From contig NZ_KI421500.1 in assembly GCF_000473145.1 (NCBI RefSeq), positions 930,225-994,224 of the forward strand: DNA of 64,000 bases, given 5' to 3'. Position 1 is the stretch's first letter, and every line of letters begins with the position of its first letter. The position numbers were made by a program, and so were the translations under genes. The notes beneath the pieces were generated by a model. That model saw nothing but the letters and a program-made list of their open reading frames with translations. It searched no databases and was not told where the DNA came from. Positions 1 through 64,000 of this stretch are shown piece after piece. The stretch comes from Leisingera daeponensis DSM 23529. Lineage in GTDB: Bacteria; Pseudomonadota; Alphaproteobacteria; Rhodobacterales; Rhodobacteraceae.

Positions 1-1155
1 CTGCAGGCGGCCATTGAAATCCTCGACCAGGTGCTGGCGGGGGAGCCTGCGGAAAAGGCGCTGACCTCCTGGGGGCGGCGCAGCCGCTTCGCCGGCTCCA
101 AGGACCGCGCCGCGGTGCGCGACCATGTGTTCACCGCGCTGCGCTGCTTGCGCTCTCATGCCGCGCTTGGCGGCGCGCGCAGCGGGCGCGGCCTGATCCT
201 TGGCGCCCTGCGCGAGGCGGGGCAGGATCCGGATGACGTGTTTACCGGCCAGGGCCACGCCCCCGCGCCGCTGAGCGAGGCGGAACGCCTGCTGCCGCCG
301 CCGCCGGAAGGGGCTGAGGCGCTGGATATTCCCGATTGGCTGTGGCCCGCGTTCAGCACGAGCCTTGGCGCCGGGGCCGAATCCGCCGCGCAAGCCTTGC
401 GCAGCCGTGCCCCGGTGCATCTGCGGGTGAACACGTCCCGCGGAACCCTGCAGCAGGCGCAGGAGGCCTTGGCCGCGGACGGTATTGCCACCCGGCCGCA
501 CCCCGCTGCTGCCACCGCGCTGGAAGTCACCGAAGGCGCCCGCAAGCTGCGCAATGCCAAGGCCTATTCGGACGGTCTGGTGGAGTTGCAGGATGCCGCC
601 AGCCAGGCGGTGGTCGAGCGGCTGCCGCTGACGGACGGCATGTCCGTCCTCGATTACTGCGCCGGCGGCGGCGGCAAGAGCCTTGCCATGGCGGCCCGCG
701 CCCGGATCCGGCTGCACGCCCATGACGCCGATCCCAAGCGGATGAAGGACCTGCCGGAGCGCGCTGCGCGGGCAGGCGCCGGTGTGACGCTTCTCACCTC
801 CGCGGATGTTGCTCGCACTGGTCCCTTTGACCTCGTGCTGTGCGATGTGCCCTGTTCCGGGTCCGGATCCTGGCGGCGGGCGCCCGAGGGTAAATGGCGG
901 CTGACGCCGGAGAGCTTGCGCGCCTTGCAGGAAACCCAGTCGGAAATATTGCGCACGGCGGCCGGTCTGACGGCGGCGGGCGGCACGCTGGCCTATGCGA
1001 CATGCTCCATGCTACAGGCTGAAAATACCCAGCAGGTTCAAACCTTTATCGGGCAAAATCCTGAGTGGTCCCTGGCGGCGGAACAAAGCTGGCAGGTGCA
1101 GGACGGCACCGATGGCTTCTATGTAGCCGTGTTGACGCGCGCAAAGGCTGGTTGA
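1..1155 (+). CDS. RsmB/NOP2-type RNA (cytosine-5) methyltransferase, 5' end cut off by the window
   Basis: SAM-dependent methyltransferase of the RsmB/NOL1/NOP2/Sun family, which makes 5-methylcytosine in rRNA. The frame is open from the first base, and the residues before the GTG at 31 still look like the usual family N-terminus, so the start lies upstream and the gene is partial. The Rossmann segment shows the SAM motif (LDYCAGGGGKS, near base 650). Both characteristic cysteines are present: PCSGSG near base 850 and ATCS near base 1000. The NusB-like N-terminal RNA-binding part appears short, as in many alphaproteobacterial members. The exact rRNA position modified cannot be read from the sequence. 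It lies upstream of cckA in the same direction, but the 100-bp gap and the CtrA box suggest that cckA has its own promoter. Confidence 0.85.
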   Translation: MQAAIEILDQVLAGEPAEKALTSWGRRSRFAGSKDRAAVRDHVFTALRCLRSHAALGGARSGRGLILGALREAGQDPDDVFTGQGHAPAPLSEAERLLPPPPEGAEALDIPDWLWPAFSTSLGAGAESAAQALRSRAPVHLRVNTSRGTLQQAQEALAADGIATRPHPAAATALEVTEGARKLRNAKAYSDGLVELQDAASQAVVERLPLTDGMSVLDYCAGGGGKSLAMAARARIRLHAHDADPKRMKDLPERAARAGAGVTLLTSADVARTGPFDLVLCDVPCSGSGSWRRAPEGKWRLTPESLRALQETQSEILRTAAGLTAAGGTLAYATCSMLQAENTQQVQTFIGQNPEWSLAAEQSWQVQDGTDGFYVAVLTRAKAG

Positions 1156-1187
1156 TAGGGTCGCGGCCGGGAAACCCTTTGTTTTTC

Positions 1188-1203
1188 TTAACGTGGTTTT
1201 AAC
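1188..1203 (+). promoter_or_regulatory. CtrA box upstream of cckA
   Basis: Exact match to the full CtrA consensus TTAA-N7-TTAAC (TTAA CGTGGTT TTAAC), ending 52 bp before the cckA start codon. CtrA is the response regulator at the end of the CckA-ChpT-CtrA phosphorelay, so the site predicts feedback control of cckA. The match is seen; binding is inference. Confidence 0.75.
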
Positions 1204-1255
1204 CAAAGCCGCCGCGTTATGGCGTCACCAAGCACTGACCATGGATGGAGCCGTA

Positions 1256-3571
1256 ATGTCCGGTCGCCAAGACACTTCCGTTCCGGAACTGCGCGTTTAC
1301 GCGCCTGAGCATGCCCGGCTGGCCGCCACGCTGCTGCTGGCCGTGATGCTGATGTCCGGCCCCTGGCTGTTTGCGCTGCCCGACTGGATGAGCCGCGGGT
1401 TTATCATGGTGGGGCTGACGCTGGCGGCGGTGGCGGGGCTGATGGCGGTGCAGACCCGGATGCGGCTGAATGCGCGGGCGATGGCGGCGGAACTGCTGAC
1501 CGGTTTTATCGAAAAAGATGCAACCCCCAGCTTTGTCACCGATGACGACGGGGTGATCCATGCCTGCAACGGCGCAGCGGTGAAGCGGTTTCAGGATGGC
1601 AGCCGTGACACGCTGCCGGGCACGCTGCGGTCGATCCTGGCGAACCCGTCTGCGGTGCTGTACCGGCTGCAAAGCCGCGCCCGCGTCGATGGTGCCGCGC
1701 GCGAGGATATCGTGACCCGGCGCGGCCATGTCCGGCTGGCGGTGCATCAGATGACGGGCGGTAGCTTCCTGTGGCGGGTTGAGGATATTCTGGAGCGCGG
1801 CGGCAATGGGCGCGGTGCGGAGGCGATACCGGTGCCGATGATCACCGTTGGCCGCACCGGCGCTGTCCTGTTCATGAACGAGGCAGCCCGCAGCCTGATC
1901 GGCGAGCGGGTGAAGTCGACTGACCGCCTGTTTCCGGCGCTGCCGGTTCTGCCGGGGCGGATCAACACGCTCAGCACCAAGAATGGCCCGGTGCAGGTTC
2001 TGGTCAAAGAAAACAACCGGAATCAGGGCCGCAGCGAGCTGTTCATGATGGAAGTGGACGAAAGCGGGCTGGACGCGGCGCAGGCCGGGCTGGAGGCTTT
2101 GCCGGTTCCGTTCCTCAAGGTCGCGCCCACCGGCGAGATCCTGACCACCAACCGGATGGCGCTGCGCCTGCTGGGGGTGGAGAGCTGCGCCAATCTGAAA
2201 CTCGGCCAGCTGATGGAAGGCCTCGGCCGCCCGATGTCCGACTGGCTGCGCGACACCGCTGACGGGCTGGCGCCGAACAAATCCGAATTCCTGCGCCTGT
2301 CCCGCTCGGACAAGGAGGTCTTTGTCCAGGTCACCCTGACCCGCGTCGTCGAAGAGGGCACCCCGGTTCTGATTGCGGTGCTGAACGACGCGACCGAGCT
2401 GAAGACGCTGGAAGCGCAGTTTGTGCAAAGCCAGAAGATGCAGGCGATCGGCCAGCTGGCGGGCGGTGTGGCGCATGACTTCAACAACCTGCTGACGGCG
2501 ATTTCCGGCCATTGCGACCTGCTGCTGCTGCGCCATGATCAGGGCGACCAGGACTATGGCGATCTGATCCAGATCCATGAAAATGCCAACCGTGCGGCCT
2601 CGCTGGTCAGCCAGCTGCTGGCGTTCTCGCGCAAGCAGACGCTGCAGCCGGAGATCCTGGATGTGCGCGACACGCTGTCGGATCTGACCCATCTGCTGAA
2701 CCGGCTCGTCGGCGAGAAGGTCACCCTGACCCTCAGCCACGATCCGGTGATGAAATCCATCCGCGCCGACAAGCGGCAGCTGGAACAGGTGCTGATGAAC
2801 CTGGTGGTGAACGCGCGCGATGCGATGCCTCAGGGCGGGGAGATCCGGGTCGAGACAGAGGTTCTGGCGCTGGACAAGCCGCTGGAGCGGGACCGCGCCA
2901 CCGTGCCCGCCGGCGATTGGGTCACCGTGAAGGTCTCCGACGAAGGGGTCGGGATCGCGCCCGACAAGCTGCAGAAGGTGTTCGAACCCTTCTACACCAC
3001 CAAGCGCACGGGCGAGGGCACCGGCCTGGGCCTGTCCACGGCCTATGGCATCATCAAGCAGACCGGCGGCTATATCTTTGTCGACTCGGTGCAGGGGCAC
3101 GGCACCCAATTCACCCTGTTCTTCCCGGTCTTCAAGCAGCAGGCGGATGCGCTGCCCGTTGAAAAGCCTGCGGTGGCGGAAGACAAGACCGCGGCCAACC
3201 AGCACGGCGAGGGCGTGGTGCTGCTGGTCGAGGACGAGGCGCCGGTGCGGGCCTTTGCCTCGCGTGCGCTGCGGATGCGCGGCTATACCGTGCTGGAGGC
3301 GGAATCGGCCGAGGATGCGCTGCGCACGCTGGAAGATCCCGGCCTGACGGTGGATGTCTTTGTCACCGACGTGGTGATGCCTGGCATGGATGGTCCCAGC
3401 TGGGTGCGCGAAGCGCTGAAGGAACGGCCCGATACCCGTGTTGTCTTTGTCTCCGGCTATGCCGAAGGCGCCTTTGGCGAGGCGCAGCCGGAGGTGCCGA
3501 ACTCTGTGTTCCTGCCCAAGCCCTTCTCGCTGAACCAGCTGACCGAGACGGTGCACGCCCAGCTGCATTGA
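1256..3571 (+). CDS. cckA: Hybrid histidine kinase CckA
   Basis: Top kinase of the CckA-ChpT-CtrA phosphorelay, which in Rhodobacteraceae governs motility, gene transfer agents and related traits. The protein is 771 aa. Two membrane helices lie at about residues 22-66, followed by PAS-like sensor regions to about 390. A HisKA domain carries the phosphoacceptor His407 in AHDFNNLL, then an HATPase domain (DEGVGI and GTGLGL boxes), and a C-terminal receiver domain has Asp705 in [11 protein letters not shown] and the usual Lys in LPKPFS. I chose ATG 1256 because GGAG at 1247-1250 is well spaced for it. ATG 1241 and GTG 1193 are in frame upstream but poorly supported, and the GTG overlaps the CtrA box. 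CckA both phosphorylates and dephosphorylates through ChpT, which is not in this window. Confidence 0.93.
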
Positions 3572-3597
3572 GCCCCGGGCGGCAGCTTTAAAGATCA

Positions 3598-3619
3598 AAG
3601 CCGCCGGACCCGGCGGCTT
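3598..3619. terminator. Hairpin between convergent cckA and the sulfotransferase-like gene
   Basis: Inverted repeat AAGCCGCCGG / CCGGCGGCTT with a two-base centre between convergent genes. T-runs are short on both sides, so it is a plausible bidirectional terminator rather than a strong one. Confidence 0.5.
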
Positions 3620-3626
3620 GTGGCTT

Positions 3627-4226
3627 TCAGCGGAGCGGGATGGACTGGTACAGCTCGAACTCCGGCGCCCGTTTGCGCCGCAGGCGGGCCTCAGCCTTCG
3701 GGCTGAGCGGCAGATCCGCTGCCGGGCTGACGTTCTTGCGCTCCAGGTGCAGTTCCGTGTCCAACCGCTGTTCGAGAAATGTTTTCAGCGCGTTCCGGTC
3801 CTCATACCGGAACAGATGGCTGACCTTGCAGCCGTTCGGCTGCGCTTCCAGAAACTTCGCCTGGCTGCCAACATTGGCATAGGCGGGCGGGTTGCCCTTG
3901 CAGCAGGCGTTCAGAAAGTCTTCGAAACTCACGTCCTTGGTGGAATTGGGCTGACCGTCCAGCGCAGGCCGCTGGCGGTAGCGGTACCAGCTGCCCAGCC
4001 AGCTGACCGGCTCCCGCATCACCGCGGCAACCTCCAGCTCGGCCCCGCAGACCTTTTCATACATCGGCCGGATCCAGCGGTTATAGCGGTAAAGCGGCGC
4101 GTGCTTCAGCTCAGGCGGGTCGGAGATCACCAGATCGGCGCGGTCGCGCAACGCCGCCTGAAAGGCGGTGGTGCCGGTCTTGGGAACGGACAGAAGCGCC
4201 AGCCGTTCCTTGAAAAATATCATCAT
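3627..4226 (-). CDS. Sulfotransferase-like protein (P-loop fold)
   Basis: Small protein of 199 aa with the PAPS-binding 5'-phosphosulfate loop at the N-terminus (SVPKTGTTAF). A REP-containing segment further on (AVMREPVSWLGSWYRYRQ) resembles the 3'-phosphate-binding region of sulfotransferases. Family enzymes move sulfate from PAPS to hydroxyl or amino groups on sugars, lipids or proteins; the substrate here is unknown. The start is uncertain. I chose the ATG at 4226, directly before the conserved beta-strand. A GTG at 4286 with an AGGGG-like site would add 20 residues that look like non-coding sequence. The gene is converging with cckA and divergent from recA. Confidence 0.6.
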   Translation of the reverse strand: MMIFFKERLALLSVPKTGTTAFQAALRDRADLVISDPPELKHAPLYRYNRWIRPMYEKVCGAELEVAAVMREPVSWLGSWYRYRQRPALDGQPNSTKDVSFEDFLNACCKGNPPAYANVGSQAKFLEAQPNGCKVSHLFRYEDRNALKTFLEQRLDTELHLERKNVSPAADLPLSPKAEARLRRKRAPEFELYQSIPLR

Positions 4227-4318
4227 TCCGTTAACTGCCCGGTAAATTTTATTGCTCTGCCTTAACCATAAATCTTTCTTTAACACCCCGCCCCTGAAGT
4301 GGGTACATCAGTTTTCGG

Positions 4319-4347
4319 TTGCAATGTTCTCTTTTTGATCTCATAAG
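4319..4347 (+). promoter_or_regulatory. Candidate sigma-70 promoter of recA
   Basis: TTGCAA at 4319-4324 and CATAAG at 4342-4347 are separated by 17 bp and lie directly before the LexA box. Each hexamer matches the consensus at four of six bases. The location makes this the likely SOS promoter of recA. Confidence 0.45.
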
Positions 4348-4362
4348 GAACAAGAGGTGAAC
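4348..4362 (+). promoter_or_regulatory. LexA (SOS) box of recA
   Basis: Exact match to the alphaproteobacterial LexA site GAAC-N7-GAAC (GAAC AAGAGGT GAAC). It sits immediately downstream of the candidate -10, over the expected transcription start, 56 bp before the recA ATG. LexA bound here should block recA until DNA damage. Confidence 0.85.
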
Positions 4363-4418
4363 AAAGCAGTGATTGCCGCACGCCCCGGTGTGTGACAGAT
4401 AGAAAGGGACAAGGGACT

Positions 4419-5486
4419 ATGGCGGATCTTTTGACCATGAAAAATAAAATTAGCGGTGACAAGCAAAAGGCGCTCGACAGCGCGCTTGCCCAGATTGAGC
4501 GGCAGTTCGGCAAGGGCTCCATCATGAAGCTGGGCGATGGCACGGCCCTGCAGGAGATCGAGGCGAGCTCGACCGGCTCCCTGGGGCTGGACATCGCGCT
4601 GGGGATCGGCGGTCTGCCGATGGGCCGGATCGTCGAAATCTACGGCCCGGAAAGCTCGGGTAAGACCACGCTGACGCTGCACTGCATTGCGGAACAGCAG
4701 AAAAAGGGCGGCGTTTGCGCCTTTGTCGACGCGGAACACGCGCTGGACCCGCAGTATGCGGCCAAGCTGGGCGTCGACCTGGATGAGCTGCTGATCTCGC
4801 AGCCCGACACCGGCGAACAGGCGCTGGAAATCACCGATACGCTGGTGCGCTCCGGCGCGGTCAACATGGTGATCGTCGACTCCGTGGCGGCACTGACCCC
4901 GAAGTCGGAGCTTGAGGGCGACATGGGCGACAGCAGCGTCGGCGTGCAGGCCCGCCTGATGAGCCAGGCGATGCGCAAGCTGACCGGCTCCATCAGCCGC
5001 TCCAAATGCATGGTGATCTTCATCAACCAGATCCGCATGAAGATCGGCGTGATGTTCGGCAGCCCGGAAACCACCACCGGCGGCAACGCGCTGAAATTCT
5101 ACTCCTCCGTCCGTCTCGATATCCGCCGCATCGGCTCGATCAAGGACCGGGACGAAGTGGTCGGCAACTCCACCCGCGTCAAGGTGGTGAAGAACAAGGT
5201 TGCGCCGCCGTTCAAGCAGGTGGAATTCGACATCATGTATGGCGAAGGCATCTCCAAGATGGGCGAATTGCTGGACCTGGGCGTGGCGGCCGGTGTCGTC
5301 AACAAGTCCGGCGCATGGTTCTCCTACGGGGATGAGCGTATTGGGCAGGGGCGCGAGAACGCGAAGGTGTTCCTGCGCGAAAACCCCTCCATCGCCTATG
5401 ACATCGAGGACAAGATCCGCGCCTCGCACGGGCTGGATTTCCAGCGCCCGGATCTGGACAGTGCCGATGATATCCTTGAGGCCTAA
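4419..5486 (+). CDS. recA: Recombinase RecA
   Basis: Strand-exchange ATPase for homologous recombination, and co-protease for LexA self-cleavage. The protein is 355 aa, the usual length. It shows Walker A GPESSGKT at residues 76-83, the VIVDSVAAL Walker B segment, the [15 protein letters not shown]2 loop region and an acidic C-terminal tail. I start at ATG 4419, which has purine-rich AAAGGGA upstream. The in-frame GTG at 4392 would add nine residues foreign to the family. The gene is monocistronic: LexA box before it, strong terminator after it. Confidence 0.97.
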
Positions 5487-5521
5487 GCGCCGGATAATCT
5501 GATCAAATCTCAGCAACACGG

Positions 5522-5548
5522 GGGCGCGGCGCAGGCTGCGCCCTTTTT
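5522..5548 (+). terminator. Rho-independent terminator of recA
   Basis: A nine-base-pair GC stem (5522-5530 with 5535-5543, one G-T pair) and GCAG loop are followed by five T. It lies 36 bp after the recA stop. Confidence 0.9.
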
Positions 5549-5642
5549 CATCGGCACCGCCGCTTCCCGCTGTAGACAGTGCCCCGGCAGGCGGGTAAAC
5601 CTGCCCGGAACGCTTGTTTTAAGCCCGCAAGAGATCCCGCAC

Positions 5643-8294
5643 ATGCCGACGCTCAACGATATCCGCTCTACCTTCCTGAACTACTTTGCCAAAAACGGGC
5701 ACGAGGTGGTCGACTCCAGCCCGCTGGTGCCGCGCAACGATCCCACGTTGATGTTCACCAACTCCGGCATGGTGCAGTTCAAAAACTGCTTCACCGGGGT
5801 GGAAACCCGCGAGTACAAGCGCGCGACGTCGTCGCAGAAATGCGTCCGGGCCGGCGGCAAGCACAACGATCTCGACAACGTGGGCTATACCGCGCGCCAC
5901 CACACATTCTTTGAGATGCTCGGCAACTTCTCCTTCGGCGACTACTTCAAGGAGGAGGCGATCCCCTTTGCCTGGGAGCTGATCACCAAGGAGTTCGATA
6001 TTCCGAAGGACCGGCTCTACACCACCGTCTATCACACCGATGACGAAGCCTTTGAGATCTGGAAGAAAATGGGCGTGCCGGAGGACCGGATCATCCGCAT
6101 CGCGACCTCCGACAATTTCTGGCAGATGGGCGACACCGGCCCCTGCGGCCCCTGCACCGAGATCTTCTATGACCACGGCGACCACATCTGGGGCGGCCCT
6201 CCGGGTTCTCCGGAGGAAGACGGCGACCGTTTCATCGAGATCTGGAACCTCGTCTTCATGCAGAACGAGCGGTTCGCGGACGGCACGATGGTCGATCTGG
6301 ACATGCAGTCCATCGACACCGGCATGGGGCTGGAGCGGATTGCGGCGCTGCTGCAGGGCACCCATGACAACTATGAAACCGATCTGTTCAGATCGCTGAT
6401 CGAGGCGTCCGCGAACGCGACGAACACCGATCCGTTCGGGGATCAGAACGTGCATCACCGGGTGATCGCCGATCACCTGAGGTCCTGCTCCTTCCTGATC
6501 GCCGAGGGCGTGCTGCCCTCGAACGAAGGCCGCGGCTATGTTCTGCGCCGGATCATGCGCCGCGCGATGCGCCATGCCTCGCTGCTGGGCGCCAACGATC
6601 CGGTGATGCACAAGCTGGTTCCGTCGCTGGTGCAGAAGATGGGTGCCGCCTATCCGGAGCTTGGCCAGGGGCAGGCGCTGATCGAAGAGACCTTCGAGCA
6701 GGAGGAAACCCGCTTCCTCAAGACCCTGGACCGCGGCCTGAAGCTGCTGGATGAGGCCTCTGCCGGTCTGGGCAAAGGTGACGTCTTGCCGGGTGAAACT
6801 GCGTTCAAACTGTATGACACCTATGGCTTCCCGCTCGACCTGACCCAGGACGCGCTGCGCGCCAAGGAGATCGAGGTCGACACCGGCGGCTTTGACGCCG
6901 CGATGAAGGCCCAGAAGGAGCAATCGCGCGCTGGCGGCATCGGGCTGGGCGAAGCGGCGGATGTGAAGGTTTACTTCGATATTGTCGATGCAGCCGGCAC
7001 CACTGATTTCCTGGGCTATGAGACTGAAAAGGCCGAGGGCCAGATTGTCGCCATCGTCAAGGACGGGGCGCAGCTGCAATCCGCCGCCAAGGGCGACACG
7101 GTTCAGATCATCCTGAACCAGACGCCGTTTTACGGCGAAAGCGGCGGCCAGGTGGGTGACAGCGGCGTGCTGACCGTTGCCGGCGGCGCGGCGCGCATCA
7201 CAGACACCAAAAAGGTGGAGGGCCTGTTCCTGCACCTCGCCGAAGTGACCGAGGGCGAGATCGCCGTCGGGCAGGGCGCCGCGATGGAAGTGGACCACGA
7301 CCGCCGCAGCAAGATCCGGGCCAACCACTCGGCCACCCATCTGCTGCACGAGGCGCTGCGCAACGCGCTGGGGGAGCATGTGGCGCAGAAGGGCTCGCTG
7401 AATGCGGCGGACCGGCTGCGGTTTGACTTCAGCCACAACAAGGCGATGAGCGCGGAGGAACTGGCCAAGGTCGGCGCCGAGGTGAATGATTTCATCCGCC
7501 AGAACACGCCGGTCTCCACCCGGATCATGACCCCGGATGATGCGCGCGAACTGGGCGCTCAGGCGCTGTTCGGCGAGAAATACGGTGACGAGGTCCGCGT
7601 TGTCTCCATGGGCCGCGCAGCCACAGGCAAGGGCCATGACGGTGACACCTATTCGATCGAGCTGTGCGGCGGCACCCATGTGAAGCAGACCGGCGACATC
7701 GGCACCTTTGTCATTCTGGGCGACAGCGCTTCGTCGGCTGGCGTGCGCCGGATCGAGGCGCTGACCGGCGCGGCGGCGGTGGAGCATCTGGAGCGCGAAG
7801 CGGGCCGGATGGCCGAGGTCGCAGCGGCCCTGAAGGCGCAGCCTGCGGAGGTTCTGGACCGTCTCAAGGCGATGATGGACGAGCGCAAGGCGCTGCAGAA
7901 CGAGATTTCCAACCTCAAGCAGCAGATCGCCATGGGCGGCGGCTCCGGCGGTGGCGCCGAGGCCAAGGACGTGAATGGCAAGAAGTTCCTGGCCCAGGCG
8001 CTCAAGGGCGTGTCCGGCAAGGACCTGCGCGGCCTGATCGACAAGCACAAGCAAAACATCGGCTCCGGTGTGATCCTGCTGATCGCCGAAGAAGACGGCA
8101 AGGTGGCCGTGGCCGCCGGCGTGACCGACGATCTGACCGGCGAAGTCTCTGCCGTGGACGTGCTCAAGGCCGCGGTTCCGGCCGTTGGCGGCAAGGGCGG
8201 CGGCGGCCGTCCGGATATGGCCCAGGGCGGCGGCAAGGACTTCTCCGGCGCCGAGGAGGCGATCAAGGCTGCGGAGGCCGTGCTGGCGGGCTGA
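5643..8294 (+). CDS. alaS: Alanyl-tRNA synthetase
   Basis: Class II aminoacyl-tRNA synthetase that charges tRNA-Ala, 883 aa, full family length. The catalytic domain is at the N-terminus. The editing domain shows the zinc-binding [10 protein letters not shown] motif at about residue 560 and the second zinc motif CGGTHV at about 675. The C-terminal C-Ala/DHHA1 domain follows a coiled-coil stretch and a Gly-rich loop at about residue 764. An AAGAG site precedes ATG 5643. It lies downstream of recA, as in many alphaproteobacteria, but the recA terminator separates the two transcripts. The very long open frame on the opposite strand across this gene is a shadow of its codon bias. Confidence 0.97.
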
Positions 8295-8373
8295 CCATCT
8301 GGTCAAAAAAACACTTGGTCTTTCCGGCGTACGGCCTAAGCTGCCGGAAAGATCATCAACCCTGGAGGCTCCG

Positions 8374-8661
8374 ATGCCCGCGCTTTGGATTGCACATGTG
8401 ACCGTCACCGACGCCGATGCCTATGGCAAATATGCCGAACTGGCAGGCCCGGCCATCGCCAAGCATGGCGGCGAGTTCATCGCCCGCGGCGGCCGGTTCG
8501 TGCAGCTGGAGGGCAAGGAGCGCCCGCGCAACGTCGTTGCTAAATTTCCCAGCGTTGAAGCGGCAGTCGACTGTTATCACAGTGCCGAATACCAGGAGGC
8601 GCTGGACCATGCGCGCGGTGCCTCCGAGCGCGAGCTGATCGTGGTCGAAACCTCCGAGTAA
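8374..8661 (+). CDS. DUF1330 family protein
   Basis: Protein of 95 aa with a ferredoxin-like alpha/beta-barrel fold, typified by the ARGGRFVQLEG strand-turn and the KFPSVEAAVDCYHSAEYQ helix found across DUF1330. These are small cytoplasmic proteins whose biochemical role is not established. GGAGG at 8364-8368 decides the ATG at 8374 against longer in-frame options. The stop codon overlaps the start of the following MOSC gene by one base (TAATG), so the two are probably translationally coupled. Confidence 0.85.
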   Translation: MPALWIAHVTVTDADAYGKYAELAGPAIAKHGGEFIARGGRFVQLEGKERPRNVVAKFPSVEAAVDCYHSAEYQEALDHARGASERELIVVETSE

Positions 8662-9143
8662 TGGTCACCGCCTTTGCGGAGATGCTGAAATGCCATGCGG
8701 CCCCGGGCCGGGTGGCATGGATCGGGCTGCGTCCCGGGCGGCGAGAAGACGTTCAGACGCCCGGCAGCGCCGAAGTGTCCCTGGATGGCTTGGTCGGCGA
8801 TCACGCCAAGGCCGGTAAACGTGCTGTGACCCTGATCCAGGCGGAACACTTGCCGGTTATCGCGGCCCTCGCCCGTATAGGCGCGGTGCAGCCGGAGCAG
8901 TTGCGGCGAAACCTTGTGATTTCAGGCATCAACCTTGCAGCCCTGCGCAAGGCGGCGCTGCGGGTTGGCAGTGCGGTGCTGCAGGTCACCGGGCCTTGCC
9001 CGCCATGTTCAAGGATGGAGGAAGTGCTGGGCCGCGGCGGATACAATGCGATGCGCGGGCATGGCGGCTGGTACGCAGAGGTGCTGGAACCGGGCAGGGT
9101 CGCCTTGGGCGACAGCGTTACGTTTCTGACAGACGCAGAATGA
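8661..9143 (+). CDS. MOSC domain protein
   Basis: Protein of 160 aa made of a single MOSC (molybdenum cofactor sulfurase C-terminal) domain. The GLVGDHA segment, the LRRNLVISGINL strand and the conserved cysteine in GPCPPCSRM support the assignment. MOSC proteins bind molybdenum cofactor or carry sulfur or other groups via that cysteine; YiiM-like stand-alone members reduce N-hydroxylated compounds. Which activity applies here is not visible. It is coupled to the DUF1330 gene by a one-base overlap and ends just before a shared terminator. Confidence 0.85.
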   Translation: MVTAFAEMLKCHAAPGRVAWIGLRPGRREDVQTPGSAEVSLDGLVGDHAKAGKRAVTLIQAEHLPVIAALARIGAVQPEQLRRNLVISGINLAALRKAALRVGSAVLQVTGPCPPCSRMEEVLGRGGYNAMRGHGGWYAEVLEPGRVALGDSVTFLTDAE

Positions 9144-9144
9144 A

Positions 9145-9174
9145 AAACGGCGGCAGATCTCTCTGCCGCCGTTT
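9145..9174. terminator. Bidirectional terminator between MOSC gene and typA
   Basis: A perfect 13-bp stem (9145-9157 with 9162-9174) and TCTC loop with A-tracts and T-tracts at the ends. It lies between two convergent genes and can serve both. Confidence 0.9.
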
Positions 9175-9182
9175 CATGTTCG

Positions 9183-11003
9183 TCAGGCGCTTGCCTTGGC
9201 CATCCGCTTGCGTTCATGCGGGTCCAGGTAGCGCTTGCGCAGGCGCACGTTGTTCGGCGTCACCTCGACCAGCTCGTCGTCGTTGATGTACGCGATCGCC
9301 TCTTCCAGCGACAGCGTCATCGGAGTGGTCAGGCGCACCGCGTCGTCGGTGCCGGAGGCCCGCACGTTGGTCAGCTTCTTGCCTTTCAGCGGGTTCACTT
9401 CCAGGTCGTTGTCGCGCGAATGCTCGCCGATGATCATGCCGGTGTAGATGTCTGCCTGGGCGCCGATCATCATCTTGCCGCGCTCTTCCAGGTTCCACAG
9501 CGCATAAGCCACCGACTGGCCGTTCTCCATCGAAATCAGCACGCCGGCGCGGCGGCCCGGGATGGCGCCCTTGTGCGGTGCCCAGCCGTGGAACACGCGG
9601 TTCAGCACGCCGGTTCCGCGGGTGTCGGTCAGGAACTCGCCGTGATAGCCGATGAGGCCGCGCGAGGGGACATGGGCGATGATGCGGGTCTTGCCTGCGC
9701 CTGCGGGCCGCATCTCGACCAGTTCGCCCTTGCGGGCGCCGGTCAGCTTTTCGATCACCGCGCCGGAGTATTCGTCGTCCACGTCGATGGTGGCTTCCTC
9801 GATCGGCTCCATCTTGACGCCGTCGACTTCCTTCATGATCACCTGCGGGCGGGAGATCGACAGCTCGAAGCCTTCGCGGCGCATGTTTTCGATCAGAACG
9901 CCCATTTGCAGTTCGCCGCGGCCGGAAACCTCGAACGCCTCACCGCCGGGGGTGTCCTGGATCTTGATGGCGACGTTGCTTTCGGCCTCTTTCATCAGGC
10001 GGTCGCGGATGACGCGGGACTGCACCTTTTTGCCGTCGCGGCCCGCCAGCGGGCTGTCGTTGATGCCGAAGGTCACGGTGATGGTCGGCGGGTCGATCGG
10101 CTGCGCGTCCAGCGGCTCATCGACGGCGAGCGCGCAGATGGTGTCGGCCACGGTGGCCTTGGACATGCCGGCGATGGAGACGATGTCGCCCGCCTGGGCT
10201 TCTTCGATGTCCTGCTGGGACAGGCCGCGGAACGCCTGGATCTTGGTGACGCGGAACTGCTCGATCTTCTGGCCGATGCGGGAGATCGCCTGCACGGTGG
10301 CGCCGACCTTGAGCTTGCCGGATTCAACGCGGCCGGTCAGGATGCGGCCCACGAAAGGATCGCTGCCGAGCGTGGTCGCCAGCATCCGGAAATCTTCGCC
10401 CTGGCGCTTGATCTGCTTGGGTTCCGGCACGTGGTTCACGATCAGGTTGAACAGCGCGTGCAGGTCCTTGCGGGGGCCGTCCAGATCGGCATCGGCCCAG
10501 CCGGAGCGGCCGGAAGCGTAAAGATGCGGGAAGTCCAGCTGGTCTTCGGTCGCGTCGAGCGAGGCGAACAGGTCAAAGCATTCGTCCAGCGCGCGGTCGG
10601 GCTCGGCGTCGGGCTTGTCGACCTTGTTCAGCACCACGATCGGGCGCAGACCCAGGGCCAGCGCCTTGGAGGTCACGAATTTGGTCTGCGGCATCGGGCC
10701 TTCGGCGGCGTCCACCAGCAGCACCACGCCGTCGACCATCGACAGGATGCGCTCCACCTCGCCGCCGAAATCGGCGTGGCCGGGGGTGTCGACGATGTTG
10801 ATGCGGGTGCCATTCCACTCGACCGAGGTCGGTTTGGCAAAAATGGTGATGCCGCGCTCGCGCTCCAGATCGTTGCTGTCCATGGCGCGTTCTGCCACAG
10901 CTTGATTTTCGCGGAAGGCGCCGGACTGTTTCAGCAGCTCGTCGACCAGGGTGGTTTTGCCGTGGTCAACGTGAGCAATGATTGCGATGTTGCGCATATC
11001 CAT
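9183..11003 (-). CDS. typA: Translational GTPase TypA/BipA
   Basis: Ribosome-associated GTPase of the EF-G/LepA superfamily, involved in 50S subunit maturation, especially under stress. The protein is 606 aa, the usual length. It has the G1 motif AHVDHGKTT at residues 10-18, [14 protein letters not shown] in G3 and NKVDKPDA in G4. Domain II, the EF-G-like domains and the BipA-specific C-terminal domain follow ([18 protein letters not shown]). The start at 11003 has an upstream AAGGCG site. It is monocistronic: the downstream terminator is shared with the MOSC gene and the upstream neighbour is a separate small gene. Confidence 0.97.
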
Positions 11004-11097
11004 GACGTTCGCCTTTGTAAGGAAGTTGGGCCGCGCATAGCCCGAACCCCGCGCAAAGGCCAGAGGAAAACAGCTATCCGGCGCCTTCTAAAGCGTA

Positions 11098-11433
11098 TCA
11101 GTGGCCGGAGGTCTTGGAAAACAGGTGGATGACGATGATGCCGGACATGATCAGCAGCATGCCGATCACCGCAGGCAGATCCAGTTTCTGGCCGAAAACG
11201 ATAAAGGCGATCACCGCAATCAGCAGGATGCCGAGACCGGACCAGATGGCATAGACGACGCCCACCGGCATGTATTTGAGCGTCAGCCCCATCATGTAGA
11301 AGGAAAAGGCATACGCCACCAGAACGATCAGCGACGGCCCCAGCCGGGAAAACTGCTGGCTGGCCTGCAGCGCCGTGGTGCCGATGGTTTCCGCCGCTAC
11401 GGCGATGATCAGGTAGAAATAGTGTACCGGCAT
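11098..11433 (-). CDS. EmrE-like small multidrug resistance transporter
   Basis: Four-helix inner-membrane proton antiporter of 111 aa. The essential glutamate in helix 1 (AAETIGTTAL, Glu15) and the YAIWSGLGI motif in helix 3 match EmrE closely. Exporters of this branch expel quaternary ammonium and other lipophilic cations, while the guanidinium (Gdx/SugE) branch has different helix 3 residues. GGAGG upstream fixes the start at 11433; a longer open frame exists but lacks support. The leader before this start on the minus strand is GC-rich with strong stems. Confidence 0.88.
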   Translation of the reverse strand: MPVHYFYLIIAVAAETIGTTALQASQQFSRLGPSLIVLVAYAFSFYMMGLTLKYMPVGVVYAIWSGLGILLIAVIAFIVFGQKLDLPAVIGMLLIMSGIIVIHLFSKTSGH

Positions 11434-11681
11434 TTCCGCCTCCGTTCTGCGCGCTCGCCTTCGCGGCGCCGGGCCTGTTTCCCCGCTACCGTATCCGCCG
11501 CGTCCAAGGAAGTCCCGATGCGTCGCCGGCTGCCGCTTTTCCGCCTGCCGCGGCGGTGAACAGGCCACTGTGCGCAGAAGCACTGGACTGTGATTTGGGG
11601 ATTTCTTAGGAGATTGTTCCAATACTTCAGTGGTCACGAAAACACTGATCCGATTCCCAAATGAGAGCGGGGGACTGCCAC

Positions 11682-12464
11682 ATGTGCCGCTGGGCTGCCT
11701 ATTCGGGTGCCGATGTGTTCCTGGAAGACATCATCTCCATACCCGCGCATTCCCTGATTGCCCAAAGCCAGAAAGCGGCAGAGTGCAAGACGGCAACCAA
11801 TGGCGACGGGTTCGGCATTGCCTGGTACGGTCAGCGCCCGGAGCCGGGCCTGTACCGCGACGTGTATCCGGCCTGGTCGGACTGCAATCTCCGGGCGCTG
11901 GTCCGGCAGGTCAAATCGGGGCTGTTCCTGGCGCATGTGCGGGCCTCGACGGGGTCGGCAACCAGCCGCAACAACTGCCATCCTTTCACCGCGGGCCGGT
12001 GGAGTTTCATGCATAACGGCCAGGTCGGCGGATTTGAGAAGTTCCGCCGCCATGCCGACATGTGCATCCCGGATGAGCTTTATGAGCACCGCAAAGGGGC
12101 GACCGACAGCGAGGTGCTGTTTCTGCTCGCCTTGCAGCAAGGCCTTGATGAGGATCCGAAGACGGCGCTGGAGCGGGCGGTTGCGCGGATGGAAGCCTTG
12201 TCCCGCGCACGGGGCGCCACGCCGCATATGCGCCTGTCTGTGGCAATGTCGGACGGGCAGAGGCTTTATGCGGCGCGCTATTCCTCCGACAGTGTTGCGC
12301 CTTCGGTCTATTACCGCTGGAGCAGCAGCATGGGCGGCTGGGCGGTGGTGTCGGAACCGCTGGAACAGACCGGGGAAGCCTGGAACGAGCTGAAGCCTGG
12401 CGCCTTTCTGACGCTGACCGGCGACGGGGCGGAGATCGAGCCGTTTCACCCGTTTCTGGAGTGA
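11682..12464 (+). CDS. Class II glutamine amidotransferase (YafJ type)
   Basis: Protein of 260 aa with an N-terminal nucleophile glutaminase fold. After Met removal the first residue is the catalytic Cys (MCRWAAYSG), which fixes the start at 11682 rather than the in-frame ATG at 11661. Later motifs include NGDGFGIAWYG, LAHVRASTGS and MHNGQV, typical of the GATase 2 family. Such stand-alone proteins release ammonia from glutamine or a gamma-glutamyl compound; the physiological acceptor is not known. It is divergent from the SMR gene and converges on the tandem-HD gene. Confidence 0.88.
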   Translation: MCRWAAYSGADVFLEDIISIPAHSLIAQSQKAAECKTATNGDGFGIAWYGQRPEPGLYRDVYPAWSDCNLRALVRQVKSGLFLAHVRASTGSATSRNNCHPFTAGRWSFMHNGQVGGFEKFRRHADMCIPDELYEHRKGATDSEVLFLLALQQGLDEDPKTALERAVARMEALSRARGATPHMRLSVAMSDGQRLYAARYSSDSVAPSVYYRWSSSMGGWAVVSEPLEQTGEAWNELKPGAFLTLTGDGAEIEPFHPFLE

Positions 12465-12488
12465 GATTCAGCGGCCGGGCGGCTGGTG

Positions 12489-13658
12489 TTACAGGCGCTC
12501 GGTCTCGCGGAACCAGGGTTCGACCGTTGCGCGCACATAGTCCCAAACGCCGGGCGTGCCGCGGCTGACCTTCTCGCCGACGCGGGCATCGAGCTGCGGC
12601 AGGGTCACGTTGTAATCGACCCAGCTGCCGCCGCCGTTCAGCAGGTTCAGCAGCACCGGCTGCACCCGGTCGATGGACTTGGCATAGACCGCATCTGCGC
12701 TGCCTGCGGCCTCGAACTCTTCCCAGATCGCGCGCATCGGCGCGCCCTGGTCCGCAGGCAGCAGTCCGAACAGACGGTCTGCGGCGGCTTGTTCCTTGGC
12801 GGCAAGAGCCGCTAGCGCGGCGGGATCGACAACGCCGTGGATCGGCGCATCGCCTGCGTCGATCTCCACCAGATCGTGCAGCAGCAGCATCTGCAGCACC
12901 CGGTCGACATCCGCCGCTTCCGCGCTGTGTTCTGCCAGCACCCAGCCATAGAGCATAATGTGCCAGCTGTGTTCTGCCGAGTTTTCGTGCCGCGAGCCGT
13001 CACCCAGCCGCGACGCCCGGGTAATCAGTTTCAGCTTGTCGGCTTCATTCAGGAACGGCAGGCGGGCCGTCAGGCGGCTGCAGTCATGTCCGGTGTCCTC
13101 GCCCAGCAGCGCCAGCGCGTGGTGGAAGGCTTCCGGCAGGTCGTTTTCCAGCGCGGCAGCGCGGCCGCCGAACAGGTTCTGGCGGACCACATCAATGTGC
13201 CAGTCCAGGGGCTGTGCACCGTACAGCGTCTGAAACACCGGCTGACAGTGATCCACGCGCTTGGCAAACCGCGCATCCGGGGTTTGCGCCGCTTCGAACT
13301 CCTGCCACAGCGTCATGAATTCTGCGCCCTGGTCCGCGGGCAGCAGGCCGAACAGCCGGTCTGCCGCGGCCTGCTCTGCCTGCGCCACAGCGTCCCAATT
13401 CACCTTATCGGTGATCGGGTGGTCGCCTGCGTCGATCTCGACCAGATCATGCAGCAGCAGCATCCGGATGGCGCGGGAAACGCTCACCTCCGGCTCCGCA
13501 AAAGGCGCCAGAACCAGCGCGTACAGCGCCAGATGCCAGCTGTGCTCGGCTGAGTTTTCGCGGCGGCTGCAATCCAGGATCAGGTTCTGGCGCTCAATCC
13601 GGCGCAGCTTGTCCGCTTCCAGCAGGAAGGAAAATTGCGCGTGCAGCCGGACGCTCAC
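12489..13658 (-). CDS. Tandem-duplicated HD-domain hydrolase (YfbR/HDDC2-like)
   Basis: Protein of 389 aa made of two copies of an HD domain of about 190 residues each. Each copy carries ENSAEHSWH, then LLLHDLVEIDAGD, then AADRLFGLLPADQGA, and a late metal-ligand Asp (AKRVDHCQP in copy 1, AKSIDRVQP in copy 2). All metal-binding positions are kept in both. Single-domain relatives such as YfbR and HDDC2 are metal-dependent 5'-deoxynucleotidases, so nucleotide monophosphate hydrolysis is the likely chemistry, but the substrate is inferred. The start is a GTG overlapping the stop of the 80-aa gene by four bases, so it is the last gene of a coupled three-gene unit. Confidence 0.85.
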   Translation of the reverse strand: MSVRLHAQFSFLLEADKLRRIERQNLILDCSRRENSAEHSWHLALYALVLAPFAEPEVSVSRAIRMLLLHDLVEIDAGDHPITDKVNWDAVAQAEQAAADRLFGLLPADQGAEFMTLWQEFEAAQTPDARFAKRVDHCQPVFQTLYGAQPLDWHIDVVRQNLFGGRAAALENDLPEAFHHALALLGEDTGHDCSRLTARLPFLNEADKLKLITRASRLGDGSRHENSAEHSWHIMLYGWVLAEHSAEAADVDRVLQMLLLHDLVEIDAGDAPIHGVVDPAALAALAAKEQAAADRLFGLLPADQGAPMRAIWEEFEAAGSADAVYAKSIDRVQPVLLNLLNGGGSWVDYNVTLPQLDARVGEKVSRGTPGVWDYVRATVEPWFRETERL

Positions 13659-13897
13659 GTCTCAGCCCTTGTTTCCAGCTGCGCCTGCAGCGCGGCGACT
13701 TTCTGATTGAGAAACTCGCGTGCCTTGCGTTCGGCCAGGCGCACGCGCATCTCCGTAAGGAACGCCTCTTCGAGCGATTGGGAGGCGGCGCCCAGCACCT
13801 GGCCCACCTCCACATAAAGCCTCTCCTCGCCGCTGGCGTCCTGAACTTTGAGCGTATCGACCGCCAGTTTTTGGGCCAGCGTCTCGATTGTGCTCAT
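13655..13897 (-). CDS. Small conserved-looking hypothetical protein, 80 aa
   Basis: I do not recognise a named family. The protein is acidic to neutral and largely helical, with no signal peptide or membrane segment. The C-terminal half (LTEMRVRLAERKAREFLNQK and following) could form a coiled coil. It is held between two genes by overlaps of one base (hydrolase stop with its ATG) and four bases (its stop with the HD gene GTG), which argues strongly that it is a real translated gene. It may be a small partner of one of its neighbours, but nothing in the sequence shows this. Confidence 0.7.
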   Translation of the reverse strand: MSTIETLAQKLAVDTLKVQDASGEERLYVEVGQVLGAASQSLEEAFLTEMRVRLAERKAREFLNQKVAALQAQLETRAET

Positions 13898-14550
13898 CAG
13901 CGGGAGGTCTCCGTCAGGCGGCGCTTCACGTAATCGGTCACGTTGCCGATCATCGTGTCCATATACGGATCCTGGAAGAAGTGGTCCGCACCCTCGATCT
14001 CGGTATGGGTGATGGTGATGCCCTTCTGCTCATGCAGCTTGCTGACCAGATTGGCGGTATCGGCGGGCGGCGCCACGCGGTCGGCGGTGCCGTTGATGAT
14101 CAGGCCGGAGGCCGGGCAGGGCGCCAGGAACGAGAAGTCGTACATATTGGCCGGCGGGGCGACTGAGATAAAGCCGGTGATTTCGGGCCGCCGCATCAGC
14201 AGCTGCATACCGATCCAGGCGCCAAAGGAGAAGCCTGCAACCCAGCAATGCTTGGAGTTGGTGTTCATCGACTGCAGGTAATCCAGCGCCGAGGCGGCAT
14301 CGGACAGCTCGCCCACGCCCTGGTCGTATTCGCCCTGGCTGCGGCCGACGCCGCGGAAATTGAAGCGCAGAACCGTGAAGCCCATGTTGTAGAACGCATA
14401 GTGGAGGTTGTAGACCACCTTGTTGTTCATGGTGCCGCCGAACTGCGGGTGCGGGTGCAGCACGATGGCGATCGGGGCGTCTTTTTCTTTTTGCGGGTGA
14501 TAGCGGCCTTCGAGGCGGCCTTCGGGTCCGGGAAAGATGACCTCGGGCAT
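13897..14550 (-). CDS. Alpha/beta hydrolase
   Basis: Cytoplasmic alpha/beta hydrolase of 217 aa. It has an HPHPQFGGTM oxyanion segment, the nucleophile elbow GFSFGA (Ser at about residue 118), an Asp-containing NGTADRVAPP acid loop and a late His in GADHFFQ. It resembles the YpfH/dienelactone hydrolase-like proteins of unknown substrate that begin PEVIFPGPEGRLEGRY. It is the first gene of a minus-strand unit with the 80-aa and tandem-HD genes. It is divergent from iscR, and its promoter shares the 187-bp region that carries the iron-regulated sites. Confidence 0.87.
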   Translation of the reverse strand: MPEVIFPGPEGRLEGRYHPQKEKDAPIAIVLHPHPQFGGTMNNKVVYNLHYAFYNMGFTVLRFNFRGVGRSQGEYDQGVGELSDAASALDYLQSMNTNSKHCWVAGFSFGAWIGMQLLMRRPEITGFISVAPPANMYDFSFLAPCPASGLIINGTADRVAPPADTANLVSKLHEQKGITITHTEIEGADHFFQDPYMDTMIGNVTDYVKRRLTETSR

Positions 14551-14597
14551 GGGCGGTTTAAATCCTAATCTCGTTTTCGGGTCTGCCGGCAGAATAC

Positions 14598-14626
14598 TTG
14601 ACGGGTTCCGTCAGGCATCTTAGAAC
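14598..14626 (+). promoter_or_regulatory. Promoter of the iscR-suf operon
   Basis: TTGACG (14598-14603) and TAGAAC (14621-14626) are separated by exactly 17 bp. The -35 matches five of six consensus bases. The -10 lies inside the Irr-type palindrome, and the -35 lies inside a second inverted repeat. Confidence 0.65.
14599..14613. promoter_or_regulatory. Inverted repeat over the iscR -35
   Basis: Perfect 6-3-6 palindrome TGACGG-GTT-CCGTCA overlapping the -35 hexamer. Its position suggests a repressor operator, and IscR itself is the natural candidate. I could not match it to a consensus from memory, so the assignment is inference. Confidence 0.4.
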
Positions 14627-14634
14627 GGTTCTAA
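14620..14634. promoter_or_regulatory. Irr-type iron control element (ICE) at the iscR -10
   Basis: Perfect palindrome TTAGAA-CGG-TTCTAA, matching the core of the published alphaproteobacterial Irr box (TTTAGAA-N3-TTCTAAA). It covers the -10 of the iscR promoter, so bound Irr should repress the suf operon; Irr is stable when iron or haem is low. Direction of control and binding are inference from position. Confidence 0.75.
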
Positions 14635-14737
14635 TGAAGGGCGCAGGCCGGGGCCGAACACCGTCAGGGTGAGATACGCACAGACGCGGCGAAGGTCAAT
14701 GTTTTCGCATCCGTGCCCCGATTTCGAGGAGACATAG

Positions 14738-15196
14738 ATGAAGCTTTCCACCAAGGGGCGCTATGCTATGGTCGCATTGGCCGACATCGCGCTGCAAACG
14801 CAGGGCGATCTGGTGCCGCTGGGCGATATTTCCAAGCGCCAGGATATTTCCTTGCCTTACCTTGAACAGCTGTTCGTCAAGCTGCGCCGTTCCGGTCTGG
14901 TTGAATCGGTGCGCGGCCCCGGCGGCGGCTACCGCCTGGCCAAGCCGGCGTCGGAGATCCGGATTGTCGACGTTCTGTCTGCCGTGGATGAGACGGTGGA
15001 TGCGATGCACAAGGGAGCTGGTGCCTCCGGGGCGCTGTCGGGCAGCCGGGCGCAATCGCTGACCAACCGCCTGTGGGAGGGGTTGAGCGCGCATGTCTAT
15101 GTGTTCTTGCACCAGACCCGCCTGTCGGATGTGATCAAGAACGACTTGGCGCCGTGCCCGGCAGTGCCCAGCTTGTTTGCGGTTGTCGATGACTGA
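14738..15196 (+). CDS. iscR: Rrf2-family regulator IscR, single-cysteine type
   Basis: Rrf2 winged-helix regulator of 152 aa at the head of the suf operon. The N-terminal DNA-binding domain (KLSTKGRYAMVALADIA, then the RGPGGGYRL wing) is typical. Enterobacterial IscR binds [2Fe-2S] through three cysteines in the region after VDETVDA. Here that region (residues 91-110) has no cysteine, and the whole protein has one, Cys140. This matches my memory of Rhodobacter sphaeroides IscR, reported to bind a cluster with an unusual ligand set. GAGGAG precedes the ATG. The gene probably senses Fe-S status and represses its own operon. Confidence 0.9.
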   Translation: MKLSTKGRYAMVALADIALQTQGDLVPLGDISKRQDISLPYLEQLFVKLRRSGLVESVRGPGGGYRLAKPASEIRIVDVLSAVDETVDAMHKGAGASGALSGSRAQSLTNRLWEGLSAHVYVFLHQTRLSDVIKNDLAPCPAVPSLFAVVDD

Positions 15197-15325
15197 GGCG
15201 GCGTGCGGATGGCGCATCCTCCGGTGCCAGGGCAGGGCGCTTCCCGCTCTGAAGCGGCCGGAAAGCTTTGCGCATTCGTGCAGGGCCGCGTATGAGGCAG
15301 AAGTTATCTGCAAAAAGATGCATCC

Positions 15326-16369
15326 ATGAAGCGTGTTTACCTCGACCATAATGCCACCGCCCTCCTGCGCCCTGAGGCGAAGGATGCGATGATCGCGGCG
15401 ATGGAGGTTTGCGGCAACCCGTCATCGGTGCATGCCGAGGGCCGCGCCGCCAAGGCGCTGGTGGAGAAGGCGCGGGCGCAGGTGGCCGCCGCCTTCGGTG
15501 CGGATGGGGCGGATATCGTGTTTACCTCCGGTTCGACCGAGGGCGCGTCGCTGGCGCTGGCCGGCCGCGGCCTGCATGGCGCGCCGGTGGAGCATGACGC
15601 GGTGCGCGCCTGGACTGTCGAGGATCTGAAAACCGGCTCTGATGGCGGGGTCGAAATTACCGATCCCGCGGCCTCTACCTTGCAGCTGGCCAACTCGGAA
15701 ACCGGTATCGTGCAGCACCTGCCGGACGGGTTGGCGGTGACGGATGCGACCCAGGCCTTTGGCAAACTGCCCGTCGCCTTCAACTGGCTGGGCGCCCAGA
15801 TGGCGCTGATTTCGGCGCATAAACTGGGCGGCCCCAAGGGCATTGGCGCGCTCGTCATGAAGCGCGGCACCGATCTGCCTGCCCAGATCAAGGGCGGCGG
15901 CCAGGAGATGGGCCGCCGGTCCGGCACAGAAAATGTCATTGGAATAGCAGGGTTCGGCGCCGCAGCTGAAGCAGCCGCCAAGGATCTGGCCAATGGGGTC
16001 TGGGACAGGGTTGCAGAACTTAGAAATATTCTAGAGAAGGCGCTTGTGTCTGGCGCAAGCCATACTATTTTTGTCGGGAAGGATCAGAAGCGGCTGCCGA
16101 ACACCCTGTGTTTTGCAACGCCGGGCTGGAAGGGCGAAACCCAGGTCATGCAAATGGACCTTGCGGGATTTGCCATAAGCGCCGGCAGCGCCTGTTCCAG
16201 CGGCAAGGTGCGCGCCAGCGCGGTACTGACCGCCATGGGATATGACGAGGCCACGGCACAGGGCGCGGTGCGCGTGTCGCTGGGGCCGGAGACAACGGAA
16301 GACGACGTGCTGCGCTTTGCCGAGGCGTGGCTGCAGAAAGAAAAGAAACATCGCGCCCGTGCAGCGTGA
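15326..16369 (+). CDS. Cysteine desulfurase, NifS/IscS class
   Basis: PLP enzyme of 347 aa that takes sulfur from cysteine. It shows YLDHNATA near the N-terminus, the PLP lysine Lys166 in [10 protein letters not shown], and the persulfide Cys290 in GSACSSGK, the class I signature. It is shorter than E. coli IscS, as usual for the copy placed second in rhodobacteral suf operons. A class II enzyme, SufS, closes the same operon, so two desulfurases serve one assembly system. The ribosome-binding site is weak and the gene lies 129 bp after iscR. Bases 16020-16034 inside the gene form a near-perfect Irr-type palindrome built from codons rare in this genome. Confidence 0.9.
16020..16034. promoter_or_regulatory. 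ICE-like palindrome inside the desulfurase gene
   Basis: TTAGAA-ATA-TTCTAG matches the Irr core at 11 of 12 arm positions and lies within the coding sequence (residues LRNILE). The codons AGA, AAT, ATT and CTA stand out against the GC-rich codon use around it. Possible second operator or roadblock within the suf operon. Confidence 0.4.
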
Positions 16370-16383
16370 GTGAGGAGATGACG

Positions 16384-17907
<1,524 letters not shown>

Positions 17908-17945
17908 TGACAGGCCCTTGGGCATCATCCCATGGAGACAACAGC

Positions 17946-18260
17946 ATGATCATTACAACCACACCAAACGTCGAAGGCTACCAGATCTCCGAATACAAGG
18001 GCATCGTGGTGGGTGAGGCGATCATGGGCGCCAATGTGGTGCGCGATGTCTTTGCCTCGATCACTGACATCGTAGGCGGCCGCTCCGGCGCGTATGAAAG
18101 CAAGCTGCAGGATGCGCGCGAAACCGCGCTGGCAGAGCTGGAAGACCGGGCCCGGGCCAAAGGCGCAAATGCGGTTGTGGGCGTCGACCTCGACTATGAA
18201 GTGGTCGGGCAGTCCATGCTGATGGTCTCGGCCAGCGGCACCGCCGTTGTGCTGGGCTAG
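17946..18260 (+). CDS. YbjQ/UPF0145 family protein
   Basis: Protein of 104 aa belonging to the YbjQ family, which forms small oligomeric rings and is annotated as a heavy-metal-binding domain on weak evidence. Family hallmarks are [11 protein letters not shown] at the N-terminus, [16 protein letters not shown] and [19 protein letters not shown] eight bases upstream supports ATG 17946. It sits between sufB and sufC in the same direction with short gaps, so it is co-transcribed with the Fe-S genes. Whether it has a metal-related role in cluster assembly is not shown. Confidence 0.88.
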
Positions 18261-18277
18261 GGAGCGGGGAGTTGGAC

Positions 18278-18880
18278 GTGGCCAAGGACGAGCAGCTGAT
18301 TGAGCGCCCGGCGCTTACCCTGCCGCCGGAAGAGGCGGAGTGGGTGTGCAGCCATTACCAGGAGGCAAACGTCATCCTGGAATACGGCAGCGGCGGATCG
18401 ACCGTGCTGGCGTCTGAGCTGAGCGGGAAGAAGATCTACTCCGTTGAGTCCGACAAGATGTGGTACCGCATGATGAAGCGGTACTTGCGTCAGGCCGGGT
18501 CCAAGTCCGAGGTGCATCTGCACCATGCCAATGTCGGCAAAACCGGCAAGTGGGGACGGCCGCTGAACAATGATATGTGGCGGCGGTTTCACCAGTATCC
18601 GAATTCGGTTTGGGATCTGGATGCCTTCGAGGCGCCCGATCTGGTGCTGATTGACGGCCGCTTCCGGGCGGCTTGCTTTCTGACCGTCATGCTGCGCACG
18701 GAGCGGCCCGTCACCGTTCTGTTCGACGACTACGCGGGGCGGGCGCTCTACAAGCAGGTCGAAAAATGGGTGAAGCCGGTTGAAATCCGCGGCCGAATGG
18801 CCCGGTTCGAGCTGCTCCCCGATGAACTTCCGCGCCGGGATCTGACCCAGATCCTGACGCTTTACACCAAAACCTTCTAG
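18278..18880 (+). CDS. Methyltransferase-like (Rossmann fold) protein in the suf operon
   Basis: Protein of 200 aa. VILEYGSGGST near residue 32 resembles SAM-binding motif I, and VYSVESD-like residues (IYSVESDKMW) follow as motif II. PDLVLIDGRFRAACFL and TVLFDDY look like later strands of the fold. No methyl acceptor or catalytic pocket can be named, and it could be an inactive relative. The start is GTG 18278, seven bases after GGGGA; TTG 18272 is too close to that site. It is co-directional with sufB and sufC and so belongs to the Fe-S operon, though its role there is unknown. Confidence 0.7.
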   Translation: MAKDEQLIERPALTLPPEEAEWVCSHYQEANVILEYGSGGSTVLASELSGKKIYSVESDKMWYRMMKRYLRQAGSKSEVHLHHANVGKTGKWGRPLNNDMWRRFHQYPNSVWDLDAFEAPDLVLIDGRFRAACFLTVMLRTERPVTVLFDDYAGRALYKQVEKWVKPVEIRGRMARFELLPDELPRRDLTQILTLYTKTF

Positions 18881-18921
18881 GCGCCGACGGCGGCCGGAAC
18901 AGTACTATGCGAGAGGCAAAA

Positions 18922-19677
18922 ATGCTCGAAATCAAAAACCTGCACGTCAAGCTTGAAGACGAAGACAAGCAGATCCTGAACGGCGTCGACCTCACCGTCG
19001 AAGCGGGCAAGGTGCATGCGATCATGGGGCCGAACGGCTCGGGCAAGTCCACCCTGTCCTATGTCCTGTCGGGCCGTGACGGCTATGAGGTGACGGAAGG
19101 CACTGCTGAGCTGGAAGGCGAAAACATCCTGGAGATGGAGCCGGAAGAGCGCGCCGCGGCGGGCATGTTCCTGGCGTTCCAGTATCCGGTCGAAATCCCC
19201 GGCGTCGGCAACATGACCTTCCTGCGCACCGCTGTCAACGCGCAGCGCAAGGCCCGCGGCGAGGAAGAGCTGTCGGCTTCCGACTTCCTGAAGGAAGTGC
19301 GCGCCAAGGCCAAAACTCTGCAGATCGACGCTGAGATGCTGAAGCGCCCGGTCAACGTCGGCTTCTCCGGCGGGGAGAAGAAACGCAACGAAATCCTGCA
19401 GATGGCGATGCTGGAGCCGAAGCTGTGCATCCTGGACGAGACCGACTCCGGCCTCGACGTGGATGCGATGAAGCTGGTGGCCGACGGTGTGAACGCCCTG
19501 CGCGACGAAGGCCGCGGCTTCCTGGTGATCACCCACTACCAGCGCCTGCTGGACCACATCAAACCCGACGTGGTGCACATTCTGGCCAACGGCCGCATCG
19601 TCAAGACCGGCGGCCCCGAGCTGGCGCTGGAAGTCGAAAACAACGGTTACGCCGGCATCCTGGCAGAGGAGGCGTAA
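18922..19677 (+). CDS. sufC: Fe-S assembly ATPase SufC
   Basis: ABC-type ATPase of the soluble SufBCD complex, 251 aa. Walker A is GPNGSGKST, the signature is modified to GFSGGEKKRNEIL as in all SufC proteins, and Walker B is CILDETDSGLD. GAGAGG at 18911-18916 selects ATG 18922 over ATG 18907. The stop codon is immediately followed by the sufD ATG. Its ATP hydrolysis drives conformational change in SufB-SufD during cluster assembly. Confidence 0.97.
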   Translation: MLEIKNLHVKLEDEDKQILNGVDLTVEAGKVHAIMGPNGSGKSTLSYVLSGRDGYEVTEGTAELEGENILEMEPEERAAAGMFLAFQYPVEIPGVGNMTFLRTAVNAQRKARGEEELSASDFLKEVRAKAKTLQIDAEMLKRPVNVGFSGGEKKRNEILQMAMLEPKLCILDETDSGLDVDAMKLVADGVNALRDEGRGFLVITHYQRLLDHIKPDVVHILANGRIVKTGGPELALEVENNGYAGILAEEA

Positions 19678-20958
19678 ATGGCCCTGCCCGAAGTCAAGCA
19701 AAGCGCAACCGAGGCGCGGCTGTCGGCGCTGAGCCTGCCGGAAAGCGGCTGCCTCAAGGCGGCCCGCGAGGCCGCGCTGTCGCGGGTCCAGACCATGGGC
19801 CTGCCCAGCCGCCGCGACGAATACTGGAAATACACCAAGCCGGACACGCTGGTGCAGGCAGACGCGCCCAAGGCGGCTGTGTTCAATGCGGACGAAGCGC
19901 CGATGTTCAGCGCCTTTGAGCGTCTGAATATCGTTTTCGTCGATGGCGTGTTCGATGCCGAGGCCTCCGACGATCTGTCACTTGAAGGTGTCACGATCGA
20001 CCGGATCGAGGATATCTGCTGCAAGGATATCCATTGGGCCAAGGACTTGTACGGCGTTCTTGAAGCGCGCGGCCAGACCCCGGTGGAACGTCCGCTGGCG
20101 GCGCTGAACACCGCCTTTGCCACAGATGGCGTTGCGATCCGGGTGACCGGGAAAGTCTCCAAGCCGATCAATTTCACCTATGTGCATTCGGACGAAAACT
20201 CCGACGCGATCCTGCACCATGTGATCCGCGTGGAGACCGGTGCCGAGGTGACAATCCTTGAAAACGGCCCGGCAGCCTCGCGCTTCAACAAGTGCATGGA
20301 GATCGACATTGCCGACGGCGGCAAACTGCATCTGGTGCGCGCCCAGGGCCGCGACCACGAGCGCCGCGCCGCCACCCACCTGTTTGCCCGCCTGGGCACC
20401 GAGTCGGTGTTCAAGTCCTTCACCCTGACCGTGAACGGGGTGCTGACCCGCAACGAGGCGGTGATTGAGCTGACCGGCGACGATGCGGTGGCCCATATCG
20501 CAGGCGCCTGCGTCGGCGATGGCGACTTCCACCACGACGACACCGTCTTTATCACCCATGACGCGGTGAACTGCGAAAGCCGCCAGGTGTTCAAGAAGGT
20601 GCTGCGCAACGGCGCCACGGGTGTGTTCCAAGGCAAGATCCTGGTGAAGGAAGGCGCGCAAAAGACTGACGGATATCAGATTTCCCAGTCACTGCTGCTG
20701 GACGAAGACAGCCAGTTCCTGGCCAAGCCGGAGCTGGAGATCTATGCCGACGACGTGGCTTGCTCGCATGGCTCTACCTCCGGCGCGATCGACGATGAAG
20801 GTCTGTTTTACCTGCGCTCCCGCGGTGTGCCGCATGCCGAGGCGACTGACCTGATGACGCTGGCTTTCCTGGCCGAAGCGGTGGAAGAGATCGAAGACGC
20901 GGAGATCGCCGCTGATATCGTCTCCCGCCTCGAAGGCTGGCTGGCCCGGCGCCGCTGA
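19678..20958 (+). CDS. sufD: Fe-S assembly subunit SufD
   Basis: SufB-like beta-helix partner in the SufBCD scaffold, 426 aa. The conserved DDVACSHGSTSGAIDDEGLFYLRSRG region contains the histidine that lies at the SufB-SufD interface where the nascent cluster is thought to form. The N-terminal PSRRDEYWKYT segment is also typical. It starts directly after the sufC stop with GGAGG inside the end of sufC. Its own stop overlaps the next start by one base, which indicates tight coupling. Confidence 0.95.
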   Translation: MALPEVKQSATEARLSALSLPESGCLKAAREAALSRVQTMGLPSRRDEYWKYTKPDTLVQADAPKAAVFNADEAPMFSAFERLNIVFVDGVFDAEASDDLSLEGVTIDRIEDICCKDIHWAKDLYGVLEARGQTPVERPLAALNTAFATDGVAIRVTGKVSKPINFTYVHSDENSDAILHHVIRVETGAEVTILENGPAASRFNKCMEIDIADGGKLHLVRAQGRDHERRAATHLFARLGTESVFKSFTLTVNGVLTRNEAVIELTGDDAVAHIAGACVGDGDFHHDDTVFITHDAVNCESRQVFKKVLRNGATGVFQGKILVKEGAQKTDGYQISQSLLLDEDSQFLAKPELEIYADDVACSHGSTSGAIDDEGLFYLRSRGVPHAEATDLMTLAFLAEAVEEIEDAEIAADIVSRLEGWLARRR

Positions 20959-21443
20959 TGTCCGTCACCACGGATATCCCCGCAACCTACAAGGGGCCGC
21001 GCAAGGTTTTTGCGCGGCTTCTGAGTATGGGCGCCCGCGAAGACCGGCTGCTGGTGTTCCTTATCGTTGGCTGCGTGCTGACCTTTGTGGCGCAGATGCC
21101 GAAACTGGCCCGAGAGGCGCATCTGACGGGCCAGGAACTGAATATGCTGCTGGGCGGCGCGCTGCTCGGCATCGTCTTTATCGCGCCGCTGTTTCTGTAT
21201 GTTCTGGCTCTGGTCGCGCATTGGATTGCCCGCGCCGCAGGCGGGCAGGGTGATGCCTACCGCGCGCGGCTGGCGCTGTTCTGGGCGTTTCTGGCGTCCA
21301 GCCCGCTGATCCTGCTGAACGGCCTGGTGGCTGGTTTCATCGGCGCCGGTGCGGCGCTGAACCTGGTGGGCGCGCTGTGGTGCGCGGTGTTCCTTTGGTT
21401 CTGGGTGTCCGGCATGATCCAAGGGTACTGGACAAAATCATGA
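20958..21443 (+). CDS. YIP1-family membrane protein 1
   Basis: Inner-membrane protein of 161 aa with about four hydrophobic helices (near residues 32-48, 65-90, 107-127 and 130-155). It resembles the YIP1 domain family, whose bacterial members have no settled function. It overlaps sufD by one base (TGATG) and the next gene by four, so it is translated as part of the suf message. The two adjacent YIP1 proteins may pair in the membrane; that is a guess from adjacency. Confidence 0.75.
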   Translation: MSVTTDIPATYKGPRKVFARLLSMGAREDRLLVFLIVGCVLTFVAQMPKLAREAHLTGQELNMLLGGALLGIVFIAPLFLYVLALVAHWIARAAGGQGDAYRARLALFWAFLASSPLILLNGLVAGFIGAGAALNLVGALWCAVFLWFWVSGMIQGYWTKS

Positions 21444-22024
21444 ACGCGCTGGCCGCCTTTGCCCTTTTGACACTCAAGTCCCCGCGCGACGCCGCGATGC
21501 AGATCCTGGCGCGCGACTGGCCGCGCGAGGCGCTGTGGACCGCATTTCTGCTGTCGGTGGTGCTGAACACTTGCGTCTATACTCTGCAGCAGGTGCTGTT
21601 CCCGCTGCCGCCGGAGGTTCTGCTGCCAAGGTTTGCGCCCGGGGCCTATTTCGCGGTCATTCTGGTGCTGCAGCTGAGCTTCATTGCGATGCTGGCCACC
21701 ACTGGCCGCTGGCTGGGCGGGCATGGTGACCTGCCGTCGCTGCTGGCGCTGGTCACCTGGCTGCAGCTTTTGCAGGCTGGGCTGAACGGTGCCATTGTGG
21801 CGGTCTTCCTGGTCCTGCCGGCGCTGGCGGCGCTGCTGAACATCGCCGCCAATATCGTCGTGTTCTTTATCCTCTTGCATTTCGTGAATGCGGCGCACAG
21901 GTTCGGCTCCGTTTGGCGCTCGCTTGGGGTGGTCCTGATGGCCAGCCTGATCCTGGTGTTTGCCCTTCTCTTCATCGTGGGTCTGATCGGCCCAGCCAAT
22001 CTGGGACTGCCCGAAAATGTATGA
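21440..22024 (+). CDS. YIP1-family membrane protein 2
   Basis: Inner-membrane protein of 194 aa with a short amphipathic N-terminus (KSPRDAAMQILARDWPREALW) followed by five likely membrane helices. It shows YIP1-like features, including the helix-loop around LQAGLNGAIVAVFLVLPALAAL. The start overlaps the previous stop in ATGA and its stop overlaps the sufS start by eight bases. Being wedged between SufD and SufS with overlaps on both sides suggests an old, selected linkage to Fe-S assembly, but the function is unknown. Confidence 0.78.
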   Translation: MNALAAFALLTLKSPRDAAMQILARDWPREALWTAFLLSVVLNTCVYTLQQVLFPLPPEVLLPRFAPGAYFAVILVLQLSFIAMLATTGRWLGGHGDLPSLLALVTWLQLLQAGLNGAIVAVFLVLPALAALLNIAANIVVFFILLHFVNAAHRFGSVWRSLGVVLMASLILVFALLFIVGLIGPANLGLPENV

Positions 22025-23237
22025 CGTCGAAAAAATCCGTGCCGACTTCCCGATCCTCTCGCGCGAGGTGAACGGCAAGCCGCTGACCTATCTCGACAGC
22101 GGCGCCTCGGCCCAGAAGCCGCAGGTTGTGATCGACGCGGTGACCAAGGCGTATGCCGAGGAATATTCCAATGTTCATCGGGGTTTGCATTTTCTTTCTA
22201 ATCTCGCGACGGAGAAGTATGAGGCGGTGCGCGGCATCATCTCCCGGTTCCTGAATGCGGGCGACGAACACAGCATCGTGCTGAACTCCGGCACCACCGA
22301 GGGCATCAATCTGGTCGCCTATGGATGGGCGATGCCCCGGCTTGAGGCAGGCGACGAAATCCTGTTGTCGGTGATGGAGCACCACGCCAACATCGTGCCC
22401 TGGCATTTCCTGCGCGAGCGTCAGGGCGTCGTGCTGAGGTGGGTCGATACCGAGGCAGACGGCAGCCTGGACCCGCAGAAAGTGATCGACGCGATCACCC
22501 CCAAAACCAAGCTGGTGGCGGTGACCCAATGCTCCAACGTGCTGGGCACTGTGGTGGACGTGAAGGCCATCACCCAGGGTGCCCATGCCAAAGGGGTGCC
22601 GGTGCTGGTCGACGGCTCGCAGGGGGCGGTTCACATGCCGGTCAACGTGCAGGACATCGGCTGCGACTTCTATGCAATCACCGGCCATAAGCTCTATGGC
22701 CCGTCTGCGTCCGGCGCGATCTACATCAAGCCCGAACGCATGGCGGAGATGCGCCCGTTCGTCGGCGGCGGCGACATGATCAAGGAAGTCTCCAAGGAGC
22801 AGGTGATCTACAACGATCCGCCGATGAAGTTCGAAGCCGGCACGCCGGGCATTGTGCAGACGATCGGCCTGGGCGTGGCGCTGGAATACATGATGGATCT
22901 CGGCATGGAGAACATCGCCAGGCACGAGGCCGGTTTGCGCGACTATGCGATGGAGCGGCTGACCGGACTGAATTGGATCAACGTGCAGGGGCAAGCGCCT
23001 GGTAAGGCAGCTATTTTCAGCTTTACCATGGAAGGTGCGGCGCACGCCCATGACATTTCCACCATCCTCGACAAGAAAGGCGTTGCGGTACGTGCCGGGC
23101 ATCACTGTGCCGGGCCGCTGATGGACCACCTTGGGGTATCTGCGACCTGCCGCGCGTCGTTCGGCCTTTATAATACCAAGGAAGAAGTCGACACGCTGAT
23201 CAGCGCGCTGGAACTTGCCCACGACTTGTTTGCTTGA
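22017..23237 (+). CDS. sufS: Cysteine desulfurase SufS
   Basis: Class II cysteine desulfurase of 406 aa that mobilises sulfur for the SUF pathway. PLP lysine is Lys225 in ITGHKLYGPSASG; the catalytic Cys364 sits in RAGHHCAGPL, the class II signature. Such enzymes normally need an activating sulfur acceptor, SufE or SufU. Neither is seen in this operon, nor is sufA or sufT, so they must lie elsewhere if present. The start overlaps the YIP1 gene by eight bases. A strong terminator follows 20 bp after the stop. Confidence 0.96.
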   Translation: MYDVEKIRADFPILSREVNGKPLTYLDSGASAQKPQVVIDAVTKAYAEEYSNVHRGLHFLSNLATEKYEAVRGIISRFLNAGDEHSIVLNSGTTEGINLVAYGWAMPRLEAGDEILLSVMEHHANIVPWHFLRERQGVVLRWVDTEADGSLDPQKVIDAITPKTKLVAVTQCSNVLGTVVDVKAITQGAHAKGVPVLVDGSQGAVHMPVNVQDIGCDFYAITGHKLYGPSASGAIYIKPERMAEMRPFVGGGDMIKEVSKEQVIYNDPPMKFEAGTPGIVQTIGLGVALEYMMDLGMENIARHEAGLRDYAMERLTGLNWINVQGQAPGKAAIFSFTMEGAAHAHDISTILDKKGVAVRAGHHCAGPLMDHLGVSATCRASFGLYNTKEEVDTLISALELAHDLFA

Positions 23238-23257
23238 TCAACACCTCTGATCAACCG

Positions 23258-23285
23258 AAAACGGCGCCGGAACAGGCGCCGTTTT
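23258..23285. terminator. Terminator of the suf operon
   Basis: An 11-bp stem (23258-23268 with 23275-23285) with a six-base loop, A-rich on one side and ending TTTT on the other. It closes the suf operon and may also serve the convergent oxygenase operon. Confidence 0.9.
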
Positions 23286-23337
23286 GCGTTTTCCCGGCGG
23301 GTGCCAGCCTTGGTGTCCCAGACACCTCAAGACATCC

Positions 23338-23943
23338 TCACTTTGCGGAATCTCCCGCACCCATGTGCTTGTCGACCATCCGTTGCACCATCGGTGCAAA
23401 GTGCCAATAGTCCGGCGTTTCCATCTCGTCCCGCTTGCCTGCCTCGTCCAGATACCGCACAGCTATGATCTGCTTGAGGTTCGGGTTCTTTTCGAATTCG
23501 GCCACTTCCTCCGCATTCATCGGCCCGCCCTGCAGGTTCAGGGAATGGATGGAAGCCTCTGACAGCCGGTTGAAATATTCCGGCTTGGTGGCGCAGAGAT
23601 ACCGCTTGGCGGCCACGTGATAACGCACGCAATCGGTGATCACGGACGGAAAGAACTGCTCCAGCACCTCGGCGCCGGCCTCTTCGTGAAAGCGGTCTTC
23701 GGTGTCGTCCATGGAGAAGGTCCCGAACTCGCTGGTGAAATGGCCGATGTCGTGCAGGAGCGCCCCCACGATGATCTCTTCCGGCTGGCCGTTCTGTTCA
23801 GCGATGGTGGCGCCTTGCAGCATGTGCTCGGCCATAGTGACCGGTTCGCCCAGGTATTCTTCGTCGCCGCGGCGGTCAAAGATGCCGCCGATGAATTGAA
23901 CGATGTTGTCCCGGTTCAGCTTGCTGACGTCTGGCTTGCTCAT
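23338..23943 (-). CDS. tmpB: HD-domain mixed-valent diiron oxygenase, TmpB-like
   Basis: Protein of 201 aa strongly resembling PhnZ and TmpB, HD oxygenases that cleave the C-P bond of 1-hydroxy-aminoethylphosphonates. PhnZ-equivalent residues are in place: Tyr30 and Glu33 (EEYLGE), His40, His64-Asp65 (LLHDIGH), His68, His86, His109 and the VAAKRYL segment. TmpB oxidises (R)-1-hydroxy-2-(trimethylammonio)ethylphosphonate to glycine betaine and phosphate; PhnZ makes glycine. The upstream neighbour is a gamma-butyrobetaine hydroxylase-like enzyme, as for TmpA, which favours TmpB over PhnZ. GGAGG inside the end of that gene supports the start, with a three-base gap. The substrate is inferred. Confidence 0.8.
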   Translation of the reverse strand: MSKPDVSKLNRDNIVQFIGGIFDRRGDEEYLGEPVTMAEHMLQGATIAEQNGQPEEIIVGALLHDIGHFTSEFGTFSMDDTEDRFHEEAGAEVLEQFFPSVITDCVRYHVAAKRYLCATKPEYFNRLSEASIHSLNLQGGPMNAEEVAEFEKNPNLKQIIAVRYLDEAGKRDEMETPDYWHFAPMVQRMVDKHMGAGDSAK

Positions 23944-23946
23944 GTC

Positions 23947-25167
<1,221 letters not shown>

Positions 25168-25179
25168 TTAGGTTTTCTT

Positions 25180-26049
25180 ATGGCTAAGAAAGTCACCAAA
25201 CAGGGGCTGCCGCCTCTCGACTGGCTCAAGGTGTTCGAGGCGGCGGGCCGGCATGGCAGTTTCACTGCTGCGGCAGAGGAGTTTGGCGCCACCCAGGCCG
25301 CGGTCAGCCAGCGGATCCGAAATCTCGAGTCCTGGCTGGGCCGTCAGCTGTTCATCCGGTCGGCGCGCGGGGTGTCGCTGACTGTGGACGGCGAAAGCTA
25401 CCTGCCGCTGGTTCATGACTCTCTGCGCGCGCTGGAGCAGGGAACCGAGAACCTGTTTGGTCAAACGGTCCGCGAGCTGCGGATTGCGGGCTTGCCGTCG
25501 CACCTGGAAATGCTTTTGCTGCCGCGGCTTGCGGCGTTTTCTGAAACCTGTCCGGACCTTCGGCTGGTCATCGAAACCGTGCCCAGGCGGCAGGATTTCG
25601 AGGCCGCTGACGGGGCCCTGCAGATCCGCTATGGCCGTGGCGGCTGGGAGGGGCGGCAGGAGGCGCTGCTGGCAGATGAAGTGCTGCAGCCGATGACCGC
25701 GCCGGGCCAGGCCGGTCACTGGCGGCAGCTGCCCGCGATCGAGCTGCGCGGCGAGCGGCCGGGCTGGACAGAATGGTCGCGTGTAACCGGCGAGGCTGCG
25801 CCGGAGGCGGGGCCGGTCTCCGTTGATTCCATGGCGCATGCCCTGAGGGCGGCGCGCCTGGGCCTGGGGGTTGTGCTGGGGTCCAGGGTGCTGGCGGCGA
25901 ACCTGCTGCAAACCGGTCAGCTGGACTGCGCCCTGGCGCCGGAGCTGCCGACAATCGACGGCTACTGGCTGACTTGGCCGCCCAGCCTGGGAAAGTCCAA
26001 GCGGCAAAGCGAAGTGCTGAGCGCGCTGGCATCTGCCTTGCAGGCCTGA
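25180..26049 (+). CDS. LysR-family regulator (GcvA-like) divergent from tmpA
   Basis: Protein of 289 aa with an N-terminal winged helix ([19 protein letters not shown], then [18 protein letters not shown]) and a periplasmic-binding-protein-like effector domain. The 99-bp spacer to tmpA holds both promoters, the usual LysR arrangement, so it most likely controls the tmpA-tmpB operon in response to a phosphonate or betaine ligand. The opening residues are of the GcvA branch. No clear T-N11-A operator stood out in the AT-richer spacer. Confidence 0.88.
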
Positions 26050-26102
26050 CTTAGCGCAAGGACATCGGCAGAGCCGTTTTTTTACTGACCGGGTTTGGGA
26101 AA

Positions 26103-26179
<77 letters not shown>

Positions 26180-26292
26180 GTTGTTAGGGCGGGGTATACC
26201 CGTGCTTTGCTGCCTCTGCAACGGGAAAAACTGCCTGTTTCCAATTTCATGGGGTTAAGGTGCAATGGCGCGGGAAGCGCCGCGCGCTGAAA

Positions 26293-26324
26293 ACAAAAAA
26301 GCCTGCCCCGGGACGGGCAGGCTT
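26293..26324 (-). terminator. Terminator of the DUF882 gene
   Basis: A perfect 10-bp stem (26299-26308 with 26315-26324) followed on the minus strand by six T, 25 bp after the DUF882 stop codon. Confidence 0.9.
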
Positions 26325-26348
26325 GCATTCTTGCAGTGCCGGTTGCGG

Positions 26349-26918
26349 TCAGCCGCGCCAAGAGCGCACAACGCCGCAATCCATATGGACGAAATTCGAA
26401 CGCTGATACTTGCCAACACCTCCGGCCCGGCAGGCTTCGGCGGCTTGGGCCATCTGCGACACCGAGCGCGACGCCAGCCGCAGGTCGGCAGCCTGGCCGC
26501 GCATGTGCAGCGAATTCTTGGCCACACCGCGCGAGCGGCTGCGCAGCATCGCGTTCGTCTTGGGGCTGCGGTAGCCCGACAGCAGCATGTAGGGCTCGTT
26601 CACATCCAGAAGGTTATGCGAAGCAGCCATGATGTCGATGGTGCGAAGGTCGATTTCCTTAACATCATCGGTGCGCCAGTCGCGCATGAAGTGATTGATT
26701 TCCTTGACCGCGTCTTTGATGTACTGGCCGTCGATCCAGTAGACCATGTCCACACGCTCGCCGGTGCGGCCCGAGTACATTCGGATGCGCCGGATATCCC
26801 CGCCGCCGCGCAGGAAGCCTGCTGCATTTGAGAAAGTTGGGGCTGCTGCTACTGCTGTTGCAGCAAAAACACCCAAAAGAGAACGCCGGGAGATCCCCGT
26901 GCCCGTGGTTTCTGCCAT
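26349..26918 (-). CDS. DUF882 / M15-type peptidase, Tat-exported
   Basis: Protein of 189 aa. The N-terminus holds a twin-arginine signal (ISRRSLLGVFAATAVAAAP) with an Ala-rich cleavage region, so it is probably exported folded to the periplasm. The mature part is a DUF882 domain related to M15 D-Ala-D-Ala peptidases. Zinc-ligand candidates are the His of SLHMRGQAADL with the following Asp, and the His of FVHMDCG. A role in peptidoglycan trimming is the common assumption. It is monocistronic with its own terminator, and the peptidoglycan-active L,D-transpeptidase gene is divergent from it. Confidence 0.85.
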   Translation of the reverse strand: MAETTGTGISRRSLLGVFAATAVAAAPTFSNAAGFLRGGGDIRRIRMYSGRTGERVDMVYWIDGQYIKDAVKEINHFMRDWRTDDVKEIDLRTIDIMAASHNLLDVNEPYMLLSGYRSPKTNAMLRSRSRGVAKNSLHMRGQAADLRLASRSVSQMAQAAEACRAGGVGKYQRSNFVHMDCGVVRSWRG

Positions 26919-27266
26919 TGATACTGCGCCGTCCCGTACGCTGTTAGTCCTGCCTAAATGCCCGATGTTACGGGCTCGTCAACGCTCGTAGTTAACGTGC
27001 GGCATGTATGGCACAGCGAGAATCCTGTTCCAACATTTCTTTGCCGCACTGTAACGTATGACCCGTTTTTCGGCGAATTCTTGCGCAAAAGGGGAGGGAC
27101 ATGGAACTTTTCCCCGCGACTGTTGCAGGCGGGTTTCATAGACGCGGCAACGGTGCATCAGGGTTAACTTTTCGCGATTGTGAGTGGACAACGCAGGCTG
27201 GCATTTACCAGAATTTCAGATAGGCACTGGCAAGATTGGAATAAACGGCACAAGGACCGGAGATTT
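26919..27266. other. 348-bp divergent spacer without a gene
   Basis: Lies between the starts of the DUF882 and L,D-transpeptidase genes and must hold both promoters. It contains two GTTAAC half-sites (26985-26990 and 27165-27170 regions) that resemble CtrA half-boxes, but no full TTAA-N7-TTAAC. Short open frames on both strands look random. I see no RNA gene. Confidence 0.5.
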
Positions 27267-28895
27267 ATGACGCGCGCATCCGCTGGATATGTATTGCCGG
27301 GACTCAAAGCCGGGCTTTTTGCCCTGGCCCTGAGCGGTCTGGCCGCCGGAACCATGGCCGGCGCCGCACAGGCCGATATTCCGGCGGCGTTCCGCCAGGC
27401 CGTGGCCGAGTCGGCCTCTGCCGATGATGCGGTTGCCAGATTTTACCGGGAGAACGGCTATCAGGCGATCTGGACCGGCGCGGATGAGGCCTCGCGCCAG
27501 CGCCGCAGCGCGCTGCTGGCCGCACTGAACGACACCCGCGCCCACGGGCTGCCGGACCGCTCGGCTGAGGTCAACGCCCTGTTGCAGCAGATGCAGCAGG
27601 CGCGCACCACCCGCGATTTCGGCATGGTCGAGGCGGCGCTGAGCATGGCGCTGGTGGATTATGCCACTGATCTGCAGACCGGCCTGCTGGAGCCCTCGCG
27701 GATCGATGACGGCATGGTGCGCAAGAAACATACCGTGGACGGCGCCAGCTTTTTGGCCGGTATCCGCGACACACAGCCCTTTGCCTATATGCGCAGCCTG
27801 GTGCCTGCATCGCCGCAATACCGCGGCCTGATGCGCGAGAAGCTGCGTCTGGAGCAGGTTCTGGCAGCCGGCGGCTGGGGGCCTGCGGTGCAGGCCAAGA
27901 CGCTGGAACCGGGCGAGCAGGGCCCGGCGGTCATTGCCCTGCGCAACCGGCTGATGGCGATGGGCTATCTGCCGCGCAGCGCCGCCCGCAGCTATGACGC
28001 CGCGATGGTGCAGGCCGTGCAGAGCTTCCAGTCGGATCACGGTCTGGAAACGGATGGCGTTGCGGGCGCGGGCACCCTGGCAGAGGTCAACAAGCCAGTG
28101 AGCGACCGCCTGAAATCGGTGATCATCGCGATGGAGCGGGAGCGCTGGCTGTCCCCGGACCGGGGCGAACGCCATATTCTGGTCAACCAGACCGATTTCA
28201 CCGCCAAGATCGTCGATAACGGCGATGTGACCTTTGAAACCCGCTCGGTGATCGGCAAGAACACCGACGACCGCCGCAGCCCCGAATTCTCCGACGAGAT
28301 GGAGCATATGGTGATCAACCCGAGCTGGTACGTGCCGCGCTCGATCATCACCAAGGAATATCTGCCCAAACTTCGGAACAACCCCAACGCTGTCGGCCAC
28401 ATCCAGATCACCGACCGCCGCGGCCGGGTGGTGAACCGCAGCGCCGCCGATTTCTCGCAGTACAACGCGCGGAACTTCCCCTATTCCATGCGCCAGCCCC
28501 CCAGCAGCAGCAATGCGCTGGGTCTGGTCAAGTTCATGTTCCCGAACAAATACAACATCTACCTGCACGACACCCCGCAAAAGAGCCTGTTTGCCCGCGA
28601 AGTGCGCGCCTTCTCGCATGGCTGCATCCGCCTGGCGCAGCCGTTTGAATTTGCCTATGCGCTGCTGGCGCGCCAGACTGAGGATCCCAAGGCCTTCTTC
28701 CACCGCATCCTGAACAGCGGCCAGGAAACCAAGGTCGAACTGGAACAGAAGGTGCCGGTGCATATCATCTACCGGACCGCGGTGGTGTCCAGCAAAGGCC
28801 GGGCCGAATTCCGCCGCGATGTCTATGGCCGCGACGCCAAGATCTGGGCTGCACTGGAACGGGCAGGGGTGGTGCTGCCCAGCGTTCAGGGGTAA
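27267..28895 (+). CDS. L,D-transpeptidase (YcbB type)
   Basis: Periplasmic peptidoglycan cross-linking enzyme of 542 aa. A signal peptide occupies about residues 1-35. A scaffold region follows, then a PG_binding_1 domain at about 213-275 (EQGPAVIALRNRLMAMGYL) and the YkuD catalytic domain. The motif SHGCIRL contains the nucleophile Cys453, with an upstream His in YLHDTP. These enzymes make 3-3 cross-links or attach lipoproteins. GGAG at 27259-27262 sets ATG 27267; an in-frame GTG at 27180 would precede the signal peptide with unlikely residues. The divergent DUF882 gene encodes another likely wall enzyme. Confidence 0.92.
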   Translation: MTRASAGYVLPGLKAGLFALALSGLAAGTMAGAAQADIPAAFRQAVAESASADDAVARFYRENGYQAIWTGADEASRQRRSALLAALNDTRAHGLPDRSAEVNALLQQMQQARTTRDFGMVEAALSMALVDYATDLQTGLLEPSRIDDGMVRKKHTVDGASFLAGIRDTQPFAYMRSLVPASPQYRGLMREKLRLEQVLAAGGWGPAVQAKTLEPGEQGPAVIALRNRLMAMGYLPRSAARSYDAAMVQAVQSFQSDHGLETDGVAGAGTLAEVNKPVSDRLKSVIIAMERERWLSPDRGERHILVNQTDFTAKIVDNGDVTFETRSVIGKNTDDRRSPEFSDEMEHMVINPSWYVPRSIITKEYLPKLRNNPNAVGHIQITDRRGRVVNRSAADFSQYNARNFPYSMRQPPSSSNALGLVKFMFPNKYNIYLHDTPQKSLFAREVRAFSHGCIRLAQPFEFAYALLARQTEDPKAFFHRILNSGQETKVELEQKVPVHIIYRTAVVSSKGRAEFRRDVYGRDAKIWAALERAGVVLPSVQG

Positions 28896-28934
28896 ATACC
28901 GGGCCCATACAGGATTATTCTGAAAGGGCCTGCC

Positions 28935-30008
28935 ATGTTCACAATCCGCCAGATCGCCGAGTCCCTGGGCGCCGAAGCCCAGGGCGACCTGGACCTGCAG
29001 ATTGCAGGCGCGGCTGAACCGCAGGATGCCCAAGCCGGCCAGATTGCCATGGCGATGGCACCGAAATACGCGGAAGGCCTGCAGGCAGGCAATGCGCAGG
29101 CCGCAGTGCTGTGGGAAGGCGCGGACTGGGAATCCTTCGGGCTCAAGGCCGCCATCTTCGCCCCGCGCCCGCGGATGACCATGTCCGGCGTGACCGCCAT
29201 GCTGGACCGCGGCCAGGGGTTCACGTCCGGCATCCACCCCTCCGCCGTCATCGATCCCAGCGCCGAACTGGGCGAGGGCGTCTCCGTCGGGCCGCTGACG
29301 GTTGTTGCAGCCGGTGCAAAGATCGGCGCCGGGTCCGTGATCGGCCCGCACTGCTATATCGGTGCGGATGCGGTGATCGGGGCGGAGGCCCAGCTTCGCG
29401 AGATGGTCTCCATCGGTGCCCGCGCCACCATCGGCGACCGTTTCCGCGCCCAGCCGGGCGCGCGGGTCGGCGGCGACGGGTTCTCTTATGTCACACCGGA
29501 AGTGTCGGGTGCCGAAAACGCCCGCAAGACCCTGGGCGATCAGGGCGAGGCCAAGGCGCAATCCTGGGTCCGCATTCATTCTCTGGGGGCGGTCACCATC
29601 GGCGATGATGTGGAGCTAGGCTCCAACTGCACCATTGATAACGGCACCATCCGCGACACCGTGATCGGCAACGGCAGCAAGCTTGATAACCTGGTTCACG
29701 TCGGCCACAACACCCGCGTCGGCAACGACTGCCTGCTGTGCGGCCAGACCGGGATCTCCGGGTCGGTCGACATCGGCAACAACGTTGTGCTGGGCGGCCA
29801 GACCGGTGTGGTCGACAATATCTTTATCGGCGACGGCGTGATCGCCGGCGGCGGCACCAAGATTCTGTCGAATGTGCCCGCCGGCCGTGTGGTCATGGGC
29901 TATCCGGGCGTCAAGATGGAGACTCACACTGAGATGTATAAAGCACAGCGGCGCCTGCCGCGGCTGATGCGTGACATCGAATTGTTAAAAAAGGCTGTTT
30001 TCAAGTAA
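28935..30008 (+). CDS. lpxD: UDP-3-O-acyl-glucosamine N-acyltransferase (LpxD-like)
   Basis: Protein of 357 aa with an N-terminal uridine-binding domain and a left-handed beta-helix made of hexapeptide repeats. The catalytic His258 lies in LDNLVHVGHNTRVG, aligned with E. coli LpxD His239. A C-terminal helical tail completes the family layout. LpxD adds the N-linked hydroxyacyl chain to lipid A precursors using acyl-ACP. The gene is not in a bamA-fabZ-lpxA cluster here but heads a cassette with an acyl carrier protein and a ketosynthase, which suggests that its acyl donor may be made locally. Whether this is the only lpxD of the genome cannot be told. Confidence 0.85.
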   Translation: MFTIRQIAESLGAEAQGDLDLQIAGAAEPQDAQAGQIAMAMAPKYAEGLQAGNAQAAVLWEGADWESFGLKAAIFAPRPRMTMSGVTAMLDRGQGFTSGIHPSAVIDPSAELGEGVSVGPLTVVAAGAKIGAGSVIGPHCYIGADAVIGAEAQLREMVSIGARATIGDRFRAQPGARVGGDGFSYVTPEVSGAENARKTLGDQGEAKAQSWVRIHSLGAVTIGDDVELGSNCTIDNGTIRDTVIGNGSKLDNLVHVGHNTRVGNDCLLCGQTGISGSVDIGNNVVLGGQTGVVDNIFIGDGVIAGGGTKILSNVPAGRVVMGYPGVKMETHTEMYKAQRRLPRLMRDIELLKKAVFK

Positions 30009-30056
30009 CGGCCGAATACCTACATCAGCGCCAGGCAGAAAATCAGGGATCCTTAC

Positions 30057-30314
30057 ATGAGCACGCAGGACAAGGTCATTGCAATCATTGCCGAACAGGC
30101 GGTTCTGGAGCCGTCGGATGTGACCCTCGACAGCACCTTGGAGGATCTTGGCATCGACAGCCTGGGGCTGGTCGAAAGCATCTTTGCCATTGAAGAGGAA
30201 TTCGACATTTCAATTCCCTTCAATGCCAACGAGCCCGGGAAAAGCGATTTCGACATCTCCACTGTGGCGGCCATCGTCGCGGGCATCGACAAGCTGATCC
30301 TGGAAAAGGCCTAA
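30057..30314 (+). CDS. Acyl carrier protein, specialised
   Basis: Protein of 85 aa with the phosphopantetheine attachment site Ser35 in GIDSLGLVE, and acidic helices typical of ACP. It differs from housekeeping AcpP in the stretch ISIPFNANEPGKSDFDISTV, which resembles carriers dedicated to lipid A or special fatty acids. AGGGAT precedes the ATG. It lies between the LpxD-like gene and a ketosynthase with gaps of 48 and 8 bp, so it probably works with both. Confidence 0.9.
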   Translation: MSTQDKVIAIIAEQAVLEPSDVTLDSTLEDLGIDSLGLVESIFAIEEEFDISIPFNANEPGKSDFDISTVAAIVAGIDKLILEKA

Positions 30315-30322
30315 GCCCTCTC

Positions 30323-31531
30323 ATGAAGCGCGTTGTCATTACCGGGGCCGGGACCATCAATGCACTGGGCCATTCCGTGCCCGCCACGCTGGAGGCCATG
30401 CGCGAAGGCCGCTGCGGCATAGGCGACCTGGAATTCCGCGATGTGGAGCGGCTGGCGATCCGCATCGGCGGCCAGGTCCGCGGGTTTGAGGCCGAAGGCC
30501 GGTTCAACCGCCAGCAGATGAGCCTTTATGACCGCTTCACCCAATTCACCCTGACCGCCGCCAAGGAAGCGATTGAGCAGTCCGGGCTGGAATTTCATGG
30601 CGAGCTGTCTGCCAAAGCCGGCGTGGTTCTGGGCAATTCCGGCGGCGGCATGCAAACGCTGGATGAGAACTACCGCAGCGTTTACGAGGACGGCAAGAAC
30701 CGGGTGCATCCCTTTGTGGTGCCCAAGCTGATGAACAATGCCGCGGCCGGCCATGTGTCTATGCAGTTCAACCTCAAGGGTCCGAGCTTCACCGTTTCCA
30801 CCGCCTGCGCGTCCTCCAACCATGCGATGGCGCAGGCGTTTCAGATGGTGCGCTCGGGGATGAGCCCGGTGATGATCACCGGCGGTTCGGAATCGATGCT
30901 GTGCTTCGGCGGCGTGAAGGCCTGGGAGGGCCTGCGGGTGATGTCCAAGGATGCCTGCCGGCCGTTCAGCGCCAACCGCAACGGCATGGTGCAGGGCGAA
31001 GGCGCCGGCGTGTTTGTGTTCGAGGAATACGACCACGCCAAAGCGCGCGGCGCAGAGATTCTGTGCGAAGTCATCGGATTCGCCATGTCCTCGGACGCGG
31101 CCGATATTGTCATGCCCAGCAAGCAGGGCGCCGCACGGGCGATTGCCGGGGCGCTTCAGGATGCCCGCGTCGGCGCGTCCGAGGTCGGCTATATCAACGC
31201 GCATGGCACTGGCACCGCGGCCAACGACAAAACCGAATGCGCGGCGGTGGCGGATGTGTTCGGCCCCCATGCCGACAGCCTGATGATCTCCTCCACCAAA
31301 TCCATGCACGGCCACCTGATCGGCGGCACCGGTGCGGTGGAGCTGCTGGCCTGCATCATGGCGCTGCGCGACGGGGTGATTGCCCCGACCATCGGCTATG
31401 AGGAACCGGACCCGGAATGCGCCCTGGATGTAGTCCCGAACGAGGCGCGCGAGGCGAGGGTCGAGGTGGCGCTGTCCAATGCTTTTGCCTTTGGCGGGCT
31501 GAACGCGGTGCTGGCCCTGCGCAGGGTCTGA
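30323..31531 (+). CDS. Beta-ketoacyl-ACP synthase (FabF family)
   Basis: Condensing enzyme of 402 aa. The nucleophile Cys162 is in TACASSNHA; the two catalytic histidines are in NAHGTGTAANDKTE and SMHGHLIGGTGA. All three catalytic residues are present, so it should be active in chain elongation rather than a chain-length-factor relative. It follows the acyl carrier protein by eight bases. A dedicated ACP and ketosynthase next to LpxD recalls the rhizobial acpXL region for very-long-chain lipid A acyl groups, although the other members of that cluster are absent. Confidence 0.9.
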   Translation: MKRVVITGAGTINALGHSVPATLEAMREGRCGIGDLEFRDVERLAIRIGGQVRGFEAEGRFNRQQMSLYDRFTQFTLTAAKEAIEQSGLEFHGELSAKAGVVLGNSGGGMQTLDENYRSVYEDGKNRVHPFVVPKLMNNAAAGHVSMQFNLKGPSFTVSTACASSNHAMAQAFQMVRSGMSPVMITGGSESMLCFGGVKAWEGLRVMSKDACRPFSANRNGMVQGEGAGVFVFEEYDHAKARGAEILCEVIGFAMSSDAADIVMPSKQGAARAIAGALQDARVGASEVGYINAHGTGTAANDKTECAAVADVFGPHADSLMISSTKSMHGHLIGGTGAVELLACIMALRDGVIAPTIGYEEPDPECALDVVPNEAREARVEVALSNAFAFGGLNAVLALRRV

Positions 31532-31547
31532 GGGCCGCGAAACGCAA

Positions 31548-31585
31548 AACGCCGCGGCCCCAGGGGCGCGCGGCGTTCCGGTTTT
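31548..31585. terminator. Terminator between the ketosynthase gene and ialB
   Basis: Long GC-rich stem (31548-31561 with 31563-31577, one bulged G) and a T-run at 31581-31585 on the plus strand. It lies between convergent genes. Confidence 0.8.
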
Positions 31586-31601
31586 TGGGAAGGTGCCAGC
31601 G

Positions 31602-32276
31602 TTACTGCTTGACCACGTCCACCACGTCATATCCTGCGGTGAAGCCGCTCAGCGACAGCTTCATCTCCACCACCTGGTCCGGAGCAGGCGCCGGGCGCAG
31701 CGACAGCGTGGCTTGCTTGCCTTTCTTGAAGGCGTCGATATCGCCTTGGGTCAGGCCGATCTGCGCCACGCAGCCCAGCTGGTTGCAGAAGGAATAGTTG
31801 TAACGCTTCGCCGGTGCGCCGTCGATCGAGATGGTCAGCGCGGCCGGCAGCAGGGTTTCCAGCGGCACGATCACGGTCGCGCCGGCAACGGCCTGGCCGC
31901 CTTGCTGGTCAATCCGGAACAGCGACACCTCGGCAATCGGATTGCCTTGCGGACCCGCCAGAACCTGCAGCAGCGAGCAGGGGTCGGTTTCGCTCTCGGT
32001 CTTGATGCAGGCCAGATCCCAGTCGCCGTGCTTCTCTTTGGAATAGCGCTGGCCCAGCTGCGGGCCGGTGCCGACCGGTTCGCCAAGATCCAGAATATCG
32101 TCCGCGGTCGATTCTGCCTTTTCGCCTTGCTCAGCCTGTTGTTCGGGCTGTTGCTCGGCCTGTTCCGCGGTATCCGCCCCGGCGGTCTCCTCTTCCGCCG
32201 CTGTTTCCTGCGCTGCCAGCGGTGCGGTCATGGCCAGCAGTGCGGCCAGCGTGATCGGGGTCAGGGACTTCAACAT
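31602..32276 (-). CDS. Invasion-associated locus B (IalB) family protein
   Basis: Periplasmic protein of 224 aa. Signal peptide at residues 1-22 (APLAAQ), then a low-complexity region of about 45 residues rich in Glu, Gln and Ala, then the IalB domain. The domain has KHGDWDLAC, the paired cysteines in ETDPCSLLQ, and FCNQLGCVAQIG, suggesting disulfides. The family was named in Bartonella for erythrocyte invasion but is widespread in free-living alphaproteobacteria, where its role is unclear. It is monocistronic. A GCGTGT/ACACGC palindrome lies 31 bp upstream of the start. Confidence 0.88.
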   Translation of the reverse strand: MLKSLTPITLAALLAMTAPLAAQETAAEEETAGADTAEQAEQQPEQQAEQGEKAESTADDILDLGEPVGTGPQLGQRYSKEKHGDWDLACIKTESETDPCSLLQVLAGPQGNPIAEVSLFRIDQQGGQAVAGATVIVPLETLLPAALTISIDGAPAKRYNYSFCNQLGCVAQIGLTQGDIDAFKKGKQATLSLRPAPAPDQVVEMKLSLSGFTAGYDVVDVVKQ

Positions 32277-32306
32277 GAATGCCTCATTTTTCTACAGACG
32301 CTGCTT

Positions 32307-32319
32307 TTGCGTGTAACAC
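32307..32319. promoter_or_regulatory. Palindrome upstream of ialB
   Basis: Perfect 6-1-6 inverted repeat GCGTGT-A-ACACGC, 31-43 bp before the ialB start. Possible operator; no regulator can be named. Confidence 0.3.
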
Positions 32320-32409
32320 GCGGCCCAGGCAGTGTCAGGTTAATATCAGGCGATCTGCGGGGAAAACCGCTCAATCTGCCTCAACCATGGAAGTTGCTGA
32401 TTAAGAACA

Positions 32410-32437
32410 AAAAAGGGAACCCGCTGGTTCCCTTTTT
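32410..32437. terminator. Orphan bidirectional terminator in the ialB-herA spacer
   Basis: A perfect 12-bp stem AAAAAGGGAACC / GGTTCCCTTTTT with CGCT loop. No annotated gene on either strand ends here: ialB starts to the left on the minus strand and the DUF853 gene starts to the right. This implies an unannotated short transcript. The rest of the 499-bp spacer (32277-32775) holds no convincing protein gene. Confidence 0.8.
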
Positions 32438-32626
32438 CGTATTTGCGTCTCCCCGTCGGACTGGCCGACTTAGTTATTGCGTAGGACGTTACGAAAGGGC
32501 TGGCCATCGGTCAACATGCAACTTCAAAAAAATGCAGTGCAGCCCTGATTTGGCGGAAATAGGCGGTGATGGCGGCGGGATGCAGGTCGGGGTGCCTGTT
32601 TTACAGGCAGCTGTGCCGAAAAAAGG

Positions 32627-32655
32627 AGGCCGTGCGCAAGGCACGGCCAGTCTGA
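32627..32655 (-). terminator. Second orphan terminator, minus strand
   Basis: Stem GGCCGTGC / GCACGGCC (32635-32642 with 32648-32655) followed on the minus strand by TCC and a run of six T. No minus-strand gene lies upstream of it before the DUF853 gene. It could end a small RNA or an antisense transcript starting near 32700-32780. Confidence 0.65.
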
Positions 32656-32775
32656 CAGGGAGGAAATGTCCGCCGCGGCAACCGCAAGTGCAGGGGCGGG
32701 CAAGATTGACTATCGCACGGAAAAGTTAACGTTGTATTGTTATCCACAGGCAGAACACACAGGCAGGAGCGAGGC

Positions 32776-34320
32776 ATGACAGAACAGGTATTTCTGGGCG
32801 GCGGCGGCGAGGATTACGGGACGCCGCAGGGGCTGGCCTTGAAATATGCCAACCGCCACGGTCTGATCGCCGGCGCAACCGGCACCGGAAAGACGGTGAC
32901 GCTGCAGATCCTGGCCGAAGGGTTTTCCAATGCCGGCGTGCCGGTGATCCTGTCGGATGTGAAAGGGGACCTCTCAGGCCTGGCAAAGGCGGGCTCGGCC
33001 AGCCACAAGCTGCACGACGCCTTTACGGCCCGGGCGGAGAAGATCGGTTTTTCCGGCTATGGCTACCATGCCTGTCCGGTCACCTTCTGGGACCTTTACG
33101 GCGCGCAGGGCCACCCGGTGCGCACCACGGTGGCCGAGATGGGCCCATTGCTGCTGGCGCGCCTCTTGGAGCTGAGCGAGGCGCAGGAGGGCATCCTGAA
33201 CATCGCTTTCCGGCTGGCCGACGATGAGGGGCTGCCGCTGCTGGATCTGAAGGACTTGCAGGCGCTGCTGGTCTGGACTGGCGAGAACCGCAGCCAGCTG
33301 TCGCTGCGCTACGGCAATGTCTCGCCCGCGTCGATCGGGGCGATCCAGCGCCGTCTGCTGGTGCTGGAAAACCAGGGCGGCGCGGAACTGTTCGGGGAGC
33401 CGGCCTTGGCGCTAAGCGACCTGATGCGGTGCGATGAGGCCGGCAAGGGCATGGTCAATATCCTGGCCGCGGACAAGCTGATGGCGGCGCCGGGCCTTTA
33501 TGCGACGTTTCTTCTCTGGCTCCTCAGCGAGCTGTTCGAGGAGCTGCCGGAGGTCGGTGACCCGGACAAGCCGCGGCTGGTCTTCTTCTTTGACGAGGCG
33601 CATTTGCTGTTCGACGACGCCCCAAAGGCGCTGATCGACAAGGTGGAGCAGGTGGCCCGGCTTATCCGCTCCAAGGGCGTGGGCGTGTATTTCATCACCC
33701 AGAACCCGGCCGACGTGCCGGAGGATATCCTTGGCCAGCTTGGCAACCGCATCCAGCACGCCTTGCGTGCCTTCACCGCCAAGGACCGCAAGAATCTCCG
33801 GCTGGCTGCCGGGACCTACCGCGAGAACCCGCGCTTCCCTACCGAGGACGCCATCCGCGAGGTGGGAGTGGGCGAGGCGGTCACTTCGATGCTGCAAAAG
33901 AAAGGGGTGCCAGGCGTGGTGGAGCGGACGCTGATCCGGCCGCCCAGCTCCCAGCTTGGCCCGATCACGGAACAGGAACGGGCAGCGATATTGAAAGCAT
34001 CCGCAATGGCCGGAAAGTACGACACGCCGCTGGACCGCCGGTCCGCCTATGAGATCCTGGCGCAACGGGCGCAAACAGCCGCGCAGGAGGCGGAAGTGTC
34101 AGAGAGGGAGGCTGAGGAGGCCTCGCAGCCCGCAGCGCGTGAATTCAACGCGGGGCGCCGGTACTCTGGAACTCGGGTCAGCCGCTCCACGTCCCGCCCA
34201 AGCCGCGAGAAGGACACCTTTACCTCGGCGATGTCGGAGGCGGTAATCAAGGAACTGAAAGGCACCACCGGCCGCCGCATCGTCCGCGGCATCCTGGGCA
34301 GCCTGTTCAGGGGGCGCTAG
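32776..34320 (+). CDS. HerA-like ATPase, DUF853 family
   Basis: Protein of 514 aa. RecA-like ATPase core with Walker A GATGTGKT at about residue 38 and Walker [12 protein letters not shown] at about 280, followed by an [18 protein letters not shown] segment typical of HerA/FtsK-type motors. The C-terminal part is basic, Ser/Arg-rich and probably disordered before a final helix. Family members are hexameric DNA-handling ATPases of unassigned role; the archaeal namesake works with nucleases in end resection. AGGAGCGAGG precedes the ATG. Its last 14 bases overlap the end of the convergent DUF2306 gene. Confidence 0.85.
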
Positions 34321-34984
34321 GGCGGCGCCGCAGCACCAACTCCAGCAGCAGCAGCCAGGGCAGATAAAAGCCCGCATTCATGAACAGATCGAACCCGCCG
34401 GTAAACTGCGGGTTCGATGCAGCCCCGCCGGTGGCCAGCACCCACAGCCCGTATTGAACCCGGTACAGCCAGGACCCCATCGCAAGGACCAGCAGGCGCA
34501 GCGCCCACCTGCGGTGGCGGGCGGTTTGCCCTTGCCGCGCCAGGCGGGCCGTTTGCAGGGCTGCGGCCAGCAGAAACAGGCCATAGACGGAAAACCCTGC
34601 GTCCATTGGCCAGCCGCCAATCGTGCCCTGCCGGGCGGTAAAGGCCAGCCCGCCCGCGGCCGTCACGCAGGCCGCCAGGACAAGCAGGCGGCCCAGCCAC
34701 CTGTGCAGCGCGGGCAGACGCCCGCTGAGGCCCAACCCCAGTTGCAGAGGCGCCAGAACCGGCAGCGCGGCCCCGATCAGCATGTGCACAGAGATGGCCG
34801 CATTGGACCAAACCGCACCCGGAACGAATAGATAGCTGTCTCTCTTTGCACTGCCGCCCAGCCCCTCGATCCCGAACACGGCGGCGTAATAGCTGAAAGG
34901 CGCGGCCAGCAGCGCCAGAAAAACAAGGGCCGCAGCTTTCGCCGCGGCCCCCTTTGATGTTGTTTTTTGCAGGCTGTGTTGCAC
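34307..34984 (-). CDS. DUF2306-like integral membrane protein
   Basis: Protein of 225 aa with about six or seven hydrophobic helices. Conserved-looking histidines and arginines at helix ends ([12 protein letters not shown] and [15 protein letters not shown]) fit the DUF2306 family. The function is unknown. The start is a GTG with AGGA six bases upstream. It lies 23 bp downstream of livM on the same strand with no visible terminator, so it may be transcribed with the liv operon, though its content suggests no link to amino acid uptake. Confidence 0.7.
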
Positions 34985-35007
34985 AAGAGCTATCCTGAAG
35001 CTGTTGC

Positions 35008-36330
35008 CTATTTCTCCGGGATCAGGCCCCGCGGGCTGAACCTCAGCACCAGAAGCAGGATCAGGCCCATTGTGAACAGCCGCATGTGCGAGGCGCTTTC
35101 CATCAGATGCGCCTTCAGTGCGCTGCCCTCTCCCATGCCAGAGGTCACTAGCTCCATCAGCAGGATACCCATCGGTTCTACCTTGATCCAGAAGAACCAG
35201 ATCAGCATGCCGCCCAGGACCGCGCCGAAGTTGTTTCCGGAACCGCCGACGATCACCATCACCCAGATCAGGAAGGTGAAGCGCAGCGGGTTGTAGGTGC
35301 CCGGCGTCATCTGGCTGTCCAGCGTGGTCATCATCGCGCCGGCAATGCCGCAGATGGCGGAGCCCAGCACGAAGATCTGCAAGTGGCGGCGGGTGACGTC
35401 CTTGCCCATCGCCTCAGCTGCGGTCTCGTTGTCGCGGATCGCGCGCATCATCCGGCCCCAGGGGCTTTTCAGCGCCATCTGCGCCATCCATAGGAGCGCC
35501 AGCAGCACCACCGTGAACATCAGCGCATAGCCTGCCTTGACGTAGACGGTCGATGCCGTGACCGGGTCCATGCCCCAGCTTGCCGCGCGTTCCACAAAGG
35601 ACGGATCGTTTTGCAGATCCACCTCATAAGGCAGCGGGCGGGGCAGGCCGACGACGTTTTTCACACCGCGCGACAGCCAGTCCTCGTTCTTCAGGACCGC
35701 GATGATGATCTCGGCAATCCCCAGGGTGGCAATCGCCAGATAGTCGGAGCGCAGCCCCAGCGCGGTCTTGCCGATCAGCCAGGCGGCACCGGCTGCCAGC
35801 AGGCCGCCCGCGGGCCAGGCCAGCAGCACCGGCAGGCCCAGGCCGCCGATATTGCCCTGCAGCGCGGGGTTGATCGCCTCGACCGAGCCGACCGCCGGAT
35901 CGAAGATCGCGCGGTAGACGAAGAAGCCCGCGATCAGCACAACGGCCAGCACCAGCGCACGCAGTTTTCCTGCAGGCATGAACTTGGTGATCATCACCGC
36001 GGCCACAACCGTAAGCGCGCCCATCACCAGGGCCATCACGATGCTGACGCCGCCCGACGACCAGGCCGCCGGTATCACCGGCGTCGACACCAGCACCACG
36101 GCCAGCCCGCCGAGCGCGGTAAAGCCCATGATGCCGACGTTGAACAGCCCGGCAAAGCCCCACTGGATGTTCACGCCGATGGCCATGATGGCCGAGATCA
36201 GCCCCATGTTCAGGATCACCAGCGCCGAGTTCCAGGAGCCGGAGAAAAACAGGAAGTCGGTCATGCCTTCTGCAAGGATCATCACGCCGACAAAGACGAA
36301 AAGAAGGGTATGTTTCATAGTGTCGGTCAT
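35008..36330 (-). CDS. livM: Branched-chain amino acid ABC transporter permease LivM
   Basis: Inner-membrane permease of 440 aa, one of two channel subunits. The LivM core (NIQWGFAGLFNVGIMGF near the N-terminus, LRSDYLAIATLGIAEI, LGLRS EAA-like loop, GRMMRAIRDNETAAEAMGKD) is clear. The protein is longer than E. coli-type LivM cores because of an extra hydrophobic insertion at about residues 80-170. Its ATG overlaps the livH stop by four bases. It is the last liv gene of the minus-strand operon. Confidence 0.92.
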   Translation of the reverse strand: MTDTMKHTLLFVFVGVMILAEGMTDFLFFSGSWNSALVILNMGLISAIMAIGVNIQWGFAGLFNVGIMGFTALGGLAVVLVSTPVIPAAWSSGGVSIVMALVMGALTVVAAVMITKFMPAGKLRALVLAVVLIAGFFVYRAIFDPAVGSVEAINPALQGNIGGLGLPVLLAWPAGGLLAAGAAWLIGKTALGLRSDYLAIATLGIAEIIIAVLKNEDWLSRGVKNVVGLPRPLPYEVDLQNDPSFVERAASWGMDPVTASTVYVKAGYALMFTVVLLALLWMAQMALKSPWGRMMRAIRDNETAAEAMGKDVTRRHLQIFVLGSAICGIAGAMMTTLDSQMTPGTYNPLRFTFLIWVMVIVGGSGNNFGAVLGGMLIWFFWIKVEPMGILLMELVTSGMGEGSALKAHLMESASHMRLFTMGLILLLVLRFSPRGLIPEK

Positions 36331-37337
36331 ACCGCTTTCCCTTTGAAAAGGCCGGTAGGCTTGAACAGGAGGACGACAATCAGGATCGCAAAGGAAACCG
36401 CGAACTTGTAGTCGGTGCTGAGGAGCTGAACCAGCCCGTCAGGCGCCAGGCTGTCCGGCAGGCCGTAGGTCAGCACCTTCTTCCAGGCATAGGTGATCGT
36501 CACCTCGGAGAAGGCGATGATGAACCCGCCGGCAATCGCGCCAATCGGGTTGCCGAGGCCGCCCACGATGGCGGAGGCAAAGATCGGCAGCAGAAGCTGG
36601 AAATAGGTGAACGGCTTGAACGACTTGTCGAGGCCGTAGAGAACCCCGGCGATGGTCGCCAGTGCCGCCACGATCATCCAGGTGTACATCACCACGCGCT
36701 CCGGGTTGATGCCCGACAGAAGCGCCAGATCCTCGTTATCCGAGTAGGCGCGCATGGATTTGCCGGTGCGGGTCTTGTTCAGGAACCAGAACAGCGCTGC
36801 AACCACGATCACAGCAGTGATCACGGTCAGCGCCTCAGTGGTCTTGATCGCCAGGCCTTCCTGCAGCCCGGTCAGTTGCTTGAAGGTCCGGGCCGAGATC
36901 ACAAAGCGTTCGCCATCTGTAAAGCGCTGATCGCCCGGCCCGATGATGAAGCGCACGATGCCGTTCATCATGAACATCACACCCAGCGAGACCATCACAA
37001 AAATCACAGGCTTCGCCTTTTGCTGGCGGTAGAACCGGTAGACGGTCCGGTCGGTGACAAGGGCCAGCGCAATGGTGCCGAGGATGCCAAACGGCAGCGC
37101 CAGCAGCGCGGTCGGCAGCGGCCCTGCGCTCAGGCCCGCGGACTGGAACATCCAGGTGAACAGGATGGTGACCATCGCGCCGAACGCCATGGTGTCGCCA
37201 TGGGCAAAGTTTGAGAACCGCAGGATCCCGTAGATCAGAGTCACCCCCAGCGCGCCAAGCGCCAGCTGGCTGCCATAGGCGAGGCCGGGGACAATCACAA
37301 AGTTGGTAAGCGCCACGAGGGCGTTGAGAAGATCCAT
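36327..37337 (-). CDS. livH: Branched-chain amino acid ABC transporter permease LivH
   Basis: Inner-membrane permease of 336 aa with about eight helices. Typical LivH features are GVTLIYGILRFSNFAHGDTMAFGAM near the N-terminus and the cytoplasmic loop RTGKSMRAYSDNEDLALLSGINPERV that contacts the ATPases. It starts two bases after the end of livF and overlaps livM by four bases. With LivM it forms the translocation pore for leucine, isoleucine, valine or related substrates. Confidence 0.94.
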   Translation of the reverse strand: MDLLNALVALTNFVIVPGLAYGSQLALGALGVTLIYGILRFSNFAHGDTMAFGAMVTILFTWMFQSAGLSAGPLPTALLALPFGILGTIALALVTDRTVYRFYRQQKAKPVIFVMVSLGVMFMMNGIVRFIIGPGDQRFTDGERFVISARTFKQLTGLQEGLAIKTTEALTVITAVIVVAALFWFLNKTRTGKSMRAYSDNEDLALLSGINPERVVMYTWMIVAALATIAGVLYGLDKSFKPFTYFQLLLPIFASAIVGGLGNPIGAIAGGFIIAFSEVTITYAWKKVLTYGLPDSLAPDGLVQLLSTDYKFAVSFAILIVVLLFKPTGLFKGKAV

Positions 37338-37339
37338 GC

Positions 37340-38170
37340 TTAGCCCCCCAGGAAAGATTTGCGAACTTCGGGATCGGCCAGCAGCTCCTTGCCGGTGCCG
37401 GTAAAGGCATTGCGCCCCTGCACCAGGACATAGCCTTTGTCCGCGATCTCAAGCGCTTGCTTGGCGTTCTGCTCCACCATCAGGATCGGCAGCCCGGTGC
37501 GGGCGACCTCGATGATGCGGTCGAACAGCTCATCCATCACGATGGGGGAGACGCCTGCCGTCGGTTCGTCCAGCATCAGCACCTTGGGCTTTGTCATCAG
37601 CGCGCGGCCCACCGCCACCTGCTGGCGCTGGCCGCCGGACAGCTCACCGGCCGGCTGGTTGCGCTTGTCGCGCAGGATCGGGAACAGGTCATAAACCTGC
37701 TCCATCGTGTCCCGGAAATCATCGGTGCGGATGAAGGCGCCCATCTCCAGGTTCTCCTCCACCGTCATCGAGGTGAAGATGTTGCTGGTCTGCGGTACAA
37801 AGCCCATGCCCTTGATCACCCGGTCCTGCGGGCTGAGCAGGGTGATGTCCTCGCCATCGAGCCGGACGGAGCCGGAGCGCACGTCCAGCATCCCGAACAC
37901 CGCCTTCATCGCGGTCGACTTGCCGGCGCCGTTGGGGCCGACGATCACGGCGATCTCGCCCTTGTCGACGGCGATGGTGCAGTCATGCAGGATGTCAGGT
38001 CCCTTGCCGTAGCCGCCGGTCATGGTGTCGCCGATCAGGAACGGGCCGCCCTCGACCTTGCGGACAGGACCGCTTTTAAGATGGGCGGGCTGCATCGTGC
38101 CCACGCCTTTCAGGTTGGTGATCGAGGCATCCTTGTTGCCGTGATCGTCCTGGTAGGGGTTGTCGCTCAT
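37340..38170 (-). CDS. livF: Branched-chain amino acid ABC transporter ATPase LivF, with N-terminal extension
   Basis: ATP-binding subunit of 276 aa. Walker A GPNGAGKST, signature LSGGQRQQVAVGRAL and Walker B LMLDEPTAGVSP are all present. About 45 residues precede the normal LivF start; they are polar and probably flexible. The start at 38170 is supported by a four-base ATGA overlap with the livG stop, but Met26 (MQPAHL) is an alternative. The longer open frame extending to 38629 is only the shadow of livG in another frame. Confidence 0.92.
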   Translation of the reverse strand: MSDNPYQDDHGNKDASITNLKGVGTMQPAHLKSGPVRKVEGGPFLIGDTMTGGYGKGPDILHDCTIAVDKGEIAVIVGPNGAGKSTAMKAVFGMLDVRSGSVRLDGEDITLLSPQDRVIKGMGFVPQTSNIFTSMTVEENLEMGAFIRTDDFRDTMEQVYDLFPILRDKRNQPAGELSGGQRQQVAVGRALMTKPKVLMLDEPTAGVSPIVMDELFDRIIEVARTGLPILMVEQNAKQALEIADKGYVLVQGRNAFTGTGKELLADPEVRKSFLGG

Positions 38171-38955
38171 GCGTCCGCCTCCAGCTTGTCCTTGTTCTTC
38201 AGACCGGTGCCCAGATAGGCCTCGATCACATGCTCGTTTGCCTTGATCTCGTCCAGGGTGCCTTCGGCCAGCTTCTTGCCCTCGGCCATGCAGATCACCG
38301 GGTCGCAGAGGCGGCCGATGAATTCCATGTCGTGTTCGATGACGACGAAAGTATAGCCGCGCTCCTCGTTGAGGCGCTTGATCGCATCGGCGATGGTATA
38401 GAGCAGGGTGCGGTTCACGCCGGCGCCAACCTCGTCGAGGAAAACGATCTTGGCGTCCACCATCATGGTGCGGCCCAGTTCCAGCAGCTTTTTCTGGCCG
38501 CCGGACACCTGGCCCGCCTTCAGGTCCGCGATGTGGCTGATGGTCAGGAACTCCAGCACCTCGTCGGCCTTGGCCCGCAGTGCGCGTTCCTCGTCGGCGA
38601 TCCGCTTGCGGCCGAACCAGGTGTTCCACAGCGTCTCGCCCGACTGGTTGCCCGGCACCATCATCAGGTTTTCCCGGCAGGTCATCGAGGAGAACTCATG
38701 CGCGATCTGGAAGGTGCGCAGCAGCCCCTTGTGGAACAGCTCATGCGGCGGCAGGCCGGTGATATCCTCACCGTCCATGGTGACCCGGCCTGAGGTCGGT
38801 TCCAGCACACCCGCGATAACGTTGAAAAGAGTGGTTTTCCCGGCACCGTTCGGGCCGATCAAACCGGTTATGGACCCCTTAGCGATTTCCAGCGAAGCGC
38901 CATCCACCGCGTGGAACCCGCCGAAGTGCTTGTGCAAGTCCTCGACGACGATCAT
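38167..38955 (-). CDS. livG: Branched-chain amino acid ABC transporter ATPase LivG
   Basis: ATP-binding subunit of 262 aa. Walker A GPNGAGKTT, signature VSGGQKKLLELGRTM and Walker B IVFLDEVGAGVN; the Glu-Val-Gly-Ala-Gly variant after the Walker B Asp is common in LivG. AGGGG lies ten bases before the ATG, and a small hairpin with A-rich flank sits just before that site. It pairs with LivF under the LivH/LivM pore. Confidence 0.94.
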   Translation of the reverse strand: MIVVEDLHKHFGGFHAVDGASLEIAKGSITGLIGPNGAGKTTLFNVIAGVLEPTSGRVTMDGEDITGLPPHELFHKGLLRTFQIAHEFSSMTCRENLMMVPGNQSGETLWNTWFGRKRIADEERALRAKADEVLEFLTISHIADLKAGQVSGGQKKLLELGRTMMVDAKIVFLDEVGAGVNRTLLYTIADAIKRLNEERGYTFVVIEHDMEFIGRLCDPVICMAEGKKLAEGTLDEIKANEHVIEAYLGTGLKNKDKLEADA

Positions 38956-38970
38956 GTCATTACATCCCCT

Positions 38971-38994
38971 GCCGCAGTTTTTGCGGCGTTTTTT
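38971..38994. repeat. Hairpin in the livK-livG spacer with T-run on the plus strand
   Basis: Stem GCCGCA / TGCGGC with GTTTT loop, then six T on the plus strand. On the coding (minus) strand it lies just before the livG ribosome-binding site and lacks a U-tract, so it would not terminate the liv message. Confidence 0.5.
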
Positions 38995-39000
38995 AATTTG

Positions 39001-39035
39001 GAACAGCCCGGGAAAAACCCGGGCTGTTCTTTTTT
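39001..39035. repeat. Strong 12-bp hairpin after livK
   Basis: Perfect stem GAACAGCCCGGG / CCCGGGCTGTTC, loop AAAAA, followed by six T on the plus strand only. Downstream of livK on the coding strand there is no U-run, so it may protect the livK mRNA 3' end; on the plus strand it would stop antisense transcripts. Confidence 0.6.
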
Positions 39036-39055
39036 GGTTGCTTTTCCAATGCTTA

Positions 39056-40249
39056 TCAGCGGAAGCGAAGGGTTTCGTTCTTGCCGTCCTTCACTTCGAT
39101 CTCGCGGTAGGAGCCTGCGCTCTCACCCGGGCCGATCAGCTCAACGCCGGTTGCGCCCTGGTAGTCGATCTCACCGCCGGCGGCGAGGATTTCCAGCGCC
39201 TTGCCCAGCTCGCCCGGGTTGATCGGCTCGCCCGGCGCGTTGGCCACGTCCAGGATCTTGCCGACATAATCCGCCGGGTTGGTGGAGTTTGCCGCCTGCA
39301 TCGCCAGCAGGAACAGCGCCGCCGCGTCATAGGATTCGGACGCGTAGGCCGAGGTGCCGTCAAAGCCGCGCTCTTTGGCCATCTCGGCAAAGATTTCCGC
39401 GCCCTTGCTGTCGGAACCGGCGATCTGGCCGAAGGAGCCGTCCAGATCCGGGCCGACGTTCTGGGGCAGGGTATCGCCGATCATGCCGCCGGGCAGCCCG
39501 AAGGTGTCAAACGCACCGGAATCCAGCGCGCCCTGGATGATGCCGAGGCCGCCCTGATCCAGATAGCCCGCAACCACCAGGATGTCGCCGCCGGCCGAGG
39601 CCAGCGCGCCGACTTCAGCGGAATAGTCGCCCTTACCGTCTTCATGCGCAGTCACGATGGTGACTTCGCCGCCGGCTTCCTCGAAGGAGGTCTTGATCGC
39701 GTCCGCCAGACCCTTGCCGTAGTCGTTGTTGGTGTAGGTCAGGGCGATCGAGTTGATGCCGCGCTCTTTCAGGATCTCGGCCATCACCTGGCCTTCGCGC
39801 GCGTCCGACGGCGAAGTGCGGAAGAACAGGCCGTTGTCTTCCATGGTGGACAGGCCGGGCGAGGTGGCCGACGGCGAGATCATCACCATGCCATTCGGAA
39901 TCGCCACGTTCTGCAGGATGGCGCCGGTCACGCCGGAGCAGTCGCCGCCGATGATGCCGTTCACACCCTCAGCCACCAGCTTTTCGCCGTTCGCCACTGC
40001 CAGGCCGTTGTCGATGCAGCCGGTGTCAGCGCGGACCGGGGTCACGGTGGCGCTGTCCAAGAGCTTGCCCGACTTGGTGACCTCTTCCATGGCCAGCTCA
40101 GCGCCGGCACCCATGGCCGGGGCCAGCGATTCAATCGGGCCGGTGAAGCCGAACAGCACGCCCAGTTTCACTTCCTTCGCATGGCCGCCAGCAAATGCGG
40201 TGCCAGCGGTCAGCGCAGCGGCCGCAGTGGCCATCAGCAGTTTTTTCAT
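39056..40249 (-). CDS. livK: Branched-chain amino acid ABC transporter substrate-binding protein
   Basis: Periplasmic binding protein of 397 aa. The signal peptide spans residues 1-20 (ATAAAALTAGTAFAGG). The mature protein has the LivJ-type opening (VKLGVLFGFTGPIESLAPAM) and the two-lobe fold. GGGAG eight bases upstream fixes the start at 40249; the in-frame extension to 40300 lacks signal-peptide character. It is the first gene of the liv operon and is separated from livGFHM by hairpins, consistent with higher expression of the binding protein. The ligand could be another amino acid or amide, as is common for this family. Confidence 0.92.
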   Translation of the reverse strand: MKKLLMATAAAALTAGTAFAGGHAKEVKLGVLFGFTGPIESLAPAMGAGAELAMEEVTKSGKLLDSATVTPVRADTGCIDNGLAVANGEKLVAEGVNGIIGGDCSGVTGAILQNVAIPNGMVMISPSATSPGLSTMEDNGLFFRTSPSDAREGQVMAEILKERGINSIALTYTNNDYGKGLADAIKTSFEEAGGEVTIVTAHEDGKGDYSAEVGALASAGGDILVVAGYLDQGGLGIIQGALDSGAFDTFGLPGGMIGDTLPQNVGPDLDGSFGQIAGSDSKGAEIFAEMAKERGFDGTSAYASESYDAAALFLLAMQAANSTNPADYVGKILDVANAPGEPINPGELGKALEILAAGGEIDYQGATGVELIGPGESAGSYREIEVKDGKNETLRFR

Positions 40250-40438
40250 TTGAGAACTCCCATTGTTGGAACAAAAATGTTCACATCGGACCCTAGGCAA
40301 GCCGGTTGAAAAAGAAAAGTCTTATTGAACCGGAACAATTTACCTCGGGCCGCCTGTTTCGCGCTGCTCCTCCTCTTGATCCCCGGATGCAGCGCCGGCG
40401 TGGATTTACCGTGGAATCAGCAGAAGGAAAAGACCTCA

Positions 40439-41542
40439 ATGCTACAACTGCTTCGCCCCGCGACGCTTGCCCTGGCGCTGATGGCGGTTTGCACGGCGGC
40501 CTTCGCAGAAACGCTCTCCACCAGCCAGGGCACGCTTCGCGTCACCCGGATGGCTGCGGGGTTTGATGTGCCCTGGGCGTTTGCGTTTCTGCCGGACGGC
40601 GGCCTTTTGGTGACAGAGCGGGACGGCCAGCTGTTCCATGTGCAGGGCGGGCAAAAGCAGCGCGTCAGCGGCACGCCTGCGGTGGCCGCCGAGGGGCAGG
40701 GCGGGCTGCTGGATGTCATGGTGCCGCGCGACTTTACCAGCAGCCGCGAGGTTTTCCTGACCTACGCCAAGCGCCAGGGACGCGGGGCCGGCACCGCCCT
40801 GGCCGTTGGCAAGCTCAGCCGGGACAATGCGGAGCTGACCGGCGTCAAGCTGCTGTTCGAGGCCGCGCCAGGCTCCCGCGGCGGCCGGCATTTCGGCGCC
40901 CGCGTGGTCGAGGCGCGGGATGGCACCCTGTTCCTTTCTCTGGGGGAGCGCGGCGACCGGCCCAGCGCCCAGAACCTGCGGCTGCACCAGGGATCGGTGG
41001 TGCGGATCAACCGCGACGGCACGGTGCCCGCCAGCAACCCGTTTACCGGCAGGCAGGACGCCCAGCCGGAAATCTGGTCCTACGGCCACCGCAACCCGCA
41101 GGGCATGGCGCTCGATTTGCAGGGCAACCTGTGGGTGGCGGAGCATGGCGCCAAGGGCGGCGATGAGGTCAACCGGGTGCAAAGAGGCGCCAATTACGGC
41201 TGGCCGGTGATCTCCTACGGGCGCCACTACTCCGGCGCGCGGATCGGCGAGGGCACCGCGAAACCCGGCATGGAGCAGCCGGAATGGTATTGGGATCCCT
41301 CCATCGCGCCCTCCGGCATGATGATCTACTCCGGACGCATGTGGCCGGAATGGCGTGGCGATGTTTTCGTCGGCTCGCTGAAGCTCGACTACATCGCGCG
41401 CCTCTCAGGCGCGCCGCTGACGGAGGTGGAGCAATTGCGAAGCGGCGAGACGGGCCGCATCCGCGACGTGCGGGAAGCGCCCGACGGCAGCATCTGGTTT
41501 GCCTCGGAAACGGAAGGCGCGGTTTTCAGGCTGTCCCGCTAG
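40439..41542 (+). CDS. PQQ-type sugar dehydrogenase (glucose/sorbosone dehydrogenase family)
   Basis: Soluble beta-propeller protein, 367 aa from the chosen start. The signal peptide at residues 1-22 (ALALMAVCTAAFA) sends it to the periplasm. Family motifs include LLVTERDGQL near the N-terminus, HFGARVVEARDGTLFLSLGERGDR, WSYGHRNPQGM, and EHGAKGGDEVNR. The HRNPQG and GGDEVN segments hold PQQ and calcium contacts in characterised relatives. The sugar substrate is unknown. An in-frame TTG at 40325 would add a second hydrophobic leader ending in a weak lipobox-like IPGC. I prefer ATG 40439, with AAGGA upstream. Confidence 0.85.
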   Translation: MLQLLRPATLALALMAVCTAAFAETLSTSQGTLRVTRMAAGFDVPWAFAFLPDGGLLVTERDGQLFHVQGGQKQRVSGTPAVAAEGQGGLLDVMVPRDFTSSREVFLTYAKRQGRGAGTALAVGKLSRDNAELTGVKLLFEAAPGSRGGRHFGARVVEARDGTLFLSLGERGDRPSAQNLRLHQGSVVRINRDGTVPASNPFTGRQDAQPEIWSYGHRNPQGMALDLQGNLWVAEHGAKGGDEVNRVQRGANYGWPVISYGRHYSGARIGEGTAKPGMEQPEWYWDPSIAPSGMMIYSGRMWPEWRGDVFVGSLKLDYIARLSGAPLTEVEQLRSGETGRIRDVREAPDGSIWFASETEGAVFRLSR

Positions 41543-41562
41543 GCAGAACAGCCTGCAGCCGC

Positions 41563-42567
41563 TCAGACCTTATAAGCCGCCGCCTTGCTGCCGCGTTCCC
41601 GGTACGGCGTGGTGTCGTAATGCGCCCGGTAGCATTTGGAGAAATGCGACGGCGAGGCAAAGCCGCAGGCCAGCGCCACGTTGATCACGCTCATGTCGGT
41701 CTGCATCAGGAGGTTGCGCGCCTTCTGCAGCCGCAGCTCCATATAATAGCGCTTGGGCGAGCGGTTCAGGTACCGGCGGAACAGGCGTTCCAGCTGGCGG
41801 GTTGACATGCCCACATCCTGCGCAAGGATCGAGGGGCTGATCGGCTCTTCGATGTTGGCTTCCATCATCTGGATCACCATCGACAGCTTGGGGTGGCGCA
41901 CGCCGATGCGGGTCGGGATCGACAGCCGCTGGGTGTCCTGGTCGGTGCGGATCGAGGAGTAGATCAGCTGGTCCGCCACGGCATTTGCCAGCTCCTCGCC
42001 GTGATCGTTCGCTATCAGCTTGAGCATCAGGTCGATGGAGGAGGTGCCGCCTGCGGTGGACACCCGGTTGCCGTCGATCACGAACACCGATTTTGTCAGG
42101 TCGACCTCGTCGAATTCTTCGGCAAAGCTGTCGGCGTTTTCCCAGTGGATGGTGGCCCGTTTGCCGTCCAGCAGCCCGGCTTTGGCCATGGCATAGGACG
42201 CCGTGCACAATCCGCCCATGGTCAGCCCCTTGCGGGCCTCGCGGCGCAGCCAGGACAGCAGCTTCTTGGTGGTCGCCTCCTGCACGTCGATGCCGGAGCA
42301 CAGGATCACCACATCATCGCGGCGCAGCTCGACCAGATCGTCGTCCAGCTGAAACGTCGTGCCGGCCGAACAGGTTACGGTACCGCCGCCTTCGCCGATC
42401 AGGGACCAGCAATAGGCTTCGGTGCCGCTCATCCGGTTTGCGATCCGCAGGCATTCGACCGCCGATGCAAAGGACAGCATCGTGAACTTGTCGAGCAACA
42501 CAAAAACGAACCTTTTCGGCTGGCCGGCTTCTTTTCCAGAATCAGCAGGCTTGCGCGACGTCTGCAT
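41563..42567 (-). CDS. GlxA-family AraC-type transcriptional regulator
   Basis: Protein of 334 aa. An N-terminal DJ-1/PfpI-like domain holds CSGIDVQEA and [18 protein letters not shown]. The C-terminal AraC helix-turn-helix pair includes [31 protein letters not shown] and [18 protein letters not shown]. GbdR and CdhR, regulators of glycine betaine and carnitine use in Pseudomonas, belong to this family, so a role in quaternary amine catabolism is possible but unproven. AAGGA supports the start at 42567. It is divergent from the DAHP synthase gene. Confidence 0.88.
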
Positions 42568-42747
42568 GGCGGGGTCCTTCGAGAAACAAGTCGGGCCGCG
42601 GGAGCAGGCTCCGCGGCAGGTCAGAAAACCGTGTTCACAGGATGGACGCCGGGTCAAGTGGCCGAAATTCTAAACTGGCCTCCAAGGTACGGATTTCGTA
42701 TAGAGCTCCCAATAATTTCTAAAGTCCTCTTAAGCGGAGAAAAAGTC

Positions 42748-44118
42748 ATGAGCGAATGGCAAAAATCGGACTGGCGCAGCAAGCCGCGGGTTCAGATGCC
42801 GGACTATACCGATGCGGCCGCGCTGAACGCTGTCGAGGCTCAGCTTTCCAAATATCCTCCGCTGGTTTTTGCCGGTGAGGCGCGCCGCCTCAAGCAGCAT
42901 CTGGGCGCTGCGGGCCGCGGCGAGGCGTTTCTGCTGCAGGGCGGCGACTGTGCCGAAAGCTTCGACCAGTTCAGCGCCGACGCGATCCGCGACACCTTCA
43001 AGGTGATGCTGCAGATGGCGATGGTGCTGACCTACGGCGCCAAGGTGCCGGTGGTGAAGGTGGGCCGCATGGCCGGCCAGTTCGCCAAGCCGCGCAGCGC
43101 GCCGACCGAAGTCATCGATGGCGTCGAGCTGCCCAGCTACCGCGGCGATATCATCAATGAACTTGCCTTCACGCCCGGCGCCCGCATTCCCGATCCCAGC
43201 AAGATGCTGCAGGCCTATACCCAGGCCGCGGCCACGCTGAACCTGCTGCGCGCCTTCTCCACCGGCGGTTTTGCCGACATGAGCCGGGTTCACTCCTGGA
43301 CGCTGGGGTTCACCGATGAACAGGAAGTCCAGAAGTACAGCGAGATCGCGACCCGCATCCAGGACACCATCGACTTTATGGCGGCTGCCGGGATCAATGC
43401 CGACACCACCCATGAATTCTCCACTGTCGAATTCTACACCAGCCATGAAAGCCTGCTGCTGGAATATGAAGAGGCGCTGACCCGTCTCGATTCCACCTCC
43501 GGCAAATGGCTGGCCGGCTCCGGCCACATGATCTGGATCGGCGACCGCACCCGGCAGCCGGACGGCGCCCATGTGGAATTCTGCCGCGGCGTGCTGAACC
43601 CGATCGGCCTCAAATGCGGCCCGACCACCACCGCCGAGGACCTGAAGGTGCTGATGGCGCGCCTGAATCCCGAGAACGAAGAGGGCAAGCTGACCCTGAT
43701 TGCCCGCTTCGGCGCCGGCAAGGCGGGCGAGCATCTGCCGCGGCTGATCAAGGCGGTCAAGGAAGAAGGCGCCAAGGTGACCTGGGTCTGCGACCCGATG
43801 CACGGCAATACCATCAAATCCTCGACCGGCTACAAGACCCGCCCGTTCGAAAGCGTGCTGCGCGAAGTGCGCGACTTCTTCGGCGTCCACAAGGCCGAGG
43901 GCACCGTGCCCGGCGGCGTGCACTTCGAGATGACCGGCCAGGACGTGACCGAATGCACCGGCGGCGTCCGCGCCGTGACGGAGGAAGACCTGAGCGACCG
44001 CTACCACACCGCCTGCGATCCGCGCCTGAATGCAAGCCAGTCGCTGGAACTAGCCTTCCTGGTGGCAGAGGAACTGTCCGCCCTGCGCGCCGCCCAGAGC
44101 GCCCGTCAGGCCGGCTGA
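42748..44118 (+). CDS. Class II 3-deoxy-7-phosphoheptulonate (DAHP) synthase
   Basis: First enzyme of the shikimate pathway, condensing phosphoenolpyruvate with erythrose 4-phosphate, 456 aa. This is the plant/Mycobacterium-type class II fold: [14 protein letters not shown] near residue 70 with the metal-ligand cysteine, [14 protein letters not shown], a later [10 protein letters not shown] with a metal-ligand histidine, and [16 protein letters not shown] eight bases upstream marks the start. It is monocistronic; its 3' side shares the spacer with a terminator for the convergent PAS gene. Allosteric control by aromatic amino acids cannot be judged from the sequence. Confidence 0.95.
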
Positions 44119-44166
44119 CACCGGGCAGGCCGCGGGTTCGCGGCCGGTCCGCAAGGTCCAGTAAAC

Positions 44167-44200
44167 AAAAAAAGCGCCCCGGGGTTCTCCCTCGGGGCGC
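44167..44200 (-). terminator. Terminator of the PAS_5 gene
   Basis: Stem GCGCCCCG / CGGGGCGC (44174-44181 with 44193-44200) with a run of seven T on the minus strand. It may also slow plus-strand transcripts from the DAHP synthase gene. Confidence 0.8.
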
Positions 44201-44259
44201 AGTCAATTCAAGTGCTATGACCTTGTACTTGAATGAAAACAGCTATGCGGTGCGGCCTG

Positions 44260-45099
44260 TCAGTCGCGGCTGACCACCAGGCGCAGATGCGGTGCGCCCT
44301 TGGGTTTGGCCGGGGGCGCCGCGGGCGCATCCGCCGGTGCCGCCGGTCTGGCCGCGCGGCTGCGCTCCAGCAGTGCCTTGGCCTCGTCCAGAATGGACCG
44401 CTCCGGCTTGAACCGCGCCTGGGTTTCGGCAAAGCCCGGGTTGGGCCGGTTCACGTCGCGACGCTCTTCCTTGGCGGCAGGCGTGGCGGCGTCAGGCCGC
44501 GGCTTGGCTTTGAACCCTGCGGTGCCGGTTGCCTTGCTGACCGCGCGCATTTCGATCGAGGAGATCGAAAACCGCTGCGAAGTGACCGTTTCGCCATCAT
44601 CCGCCACCAGCACACCCAGAACCCGGCTGATATCGCCCAGATCGCTGCGCAGCGGCAGCATCAGCATCCGGGCCTCGCGCGGGGTGCGCAGGCGCGGCGC
44701 TTCGATCTGCAGTTCCAGTTCCACGATTGCCGGGGTCTCGAACATATGCTCCATCGCCGAGCTCAGCTGCTTGCGCGCGTCGGTGGTGAAGAAAGCGGTG
44801 ATCGGCATGCCGCGCACCTCCATGCCGGCCATGCCGTTCACCAGCGACCCGGCCAGGCGGAACCGCGCAATGCCCGGTGCGATCCGTTCCAGAATAAAGG
44901 TGTGGCTCAGGATGTTCTCCAGCCCGCGCGGGTCGATCTGGGACCGGCTCGGCACATCATCGCCGCGCCGCAGGGCCGTCCAGTAGGCCTCAGCCTGGCG
45001 CAGCGGCGACAGCGGCCCGCCTTTGCGGAACCGGTTCATCGAAACAACCTTGTCCTGACTGCTCATCGTCTCAGTGCCGCTGCGGCTGCCAAAAAACAT
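44260..45099 (-). CDS. PAS_5 domain protein
   Basis: Protein of 279 aa. The N-terminal half (about residues 25-190) is a PAS_5-type domain, with LSPLRQAEAYWTALRRGDDVPSRSQIDP and ILERIAPGIARFRLAGSLVNGMAG as the typical opening. The C-terminal 90 residues are Ala/Pro/Lys-rich and probably disordered, ending in a short conserved-looking PHLRLVVSRD. There is no kinase, cyclase or DNA-binding domain, so it is likely a ligand or partner sensor. AAGGGG eight bases upstream supports the start. The spacer to yicC holds a full CtrA box, so this gene may be in the CtrA regulon. Confidence 0.82.
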   Translation of the reverse strand: MFFGSRSGTETMSSQDKVVSMNRFRKGGPLSPLRQAEAYWTALRRGDDVPSRSQIDPRGLENILSHTFILERIAPGIARFRLAGSLVNGMAGMEVRGMPITAFFTTDARKQLSSAMEHMFETPAIVELELQIEAPRLRTPREARMLMLPLRSDLGDISRVLGVLVADDGETVTSQRFSISSIEMRAVSKATGTAGFKAKPRPDAATPAAKEERRDVNRPNPGFAETQARFKPERSILDEAKALLERSRAARPAAPADAPAAPPAKPKGAPHLRLVVSRD

Positions 45100-45226
45100 C
45101 TCATATCCCCTTCAACCCCGGCGTGCCTTGCGTCCCCTGCAGCCAGCGGCTGCGTTAACACTTAGGGCCGGTATGGTTACCCTGAAGTTAAGATGCCACA
45201 ATCTAATTCAAATTTGGACTACTTCT

Positions 45227-45242
45227 TTAAGCAATGGTTAAC
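45227..45242. promoter_or_regulatory. CtrA box in the PAS_5-yicC spacer
   Basis: Exact TTAA-N7-TTAAC (TTAA GCAATGG TTAAC), 96 bp before yicC and 128 bp before the PAS_5 gene. Which of the two it controls is not evident. Confidence 0.7.
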
Positions 45243-45337
45243 GCGCAGGACTAGCGGCGTTTATGCGATTGCGCTTGCACCCTATACTTTCGAGACAGTA
45301 GAGCTGTCCAACCACCAGCGACGAGAGGGCCTTTCTT

Positions 45338-46234
45338 ATGACCATCCGCAGCATGACCGCCTTTGCCTCTGCGCAGGGCAGCACCGGGCAGCACAGCTGG
45401 AGCTGGGAGCTCCGCTCGGTCAATGCCAAGGGGCTGGACATCCGGCTGCGGGTGCCGGATTGGCTGGAAGGCCTTGAAAACCATATCCGTTCGGTTTTGT
45501 CCAAAGCGCTGGCGCGAGGCAATGTATCATTGACGCTGCGGGTCATCCGGACCGAAGACAGCGCCGCGCAGGTCCAGATCAACACTGCGGTGCTGCAGTC
45601 GGTGATCAAGGCCCTGGGCGAGGCGCAGTCGATTGCCGAGCAGAACCGGGTCGGCATCCGCCCGGCCTCCGCCGCGGAGGTGCTGGGCTTCAAGGGGGTG
45701 CTGGAACAGGCCGCAATTGACGACGATCCGGCGCCGCTGGTGAGAACGCTGAGCAAGGAACTGGAAACCCTTGTGGCGGAGTTCGTGCAGATGCGCGAGG
45801 CCGAAGGTGCCGCGCTTGCCGTAATCCTTAACGGCCAGCTGGAGCAGGTCGCCTCGCTGACGGCGCAAGCGGGCGCCCGCGCTGATGAGCGCAAGTTGAA
45901 AATGGCCGAGACCTTCAAGGCCAATCTGGCCCGGGTGCTGGACAACGCCGATGGTGCCGATCCGGACCGGGTGGCGCAGGAACTGGCGCTGATCGCGGTC
46001 AAAGCGGATGTCACTGAAGAACTGGACCGCCTTGGCGCCCATGTCGGCGCCGCGCGCGATCTGCTGATCAAAGGCGGCGCGGTGGGCCGCAAGCTCGATT
46101 TTCTGATGCAAGAGTTCAATAGAGAAGCAAACACGCTCTGTTCAAAAGCGCAGCACAGCGCCTTGACGGCGGTAGGGCTTGAGCTGAAAACCGTGATCGA
46201 CCAGATGCGCGAGCAGGTGCAGAACATAGAATAA
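45338..46234 (+). CDS. yicC: YicC family endoribonuclease
   Basis: Protein of 298 aa of the YicC/YloC family, recently recognised as endoribonucleases that act on selected RNAs. It opens with the family signature [12 protein letters not shown] and [19 protein letters not shown]. It ends with the conserved C-terminal domain ([41 protein letters not shown]). GAGAGGG seven bases upstream marks the start. It is followed by gmk 16 bp later, the standard yicC-gmk pairing. Confidence 0.93.
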
Positions 46235-46250
46235 GAAAAGGAGTGCCCAG

Positions 46251-46892
46251 ATGGCGGACCGCCGCGGCCTTTTGATCATCCTCTCATCGCCTTCGGGCGC
46301 AGGCAAATCCACGCTGGCCCGCCGCCTGATGGCCTGGGACCCGGGCCTCAAGTTCTCGGTCTCCGCCACCACCCGCGCCCCGCGCCCGGGCGAGGAGCAC
46401 GGCCGCGAGTATTTCTTCATGTCCGAGGACGAGTTCCGCCAGAAGGTGGCCCAAGGCGGCATGCTGGAGCACGCCCACGTCTTCGGCAATTTCTACGGCT
46501 CGCCCGCAGGCCCGGTCAGGGACACCATCGAGGCCGGCCAGGATGTGCTGTTTGACGTCGACTGGCAGGGCGAGATCCAGATCCGCAACTCCGATCTCGG
46601 CAAGCACGCGCTGTCGATCTTCATCCTGCCGCCCTCGATCCCGGAGCTGCGCCGCCGCCTGGAAACCCGTGCCCAGGACAGCGAGGAGGTGATCGCCAAA
46701 CGGATGCAGAAAAGCTGGGATGAGATCAGCCACTGGGGCTATTACGATTACGTGCTGGTCAACGACGACCTGGACCAGACCGAGGCCAAGCTCAAAACCA
46801 TCGTCGAAGCCGAACGCATGCGCCGGATCCAGCAGCCAAAGCTGCAGGAGCATGTGCGCGCCCTGCAAACCCAATTCGAGGAACAGTCATGA
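46251..46892 (+). CDS. gmk: Guanylate kinase
   Basis: Converts GMP to GDP with ATP, 213 aa. P-loop [10 protein letters not shown] at residues 12-21, the GMP-binding region [20 protein letters not shown], and the lid helix [26 protein letters not shown] precedes the ATG. It overlaps the next gene by four bases (ATGA), forming a yicC-gmk-carbonic anhydrase operon. Confidence 0.97.
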
Positions 46893-47410
46893 CCCTCTAC
46901 GCACTTGGAGCAGACACGCCGCAAATTCATGAGGACACCTGGGTTGCCCCCGATGCCAATCTGATCGGCAAGGTGGTGATGGAGGCGGGGTCTTCGGTCT
47001 GGTTCGGCGTCACCATCCGCGCCGATCACGAGGAGATCCGCATCTGCGAAGGCACCAACGTGCAGGAAAACGTGGTGATGCACATCGATGCGGGCTATCC
47101 GCTGACCATCGGCAAGAACTGCACCATCGGCCACAAGGCAATGCTGCACGGCTGCACCATCGGCGAAAACACCCTGGTCGGCATGGGCGCAACCATCCTC
47201 AATGGCGCCAGGATCGGCAAGAACTGCCTGATCGGCGCCGGCGCGCTGGTCACCGAAAACAAGGAAATCCCCGACAACTCGCTGGTCATGGGCAGTCCCG
47301 GCAAGGTGGTGCGCGAGGTCGATGCCGCGCTGGCAGAGAAGCTCACTCAAAGCGCGCTCCACTATCAGGACAACATGCGCCGCTTCCGGGTGGAACTGAA
47401 ACCGCTGTAA
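46889..47410 (+). CDS. Gamma-carbonic anhydrase family protein
   Basis: Protein of 173 aa, a left-handed beta-helix of hexapeptide repeats. The three zinc-ligand histidines of the family are present in VVMHIDAG and in [11 protein letters not shown]. Members hydrate CO2 or are inactive structural relatives (YrdA, PaaY, CaiE types); activity cannot be decided by eye. It is translationally coupled to gmk by a four-base overlap. Confidence 0.9.
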
Positions 47411-47511
47411 TCAGGCGACGCCCGCCGGATTTTGCGCTGGCTGAACGGGGGTGCCACACGGCGTTTACATAGCGGCGCTAGGCAGGCCGGACTCTCAACG
47501 ACGGGGATCTG

Positions 47512-48552
47512 ATGACGACGGAGATGATTGACGGATTTCTGGCGGCCATCCCGCTGCCCGCGGTGCTGGTGGACCAGACAGAGCGGTTTATCGCAGTGAA
47601 TGACGATGCCGCCGCGCTGCTGGGGCGGGGGGTGAAGGGGCGTCATTTCGCCACCATCCTGCGCCAGCCCAGCGTGGCCGCCGCCATCGAGGGCTGCCTG
47701 CGCGACCGCAGCCCCCGCGTTGCCAAGCATCTTGCCAACGACGGCGCGCAAGACACCACCTTTGCCGTCACCCTGCGCTATGTTCCCGGTATCGGCGCCG
47801 TCGCCGGCGGCGCAGTTCTGGCCTGTTTCGATGACGTCACCGAACGCGAGCAGGCAGGCCAGATGCGGCGCGATTTTGTCGCCAATGTCAGCCACGAGCT
47901 GCGCACCCCGCTGACCGCGCTGATCGGCTTCATCGAAACCCTGCGCGGCCCGGCCCGCGAGGATGCGCCGGCCCGCGACCGTTTTCTGGCCATCATGGAG
48001 GGCGAGGCCAGCCGGATGAACCGCCTGGTGGGCGACCTGCTTTCGCTGAACCGGGTGGAAAGCGAAGAACGGGTGCGGCCCAAGCAGACCGTCGATCTGA
48101 CCGGCCATCTGGCCTCGACGCTCAAGACGCTTCAGCCGGTGGCAGAGGCCCGCGGCGTGCAGATAAGTCTGGAGGCCCCGGACGAGGCGGTTTCGGTCAC
48201 GGGCGATCCGGACCAGTTGCAGCAAGTCTTTACCAATCTGGTGGAAAACGCGGTGAAATACGGGGGCGATCAGGTCCGGGTGGTGCTGAGCCGCACCGAC
48301 CGCGACCCGTCGGTGCGCGCCGCCGCCGCCCGCGTTCAGGTGATCGACAACGGGCCGGGAATCGATCCCGTCCACCTGCCGCGCCTGACCGAACGCTTTT
48401 ACCGCGCCGACAGCCACCGCTCGCGCGAGATGGGCGGCACCGGGCTGGGCCTGGCGATTGTAAAACACATCGTTAACCGCCACCGCGGCCGCCTGCGAGT
48501 TGACAGCGAACTGGGGCAAGGCTCTGTTTTCACGGTTGTTCTTCCGGTATAG
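47512..48552 (+). CDS. phoR: Phosphate regulon sensor kinase PhoR, no membrane helix
   Basis: Histidine kinase of 346 aa with a PAS domain (about 5-110), HisKA with phosphoacceptor His128 in NVSHELRTPL, and HATPase (NAVKYGG, DNGPGID, GTGLGLAIVKHI). E. coli PhoR has membrane helices before its PAS domain; here the protein begins with the PAS domain and has no hydrophobic segment, so it is soluble or tethered through partners such as PstB/PhoU. It lies upstream of the pst genes in the same direction but is separated by a strong hairpin and a Pho box, so it probably has its own basal promoter. Confidence 0.9.
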   Translation: MTTEMIDGFLAAIPLPAVLVDQTERFIAVNDDAAALLGRGVKGRHFATILRQPSVAAAIEGCLRDRSPRVAKHLANDGAQDTTFAVTLRYVPGIGAVAGGAVLACFDDVTEREQAGQMRRDFVANVSHELRTPLTALIGFIETLRGPAREDAPARDRFLAIMEGEASRMNRLVGDLLSLNRVESEERVRPKQTVDLTGHLASTLKTLQPVAEARGVQISLEAPDEAVSVTGDPDQLQQVFTNLVENAVKYGGDQVRVVLSRTDRDPSVRAAAARVQVIDNGPGIDPVHLPRLTERFYRADSHRSREMGGTGLGLAIVKHIVNRHRGRLRVDSELGQGSVFTVVLPV

Positions 48553-48574
48553 CCGCCGCCTTAAACCCTCAAAC

Positions 48575-48614
48575 CAGCAAGCCGCCGCCGGACAGTTCCG
48601 GCGGCGGTTTGCTG
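48575..48614. terminator. 18-bp hairpin after phoR
   Basis: Stem 48575-48592 with 48597-48614, one G-T pair, CAGT loop. It has no following T-run, but its length and position between phoR and the Pho box suggest that it separates the two transcripts. Confidence 0.65.
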
Positions 48615-48649
48615 ATTCATGACACATTTTTTTCCGCCGGAACCGGGTT

Positions 48650-48678
48650 TGTCATGAACCTGTTACACTGGTGTCACA
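48650..48678 (+). promoter_or_regulatory. Pho box upstream of pstS, three direct repeats
   Basis: TGTCATG, TGTTACA and TGTCACA begin at 48650, 48661 and 48672, an exact 11-bp period, the spacing required for tandem PhoB binding. It lies 80 bp before the pstS ATG. Confidence 0.85.
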
Positions 48679-48758
48679 AAAGCCTCATCAGCGGCCTCTA
48701 GGTGATGCGCCAAGGTCACCGAGGGGTGATCGAACATTGAAAACTCATGGAGACAAAG

Positions 48759-49799
48759 ATGTCCTTTGTGAAACTGACCGCTTCCGCCCTGGCAATTTCC
48801 GCCGTTTCTGCCACCGCAGCAGCCGCGCGCGACCAGGTGCAGGTTGCCGGTTCGTCGACCGTTCTGCCCTATGCTTCTATCGTGGCTGAGGCTTTTGGCG
48901 AGAATTTCGACTTCCCGACCCCGGTTGTGGAATCCGGCGGCTCCTCCGCGGGCCTCAAGCGGTTCTGCGAAGGTGTCGGTGAAAACACCATCGACGTCGC
49001 CAATGCGTCGCGCAAGATCAAGGACAAGGAAATCGCCGCCTGTGCCGAAAACGGCGTGACCGACATCATCGAGGTCCGCATCGGTTATGACGGCATTGTG
49101 TTTGCCTCCGACAGCAGCGCCAACGCCTTTGAATTCACCCCGTCCGACTGGTTCCTGGCGCTGTCCGACAAGATCCTGGTTGATGGCGAACTGGCCGACA
49201 ACCCGAACACCACCTGGGCCGACGTGAACCCGGATTTCCCGGCCGTTGACATCCAGGCCTTCGTTCCGGGCACCAAGCACGGCACCCGCGAAGTGTTCGA
49301 AGACAAGGTGATCCTGGCGGGCTGCGAGGAAACCGGCGCCTTTGAAGCCTTCAAGGAAGCCAATGGCGGCGACAAGAAAGCTGCTGAAAAGGCCTGTATC
49401 GCCCTGCGCACCGACGGCAAGTCGGTCGACATCGACGGCGACTACACCGAAACCCTGGCCCGCATCGAAAGCAACAAGAACGGCATTGGCGTCTTTGGCC
49501 TGGCCTTCTATGAAAACAACACCGACAAGCTGCAGGTTGCGACCATGTCCGGCGTTGTGCCCTCGACCGAGAGCATCGCATCCGGCGAATACCCGGTGTC
49601 CCGCCCGCTGTTCTTCTACGTGAAGAAAGCCCACATCGGCGTGATCCCGGGCCTGAAGGAATACGCTGAATTCTTCGTCGCCGACGAAGTTGCAGGCGAA
49701 GACGGCCCGCTGGCCGAATACGGCCTGGTCGCAGACCCGGAACTGGCCGACACCCAGGAAACCGTCGCAAACGAAGCCGTCATGGGCGGCAACTCCTAA
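48759..49799 (+). CDS. pstS: Phosphate ABC transporter substrate-binding protein PstS
   Basis: High-affinity periplasmic phosphate-binding protein, 346 aa. Signal peptide residues 1-23 (ISAVSATAAAA). Phosphate-contact segments AGSSTVLPY, SGGSSAGLKRFC and GTKHGTREVF are in place. GGAG at 48749-48752 is six bases from ATG 48759, which I choose over ATG 48747. It is the first gene after the Pho box and is followed by an attenuator-like hairpin before pstC. Confidence 0.96.
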   Translation: MSFVKLTASALAISAVSATAAAARDQVQVAGSSTVLPYASIVAEAFGENFDFPTPVVESGGSSAGLKRFCEGVGENTIDVANASRKIKDKEIAACAENGVTDIIEVRIGYDGIVFASDSSANAFEFTPSDWFLALSDKILVDGELADNPNTTWADVNPDFPAVDIQAFVPGTKHGTREVFEDKVILAGCEETGAFEAFKEANGGDKKAAEKACIALRTDGKSVDIDGDYTETLARIESNKNGIGVFGLAFYENNTDKLQVATMSGVVPSTESIASGEYPVSRPLFFYVKKAHIGVIPGLKEYAEFFVADEVAGEDGPLAEYGLVADPELADTQETVANEAVMGGNS

Positions 49800-49822
49800 G
49801 GCTTCGCGCTGATCTGAGATTT

Positions 49823-49857
49823 GCCGGGGCGGAGCCTTCTGCCCCGGCGCTGTTTTT
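49823..49857 (+). terminator. Attenuator between pstS and pstC
   Basis: Stem GCCGGGGC / GCCCCGGC (49823-49830 with 49841-49848) followed by GCTGTTTTT. It sits inside the pst operon and should reduce read-through into pstC, keeping PstS in excess. Confidence 0.75.
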
Positions 49858-49908
49858 CCCGGTCCCCGACGCTGTTTCCCCTTTCGTCACCGCCTATCGG
49901 AGCCCTCC

Positions 49909-51381
49909 ATGCCCACTTTCTGGCTCGTTGTTCTCCTGCTTGCGCTGTCCGCAGCGGGATTCTACCTGGGGCGCAGCCGCGCGCTCAGAACCGCCGGGGG
50001 CGATGCAAGAGAACTGCATTCGCTGCCGTCTTACTATGGCTACCACGTTGCGCTGGCCGCGTTTGTGCCCGCCATCGCCGTGCTGGCCGTCTGGCTGCTG
50101 GCGCAGCCGCTGATTATCGAGAACCGTGTCTCGAACCTGATCCCGGCAGAGGCCGTGCCGGAAAACACCACCATCGGCCTGGTGATGAGCGACGTGCGCC
50201 GGGTTGCCGAAGGGCTGGATCTGGCGGTGGAGCAGGGCCTCTTGACCCGCCGGGAGGCGCGGGATGCCGTCAGCGGCGGACAGGACCTGCGCGCCCTGAT
50301 GGGCGAGGTCGGTGTCGCCCTCGGCTCTGACGTGCGCCCCGAGGTGCTGAGCGCCGCCCAGTCCTACCGCAACCTGTCCCAAACCGGCAATACTGCAATG
50401 ACCGTGGTTGTCGCGCTGCTGGCGCTTGGCGGCTTTGCCTGGGCCTACGGCCGCACGCACAAGGACTTCCGCGCCCGCAACGTGGTGGAGCGCGGCGTGC
50501 TGGCGCTGCTGATCCTGGCGGCCTCGCTGGCAATCCTGACCACGGTCGGCATTGTCCTGTCGATGCTGTTTGAGACCAAGAATTTCTTCGGCCTGCATTC
50601 CTGGACCGACTTTTTCTTTGGCTCCACCTGGGCGCCCAACTTCCGCGGCGACAGCGATCTGTCGATCCTGCCGCTGCTGTGGGGCACGCTCTATATCTCC
50701 TTCATCGCGCTGCTGGTGGCGGTGCCGGTGGGCCTGTTCGCAGCCATTTACCTGTCCGAATACGCCAGCGGCACGGTGCGCTCCTTCGCGAAGCCGCTGC
50801 TGGAAATCCTGGCGGGTATCCCGACCATCGTTTACGGCCTGTTCGCGCTGCTGACGGTCGGTCCCGCACTGGCGAACCTGTTTGCCAAGGGCGGGATGCT
50901 GGGGGTCGAATGGATGGCCGGCGCCACCTCGGTGCTGACGGCCGGGCTGGTGATGGGCATCATGCTGATCCCCTTCGTCTCCTCGCTGTCCGATGACATC
51001 ATCAATGCGGTGCCGCAGGCGATGCGCGACGGCTCGCTGGGCCTGGGCGCCACCAAATCGGAAACCGTGCGCCAGGTGGTGATGCCGGCCGCGCTGCCGG
51101 GCATCGTCGGCGCGGTGCTGCTGGCCGCGTCGCGCGCCATCGGCGAGACCATGATCGTGGTGATGGGGGCAGGGGCGATTGCCAAATTCTCGCTCAACCC
51201 GCTGGAGTCGATGACCACCATCACCACCCGCATCGTCAGCCAGCTGACCGGCGACACCGACTTTGCCAGCCCCGAAACCCTTGTTGCCTTTGCCCTGGGC
51301 CTGACACTGTTTGTCCTGACCCTCGGCCTGAACGTCCTGGCGCTCTATATCGTGCGCAAATACCGGGAGCAGTACGAATAA
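49909..51381 (+). CDS. pstC: Phosphate ABC transporter permease PstC
   Basis: Inner-membrane permease of 490 aa, long as in most alphaproteobacteria. The N-terminal 220 residues contain extra helices and a periplasmic part. The core permease domain has GTLYISFIALLVAVPVGLFAAIYLSEYA, the PTIVYGLFAL motif and the EAA-like loop ALGLGATKSETVRQVVMPAALPGI in variant form. GGAG precedes the ATG. Its stop overlaps the pstA start by one base. Confidence 0.95.
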   Translation: MPTFWLVVLLLALSAAGFYLGRSRALRTAGGDARELHSLPSYYGYHVALAAFVPAIAVLAVWLLAQPLIIENRVSNLIPAEAVPENTTIGLVMSDVRRVAEGLDLAVEQGLLTRREARDAVSGGQDLRALMGEVGVALGSDVRPEVLSAAQSYRNLSQTGNTAMTVVVALLALGGFAWAYGRTHKDFRARNVVERGVLALLILAASLAILTTVGIVLSMLFETKNFFGLHSWTDFFFGSTWAPNFRGDSDLSILPLLWGTLYISFIALLVAVPVGLFAAIYLSEYASGTVRSFAKPLLEILAGIPTIVYGLFALLTVGPALANLFAKGGMLGVEWMAGATSVLTAGLVMGIMLIPFVSSLSDDIINAVPQAMRDGSLGLGATKSETVRQVVMPAALPGIVGAVLLAASRAIGETMIVVMGAGAIAKFSLNPLESMTTITTRIVSQLTGDTDFASPETLVAFALGLTLFVLTLGLNVLALYIVRKYREQYE

Positions 51382-52739
51382 TGACTGACCTCAGCCAATC
51401 CAACGCAGGCGCGGAGCCCCGCACACACGGCGGCTCGCTGCTGGAGCAGACCCCGCGCACCAGGAAGCGCAACGCAGCCGAAGCACGGTTCCGCGGCTAT
51501 GGCATCGCCGCCATCACTGCAGGACTGGTCATGCTGCTGATCCTGGTGACCACCATTGTCAGCAAGGGCACCGGCGCGTTCCAGCAAACCTTTGTGACGC
51601 TCAATGTGGAGCTGCTGGAAGGCAAGCTCGACAAGAAGGGTGAGCGCAATATCGAAGACATCAAGAAGGTCACCACCTTCGGCTATGCCCCGATCATCAA
51701 GGGCGCGATGGAGGCCACGGTCGAGGAACTGGGCATCGATACCAGCCTCAAGGCCAAGGACCTGGCCGGCGTGCTGTCCAAGGACGTGGCCGCGCAGCTG
51801 CGCGACTATGTGATCGCCAACCCGGACCAGATCGGCCAGACGGTGGAGTTCCGCTTTCTCGCCTCTAGCCGCGTGGACGGCTACCTGAAGGGGCGCGTCA
51901 CCCGCGACAGCATCGTCAACGACAAGAACATCTCTGCCGAACAGCTTGATCTTGTTGATGCTTTGGCTGCTGCCGGTGTGCTGGAGAAGACCTTCAACCT
52001 CGACTTCATCACCGGCGCAGACGCCTCCGACGCCCGCCCCGAAGCCGCCGGCATCGGCGTCTCCATGCTGGGCTCTCTGTTCATGATGTTCGTGGTGCTG
52101 GCCCTGGCGCTGCCGATCGGCGTTGCGGCCTCGATCTATCTGGAGGAGTTCGCGCCGCAGAACTGGCTCACCGACATGATTGAGGTGAACATCTCCAACC
52201 TCGCCGCGGTGCCGTCCATCGTGTTCGGCATCCTGGGCCTTGCGGTCTTCATCAACTATATGCATCTGCCGACCTCGGCGCCGCTGGTGGGCGGTCTGGT
52301 GCTGACGCTGATGACCCTGCCGACCATCATCATTTCCACCCGCGCCTCGCTGAAATCGGTGCCACCGTCGATCCGTGACGCCGCGCTGGGGGTTGGGGCG
52401 TCGAAAATGCAGGCAGTGTTCCACCACGTGCTGCCGCTGGCCGCGCCCGGCATCCTGACCGGCACCATCATCGGGCTGGCGCAGGCGCTGGGGGAAACCG
52501 CACCGCTGCTGCTCATCGGCATGGTCGGGTTCATCGCCTCCAACGCGCCGGAAACCATTGCGGACGGCCTGCTGGCGCCGAACTCGGCGATGCCTGCGCA
52601 GATCTACGAATGGGCCAAACGCGCCGACCCGGCCTTCTATGAACGCGCCTGGGGCGGCATCATCATCCTTCTCATCTTCCTGGTGACCATGAACACGCTT
52701 GCCGTGATCCTGCGCCGCCGCTTTGAACGCCGCTGGTAA
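51381..52739 (+). CDS. pstA: Phosphate ABC transporter permease PstA
   Basis: Second channel subunit, 452 aa, also enlarged. After the first helix comes a soluble insertion of about 170 residues (about 60-225), probably periplasmic. The permease core has [29 protein letters not shown], and the loop [22 protein letters not shown]. It overlaps pstC by one base (TAATG), so the two permeases are translationally coupled in a one-to-one ratio. Confidence 0.95.
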
Positions 52740-52753
52740 GGGGGCATAGTGCA

Positions 52754-53551
52754 ATGAACGACATGACCTTGATGGATAACACCGTGGAAACTCAGAACAT
52801 CAAAATCGCCGCCAAGGACGTGAACGTCTTTTACGGCGACACCCACGCAATCAAAGACGTGAACGTCGAGATCGAGGACAACACCGTCACCGCCTTTATC
52901 GGTCCCTCCGGCTGCGGCAAGTCCACCTTCCTGCGCTGCCTGAACCGGATGAACGACACCATCGGCACTTGCAAGGTAACGGGCGATATCCTGCTGGATG
53001 GCGAGGATATTTACGATAAGCGCGTCGATCCGGTGCAGCTGCGCGCCAAGGTCGGCATGGTATTTCAGAAGCCGAACCCGTTCCCCAAGTCGATCTACGA
53101 CAATGTGGCCTATGGCCCGCGCATCCACGGCTTGGCGAGAAACAAGGCGGAACTTGATGAAATCGTGGAGAAATCCCTGCGCCGCGGCGCGATCTGGGAT
53201 GAGGTGAAGGACCGTCTGGACGCCCCCGGCACCGGCCTTTCGGGCGGCCAGCAGCAGCGCCTGTGCATTGCCCGCGCCGTCGCGACAGAGCCTGAAGTTC
53301 TGCTGATGGACGAACCCTGCTCGGCGCTGGACCCGATTGCGACCGCCCAGGTCGAAGAGCTGATCGACGAGCTGCGCGCCAGCTACTCGGTGGTGATCGT
53401 CACCCACTCGATGCAGCAGGCCGCGCGTGTCAGCCAGAAAACCGCCTTCTTCCACCTCGGCAACCTGGTGGAATTCGGCCCCACCGGCCAGATCTTCACC
53501 AACCCCGAAGATCCGCGCACGGAAAGCTACATCACCGGCCGGATTGGCTGA
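52754..53551 (+). CDS. pstB: Phosphate ABC transporter ATPase PstB
   Basis: ATP-binding subunit of 265 aa. Walker [10 protein letters not shown] at residues 50-58, signature [16 protein letters not shown], Walker [14 protein letters not shown]; the Cys in GCGKST and the PCSALDP segment are PstB hallmarks. It follows pstA by 14 bp with a G-rich ribosome-binding site. With PhoU it relays transporter activity to PhoR. Confidence 0.97.
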
Positions 53552-53568
53552 TCTATAGGAATTTCAAC

Positions 53569-54279
53569 ATGGCAGAGCAGCATATAGCATCGGCATTCGA
53601 TCGCGACCTGGAGGCGATTCAGGCCCGGATCATGAAAATGGGCGGCCTGGTCGAGGACGCCATCCGCGAGGCAGCCCGCGCGCTGGAAACCCGCGACGAG
53701 GAACTGGCGCTGACGGTGCGTCAGGCCGACAAGGCCATAGACGGGCTGGAAGAGCTGATCAACGAGGAAACCGCCCGGCTGATCGCGCTGCGCGCGCCCG
53801 CGGCCTCCGACCTGCGTCTGGTTCTGTCGGTGATGAAGATTGCCGGCAATCTGGAACGCATTGGCGACTATGCCAAAAACATGGCCAAGCGCACTGGCGT
53901 CCTGGCCCAGGGGCCGAACATCAGCGAAGGAACCTCCGCCCTGCGCCGCATGGCGCGCGAGGTGGAGCGGATGCTGAAAGATGCGCTGGACTCCTACATC
54001 CAGCGCGACGTGGAGCTGGCCCGCGACGTAATCGAGCGCGACCGCGATGTGGACCAGATGTACAACGCCCTGTTCCGCGAATTCCTGACCCATATGATGG
54101 AAGATCCGCGCAACATTTCGGCCTGTATGCACTTGCATTTCATCGCAAAAAACACCGAACGCATGGGCGACCACGTGACCGCGATTGCGGAACAGGTGAT
54201 CTATCTTGTGACCGGAGAGAAGCCGGAGGAAGACCGCAAGAAAGCCGACACCACCTCGACAACACCGCAGGAGATCTGA
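53569..54279 (+). CDS. phoU: Phosphate signalling protein PhoU
   Basis: Protein of 236 aa, two three-helix bundles (about residues 15-110 and 120-215). Each carries the metal-cluster-type E-x-x-x-D-x-x-x-N/R motif, seen in LVLSVMKIAGNLERIGDYAKNMAK and CMHLHFIAKNTERMGDHVTAIAE. It links PstB to PhoR and represses the Pho regulon when phosphate is ample. It lies 17 bp after pstB and three bases before phoB. Confidence 0.95.
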   Translation: MAEQHIASAFDRDLEAIQARIMKMGGLVEDAIREAARALETRDEELALTVRQADKAIDGLEELINEETARLIALRAPAASDLRLVLSVMKIAGNLERIGDYAKNMAKRTGVLAQGPNISEGTSALRRMAREVERMLKDALDSYIQRDVELARDVIERDRDVDQMYNALFREFLTHMMEDPRNISACMHLHFIAKNTERMGDHVTAIAEQVIYLVTGEKPEEDRKKADTTSTTPQEI

Positions 54280-54282
54280 CCG

Positions 54283-54972
54283 ATGGCTGCCGATCAGCCC
54301 ACCGTTCTTGTTGTTGAAGACGAAATGGCCCAGCGGGAAGTGCTGGCCTACAACCTCGAAGCCGATGGCTTCCGCGTGCTGCGCGCCGGACATGGCGAGG
54401 AAGCGCTGCTGGTGGTCGAGGAGGACATGCCCGATATCATCATCCTGGACTGGATGATGCCCAACCTCAGCGGCATCGAAGTGTGCCGCCGGCTCAAAAC
54501 CCGTTCGGAAACCCGCAACATTCCGGTGATCATGCTGTCGGCCCGCTCGGAAGAGGTCGACAAGGTGCGCGGTCTGGAAACCGGCGCCGATGATTACGTG
54601 GTCAAACCCTATTCGGTGATTGAGCTGATGGCCCGCGTGCGCACCCAGCTGCGCCGGGTGCGGCCCTCCACGGTCGGCGTGCGGTTGGAATTTGACGACA
54701 TTGTACTGGACGCGGAAACCCACAAAGTGAGCCGCGCCGACAATCCGCTGAAGCTGGGGCCGACGGAGTTCCGCCTGCTCTCCACCTTCATGGAGAAACC
54801 GGGCCGGGTGTGGAGCCGCGAGCAGCTCTTGGACCGGGTCTGGGGCCGCGACATCTATGTCGACACCCGCACCGTCGATGTTCACATCGGGCGGCTGCGC
54901 AAGGCGCTGACCCAGCATGGCGGCAGCGACCCGGTGCGCACGGTGCGCGGCGCGGGCTACGCGCTCGGCTGA
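54283..54972 (+). CDS. phoB: Phosphate regulon response regulator PhoB
   Basis: OmpR-type response regulator of 229 aa. The receiver domain has the acidic pair in VVEDE, the phosphoacceptor Asp56 in LDWMMPN and the Lys in VVKPYS. The C-terminal winged helix (LKLGPTEFRLL, then VDVHIGRLRKAL) binds Pho boxes. It is the last gene of the pst-phoU-phoB operon, so its level rises with Pho activation, a positive feedback. Confidence 0.96.
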   Translation: MAADQPTVLVVEDEMAQREVLAYNLEADGFRVLRAGHGEEALLVVEEDMPDIIILDWMMPNLSGIEVCRRLKTRSETRNIPVIMLSARSEEVDKVRGLETGADDYVVKPYSVIELMARVRTQLRRVRPSTVGVRLEFDDIVLDAETHKVSRADNPLKLGPTEFRLLSTFMEKPGRVWSREQLLDRVWGRDIYVDTRTVDVHIGRLRKALTQHGGSDPVRTVRGAGYALG

Positions 54973-54980
54973 AACAGCAT

Positions 54981-55036
54981 CAGGGGGGTGTACAGGCGGT
55001 GCACAGGGGCTGCACGCAGGTCACCCCCTTGTTTTT
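54981..55036 (+). terminator. Terminator of the pst-phoB operon
   Basis: Outer stem CAGGGGGGTG / CACCCCCTTG (54981-54990 with 55022-55031) followed by five T; the loop contains an inner GTGCA/TGCAC hairpin. Confidence 0.75.
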
Positions 55037-55046
55037 CGGCCGCCGG

Positions 55047-55958
55047 TCAGCGCGGCAGCGGATCCTCCGGCTGCGCCTGACCGGCCAGCCACTCCCGGAA
55101 TTTAACCAGCGCAGGGGCGCCCGATTTCCGCTCCGGCCACACCAGGTAATAGGCGCCAGATGTCTCCGAAGCCTCCGGATGCAGGGCAACCAGACGGCCC
55201 GTCGCCAGGTCCTGTTCCACCAGGTAATCCGGCATCAGCGCCACCCCGAGACCATGCAGCGCTGCCTGGGTGATGGTTGCGAACTGATCATAGATCGTGC
55301 CGCTCAACCCGTCATTCGCGGCAATTCCCAGCCGGGCGAACCAGTCGCGCCAGGCCGTCGTCCGGGTTTGAATGTGCAGCAGCGGCAGCTTCAGTATGTC
55401 ATCAGGTTCGGTGACACTCCTGCCGTCCAGAAGCTGCGGCGCGCAGACCGGCAGCAGCTGTTCGTGCTTCAGCAGCAGGGCTTGCGTGCCGGGCCACTCT
55501 GCATTTCCAAAATGTATTGCTGCGTCAAAGGGTTCCGTGGCAAAATTAAAAGGCTCCAGCCGGGTGGACATGTTGATCGTGACATCCGGGTGAAGCCGGG
55601 CAAAGTCGGGCAGCCGCGGCATCAGCCAGCGCATTCCGAAGGCCGGCAGAATTGCCAGGTTCAGCGTCCCCGCCAGCGGTGCGGCCTGCAAACGCAGGGT
55701 GGATTGCACGATCTGGTTCAAGGCCTGCCGGATCTCCGCCGCGTAATCCTGCGCCTCACTTGTCAGCGTCAGCCGCTTCTGGTCCCGTTGCACCAGCTCC
55801 ATCCCCAGTTGCCGTTCCAAGGTCTGCAACTGGCGGCTGACGGCGCCTTGCGTCAGCGCCAGTTCGTCGGCCGCGGCCGAGGCGCTTCCCAGCCGGTCAA
55901 GCGCTTCAAGCGCGCGCAGGGAGGGGATGGAAGGCAGGAATTTGCGAGGTACGGACAT
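55047..55958 (-). CDS. LysR-family regulator (GcvA/AmpR-like), divergent from gcdH
   Basis: Protein of 303 aa. Winged helix (LPSIPSLRALEALDRLGSASAAADELALTQGAVSRQLQTLE) and an effector domain of the GcvA type. The start at 55958 gives the normal distance to the helix-turn-helix; a GTG at 56012 would add 18 residues and neither has a clear ribosome-binding site. It is divergent from glutaryl-CoA dehydrogenase with a 99-bp spacer, the pattern of the gcdR-gcdH pair, so it probably senses an intermediate of lysine or glutarate breakdown. Confidence 0.88.
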   Translation of the reverse strand: MSVPRKFLPSIPSLRALEALDRLGSASAAADELALTQGAVSRQLQTLERQLGMELVQRDQKRLTLTSEAQDYAAEIRQALNQIVQSTLRLQAAPLAGTLNLAILPAFGMRWLMPRLPDFARLHPDVTINMSTRLEPFNFATEPFDAAIHFGNAEWPGTQALLLKHEQLLPVCAPQLLDGRSVTEPDDILKLPLLHIQTRTTAWRDWFARLGIAANDGLSGTIYDQFATITQAALHGLGVALMPDYLVEQDLATGRLVALHPEASETSGAYYLVWPERKSGAPALVKFREWLAGQAQPEDPLPR

Positions 55959-56057
55959 GTATGAGTGTTTGTCATGGTTTCTTGCCAAAGTCTCGCTGTT
56001 TTTTCCGTTCACCTGCCGTTAGGGTTTGTCCAAACCGAGAACCATTGAGGTGACAAG

Positions 56058-57278
56058 ATGACCGAAAAACCCGCGCTGCGCGCCAAGGATGCCCCGGATC
56101 TGGGCCGTTTCAACTGGGAAGACCCGCTGCGGCTGGAGGACCAGCTGACCGAAGATGAACGGATGATCTCCGCCTCGGCCCGCGCTTACGCTCAGGAAAA
56201 GCTTCAGCCGCGCGTGCTAAATGCTTATGAAAACGAGGAAACAGATCCGGAAATCTTCCGCGAGATGGGCGAGATGGGCCTGCTGGGCACCACGATTCCA
56301 GAAGAATACGGCGGCCTTGGCGGCGGTTATGTGTCCTATGGGCTGGTCGCGCGCGAGGTGGAGCGCGTCGACAGCGGTTACCGCTCGATGATGTCGGTTC
56401 AAAGCTCGCTGGTGATGTATCCCATCTACGCATACGGCAGCGAGGAGCAGCGCCAGAAATACCTGCCGAAACTCGCCTCCGGTGAATGGATCGGCTGCTT
56501 TGGCCTGACGGAACCGGATGCAGGCTCCGACCCCGCCAGCATGAAGACCCGGGCCGAAAAAACCGAAGGCGGCTACCGGCTGACCGGCTCCAAGATGTGG
56601 ATCTCCAACGCGCCGATCGCCGATGTCTTTGTGGTTTGGGCCAAATCCGAAGCCCATGGCGGCAAAATCCGCGGCTTCGTGCTGGACAAGGGCTTGAAAG
56701 GCCTGAGCGCGCCGAAGATTCAGAACAAGGCCTCCTTGCGCGCGTCGATCACCGGTGAGATCGTGATGGACGGGGTGGAAGTTGGCGAAGACGCTCTTTT
56801 GCCTCATGTTCAAGGGCTTAAAGGGCCTTTTGGATGTTTGAACCGGGCCCGCTACGGCATCAGCTGGGGCGCCATGGGCGCGGCGGAGGCGTGCTGGCAC
56901 GCGGCGCGCCAGTACGGGCTGGACCGGACCCAATTCGGGCGGCCTCTCGCCAACACCCAGCTGTTCCAGCTGAAACTCGCCAACATGCAGACCGAAATCA
57001 CCCTGGGTTTGCATGCGTCCCTGCGGGTCGGGCGGCTGATGGATGAGGCCAATGCGGCGCCGGAGATGATTTCGATCGTCAAGCGCAACAACTGCGGCAA
57101 GGCGTTGGAGATTGCCCGGATGGCCCGCGACATGCACGGCGGCAATGGTATCAGCCTGGAGTTCAACGTGATCCGGCACATGGTGAACCTGGAAACAGTG
57201 AACACCTACGAGGGCACCCACGACGTCCATGCTCTGATCCTGGGCCGCGCCCAGACCGGTTTGCAGGCATTCTTCTGA
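56058..57278 (+). CDS. gcdH: Glutaryl-CoA dehydrogenase
   Basis: FAD-dependent acyl-CoA dehydrogenase of 406 aa that oxidises and decarboxylates glutaryl-CoA to crotonyl-CoA in lysine and tryptophan breakdown. GCDH-specific segments are [25 protein letters not shown] (too long a match to be a general dehydrogenase) and the C-terminal [17 protein letters not shown], where Glu385 is the catalytic base. GAGGTGAC precedes the ATG. It is followed by a strong terminator, so it is a single-gene unit under the divergent LysR. Confidence 0.93.
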
Positions 57279-57283
57279 TGATC

Positions 57284-57320
57284 AAACGCAGCGCGAGGAA
57301 CCGCCTCGCGCTGCGTTTTT
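57284..57320 (+). terminator. Terminator of gcdH
   Basis: Perfect 15-bp stem (57284-57298 with 57304-57318), five-base loop, ending in five T, five bases after the gcdH stop. Confidence 0.95.
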
Positions 57321-57912
57321 GCATTCCACTCTTGCAAATTCGCAATCCTGGTCTGCCCTGTGAGTTCCGCAAAGGTTAGTGGCGCGGTTTGACGGGTCAG
57401 TTGCCAGACTATGGGATCCAAAATCCTTACTGTGATACCGGCGGCCTCCCCACGGAACAGGGCTTTTTAGCCTTGCAGCGGATTTTCTGGTTAATGTCCT
57501 GGGAGTGACCGCGCGGCAGTGCTGGCTCGGGTGGCTGAAACTGTCCCGCGCCTTGCGTTTTTCCGGGGTGGGGTTTTCAAGCCTATCTGGCGCAGGCGTC
57601 TTGCGTTTTTTGGGGTGCTCACAGCAGTTTCGTGCAGCGCCTGTGTCATGCTTTGCAATAACGCAATTTCATATTGCGCATCTGCACTGGAGAACTTGCA
57701 GGGCCAAGCCCGCCGAGTCTTTCGCTTCATTGCAGAAAACGGCCTGTTAACAAAAGGTTATCACGGATTTTCGGGCAGTGAAAGCCGATAACGCCAGGCC
57801 CGATGAGTTTCTGGCGGTGCGCCGGGCGCAATGGGAAGGGTCGCCCCAGACTGGCAGCGCGGTCATCCGGCAGGCCGCGGTGCCGGACCGTCAGGGACAG
57901 GCCGGCACAATA
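57321..57912. other. 592-bp spacer between two terminators, no convincing gene
   Basis: Bounded by the gcdH terminator and the terminator of the MttB-family gene. Open frames of 80-90 codons exist on the plus strand (57505-57791) but lack good starts, family resemblance or GC-rich third positions. Visible structure: the inverted repeat CGCAAT-TTCAT-ATTGCG at 57662-57678 with a further GCAAT just before it, TTGC-N6-GCAA near 57332-57345, and two copies of CTTGCGTTTTT about 45 bp apart (near 57553 and 57600). It could be a remnant of a lost gene or hold a small RNA. Confidence 0.45.
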
Positions 57913-57939
57913 AAACGGGCCGGAAGGTCCGGCCCGTTT
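57913..57939 (-). terminator. Terminator of the MttB-family gene
   Basis: 12-bp stem AAACGGGCCGGA / TCCGGCCCGTTT with a three-base loop. On the minus strand the stem ends in TTTTA, 17 bp after the stop codon. Confidence 0.85.
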
Positions 57940-57956
57940 GCAAGCGGTTAAGGAGG

Positions 57957-59507
57957 TTATGCCGGCAGGTGGATGTTGAACTTCGCGCGGATTGCCATGT
58001 CGGTGGCGGCGTCAAACCGGGCCGCGGCGCGCTCTGACAGGATCTTCTCCTTCTTGGCAATCGCCTTCTCGATCAGGTCGGGCTTGTCGCGCTCCGCCCA
58101 TTCCTTGGGCGAGGTCCGGTCGCCCAGGTCCGGATAGACATAGTCCACCTGCATCCGGCTGAGCGTTTGATCGGTTCCCAGATAGTGGCCGGGCCCGCCA
58201 AGGCAGGTCGCGCGCATCTGGTCCAGGGCCAAGGTTTCTTCATTCACTTCAATGCCGCGCACGCAGCGCTGCGCCTGGCCCAGCAGGTCGTTATCCAGGA
58301 TCAGCGATTCATGACAGAAACCCAGCAGCGAGGCATGCATTCCAGCGGCCTCATAAACCATGTTGAGGCCAGACAGTCCGGCCATCACGGCAGAACACAT
58401 CTGTTCCCATCCCGCCTGCATGTCGGGCAGCTTAGAATCCGAGGCGCCCGCGGCGGCGCCGCCGGGCAGGTCATAGAATTTGTGCATCTGGGCGCAGCCC
58501 GCGCTCAGCAGTGCCTGTTCGCCTGAGCCGACGGACATGGCCCCGGTCCGCAGGTCCAAGCCAAAGGGCCAAGTGCCAAAAATCGCGGGCGCACTGGGCT
58601 TTACGGCGTTTACATAAACCAGTCCGGCAAGGCATTCCGCCACCGCCTGCGCGATTGCGCCGGCAATGGTCGAGGGGGCGGTGGCCCCCGCCATGCCCGC
58701 CGACAGCAGCAGCACCGGCATGCCGCCCTTGATGCATTCCTCCATCACCTGGCAGGATTCCGTGGCGAATTTCATCGGCGGAACCACAAAGCAGTTGGAG
58801 TTCGACACAAAGGGGCGTTCGCACCACTTATCCTCGCCGCCGGCAATCATGTGAAGCAGCTCCAGCCCGTGTTTCACGAAATCCGGCTCGGTAAACGAAA
58901 CGCCCACATGTTTGGTGGTTCCGGCAGTGGTCGCATAAATCGAGTTCAGATCCATCTCGCAGTTGTCAGCGATGTCCCGGCACACCATAGGGCGCTGCAC
59001 GAAATGGATGTTGTCGAGCTGGTCGCAGATGCGCGCGGCGTCGTGCAGGTCCTGCACGGTGGAGTCGCGGTAGCTCTTGCCGTGCACGTCCACCATGCTG
59101 ACCGCGGCGCCCGCGGTTCCGTAATGGACGCGGCCGCCGGACAGCTGCAGGTCGGACTTGCCGTCGCGGCTGTAAAGGGTGATGGACCGGTTTGCCTTGG
59201 CAATCGTGTCCTCGACCAGCGCACGGGGGAAGCGGATGCGGCCGTCGCCGCCCAAGGTGCAGCCCGCTGCCATCAGATAGCTGATGCCGCTTTGCGGGGC
59301 GTCGGCGAGGCCGATCTCTTCCAGCGCGGTCAGCGCAGTTTGGTGGATCTGCTCCATATCCGTCTGGCTGAGCAGTTTGAGGGCGGTGCTTTCCATCCCA
59401 GGGCGCACCGGGCGCAGATGATCCGGCAATGCGGCTGCCCGGGCTGCACGGCGCGCGTTGCGCCCGCCGCTGCGGCCGGCGCGGGTGGAGGAGGCTTGGT
59501 CGTTCAT
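57957..59507 (-). CDS. Trimethylamine methyltransferase (MttB) family protein, non-pyrrolysine
   Basis: Protein of 516 aa. A basic N-terminal tail (about 35 residues, Arg/Ala-rich) precedes an MttB-type TIM barrel with ESTALKLLSQTDMEQIHQTALTALEEIGL at its start. The frame runs through without an in-frame amber codon, so it belongs to the large group without pyrrolysine, whose known members demethylate glycine betaine, proline betaine, carnitine and similar compounds and pass the methyl to a corrinoid protein. No corrinoid protein, methyltransferase partner or reactivase gene lies in the window. Substrate unknown. The ribosome-binding site is weak (AAAGG ten bases upstream). Confidence 0.85.
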   Translation of the reverse strand: MNDQASSTRAGRSGGRNARRAARAAALPDHLRPVRPGMESTALKLLSQTDMEQIHQTALTALEEIGLADAPQSGISYLMAAGCTLGGDGRIRFPRALVEDTIAKANRSITLYSRDGKSDLQLSGGRVHYGTAGAAVSMVDVHGKSYRDSTVQDLHDAARICDQLDNIHFVQRPMVCRDIADNCEMDLNSIYATTAGTTKHVGVSFTEPDFVKHGLELLHMIAGGEDKWCERPFVSNSNCFVVPPMKFATESCQVMEECIKGGMPVLLLSAGMAGATAPSTIAGAIAQAVAECLAGLVYVNAVKPSAPAIFGTWPFGLDLRTGAMSVGSGEQALLSAGCAQMHKFYDLPGGAAAGASDSKLPDMQAGWEQMCSAVMAGLSGLNMVYEAAGMHASLLGFCHESLILDNDLLGQAQRCVRGIEVNEETLALDQMRATCLGGPGHYLGTDQTLSRMQVDYVYPDLGDRTSPKEWAERDKPDLIEKAIAKKEKILSERAAARFDAATDMAIRAKFNIHLPA

Positions 59508-59947
59508 GAATGGGGGCCTTTCAGGTGGGTGAGCAGGAATTGCGTGACTTCCGGCTCAGAGCGGCCGCCCCCTGGCCGCACGCCCGCGCGCTGCACCGAT
59601 GGTGCGGCAGATCAGGCTGACAAGCCAGCGTTCACCCTGCATACGGTCTCCCCCTGTTTTGCCGCAGAGTGCCAGTCCTGGGCGGGGTTGCTTGCCTGTT
59701 AGCGACCAGGATGAAAAAAGCGACATGAATTTCACCGGACGCGGTGCGGCATCTGCGAATCTTTGAAGCGCCAGCTTTAAGTAAATGTTTCTACTTTTAA
59801 TGGTGTGCCTTCGATTTTTGACGCTATGCGGGGCAGGCGGATGTTGGCAGGATGCGCTTGGGAACCGAATATTAAGCATTAATGAGCGATACTGGAGGTT
59901 CCGGGGACGGCGCGCTGAAACGGCGCATTTCGAGAAGGCAAAGCGAC
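59508..59947. other. 440-bp spacer upstream of the outer-membrane protein gene
   Basis: Holds the divergent promoters of the MttB-family gene and the first beta-barrel gene. It becomes AT-rich from about 59700, unlike its surroundings. It contains the inverted repeat ATTAA-GCA-TTAAT at 59871-59883 just before an in-frame ATG at 59882. I see no protein gene or RNA gene here. Confidence 0.45.
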
Positions 59948-60469
59948 ATGCCGATGGTTAGGAAAACCGCACTATCCCATGCCCTTGCAGCGGGCCTCAC
60001 GCTGGCGCTGGCCGTTGGCCAGCCGGGGGCGGCGGAAGAGTGGGCCCGGCCGCTGTTCAGCAACCAAATTCGTGCTGCCTCCGGCACCGGAACCGGTTCC
60101 GCGGAACCGCATGCGTTTCAGCTGGCCTTCCTTCAGGAATTCGGCAGCTTAATCCTGGGCGGCACGGTTTCTTCCAACCGCTCCGGCCTGCTGACACGGG
60201 CCGTGCAAGCGGAGGAGACGCACCAGCTGCGCCTGCATGCCGGCTACGACTTCGGACCGGCGACAGGTGTTGTCACCCTAGGCGGGGTGCAGGCCGAAAG
60301 CTCTGGCGGCAGGCGGCAGGGAACGCTGTTTGGCTTGGGGATGCGCGTTTTTCTCAACCGGGCGCTGCAACTGCGGGGCGAAGTGCTGCATCATGAAGCG
60401 GGGCCCAGGGACGGCAGCGGCCGCCCGCGCGGCGAGACGCTGTCTGTAAGCGCTGCCTTCCGGTTCTGA
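59948..60469 (+). CDS. Outer-membrane beta-barrel protein, paralogue 1
   Basis: Protein of 173 aa with a signal peptide (residues 1-28, HALAAGLTLALAVGQPGAA). The mature part has alternating strands and ends in LSVSAAFRF, the C-terminal Phe pattern recognised by the BAM complex. The last 65 residues resemble the following protein: LHHE in GEVLHHEAG corresponds to LEHE in GEVLEHEFD, and both have a V-x-LGG or TGGV strand before it. Basic residues are more frequent than in the neighbour. The start could also be 59882, which would place 22 unlikely residues before the signal peptide. The function is unknown. Confidence 0.65.
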   Translation: MPMVRKTALSHALAAGLTLALAVGQPGAAEEWARPLFSNQIRAASGTGTGSAEPHAFQLAFLQEFGSLILGGTVSSNRSGLLTRAVQAEETHQLRLHAGYDFGPATGVVTLGGVQAESSGGRRQGTLFGLGMRVFLNRALQLRGEVLHHEAGPRDGSGRPRGETLSVSAAFRF

Positions 60470-60730
60470 CGGGCGCTGCCGCTCAGGCGGGCCAAAAGCC
60501 AGATAAACCGCGCCAGTCCGCCATTAGGTGCGCGCAGACTTATTTCAATGGCTTAGTGAAAGTCCGCCCGCCGCGGCCGGCGGAAAAGCGCACGCGACGG
60601 GCGAATATCGGCCAGTCATTGCCAGTTCAAGAGAACGTGAGCCGGTAGCACTGGAAGTTCGGGTGCGAAGCCCTTTTGTAAGCTCCAACGGCGCACAACC
60701 TGCGCCGGGACTGCAAAAGGAGAAGTCTGA

Positions 60731-61312
60731 ATGACTCGTTTCGTAGCTATGACAGCCATCGCAGCCGTAATGGGCAGTGCAGCGTTTGCCGGCAACATCA
60801 GTGAACCGGTGGTCGAACCCGCGCCGGCACCGGCCCCCGTGCCAGTGGCCAATGATGGCGGCGACTGGACCGGTTTCTACCTGGGTGGCCAGATCGGCCA
60901 GCTGGATGTGGACGCAACCAACGGAGCCTCGGGTGATGATGCCGCTTATGGTATCCACGCAGGCTACAACTATGATTTTGGCCGTTTCGTCCTGGGTGGC
61001 GAACTGGATTATGACACCACCGACGTCGATCTGGGCGGCGGCGCAACCGTTGACTCGGTCGCCCGTGCCAAGGTGAAGGCCGGTTACGACTTCGGCAACG
61101 TTCTCGCCTATGTCACCGGCGGTGTGGCTGAGGCCGACAGCTCGCTGGGCAGCGAAACCGGCGAGTTCTACGGCGTCGGCTTGGCCTATCAGGTCACCGA
61201 CCAGTGGCAGATCGGCGGTGAAGTGCTTGAGCATGAATTCGACGATTTCGGCAACTCCGGCGTTGGCGCAGATGCCACCTCGGTTTCGCTGCGCGCGTCG
61301 TTCAAGTTCTAA
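60731..61312 (+). CDS. Opacity-type outer-membrane beta-barrel protein, paralogue 2
   Basis: Protein of 193 aa. Signal peptide residues 1-20 (AVMGSAAFAGN), a short Pro/Ala/Val-rich linker (about 25-40), then an eight-strand beta-barrel of the Opa/OmpA-like type. It shows DWTGFYLGGQIGQ, GYNYDFGRFVLGGELDYD and a C-terminal SLRASFKF ending in Phe. It is strongly acidic, as expected for a surface protein of a marine bacterium. AAGGAG eight bases upstream gives a secure start. Related to the gene before it, from which it is separated by 261 bp, so each may have its own promoter. Two GC hairpins without T-runs follow (61331-61351 and 61381-61405). Confidence 0.85.
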   Translation: MTRFVAMTAIAAVMGSAAFAGNISEPVVEPAPAPAPVPVANDGGDWTGFYLGGQIGQLDVDATNGASGDDAAYGIHAGYNYDFGRFVLGGELDYDTTDVDLGGGATVDSVARAKVKAGYDFGNVLAYVTGGVAEADSSLGSETGEFYGVGLAYQVTDQWQIGGEVLEHEFDDFGNSGVGADATSVSLRASFKF

Positions 61313-61610
61313 TCTGACGCACACGCTGGCGCGGCGATGCGTTTCCGCCGCGCCGCTGGCCGCCCGGTCTGTACCCAAGGCAGACGGGGCGGCCTTTGCC
61401 GTCTGAGGCAAAACACTTGGCGGGGCCGGCGGCCCGTGCTAAGCAGCTTTCATGAACCAGAAATGCGCCACCATCATTTGCTGCATTACCTGCTGACATA
61501 TCAGCGGGCTGGTTTCTGTCGTTTTCATTTCCCTGACAACTTGCTAAGCCCGCGCTGCGCGCAAAGGGTGATGCCGGCCATCATGAGCTGGGCATGGGAA
61601 AGGAACGGGC

Positions 61611-62993
61611 ATGGGAACCAAGGACATAGTGATCAAGCTGCACAACACAAAGACCCGCAAGAAAGAGGTCTTTGAGCCGATCGACGCCAGCAACGTGCGG
61701 ATGTATGTCTGCGGCCCCACGGTGTATGACCGGGCGCATCTGGGCAATGCCCGGCCGGTGGTGGTCTTTGATGTTCTTTACCGGCTGCTGCGCGAGATTT
61801 ATGGCGAGGATCAGGTGACTTATGCCCGTAACTTCACCGACGTTGACGACAAGATCAATGCCCGCGCCGCCGAAAGCGGCCGCCTGATTGGCGAGATTAC
61901 CGCGGAAACAACCCAATGGTTCCTCGACGATATGGGCGAACTTGGCGCGCTGGAGCCCAGCCACATGCCGCGGGCAACGGAGTACATCCCGCAGATGGTG
62001 GCGATGATCGAGGATCTGATCGCCAAGGGCCACGCCTATGCTGCCGAAGGCCATGTGCTGTTCGCGGTCGACAGCTGGAAGGACCGCTATGGGCGTCTGT
62101 CAGGCCGGTCCGTCGATGACATGATCGCCGGCGCCCGGGTCGAGGTTGCGCCCTACAAGAAGAACCCGATGGATTTTGTGCTGTGGAAGCCGTCCACCGA
62201 TGATTTGCCTGGCTGGGACAGCCCCTGGGGCCGCGGAAGGCCGGGCTGGCACATCGAATGCTCGGCGATGTCCTATGAACTGCTGGGCGAGACCTTCGAC
62301 ATTCACGGCGGCGGCAACGACCTGATGTTCCCGCACCATGAGAATGAAATTGCGCAAAGCTGCTGCGCCCATCCAGAGGGTGATTTTGCACGTTTCTGGC
62401 TGCACAACGAAATGCTGCAGGTGGAAGGCAAGAAAATGTCCAAATCCCTGGGCAACTTCTTCACCGTCCGCGACCTGCTGGACCAGGGCTATCCGGGTGA
62501 AGTGATCCGGCTGGTGTTCCTGCAGACCCATTACCGCAAGCCGATGGACTGGACCGACAAGAAGGCCAAAGAGGCCGAGGCGACGCTGCGCAAATGGCGG
62601 GCGCTGACCGCGGGCATCGAGCCCGCGTCCAGCGCTGCTGCCGCGGTCCTGGAGGCGCTGGCGGATGACCTCAATTCCGCGGGCGCCATTGCAGAGCTGC
62701 ACAAGCTGGCAGCGGCGGGCGATGCGGCGGGGCTGCTGGCCTCGGCGCAGATGCTGGGGCTGCTGACGGAGGAGATGGGCGCCTGGGCGTCCGCGCCCTC
62801 GATTGACCTGTCGGCCTTTGCGGAAAAGCTGTTCAAGACGCGTCAGAAGGCTATGGAAAGCAAGGACTTTTCCGAGGTCGACAAATTGAAGGCGGCTTAT
62901 GTTGAGGCAGGGCTTGAAGTGCGGATGAGCAAAACCGGCGTTGAGTTGGTGCCGGGTGCAGGGTTTGACCCTGCCAAGCTGGAGGCGCTTTGA
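61611..62993 (+). CDS. cysS: Cysteinyl-tRNA synthetase
   Basis: Class I aminoacyl-tRNA synthetase of 460 aa. Zinc-site cysteine in [17 protein letters not shown], with HLGN as the HIGH box. HIECSAMS and [19 protein letters not shown] carry the other zinc ligands. The KMSKS motif is exact in KKMSKSLGN. The C-terminal anticodon-binding helices follow. AAAGGA precedes the ATG. Its stop overlaps the start of cimA by one base (TGATG). Confidence 0.97.
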
Positions 62994-64000
62994 TGGCCAG
63001 GGAACGGCTCTACCTTTACGACACCACATTGCGCGACGGGCAGCAGACCCAGGGCGTTCAATTCTCCACCGCGGAAAAGAAGCAAATCGCGCAGGCGCTG
63101 GATAAACTGGGCGTCGACTATATCGAAGGCGGCTGGCCGGGCGCGAACCCGACCGACAGCGCATTTTTCAGCGAAGCGCCGGACACCCGCGCCACGATGA
63201 CTGCCTTCGGCATGACCAAGCGGGCCGGGCGGTCGGCGGAAAACGACGATGTGCTGGCAGCAGTCATGAATGCCGGCACGCCTGCGGTCTGTCTGGTCGG
63301 CAAAAGCCACGACTACCATGTGACCCACGCGCTGGGGATCACGCTGGAGGAGAACCTCGGCAACATCCGGGCCTCGGTCGCCCATATCGTGGCGCAGGGG
63401 CGCGAGGCTCTGTTTGACGCCGAGCATTTCTTTGACGGCTACAAGGACAACCCGGACTATGCGCTGGCGGCGTGCCGGGCTGCGCTGGAGGCCGGGGCGC
63501 GCTGGGTGGTGCTGTGCGACACCAATGGCGGCGCTTTGCCGGCCGAGGTGAGCCGCATCGTCACAGAGGTTGTCGCAGCCGGAATCCCGGGTGAGAAACT
63601 GGGCATACATACCCATGACGACACGGAAAATGCCGTGGCGTGTTCATTGGCTGCAGTGGACGCCGGGGCGCGGCAGATCCAGGGCACCCTGAACGGATTG
63701 GGCGAACGCTGCGGCAATGCCAACCTGACCGCGCTGATCCCGACGCTGCTGCTGAAGGAACCTTATGCCAGCCGGTTCGACACCGGCGTGAGCCTGGAGG
63801 CGCTTGCGGGCCTCACCCGGATCAGCCGGATGCTGGATGATATCCTGAACCGGGTTCCGGTGCGGCAGGCGGCCTATGTGGGGGCTTCGGCCTTTGCCCA
63901 CAAGGCGGGGCTGCATGCCAGCGCGATCCTCAAGGATCCGTCGACCTATGAGCATATCGAGCCGGGCAGGGTCGGCAACGCGCGGGTGATCCCGATGTCG
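62993..64000 (+). CDS. cimA: (R)-citramalate synthase CimA, 3' end cut off by the window
   Basis: First 336 residues of an HMGL-like TIM-barrel enzyme that condenses pyruvate and acetyl-CoA to citramalate, the threonine-independent entry to isoleucine synthesis. YDTTLRDGQQTQGV opens the barrel with the metal and catalytic Arg-Asp pair; GIHTHDDTENAVA holds metal-ligand histidines; LNGLGERCGNANL is the characteristic glycine-rich loop. The spacing and DGQQTQG variant fit CimA rather than 2-isopropylmalate synthase. The regulatory C-terminal domain lies beyond the window. It is coupled to cysS by a one-base overlap. Confidence 0.9.
   Translation, partial: MARERLYLYDTTLRDGQQTQGVQFSTAEKKQIAQALDKLGVDYIEGGWPGANPTDSAFFSEAPDTRATMTAFGMTKRAGRSAENDDVLAAVMNAGTPAVCLVGKSHDYHVTHALGITLEENLGNIRASVAHIVAQGREALFDAEHFFDGYKDNPDYALAACRAALEAGARWVVLCDTNGGALPAEVSRIVTEVVAAGIPGEKLGIHTHDDTENAVACSLAAVDAGARQIQGTLNGLGERCGNANLTALIPTLLLKEPYASRFDTGVSLEALAGLTRISRMLDDILNRVPVRQAAYVGASAFAHKAGLHASAILKDPSTYEHIEPGRVGNARVIPMS

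Follow-up and report, generated by a model that had tools for sequence, protein, structure and literature searches.

Promoter P2 of the iscR-iscS-sufBCDS operon of Leisingera daeponensis is a real two-operator promoter, with an IscR Type-1-like site over the -35 hexamer and a predicted Irr box over the -10 hexamer and the projected start. The layout itself is not new; it was predicted in 2006, and half of that prediction, the binding of IscR, has been confirmed in R. sphaeroides. What is new is that the P2 Irr box is widely kept across the family. The best explanation, to which we give a probability of about 0.7, is that P2 is the main promoter with abutting operators for two repressors, IscR and Irr, and that a second Irr/IscR pair is located at an internal promoter, P3. 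The window, by which we mean the whole stretch of DNA analysed, is 64,000 nucleotides long.

The P2 promoter and its operon

The promoter elements were read directly in positions 14200 to 15400 of the window. On the forward strand TTGACG (14598-14603) and TAGAAC (14621-14626) are separated by 17 bp, within the 17 +/- 1 bp of sigma-70-type spacing, and these elements and coordinates are those of the original prediction. It also placed one perfect palindrome on each hexamer, and both are present. TGACGG-GTT-CCGTCA (14599-14613) covers the -35 and TTAGAA-CGG-TTCTAA (14620-14634, 12 of 12 positions) covers the -10, each with the spacing 6-3-6. The first palindrome and the -35 hexamer are held within the IscR Type-1-like operator ATACTTGACGGGTTCCGTCAGGCAT (14594-14618, forward strand). 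The second constitutes the Irr box TTAGAACGGTTCTAA (14620-14634, forward strand), so assigned from its conservation and its association with irr, which spans the -10 and the P2 transcription start, projected to 14634 by homology with R. sphaeroides P2.

The genome (4.64 Mb) has a single exact copy of TTAGAACGGTTCTAA. Within the window the Irr motif shows no excess (four found at up to three mismatches, 3.39 expected). The -35 motif is loose there (83 found versus 40 expected at up to three mismatches), and its perfect copy is unique. The significance of the two sites therefore rests on their position and conservation. A loose scan of the genome for IscR-like sites was uninformative, with at least 250 forward and at least 264 reverse matches. 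In the stretch 14634-14760, searched for a leader-RNA structure, the fold is no better than those of shuffled sequences (z 0.86).

The genes of the operon all lie on the forward strand. The product of iscR (14738-15196) has TIGR02010 as its best match, at 144.6 bits and under the cut-off of 207.55. It belongs to the single-cysteine Rhodobacteraceae type; the only Cys of its translation lies in APCPA, which agrees with the single C-terminal Cys followed by Pro of IscR in Rhodobacteraceae, as in C142-P143 of R. sphaeroides (Remes 2015, PMC4618611). The iscS-type cysteine desulfurase (15326-16369) matches NifS/IscS models under their cut-offs. Its neighbour sufB (16378-17907; NF008773, 904 bits, over cut-off) is listed as an open reading frame from 16327, and the ATG at 16378 is our choice of start. 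Next come sufC (18907-19677; TIGR01978, over cut-off), sufD (19678-20958; TIGR01981, barely over cut-off at 222.7 versus 222) and sufS (22017-23237; TIGR01979, over cut-off). Two open reading frames within the suf gene cluster, 18272-18880 and 20958-21443, have no NCBIfam match.

Upstream of iscR and divergent from it lies an alpha/beta hydrolase gene (13897-14550, reverse strand; Pfam Hydrolase_4 and Abhydrolase_1), by position the counterpart of RSP_0444. It is served by P5, a promoter opposing P2 on the reverse strand, with TTGACC (14694-14699) as its -35 and, 17 bp away, TATCTC (14671-14676) as its -10. The P5 elements are also conserved. GTCAA lies between the Irr box and iscR in all 169 box-bearing promoters, and the T and the A of the -10 are each present in 97% of these at a fixed distance from GTCAA. 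P5 faces P2, and the projected distance from the P2 start down to the P5 start is about 30 bp. Polymerases at the two promoters should overlap, yet in R. sphaeroides the effect of P5 is to increase P2 activity, by a mechanism described as unexplained (Nie 2019, PMC6956336).

Conservation of the P2 Irr box

IscR was found in 196 of 198 genomes of the family, each with its own genus code. The best IscR match was used, in 149 genomes first and then in 41 of the remaining 49, which makes 190 in total. The eight genomes excluded have IscR missing, partial or weak, and second copies (in G181 and G136) were unused. Four of these eight had an iscS match; their upstream regions were truncated or told nothing about P2.

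In 139 of the 149 genera, window included, the 450 nt upstream of iscR contain the motif TTAGAA-N3-TTCTAA at 11 or 12 of 12 positions. It scores 12 in 110 genera, 11 in 29, 10 in three and 7 to 9 in seven. By comparison, each of 59 control palindromes of equal base make-up reaches 11 of 12 in at most one genome. TTGAC is found 22 bases upstream of the box in 135 of the 139 genera and 23 bases upstream in three, and is absent in one; the promoter spacing of the window is thus shared by 135 of 139 promoters. Outside the family the dual pattern (at most one mismatch) was found in 7 of 285 genomes versus 10 control hits, which is the level of chance, and in four of four genomes of the same family.

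Among 169 Irr boxes there are 36 different 3-bp centres, so it is the arms that are selected and not the centre. For the same reason a LexA reading of the -10 palindrome (GAAC..GTTC) was dropped, because its three central bases vary freely. The right arm, TTCTAA, is no promoter element and is exact in 151 of the 169 boxes. Twelve of the 21 promoters lacking an Irr box keep TTGAC and TA at a spacer of 16-18 bp, 11 of them as TAG, and on this evidence they appear to be promoters retained without the right arm. In 135 of 139 promoters 21 bp, or two helical turns, separate the centres of the two operators. We considered this as proof of Irr-IscR contact and rejected it. The distance is uninformative because the 17-bp spacer between -35 and -10 forces it, and P5 is equally fixed.

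Probable assignment of the -10 palindrome to Irr

The genome of the window encodes an Irr protein that scores over the cut-off of NF045677 (202 versus 170 bits) and over that of NF045678. Perfect TTAGAA-N3-TTCTAA occurs at two places in this genome, in front of iscR and upstream of an mbfA-like gene (rubrerythrin and VIT1 domains). In R. sphaeroides mbfA is a demonstrated Irr target, and its Irr box (ICE) covers the 5' end (Peuser 2012, PMC3413700). The comparison covers the box only, and mbfA differs from the iscR-suf operon in being an iron storage gene.

Irr is over cut-off in 178 of the 198 genomes. Genomes were called Irr-lacking where the best E-value was none or weaker than 1e-20, which applies to 18 genomes, 15 of them among the 190. 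The window Irr used as a query in Irr-lacking genomes gave no hits or weak ones, with 27-36% identity, like its own Fur/Mur. With the P2 box counted as present at 10 of 12 or better, it is found in 163 of 175 genomes with Irr versus 6 of 15 without, and hence 12 Irr-bearing genomes are without it. When only assemblies of fewer than 200 contigs (contig numbers rounded) are considered, these figures become 140 of 150 versus 0 of 7 (Fisher 5e-8, a value that ignores kinship); where in addition IscR is less than 76% identical, they are 29 of 34 versus 0 of 7. All six Irr-lacking genomes that bear the box are assemblies of at least 200 contigs, so their irr gene may have been missed, and fragmentation confounds the comparison over all genomes.

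Kinship was addressed with independent phylogenetic pairs on a FastTree tree of IscR and IscS from which the site codons were omitted. With the eight fragmented Irr-lacking genomes set aside, five of five pairs agree (p 0.0625). The result with all genomes is weak, with 4.5 pairs agreeing, 0.2 disagreeing and 4.3 tied. Three lines of evidence thus support the -10 palindrome as a putative Irr site: an Irr protein and a box at the mbfA-like gene in the same genome, the conserved right arm, and the association with irr, including the absence of the box from the better-assembled genomes that lack the gene. The original assignment to Irr is to that extent upheld.

Irr-like boxes with one mismatch were also seen at other loci. 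At locus L006 (1501-1515) the box TTAGAATAGTTCCAA precedes an nfuA-like Fe-S scaffold gene (Nfu_N and NifU domains) by about 65 nt and is located just upstream of TTGACT; through it, Irr may link another Fe-S assembly gene with the operon. At L003 (1501-1515) such a box precedes a peroxiredoxin-like gene (Redoxin domain) by about 50 nt, and at L005 (1501-1515) TTAGCAAAATTCTAA is near an open reading frame with no Pfam match.

The IscR site over the -35 hexamer

At 21 of 25 positions the -35 site agrees with the Type-1 IscR consensus ATASYYGACTRWWWYAGTCRRSTAT, that of E. coli as printed in PMC6599224. This is the best of 127,952 positions scored on both strands of the window, the next best having 18 of 25. 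A score of 17 or more is found at the -35 place in 142 of 167 promoters, window included, versus 1.4% of 354 other TTGAC places. These scores favour the proposed assignment to IscR. The perfect 6+6 dyad, in contrast, is found in the window only, one of 138 promoters compared, and sets it apart from R. sphaeroides P2. The family form is attcTTGACGAAWTCgCTCGG, so that the conserved feature at the -35 is an imperfect IscR Type-1-like site and not a perfect palindrome. Alignment across relatives had been proposed as a check on both palindromes; comparison with them bears out the Irr box (139 of 149) and fails to recover the -35 symmetry. The double perfect symmetry that drew attention to P2 is thus partly accidental; of the two palindromes, the Irr box alone has its perfection conserved.

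The -35 palindrome could instead serve another Rrf2 regulator, for example a RirA-like protein, although we hold this to be very unlikely. Its TGA-N9-TCA fits the spacing of a RirA box, which counts for such a regulator, and the Iron-Rhodo-box is reported to resemble the RirA box (PMC4618611). The 21 of 25 match to the IscR consensus argues against it, as does R. sphaeroides, where IscR binds P2 and, according to a section heading of Nie 2019 (PMC6956336), RirA proteins leave the operon unaffected. IscR remains the preferred reading of the -35 site. A close parallel is site B of the isc promoter of Pseudomonas aeruginosa, ATAGTTGACCTAATTACTCGGATAA at -18 to -42, which is very like the family -35 consensus (PMC6599224). 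The window differs from the P. aeruginosa and E. coli Type-1 sites in its Irr box, none being described there, and in its IscR, which has a single cysteine whereas theirs have three for the cluster.

A second Irr box inside iscS

The window has another Irr box, TTAGAAATATTCTAG, inside iscS (16020-16034, forward strand), the counterpart of the R. sphaeroides P3 site that binds Irr. An IscR Type-1-like site of the same internal promoter follows at 16057-16081 (forward strand, 18 of 25). Of the 149 genera, 145 are readable at this place; the box scores 11 of 12 in 106, 10 in three and 5 to 8 in 36. All 109 genera that keep it (10-11 of 12) have it at one codon position, and the codons involved are rare ones. 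All 109 use AGA there and 108 of them use CTA, while in the rest of iscR and the neighbouring part of iscS AGA makes up 1.5% of Arg codons and CTA 1.6% of Leu codons.

The iscS box is associated with irr more weakly than the P2 box. Of the genomes with Irr, 123 of 173 carry it, compared with 3 of 11 Irr-lacking ones (p 0.005); in assemblies of fewer than 200 contigs the figures are 107 of 149 versus 1 of 6 (p 0.01). One of the three Irr-lacking genomes that have it (G167, 10 of 12) is a good assembly. Across the 173 Irr-bearing genomes readable at both places, 112 have both boxes (in one of these, G090, the P3 match is out of register), 50 have P2 only, 11 have P3 only and none has neither (one-sided Fisher 0.02). 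This is suggestive of an either-site pattern, in which the P2 or the P3 box would always be kept with Irr.

A second set, of 80 named loci with the best relatives of the IscR of G051, partly overlaps the first genome set and was compared for the two boxes only. Here 49 have both boxes, 17 P3 only and 7 P2 only (p 0.14, 73 readable). In the remaining seven the P2 box is absent and P3 is unreadable, so some of them may lack both boxes. Phylogenetic pairs for the either-site pattern are too few for a decision.

A stronger reading is that Irr control is obligatory wherever Irr exists. The P2 site and the rare-codon iscS site would then be interchangeable carriers that are never both lost, the P2 box would go when Irr goes, and R. 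sphaeroides would rely on the internal copy while its P2 copy decays. We consider the odds on this reading to be even. It is weakened by the seven of 80 loci without a P2 box that are unreadable at P3, and by the 3 of 11 Irr-lacking genomes that keep the P3 box.

P2 in R. sphaeroides

Rodionov 2006, as cited by Nie 2019 (PMC6956336), predicted an IscR box at -36 to -19 and an Irr box at -13 to +1 of R. sphaeroides P2. These coordinates project onto 14598-14615 (IscR) and 14621-14634 (Irr) in the window. The operon is the same, with the IscR box over the -35, the Irr box over the -10 and start, and equal spacing, and both species have the opposing P5 and an internal P3 with Irr and IscR sites. 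The original prediction was right that an Irr box ahead of iscR-suf is already on record. Its view of the dual layout as an untested novelty does not hold: the 2006 prediction already describes that layout, and assays in R. sphaeroides detected binding of IscR to P2 but none of Irr. A search of titles and abstracts, with subscription journals mostly outside its coverage, found none on the family-wide conservation of these sites.

IscR binds and regulates R. sphaeroides P2 (Remes 2015, PMC4618611; Nie 2019, PMC6956336). At P3, Irr binds the promoter region, and the IscR site GACTATTTCTGTCGG is part of a fragment with demonstrated IscR binding (Nie 2019, PMC6956336). Purified Irr gave no shift of the iscR upstream region, either in Peuser 2012 (PMC3413700) or in Nie 2019 (PMC6956336). 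R. sphaeroides is, as far as we found, the only species assayed.

A rival reading is that Irr is inactive at P2, where the conserved sequence would be a -10/start region only, and that Irr control comes from the internal P3 alone, as Nie et al. concluded for R. sphaeroides. We regard this as improbable. Beside the negative gel shifts of two papers (PMC3413700, PMC6956336), it can draw on the description of the small Irr effects at P2 as indirect (Nie 2019, PMC6956336), on Irr binding at P3 and on the P3 box of 123 of 173 Irr-bearing genomes. Against it stand the 50 Irr-bearing genomes that have the P2 box alone, the absence of the box from the seven better-assembled genomes without irr, and the state of the right arm, which is altered in the genome carrying the R. 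sphaeroides strings (TTAGAACCATTCCAC) and exact in 151 of 169 boxes.

That genome, G051 (seven contigs), holds locus L157, the sole locus of 149 with all three exact strings of Nie et al. (P1 Irr-like, P1 IscR-like and P3 IscR site; PMC6956336). Its P3 Irr box also agrees over the 15 bases compared, and from these matches G051 is very probably R. sphaeroides. Whereas the window has a perfect palindrome, the right arm of the G051 P2 box carries two changes, in a species in which Irr binding went unseen. The eroded P2 box may therefore be a reason for the negative gel shifts, and the R. sphaeroides P2 box is probably decaying. Cereibacter changlensis has TTAGAACGGTTCCAA at this place. The P2 box is missing from four Gemmobacter loci (L237, L248, L254, L257) and from a similar MAG (L246), and in all five iscS is unreadable at the P3 place in the locus; in these iscR may be uncoupled from suf.

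A model of P2 regulation

The two-repressor reading of P2 would work as follows. Cluster-loaded IscR on the Type-1 site over the -35 would shut P2 when Fe-S clusters are plentiful. Irr requires the absence of its co-regulator haem to bind ICE (review PMC7762939), and would thus be active under haem and iron scarcity, when it would hold P2 down from the ICE palindrome that spans the -10 and the start. As the two repressors would respond to opposite iron states, P2 transcription would be highest in between. The IscR and Irr sites abut, so joint occupancy is doubtful and the two proteins would presumably exclude each other. The second Irr/IscR pair inside iscS would control the internal promoter P3 for the suf genes, and Irr control of the operon could be carried by either the P2 or the P3 site. 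The support for a putative Irr action at P2 comes from evolution, and in R. sphaeroides the iron dependence of suf is stronger without Irr (Nie 2019, PMC6956336), in line with this model.

One result speaks against pure repression and is unexplained by this model. R. sphaeroides without Irr has about 2-fold lower P2 activity in iron-replete cells (Nie 2019, PMC6956336). Irr at P2 might accordingly be an activator, and it can activate depending on the position of its box (review PMC7762939). We think this quite unlikely. With the box at -13 to +1, a dimer bound to it should stand in the way of polymerase, and the 5' end of R. sphaeroides mbfA also lies in an Irr box, an arrangement that its authors regard as consistent with repression (PMC3413700). 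Repression by Irr remains our preferred reading of P2.

The contradiction between a predicted Irr box at P2 and unseen Irr binding becomes directly testable in species with a perfect box. P2 would provide a densely sampled example from nature of one promoter shared by two iron sensors that respond in opposite ways, and the iscS site one of an operator that over 100 genera have retained within a coding sequence.
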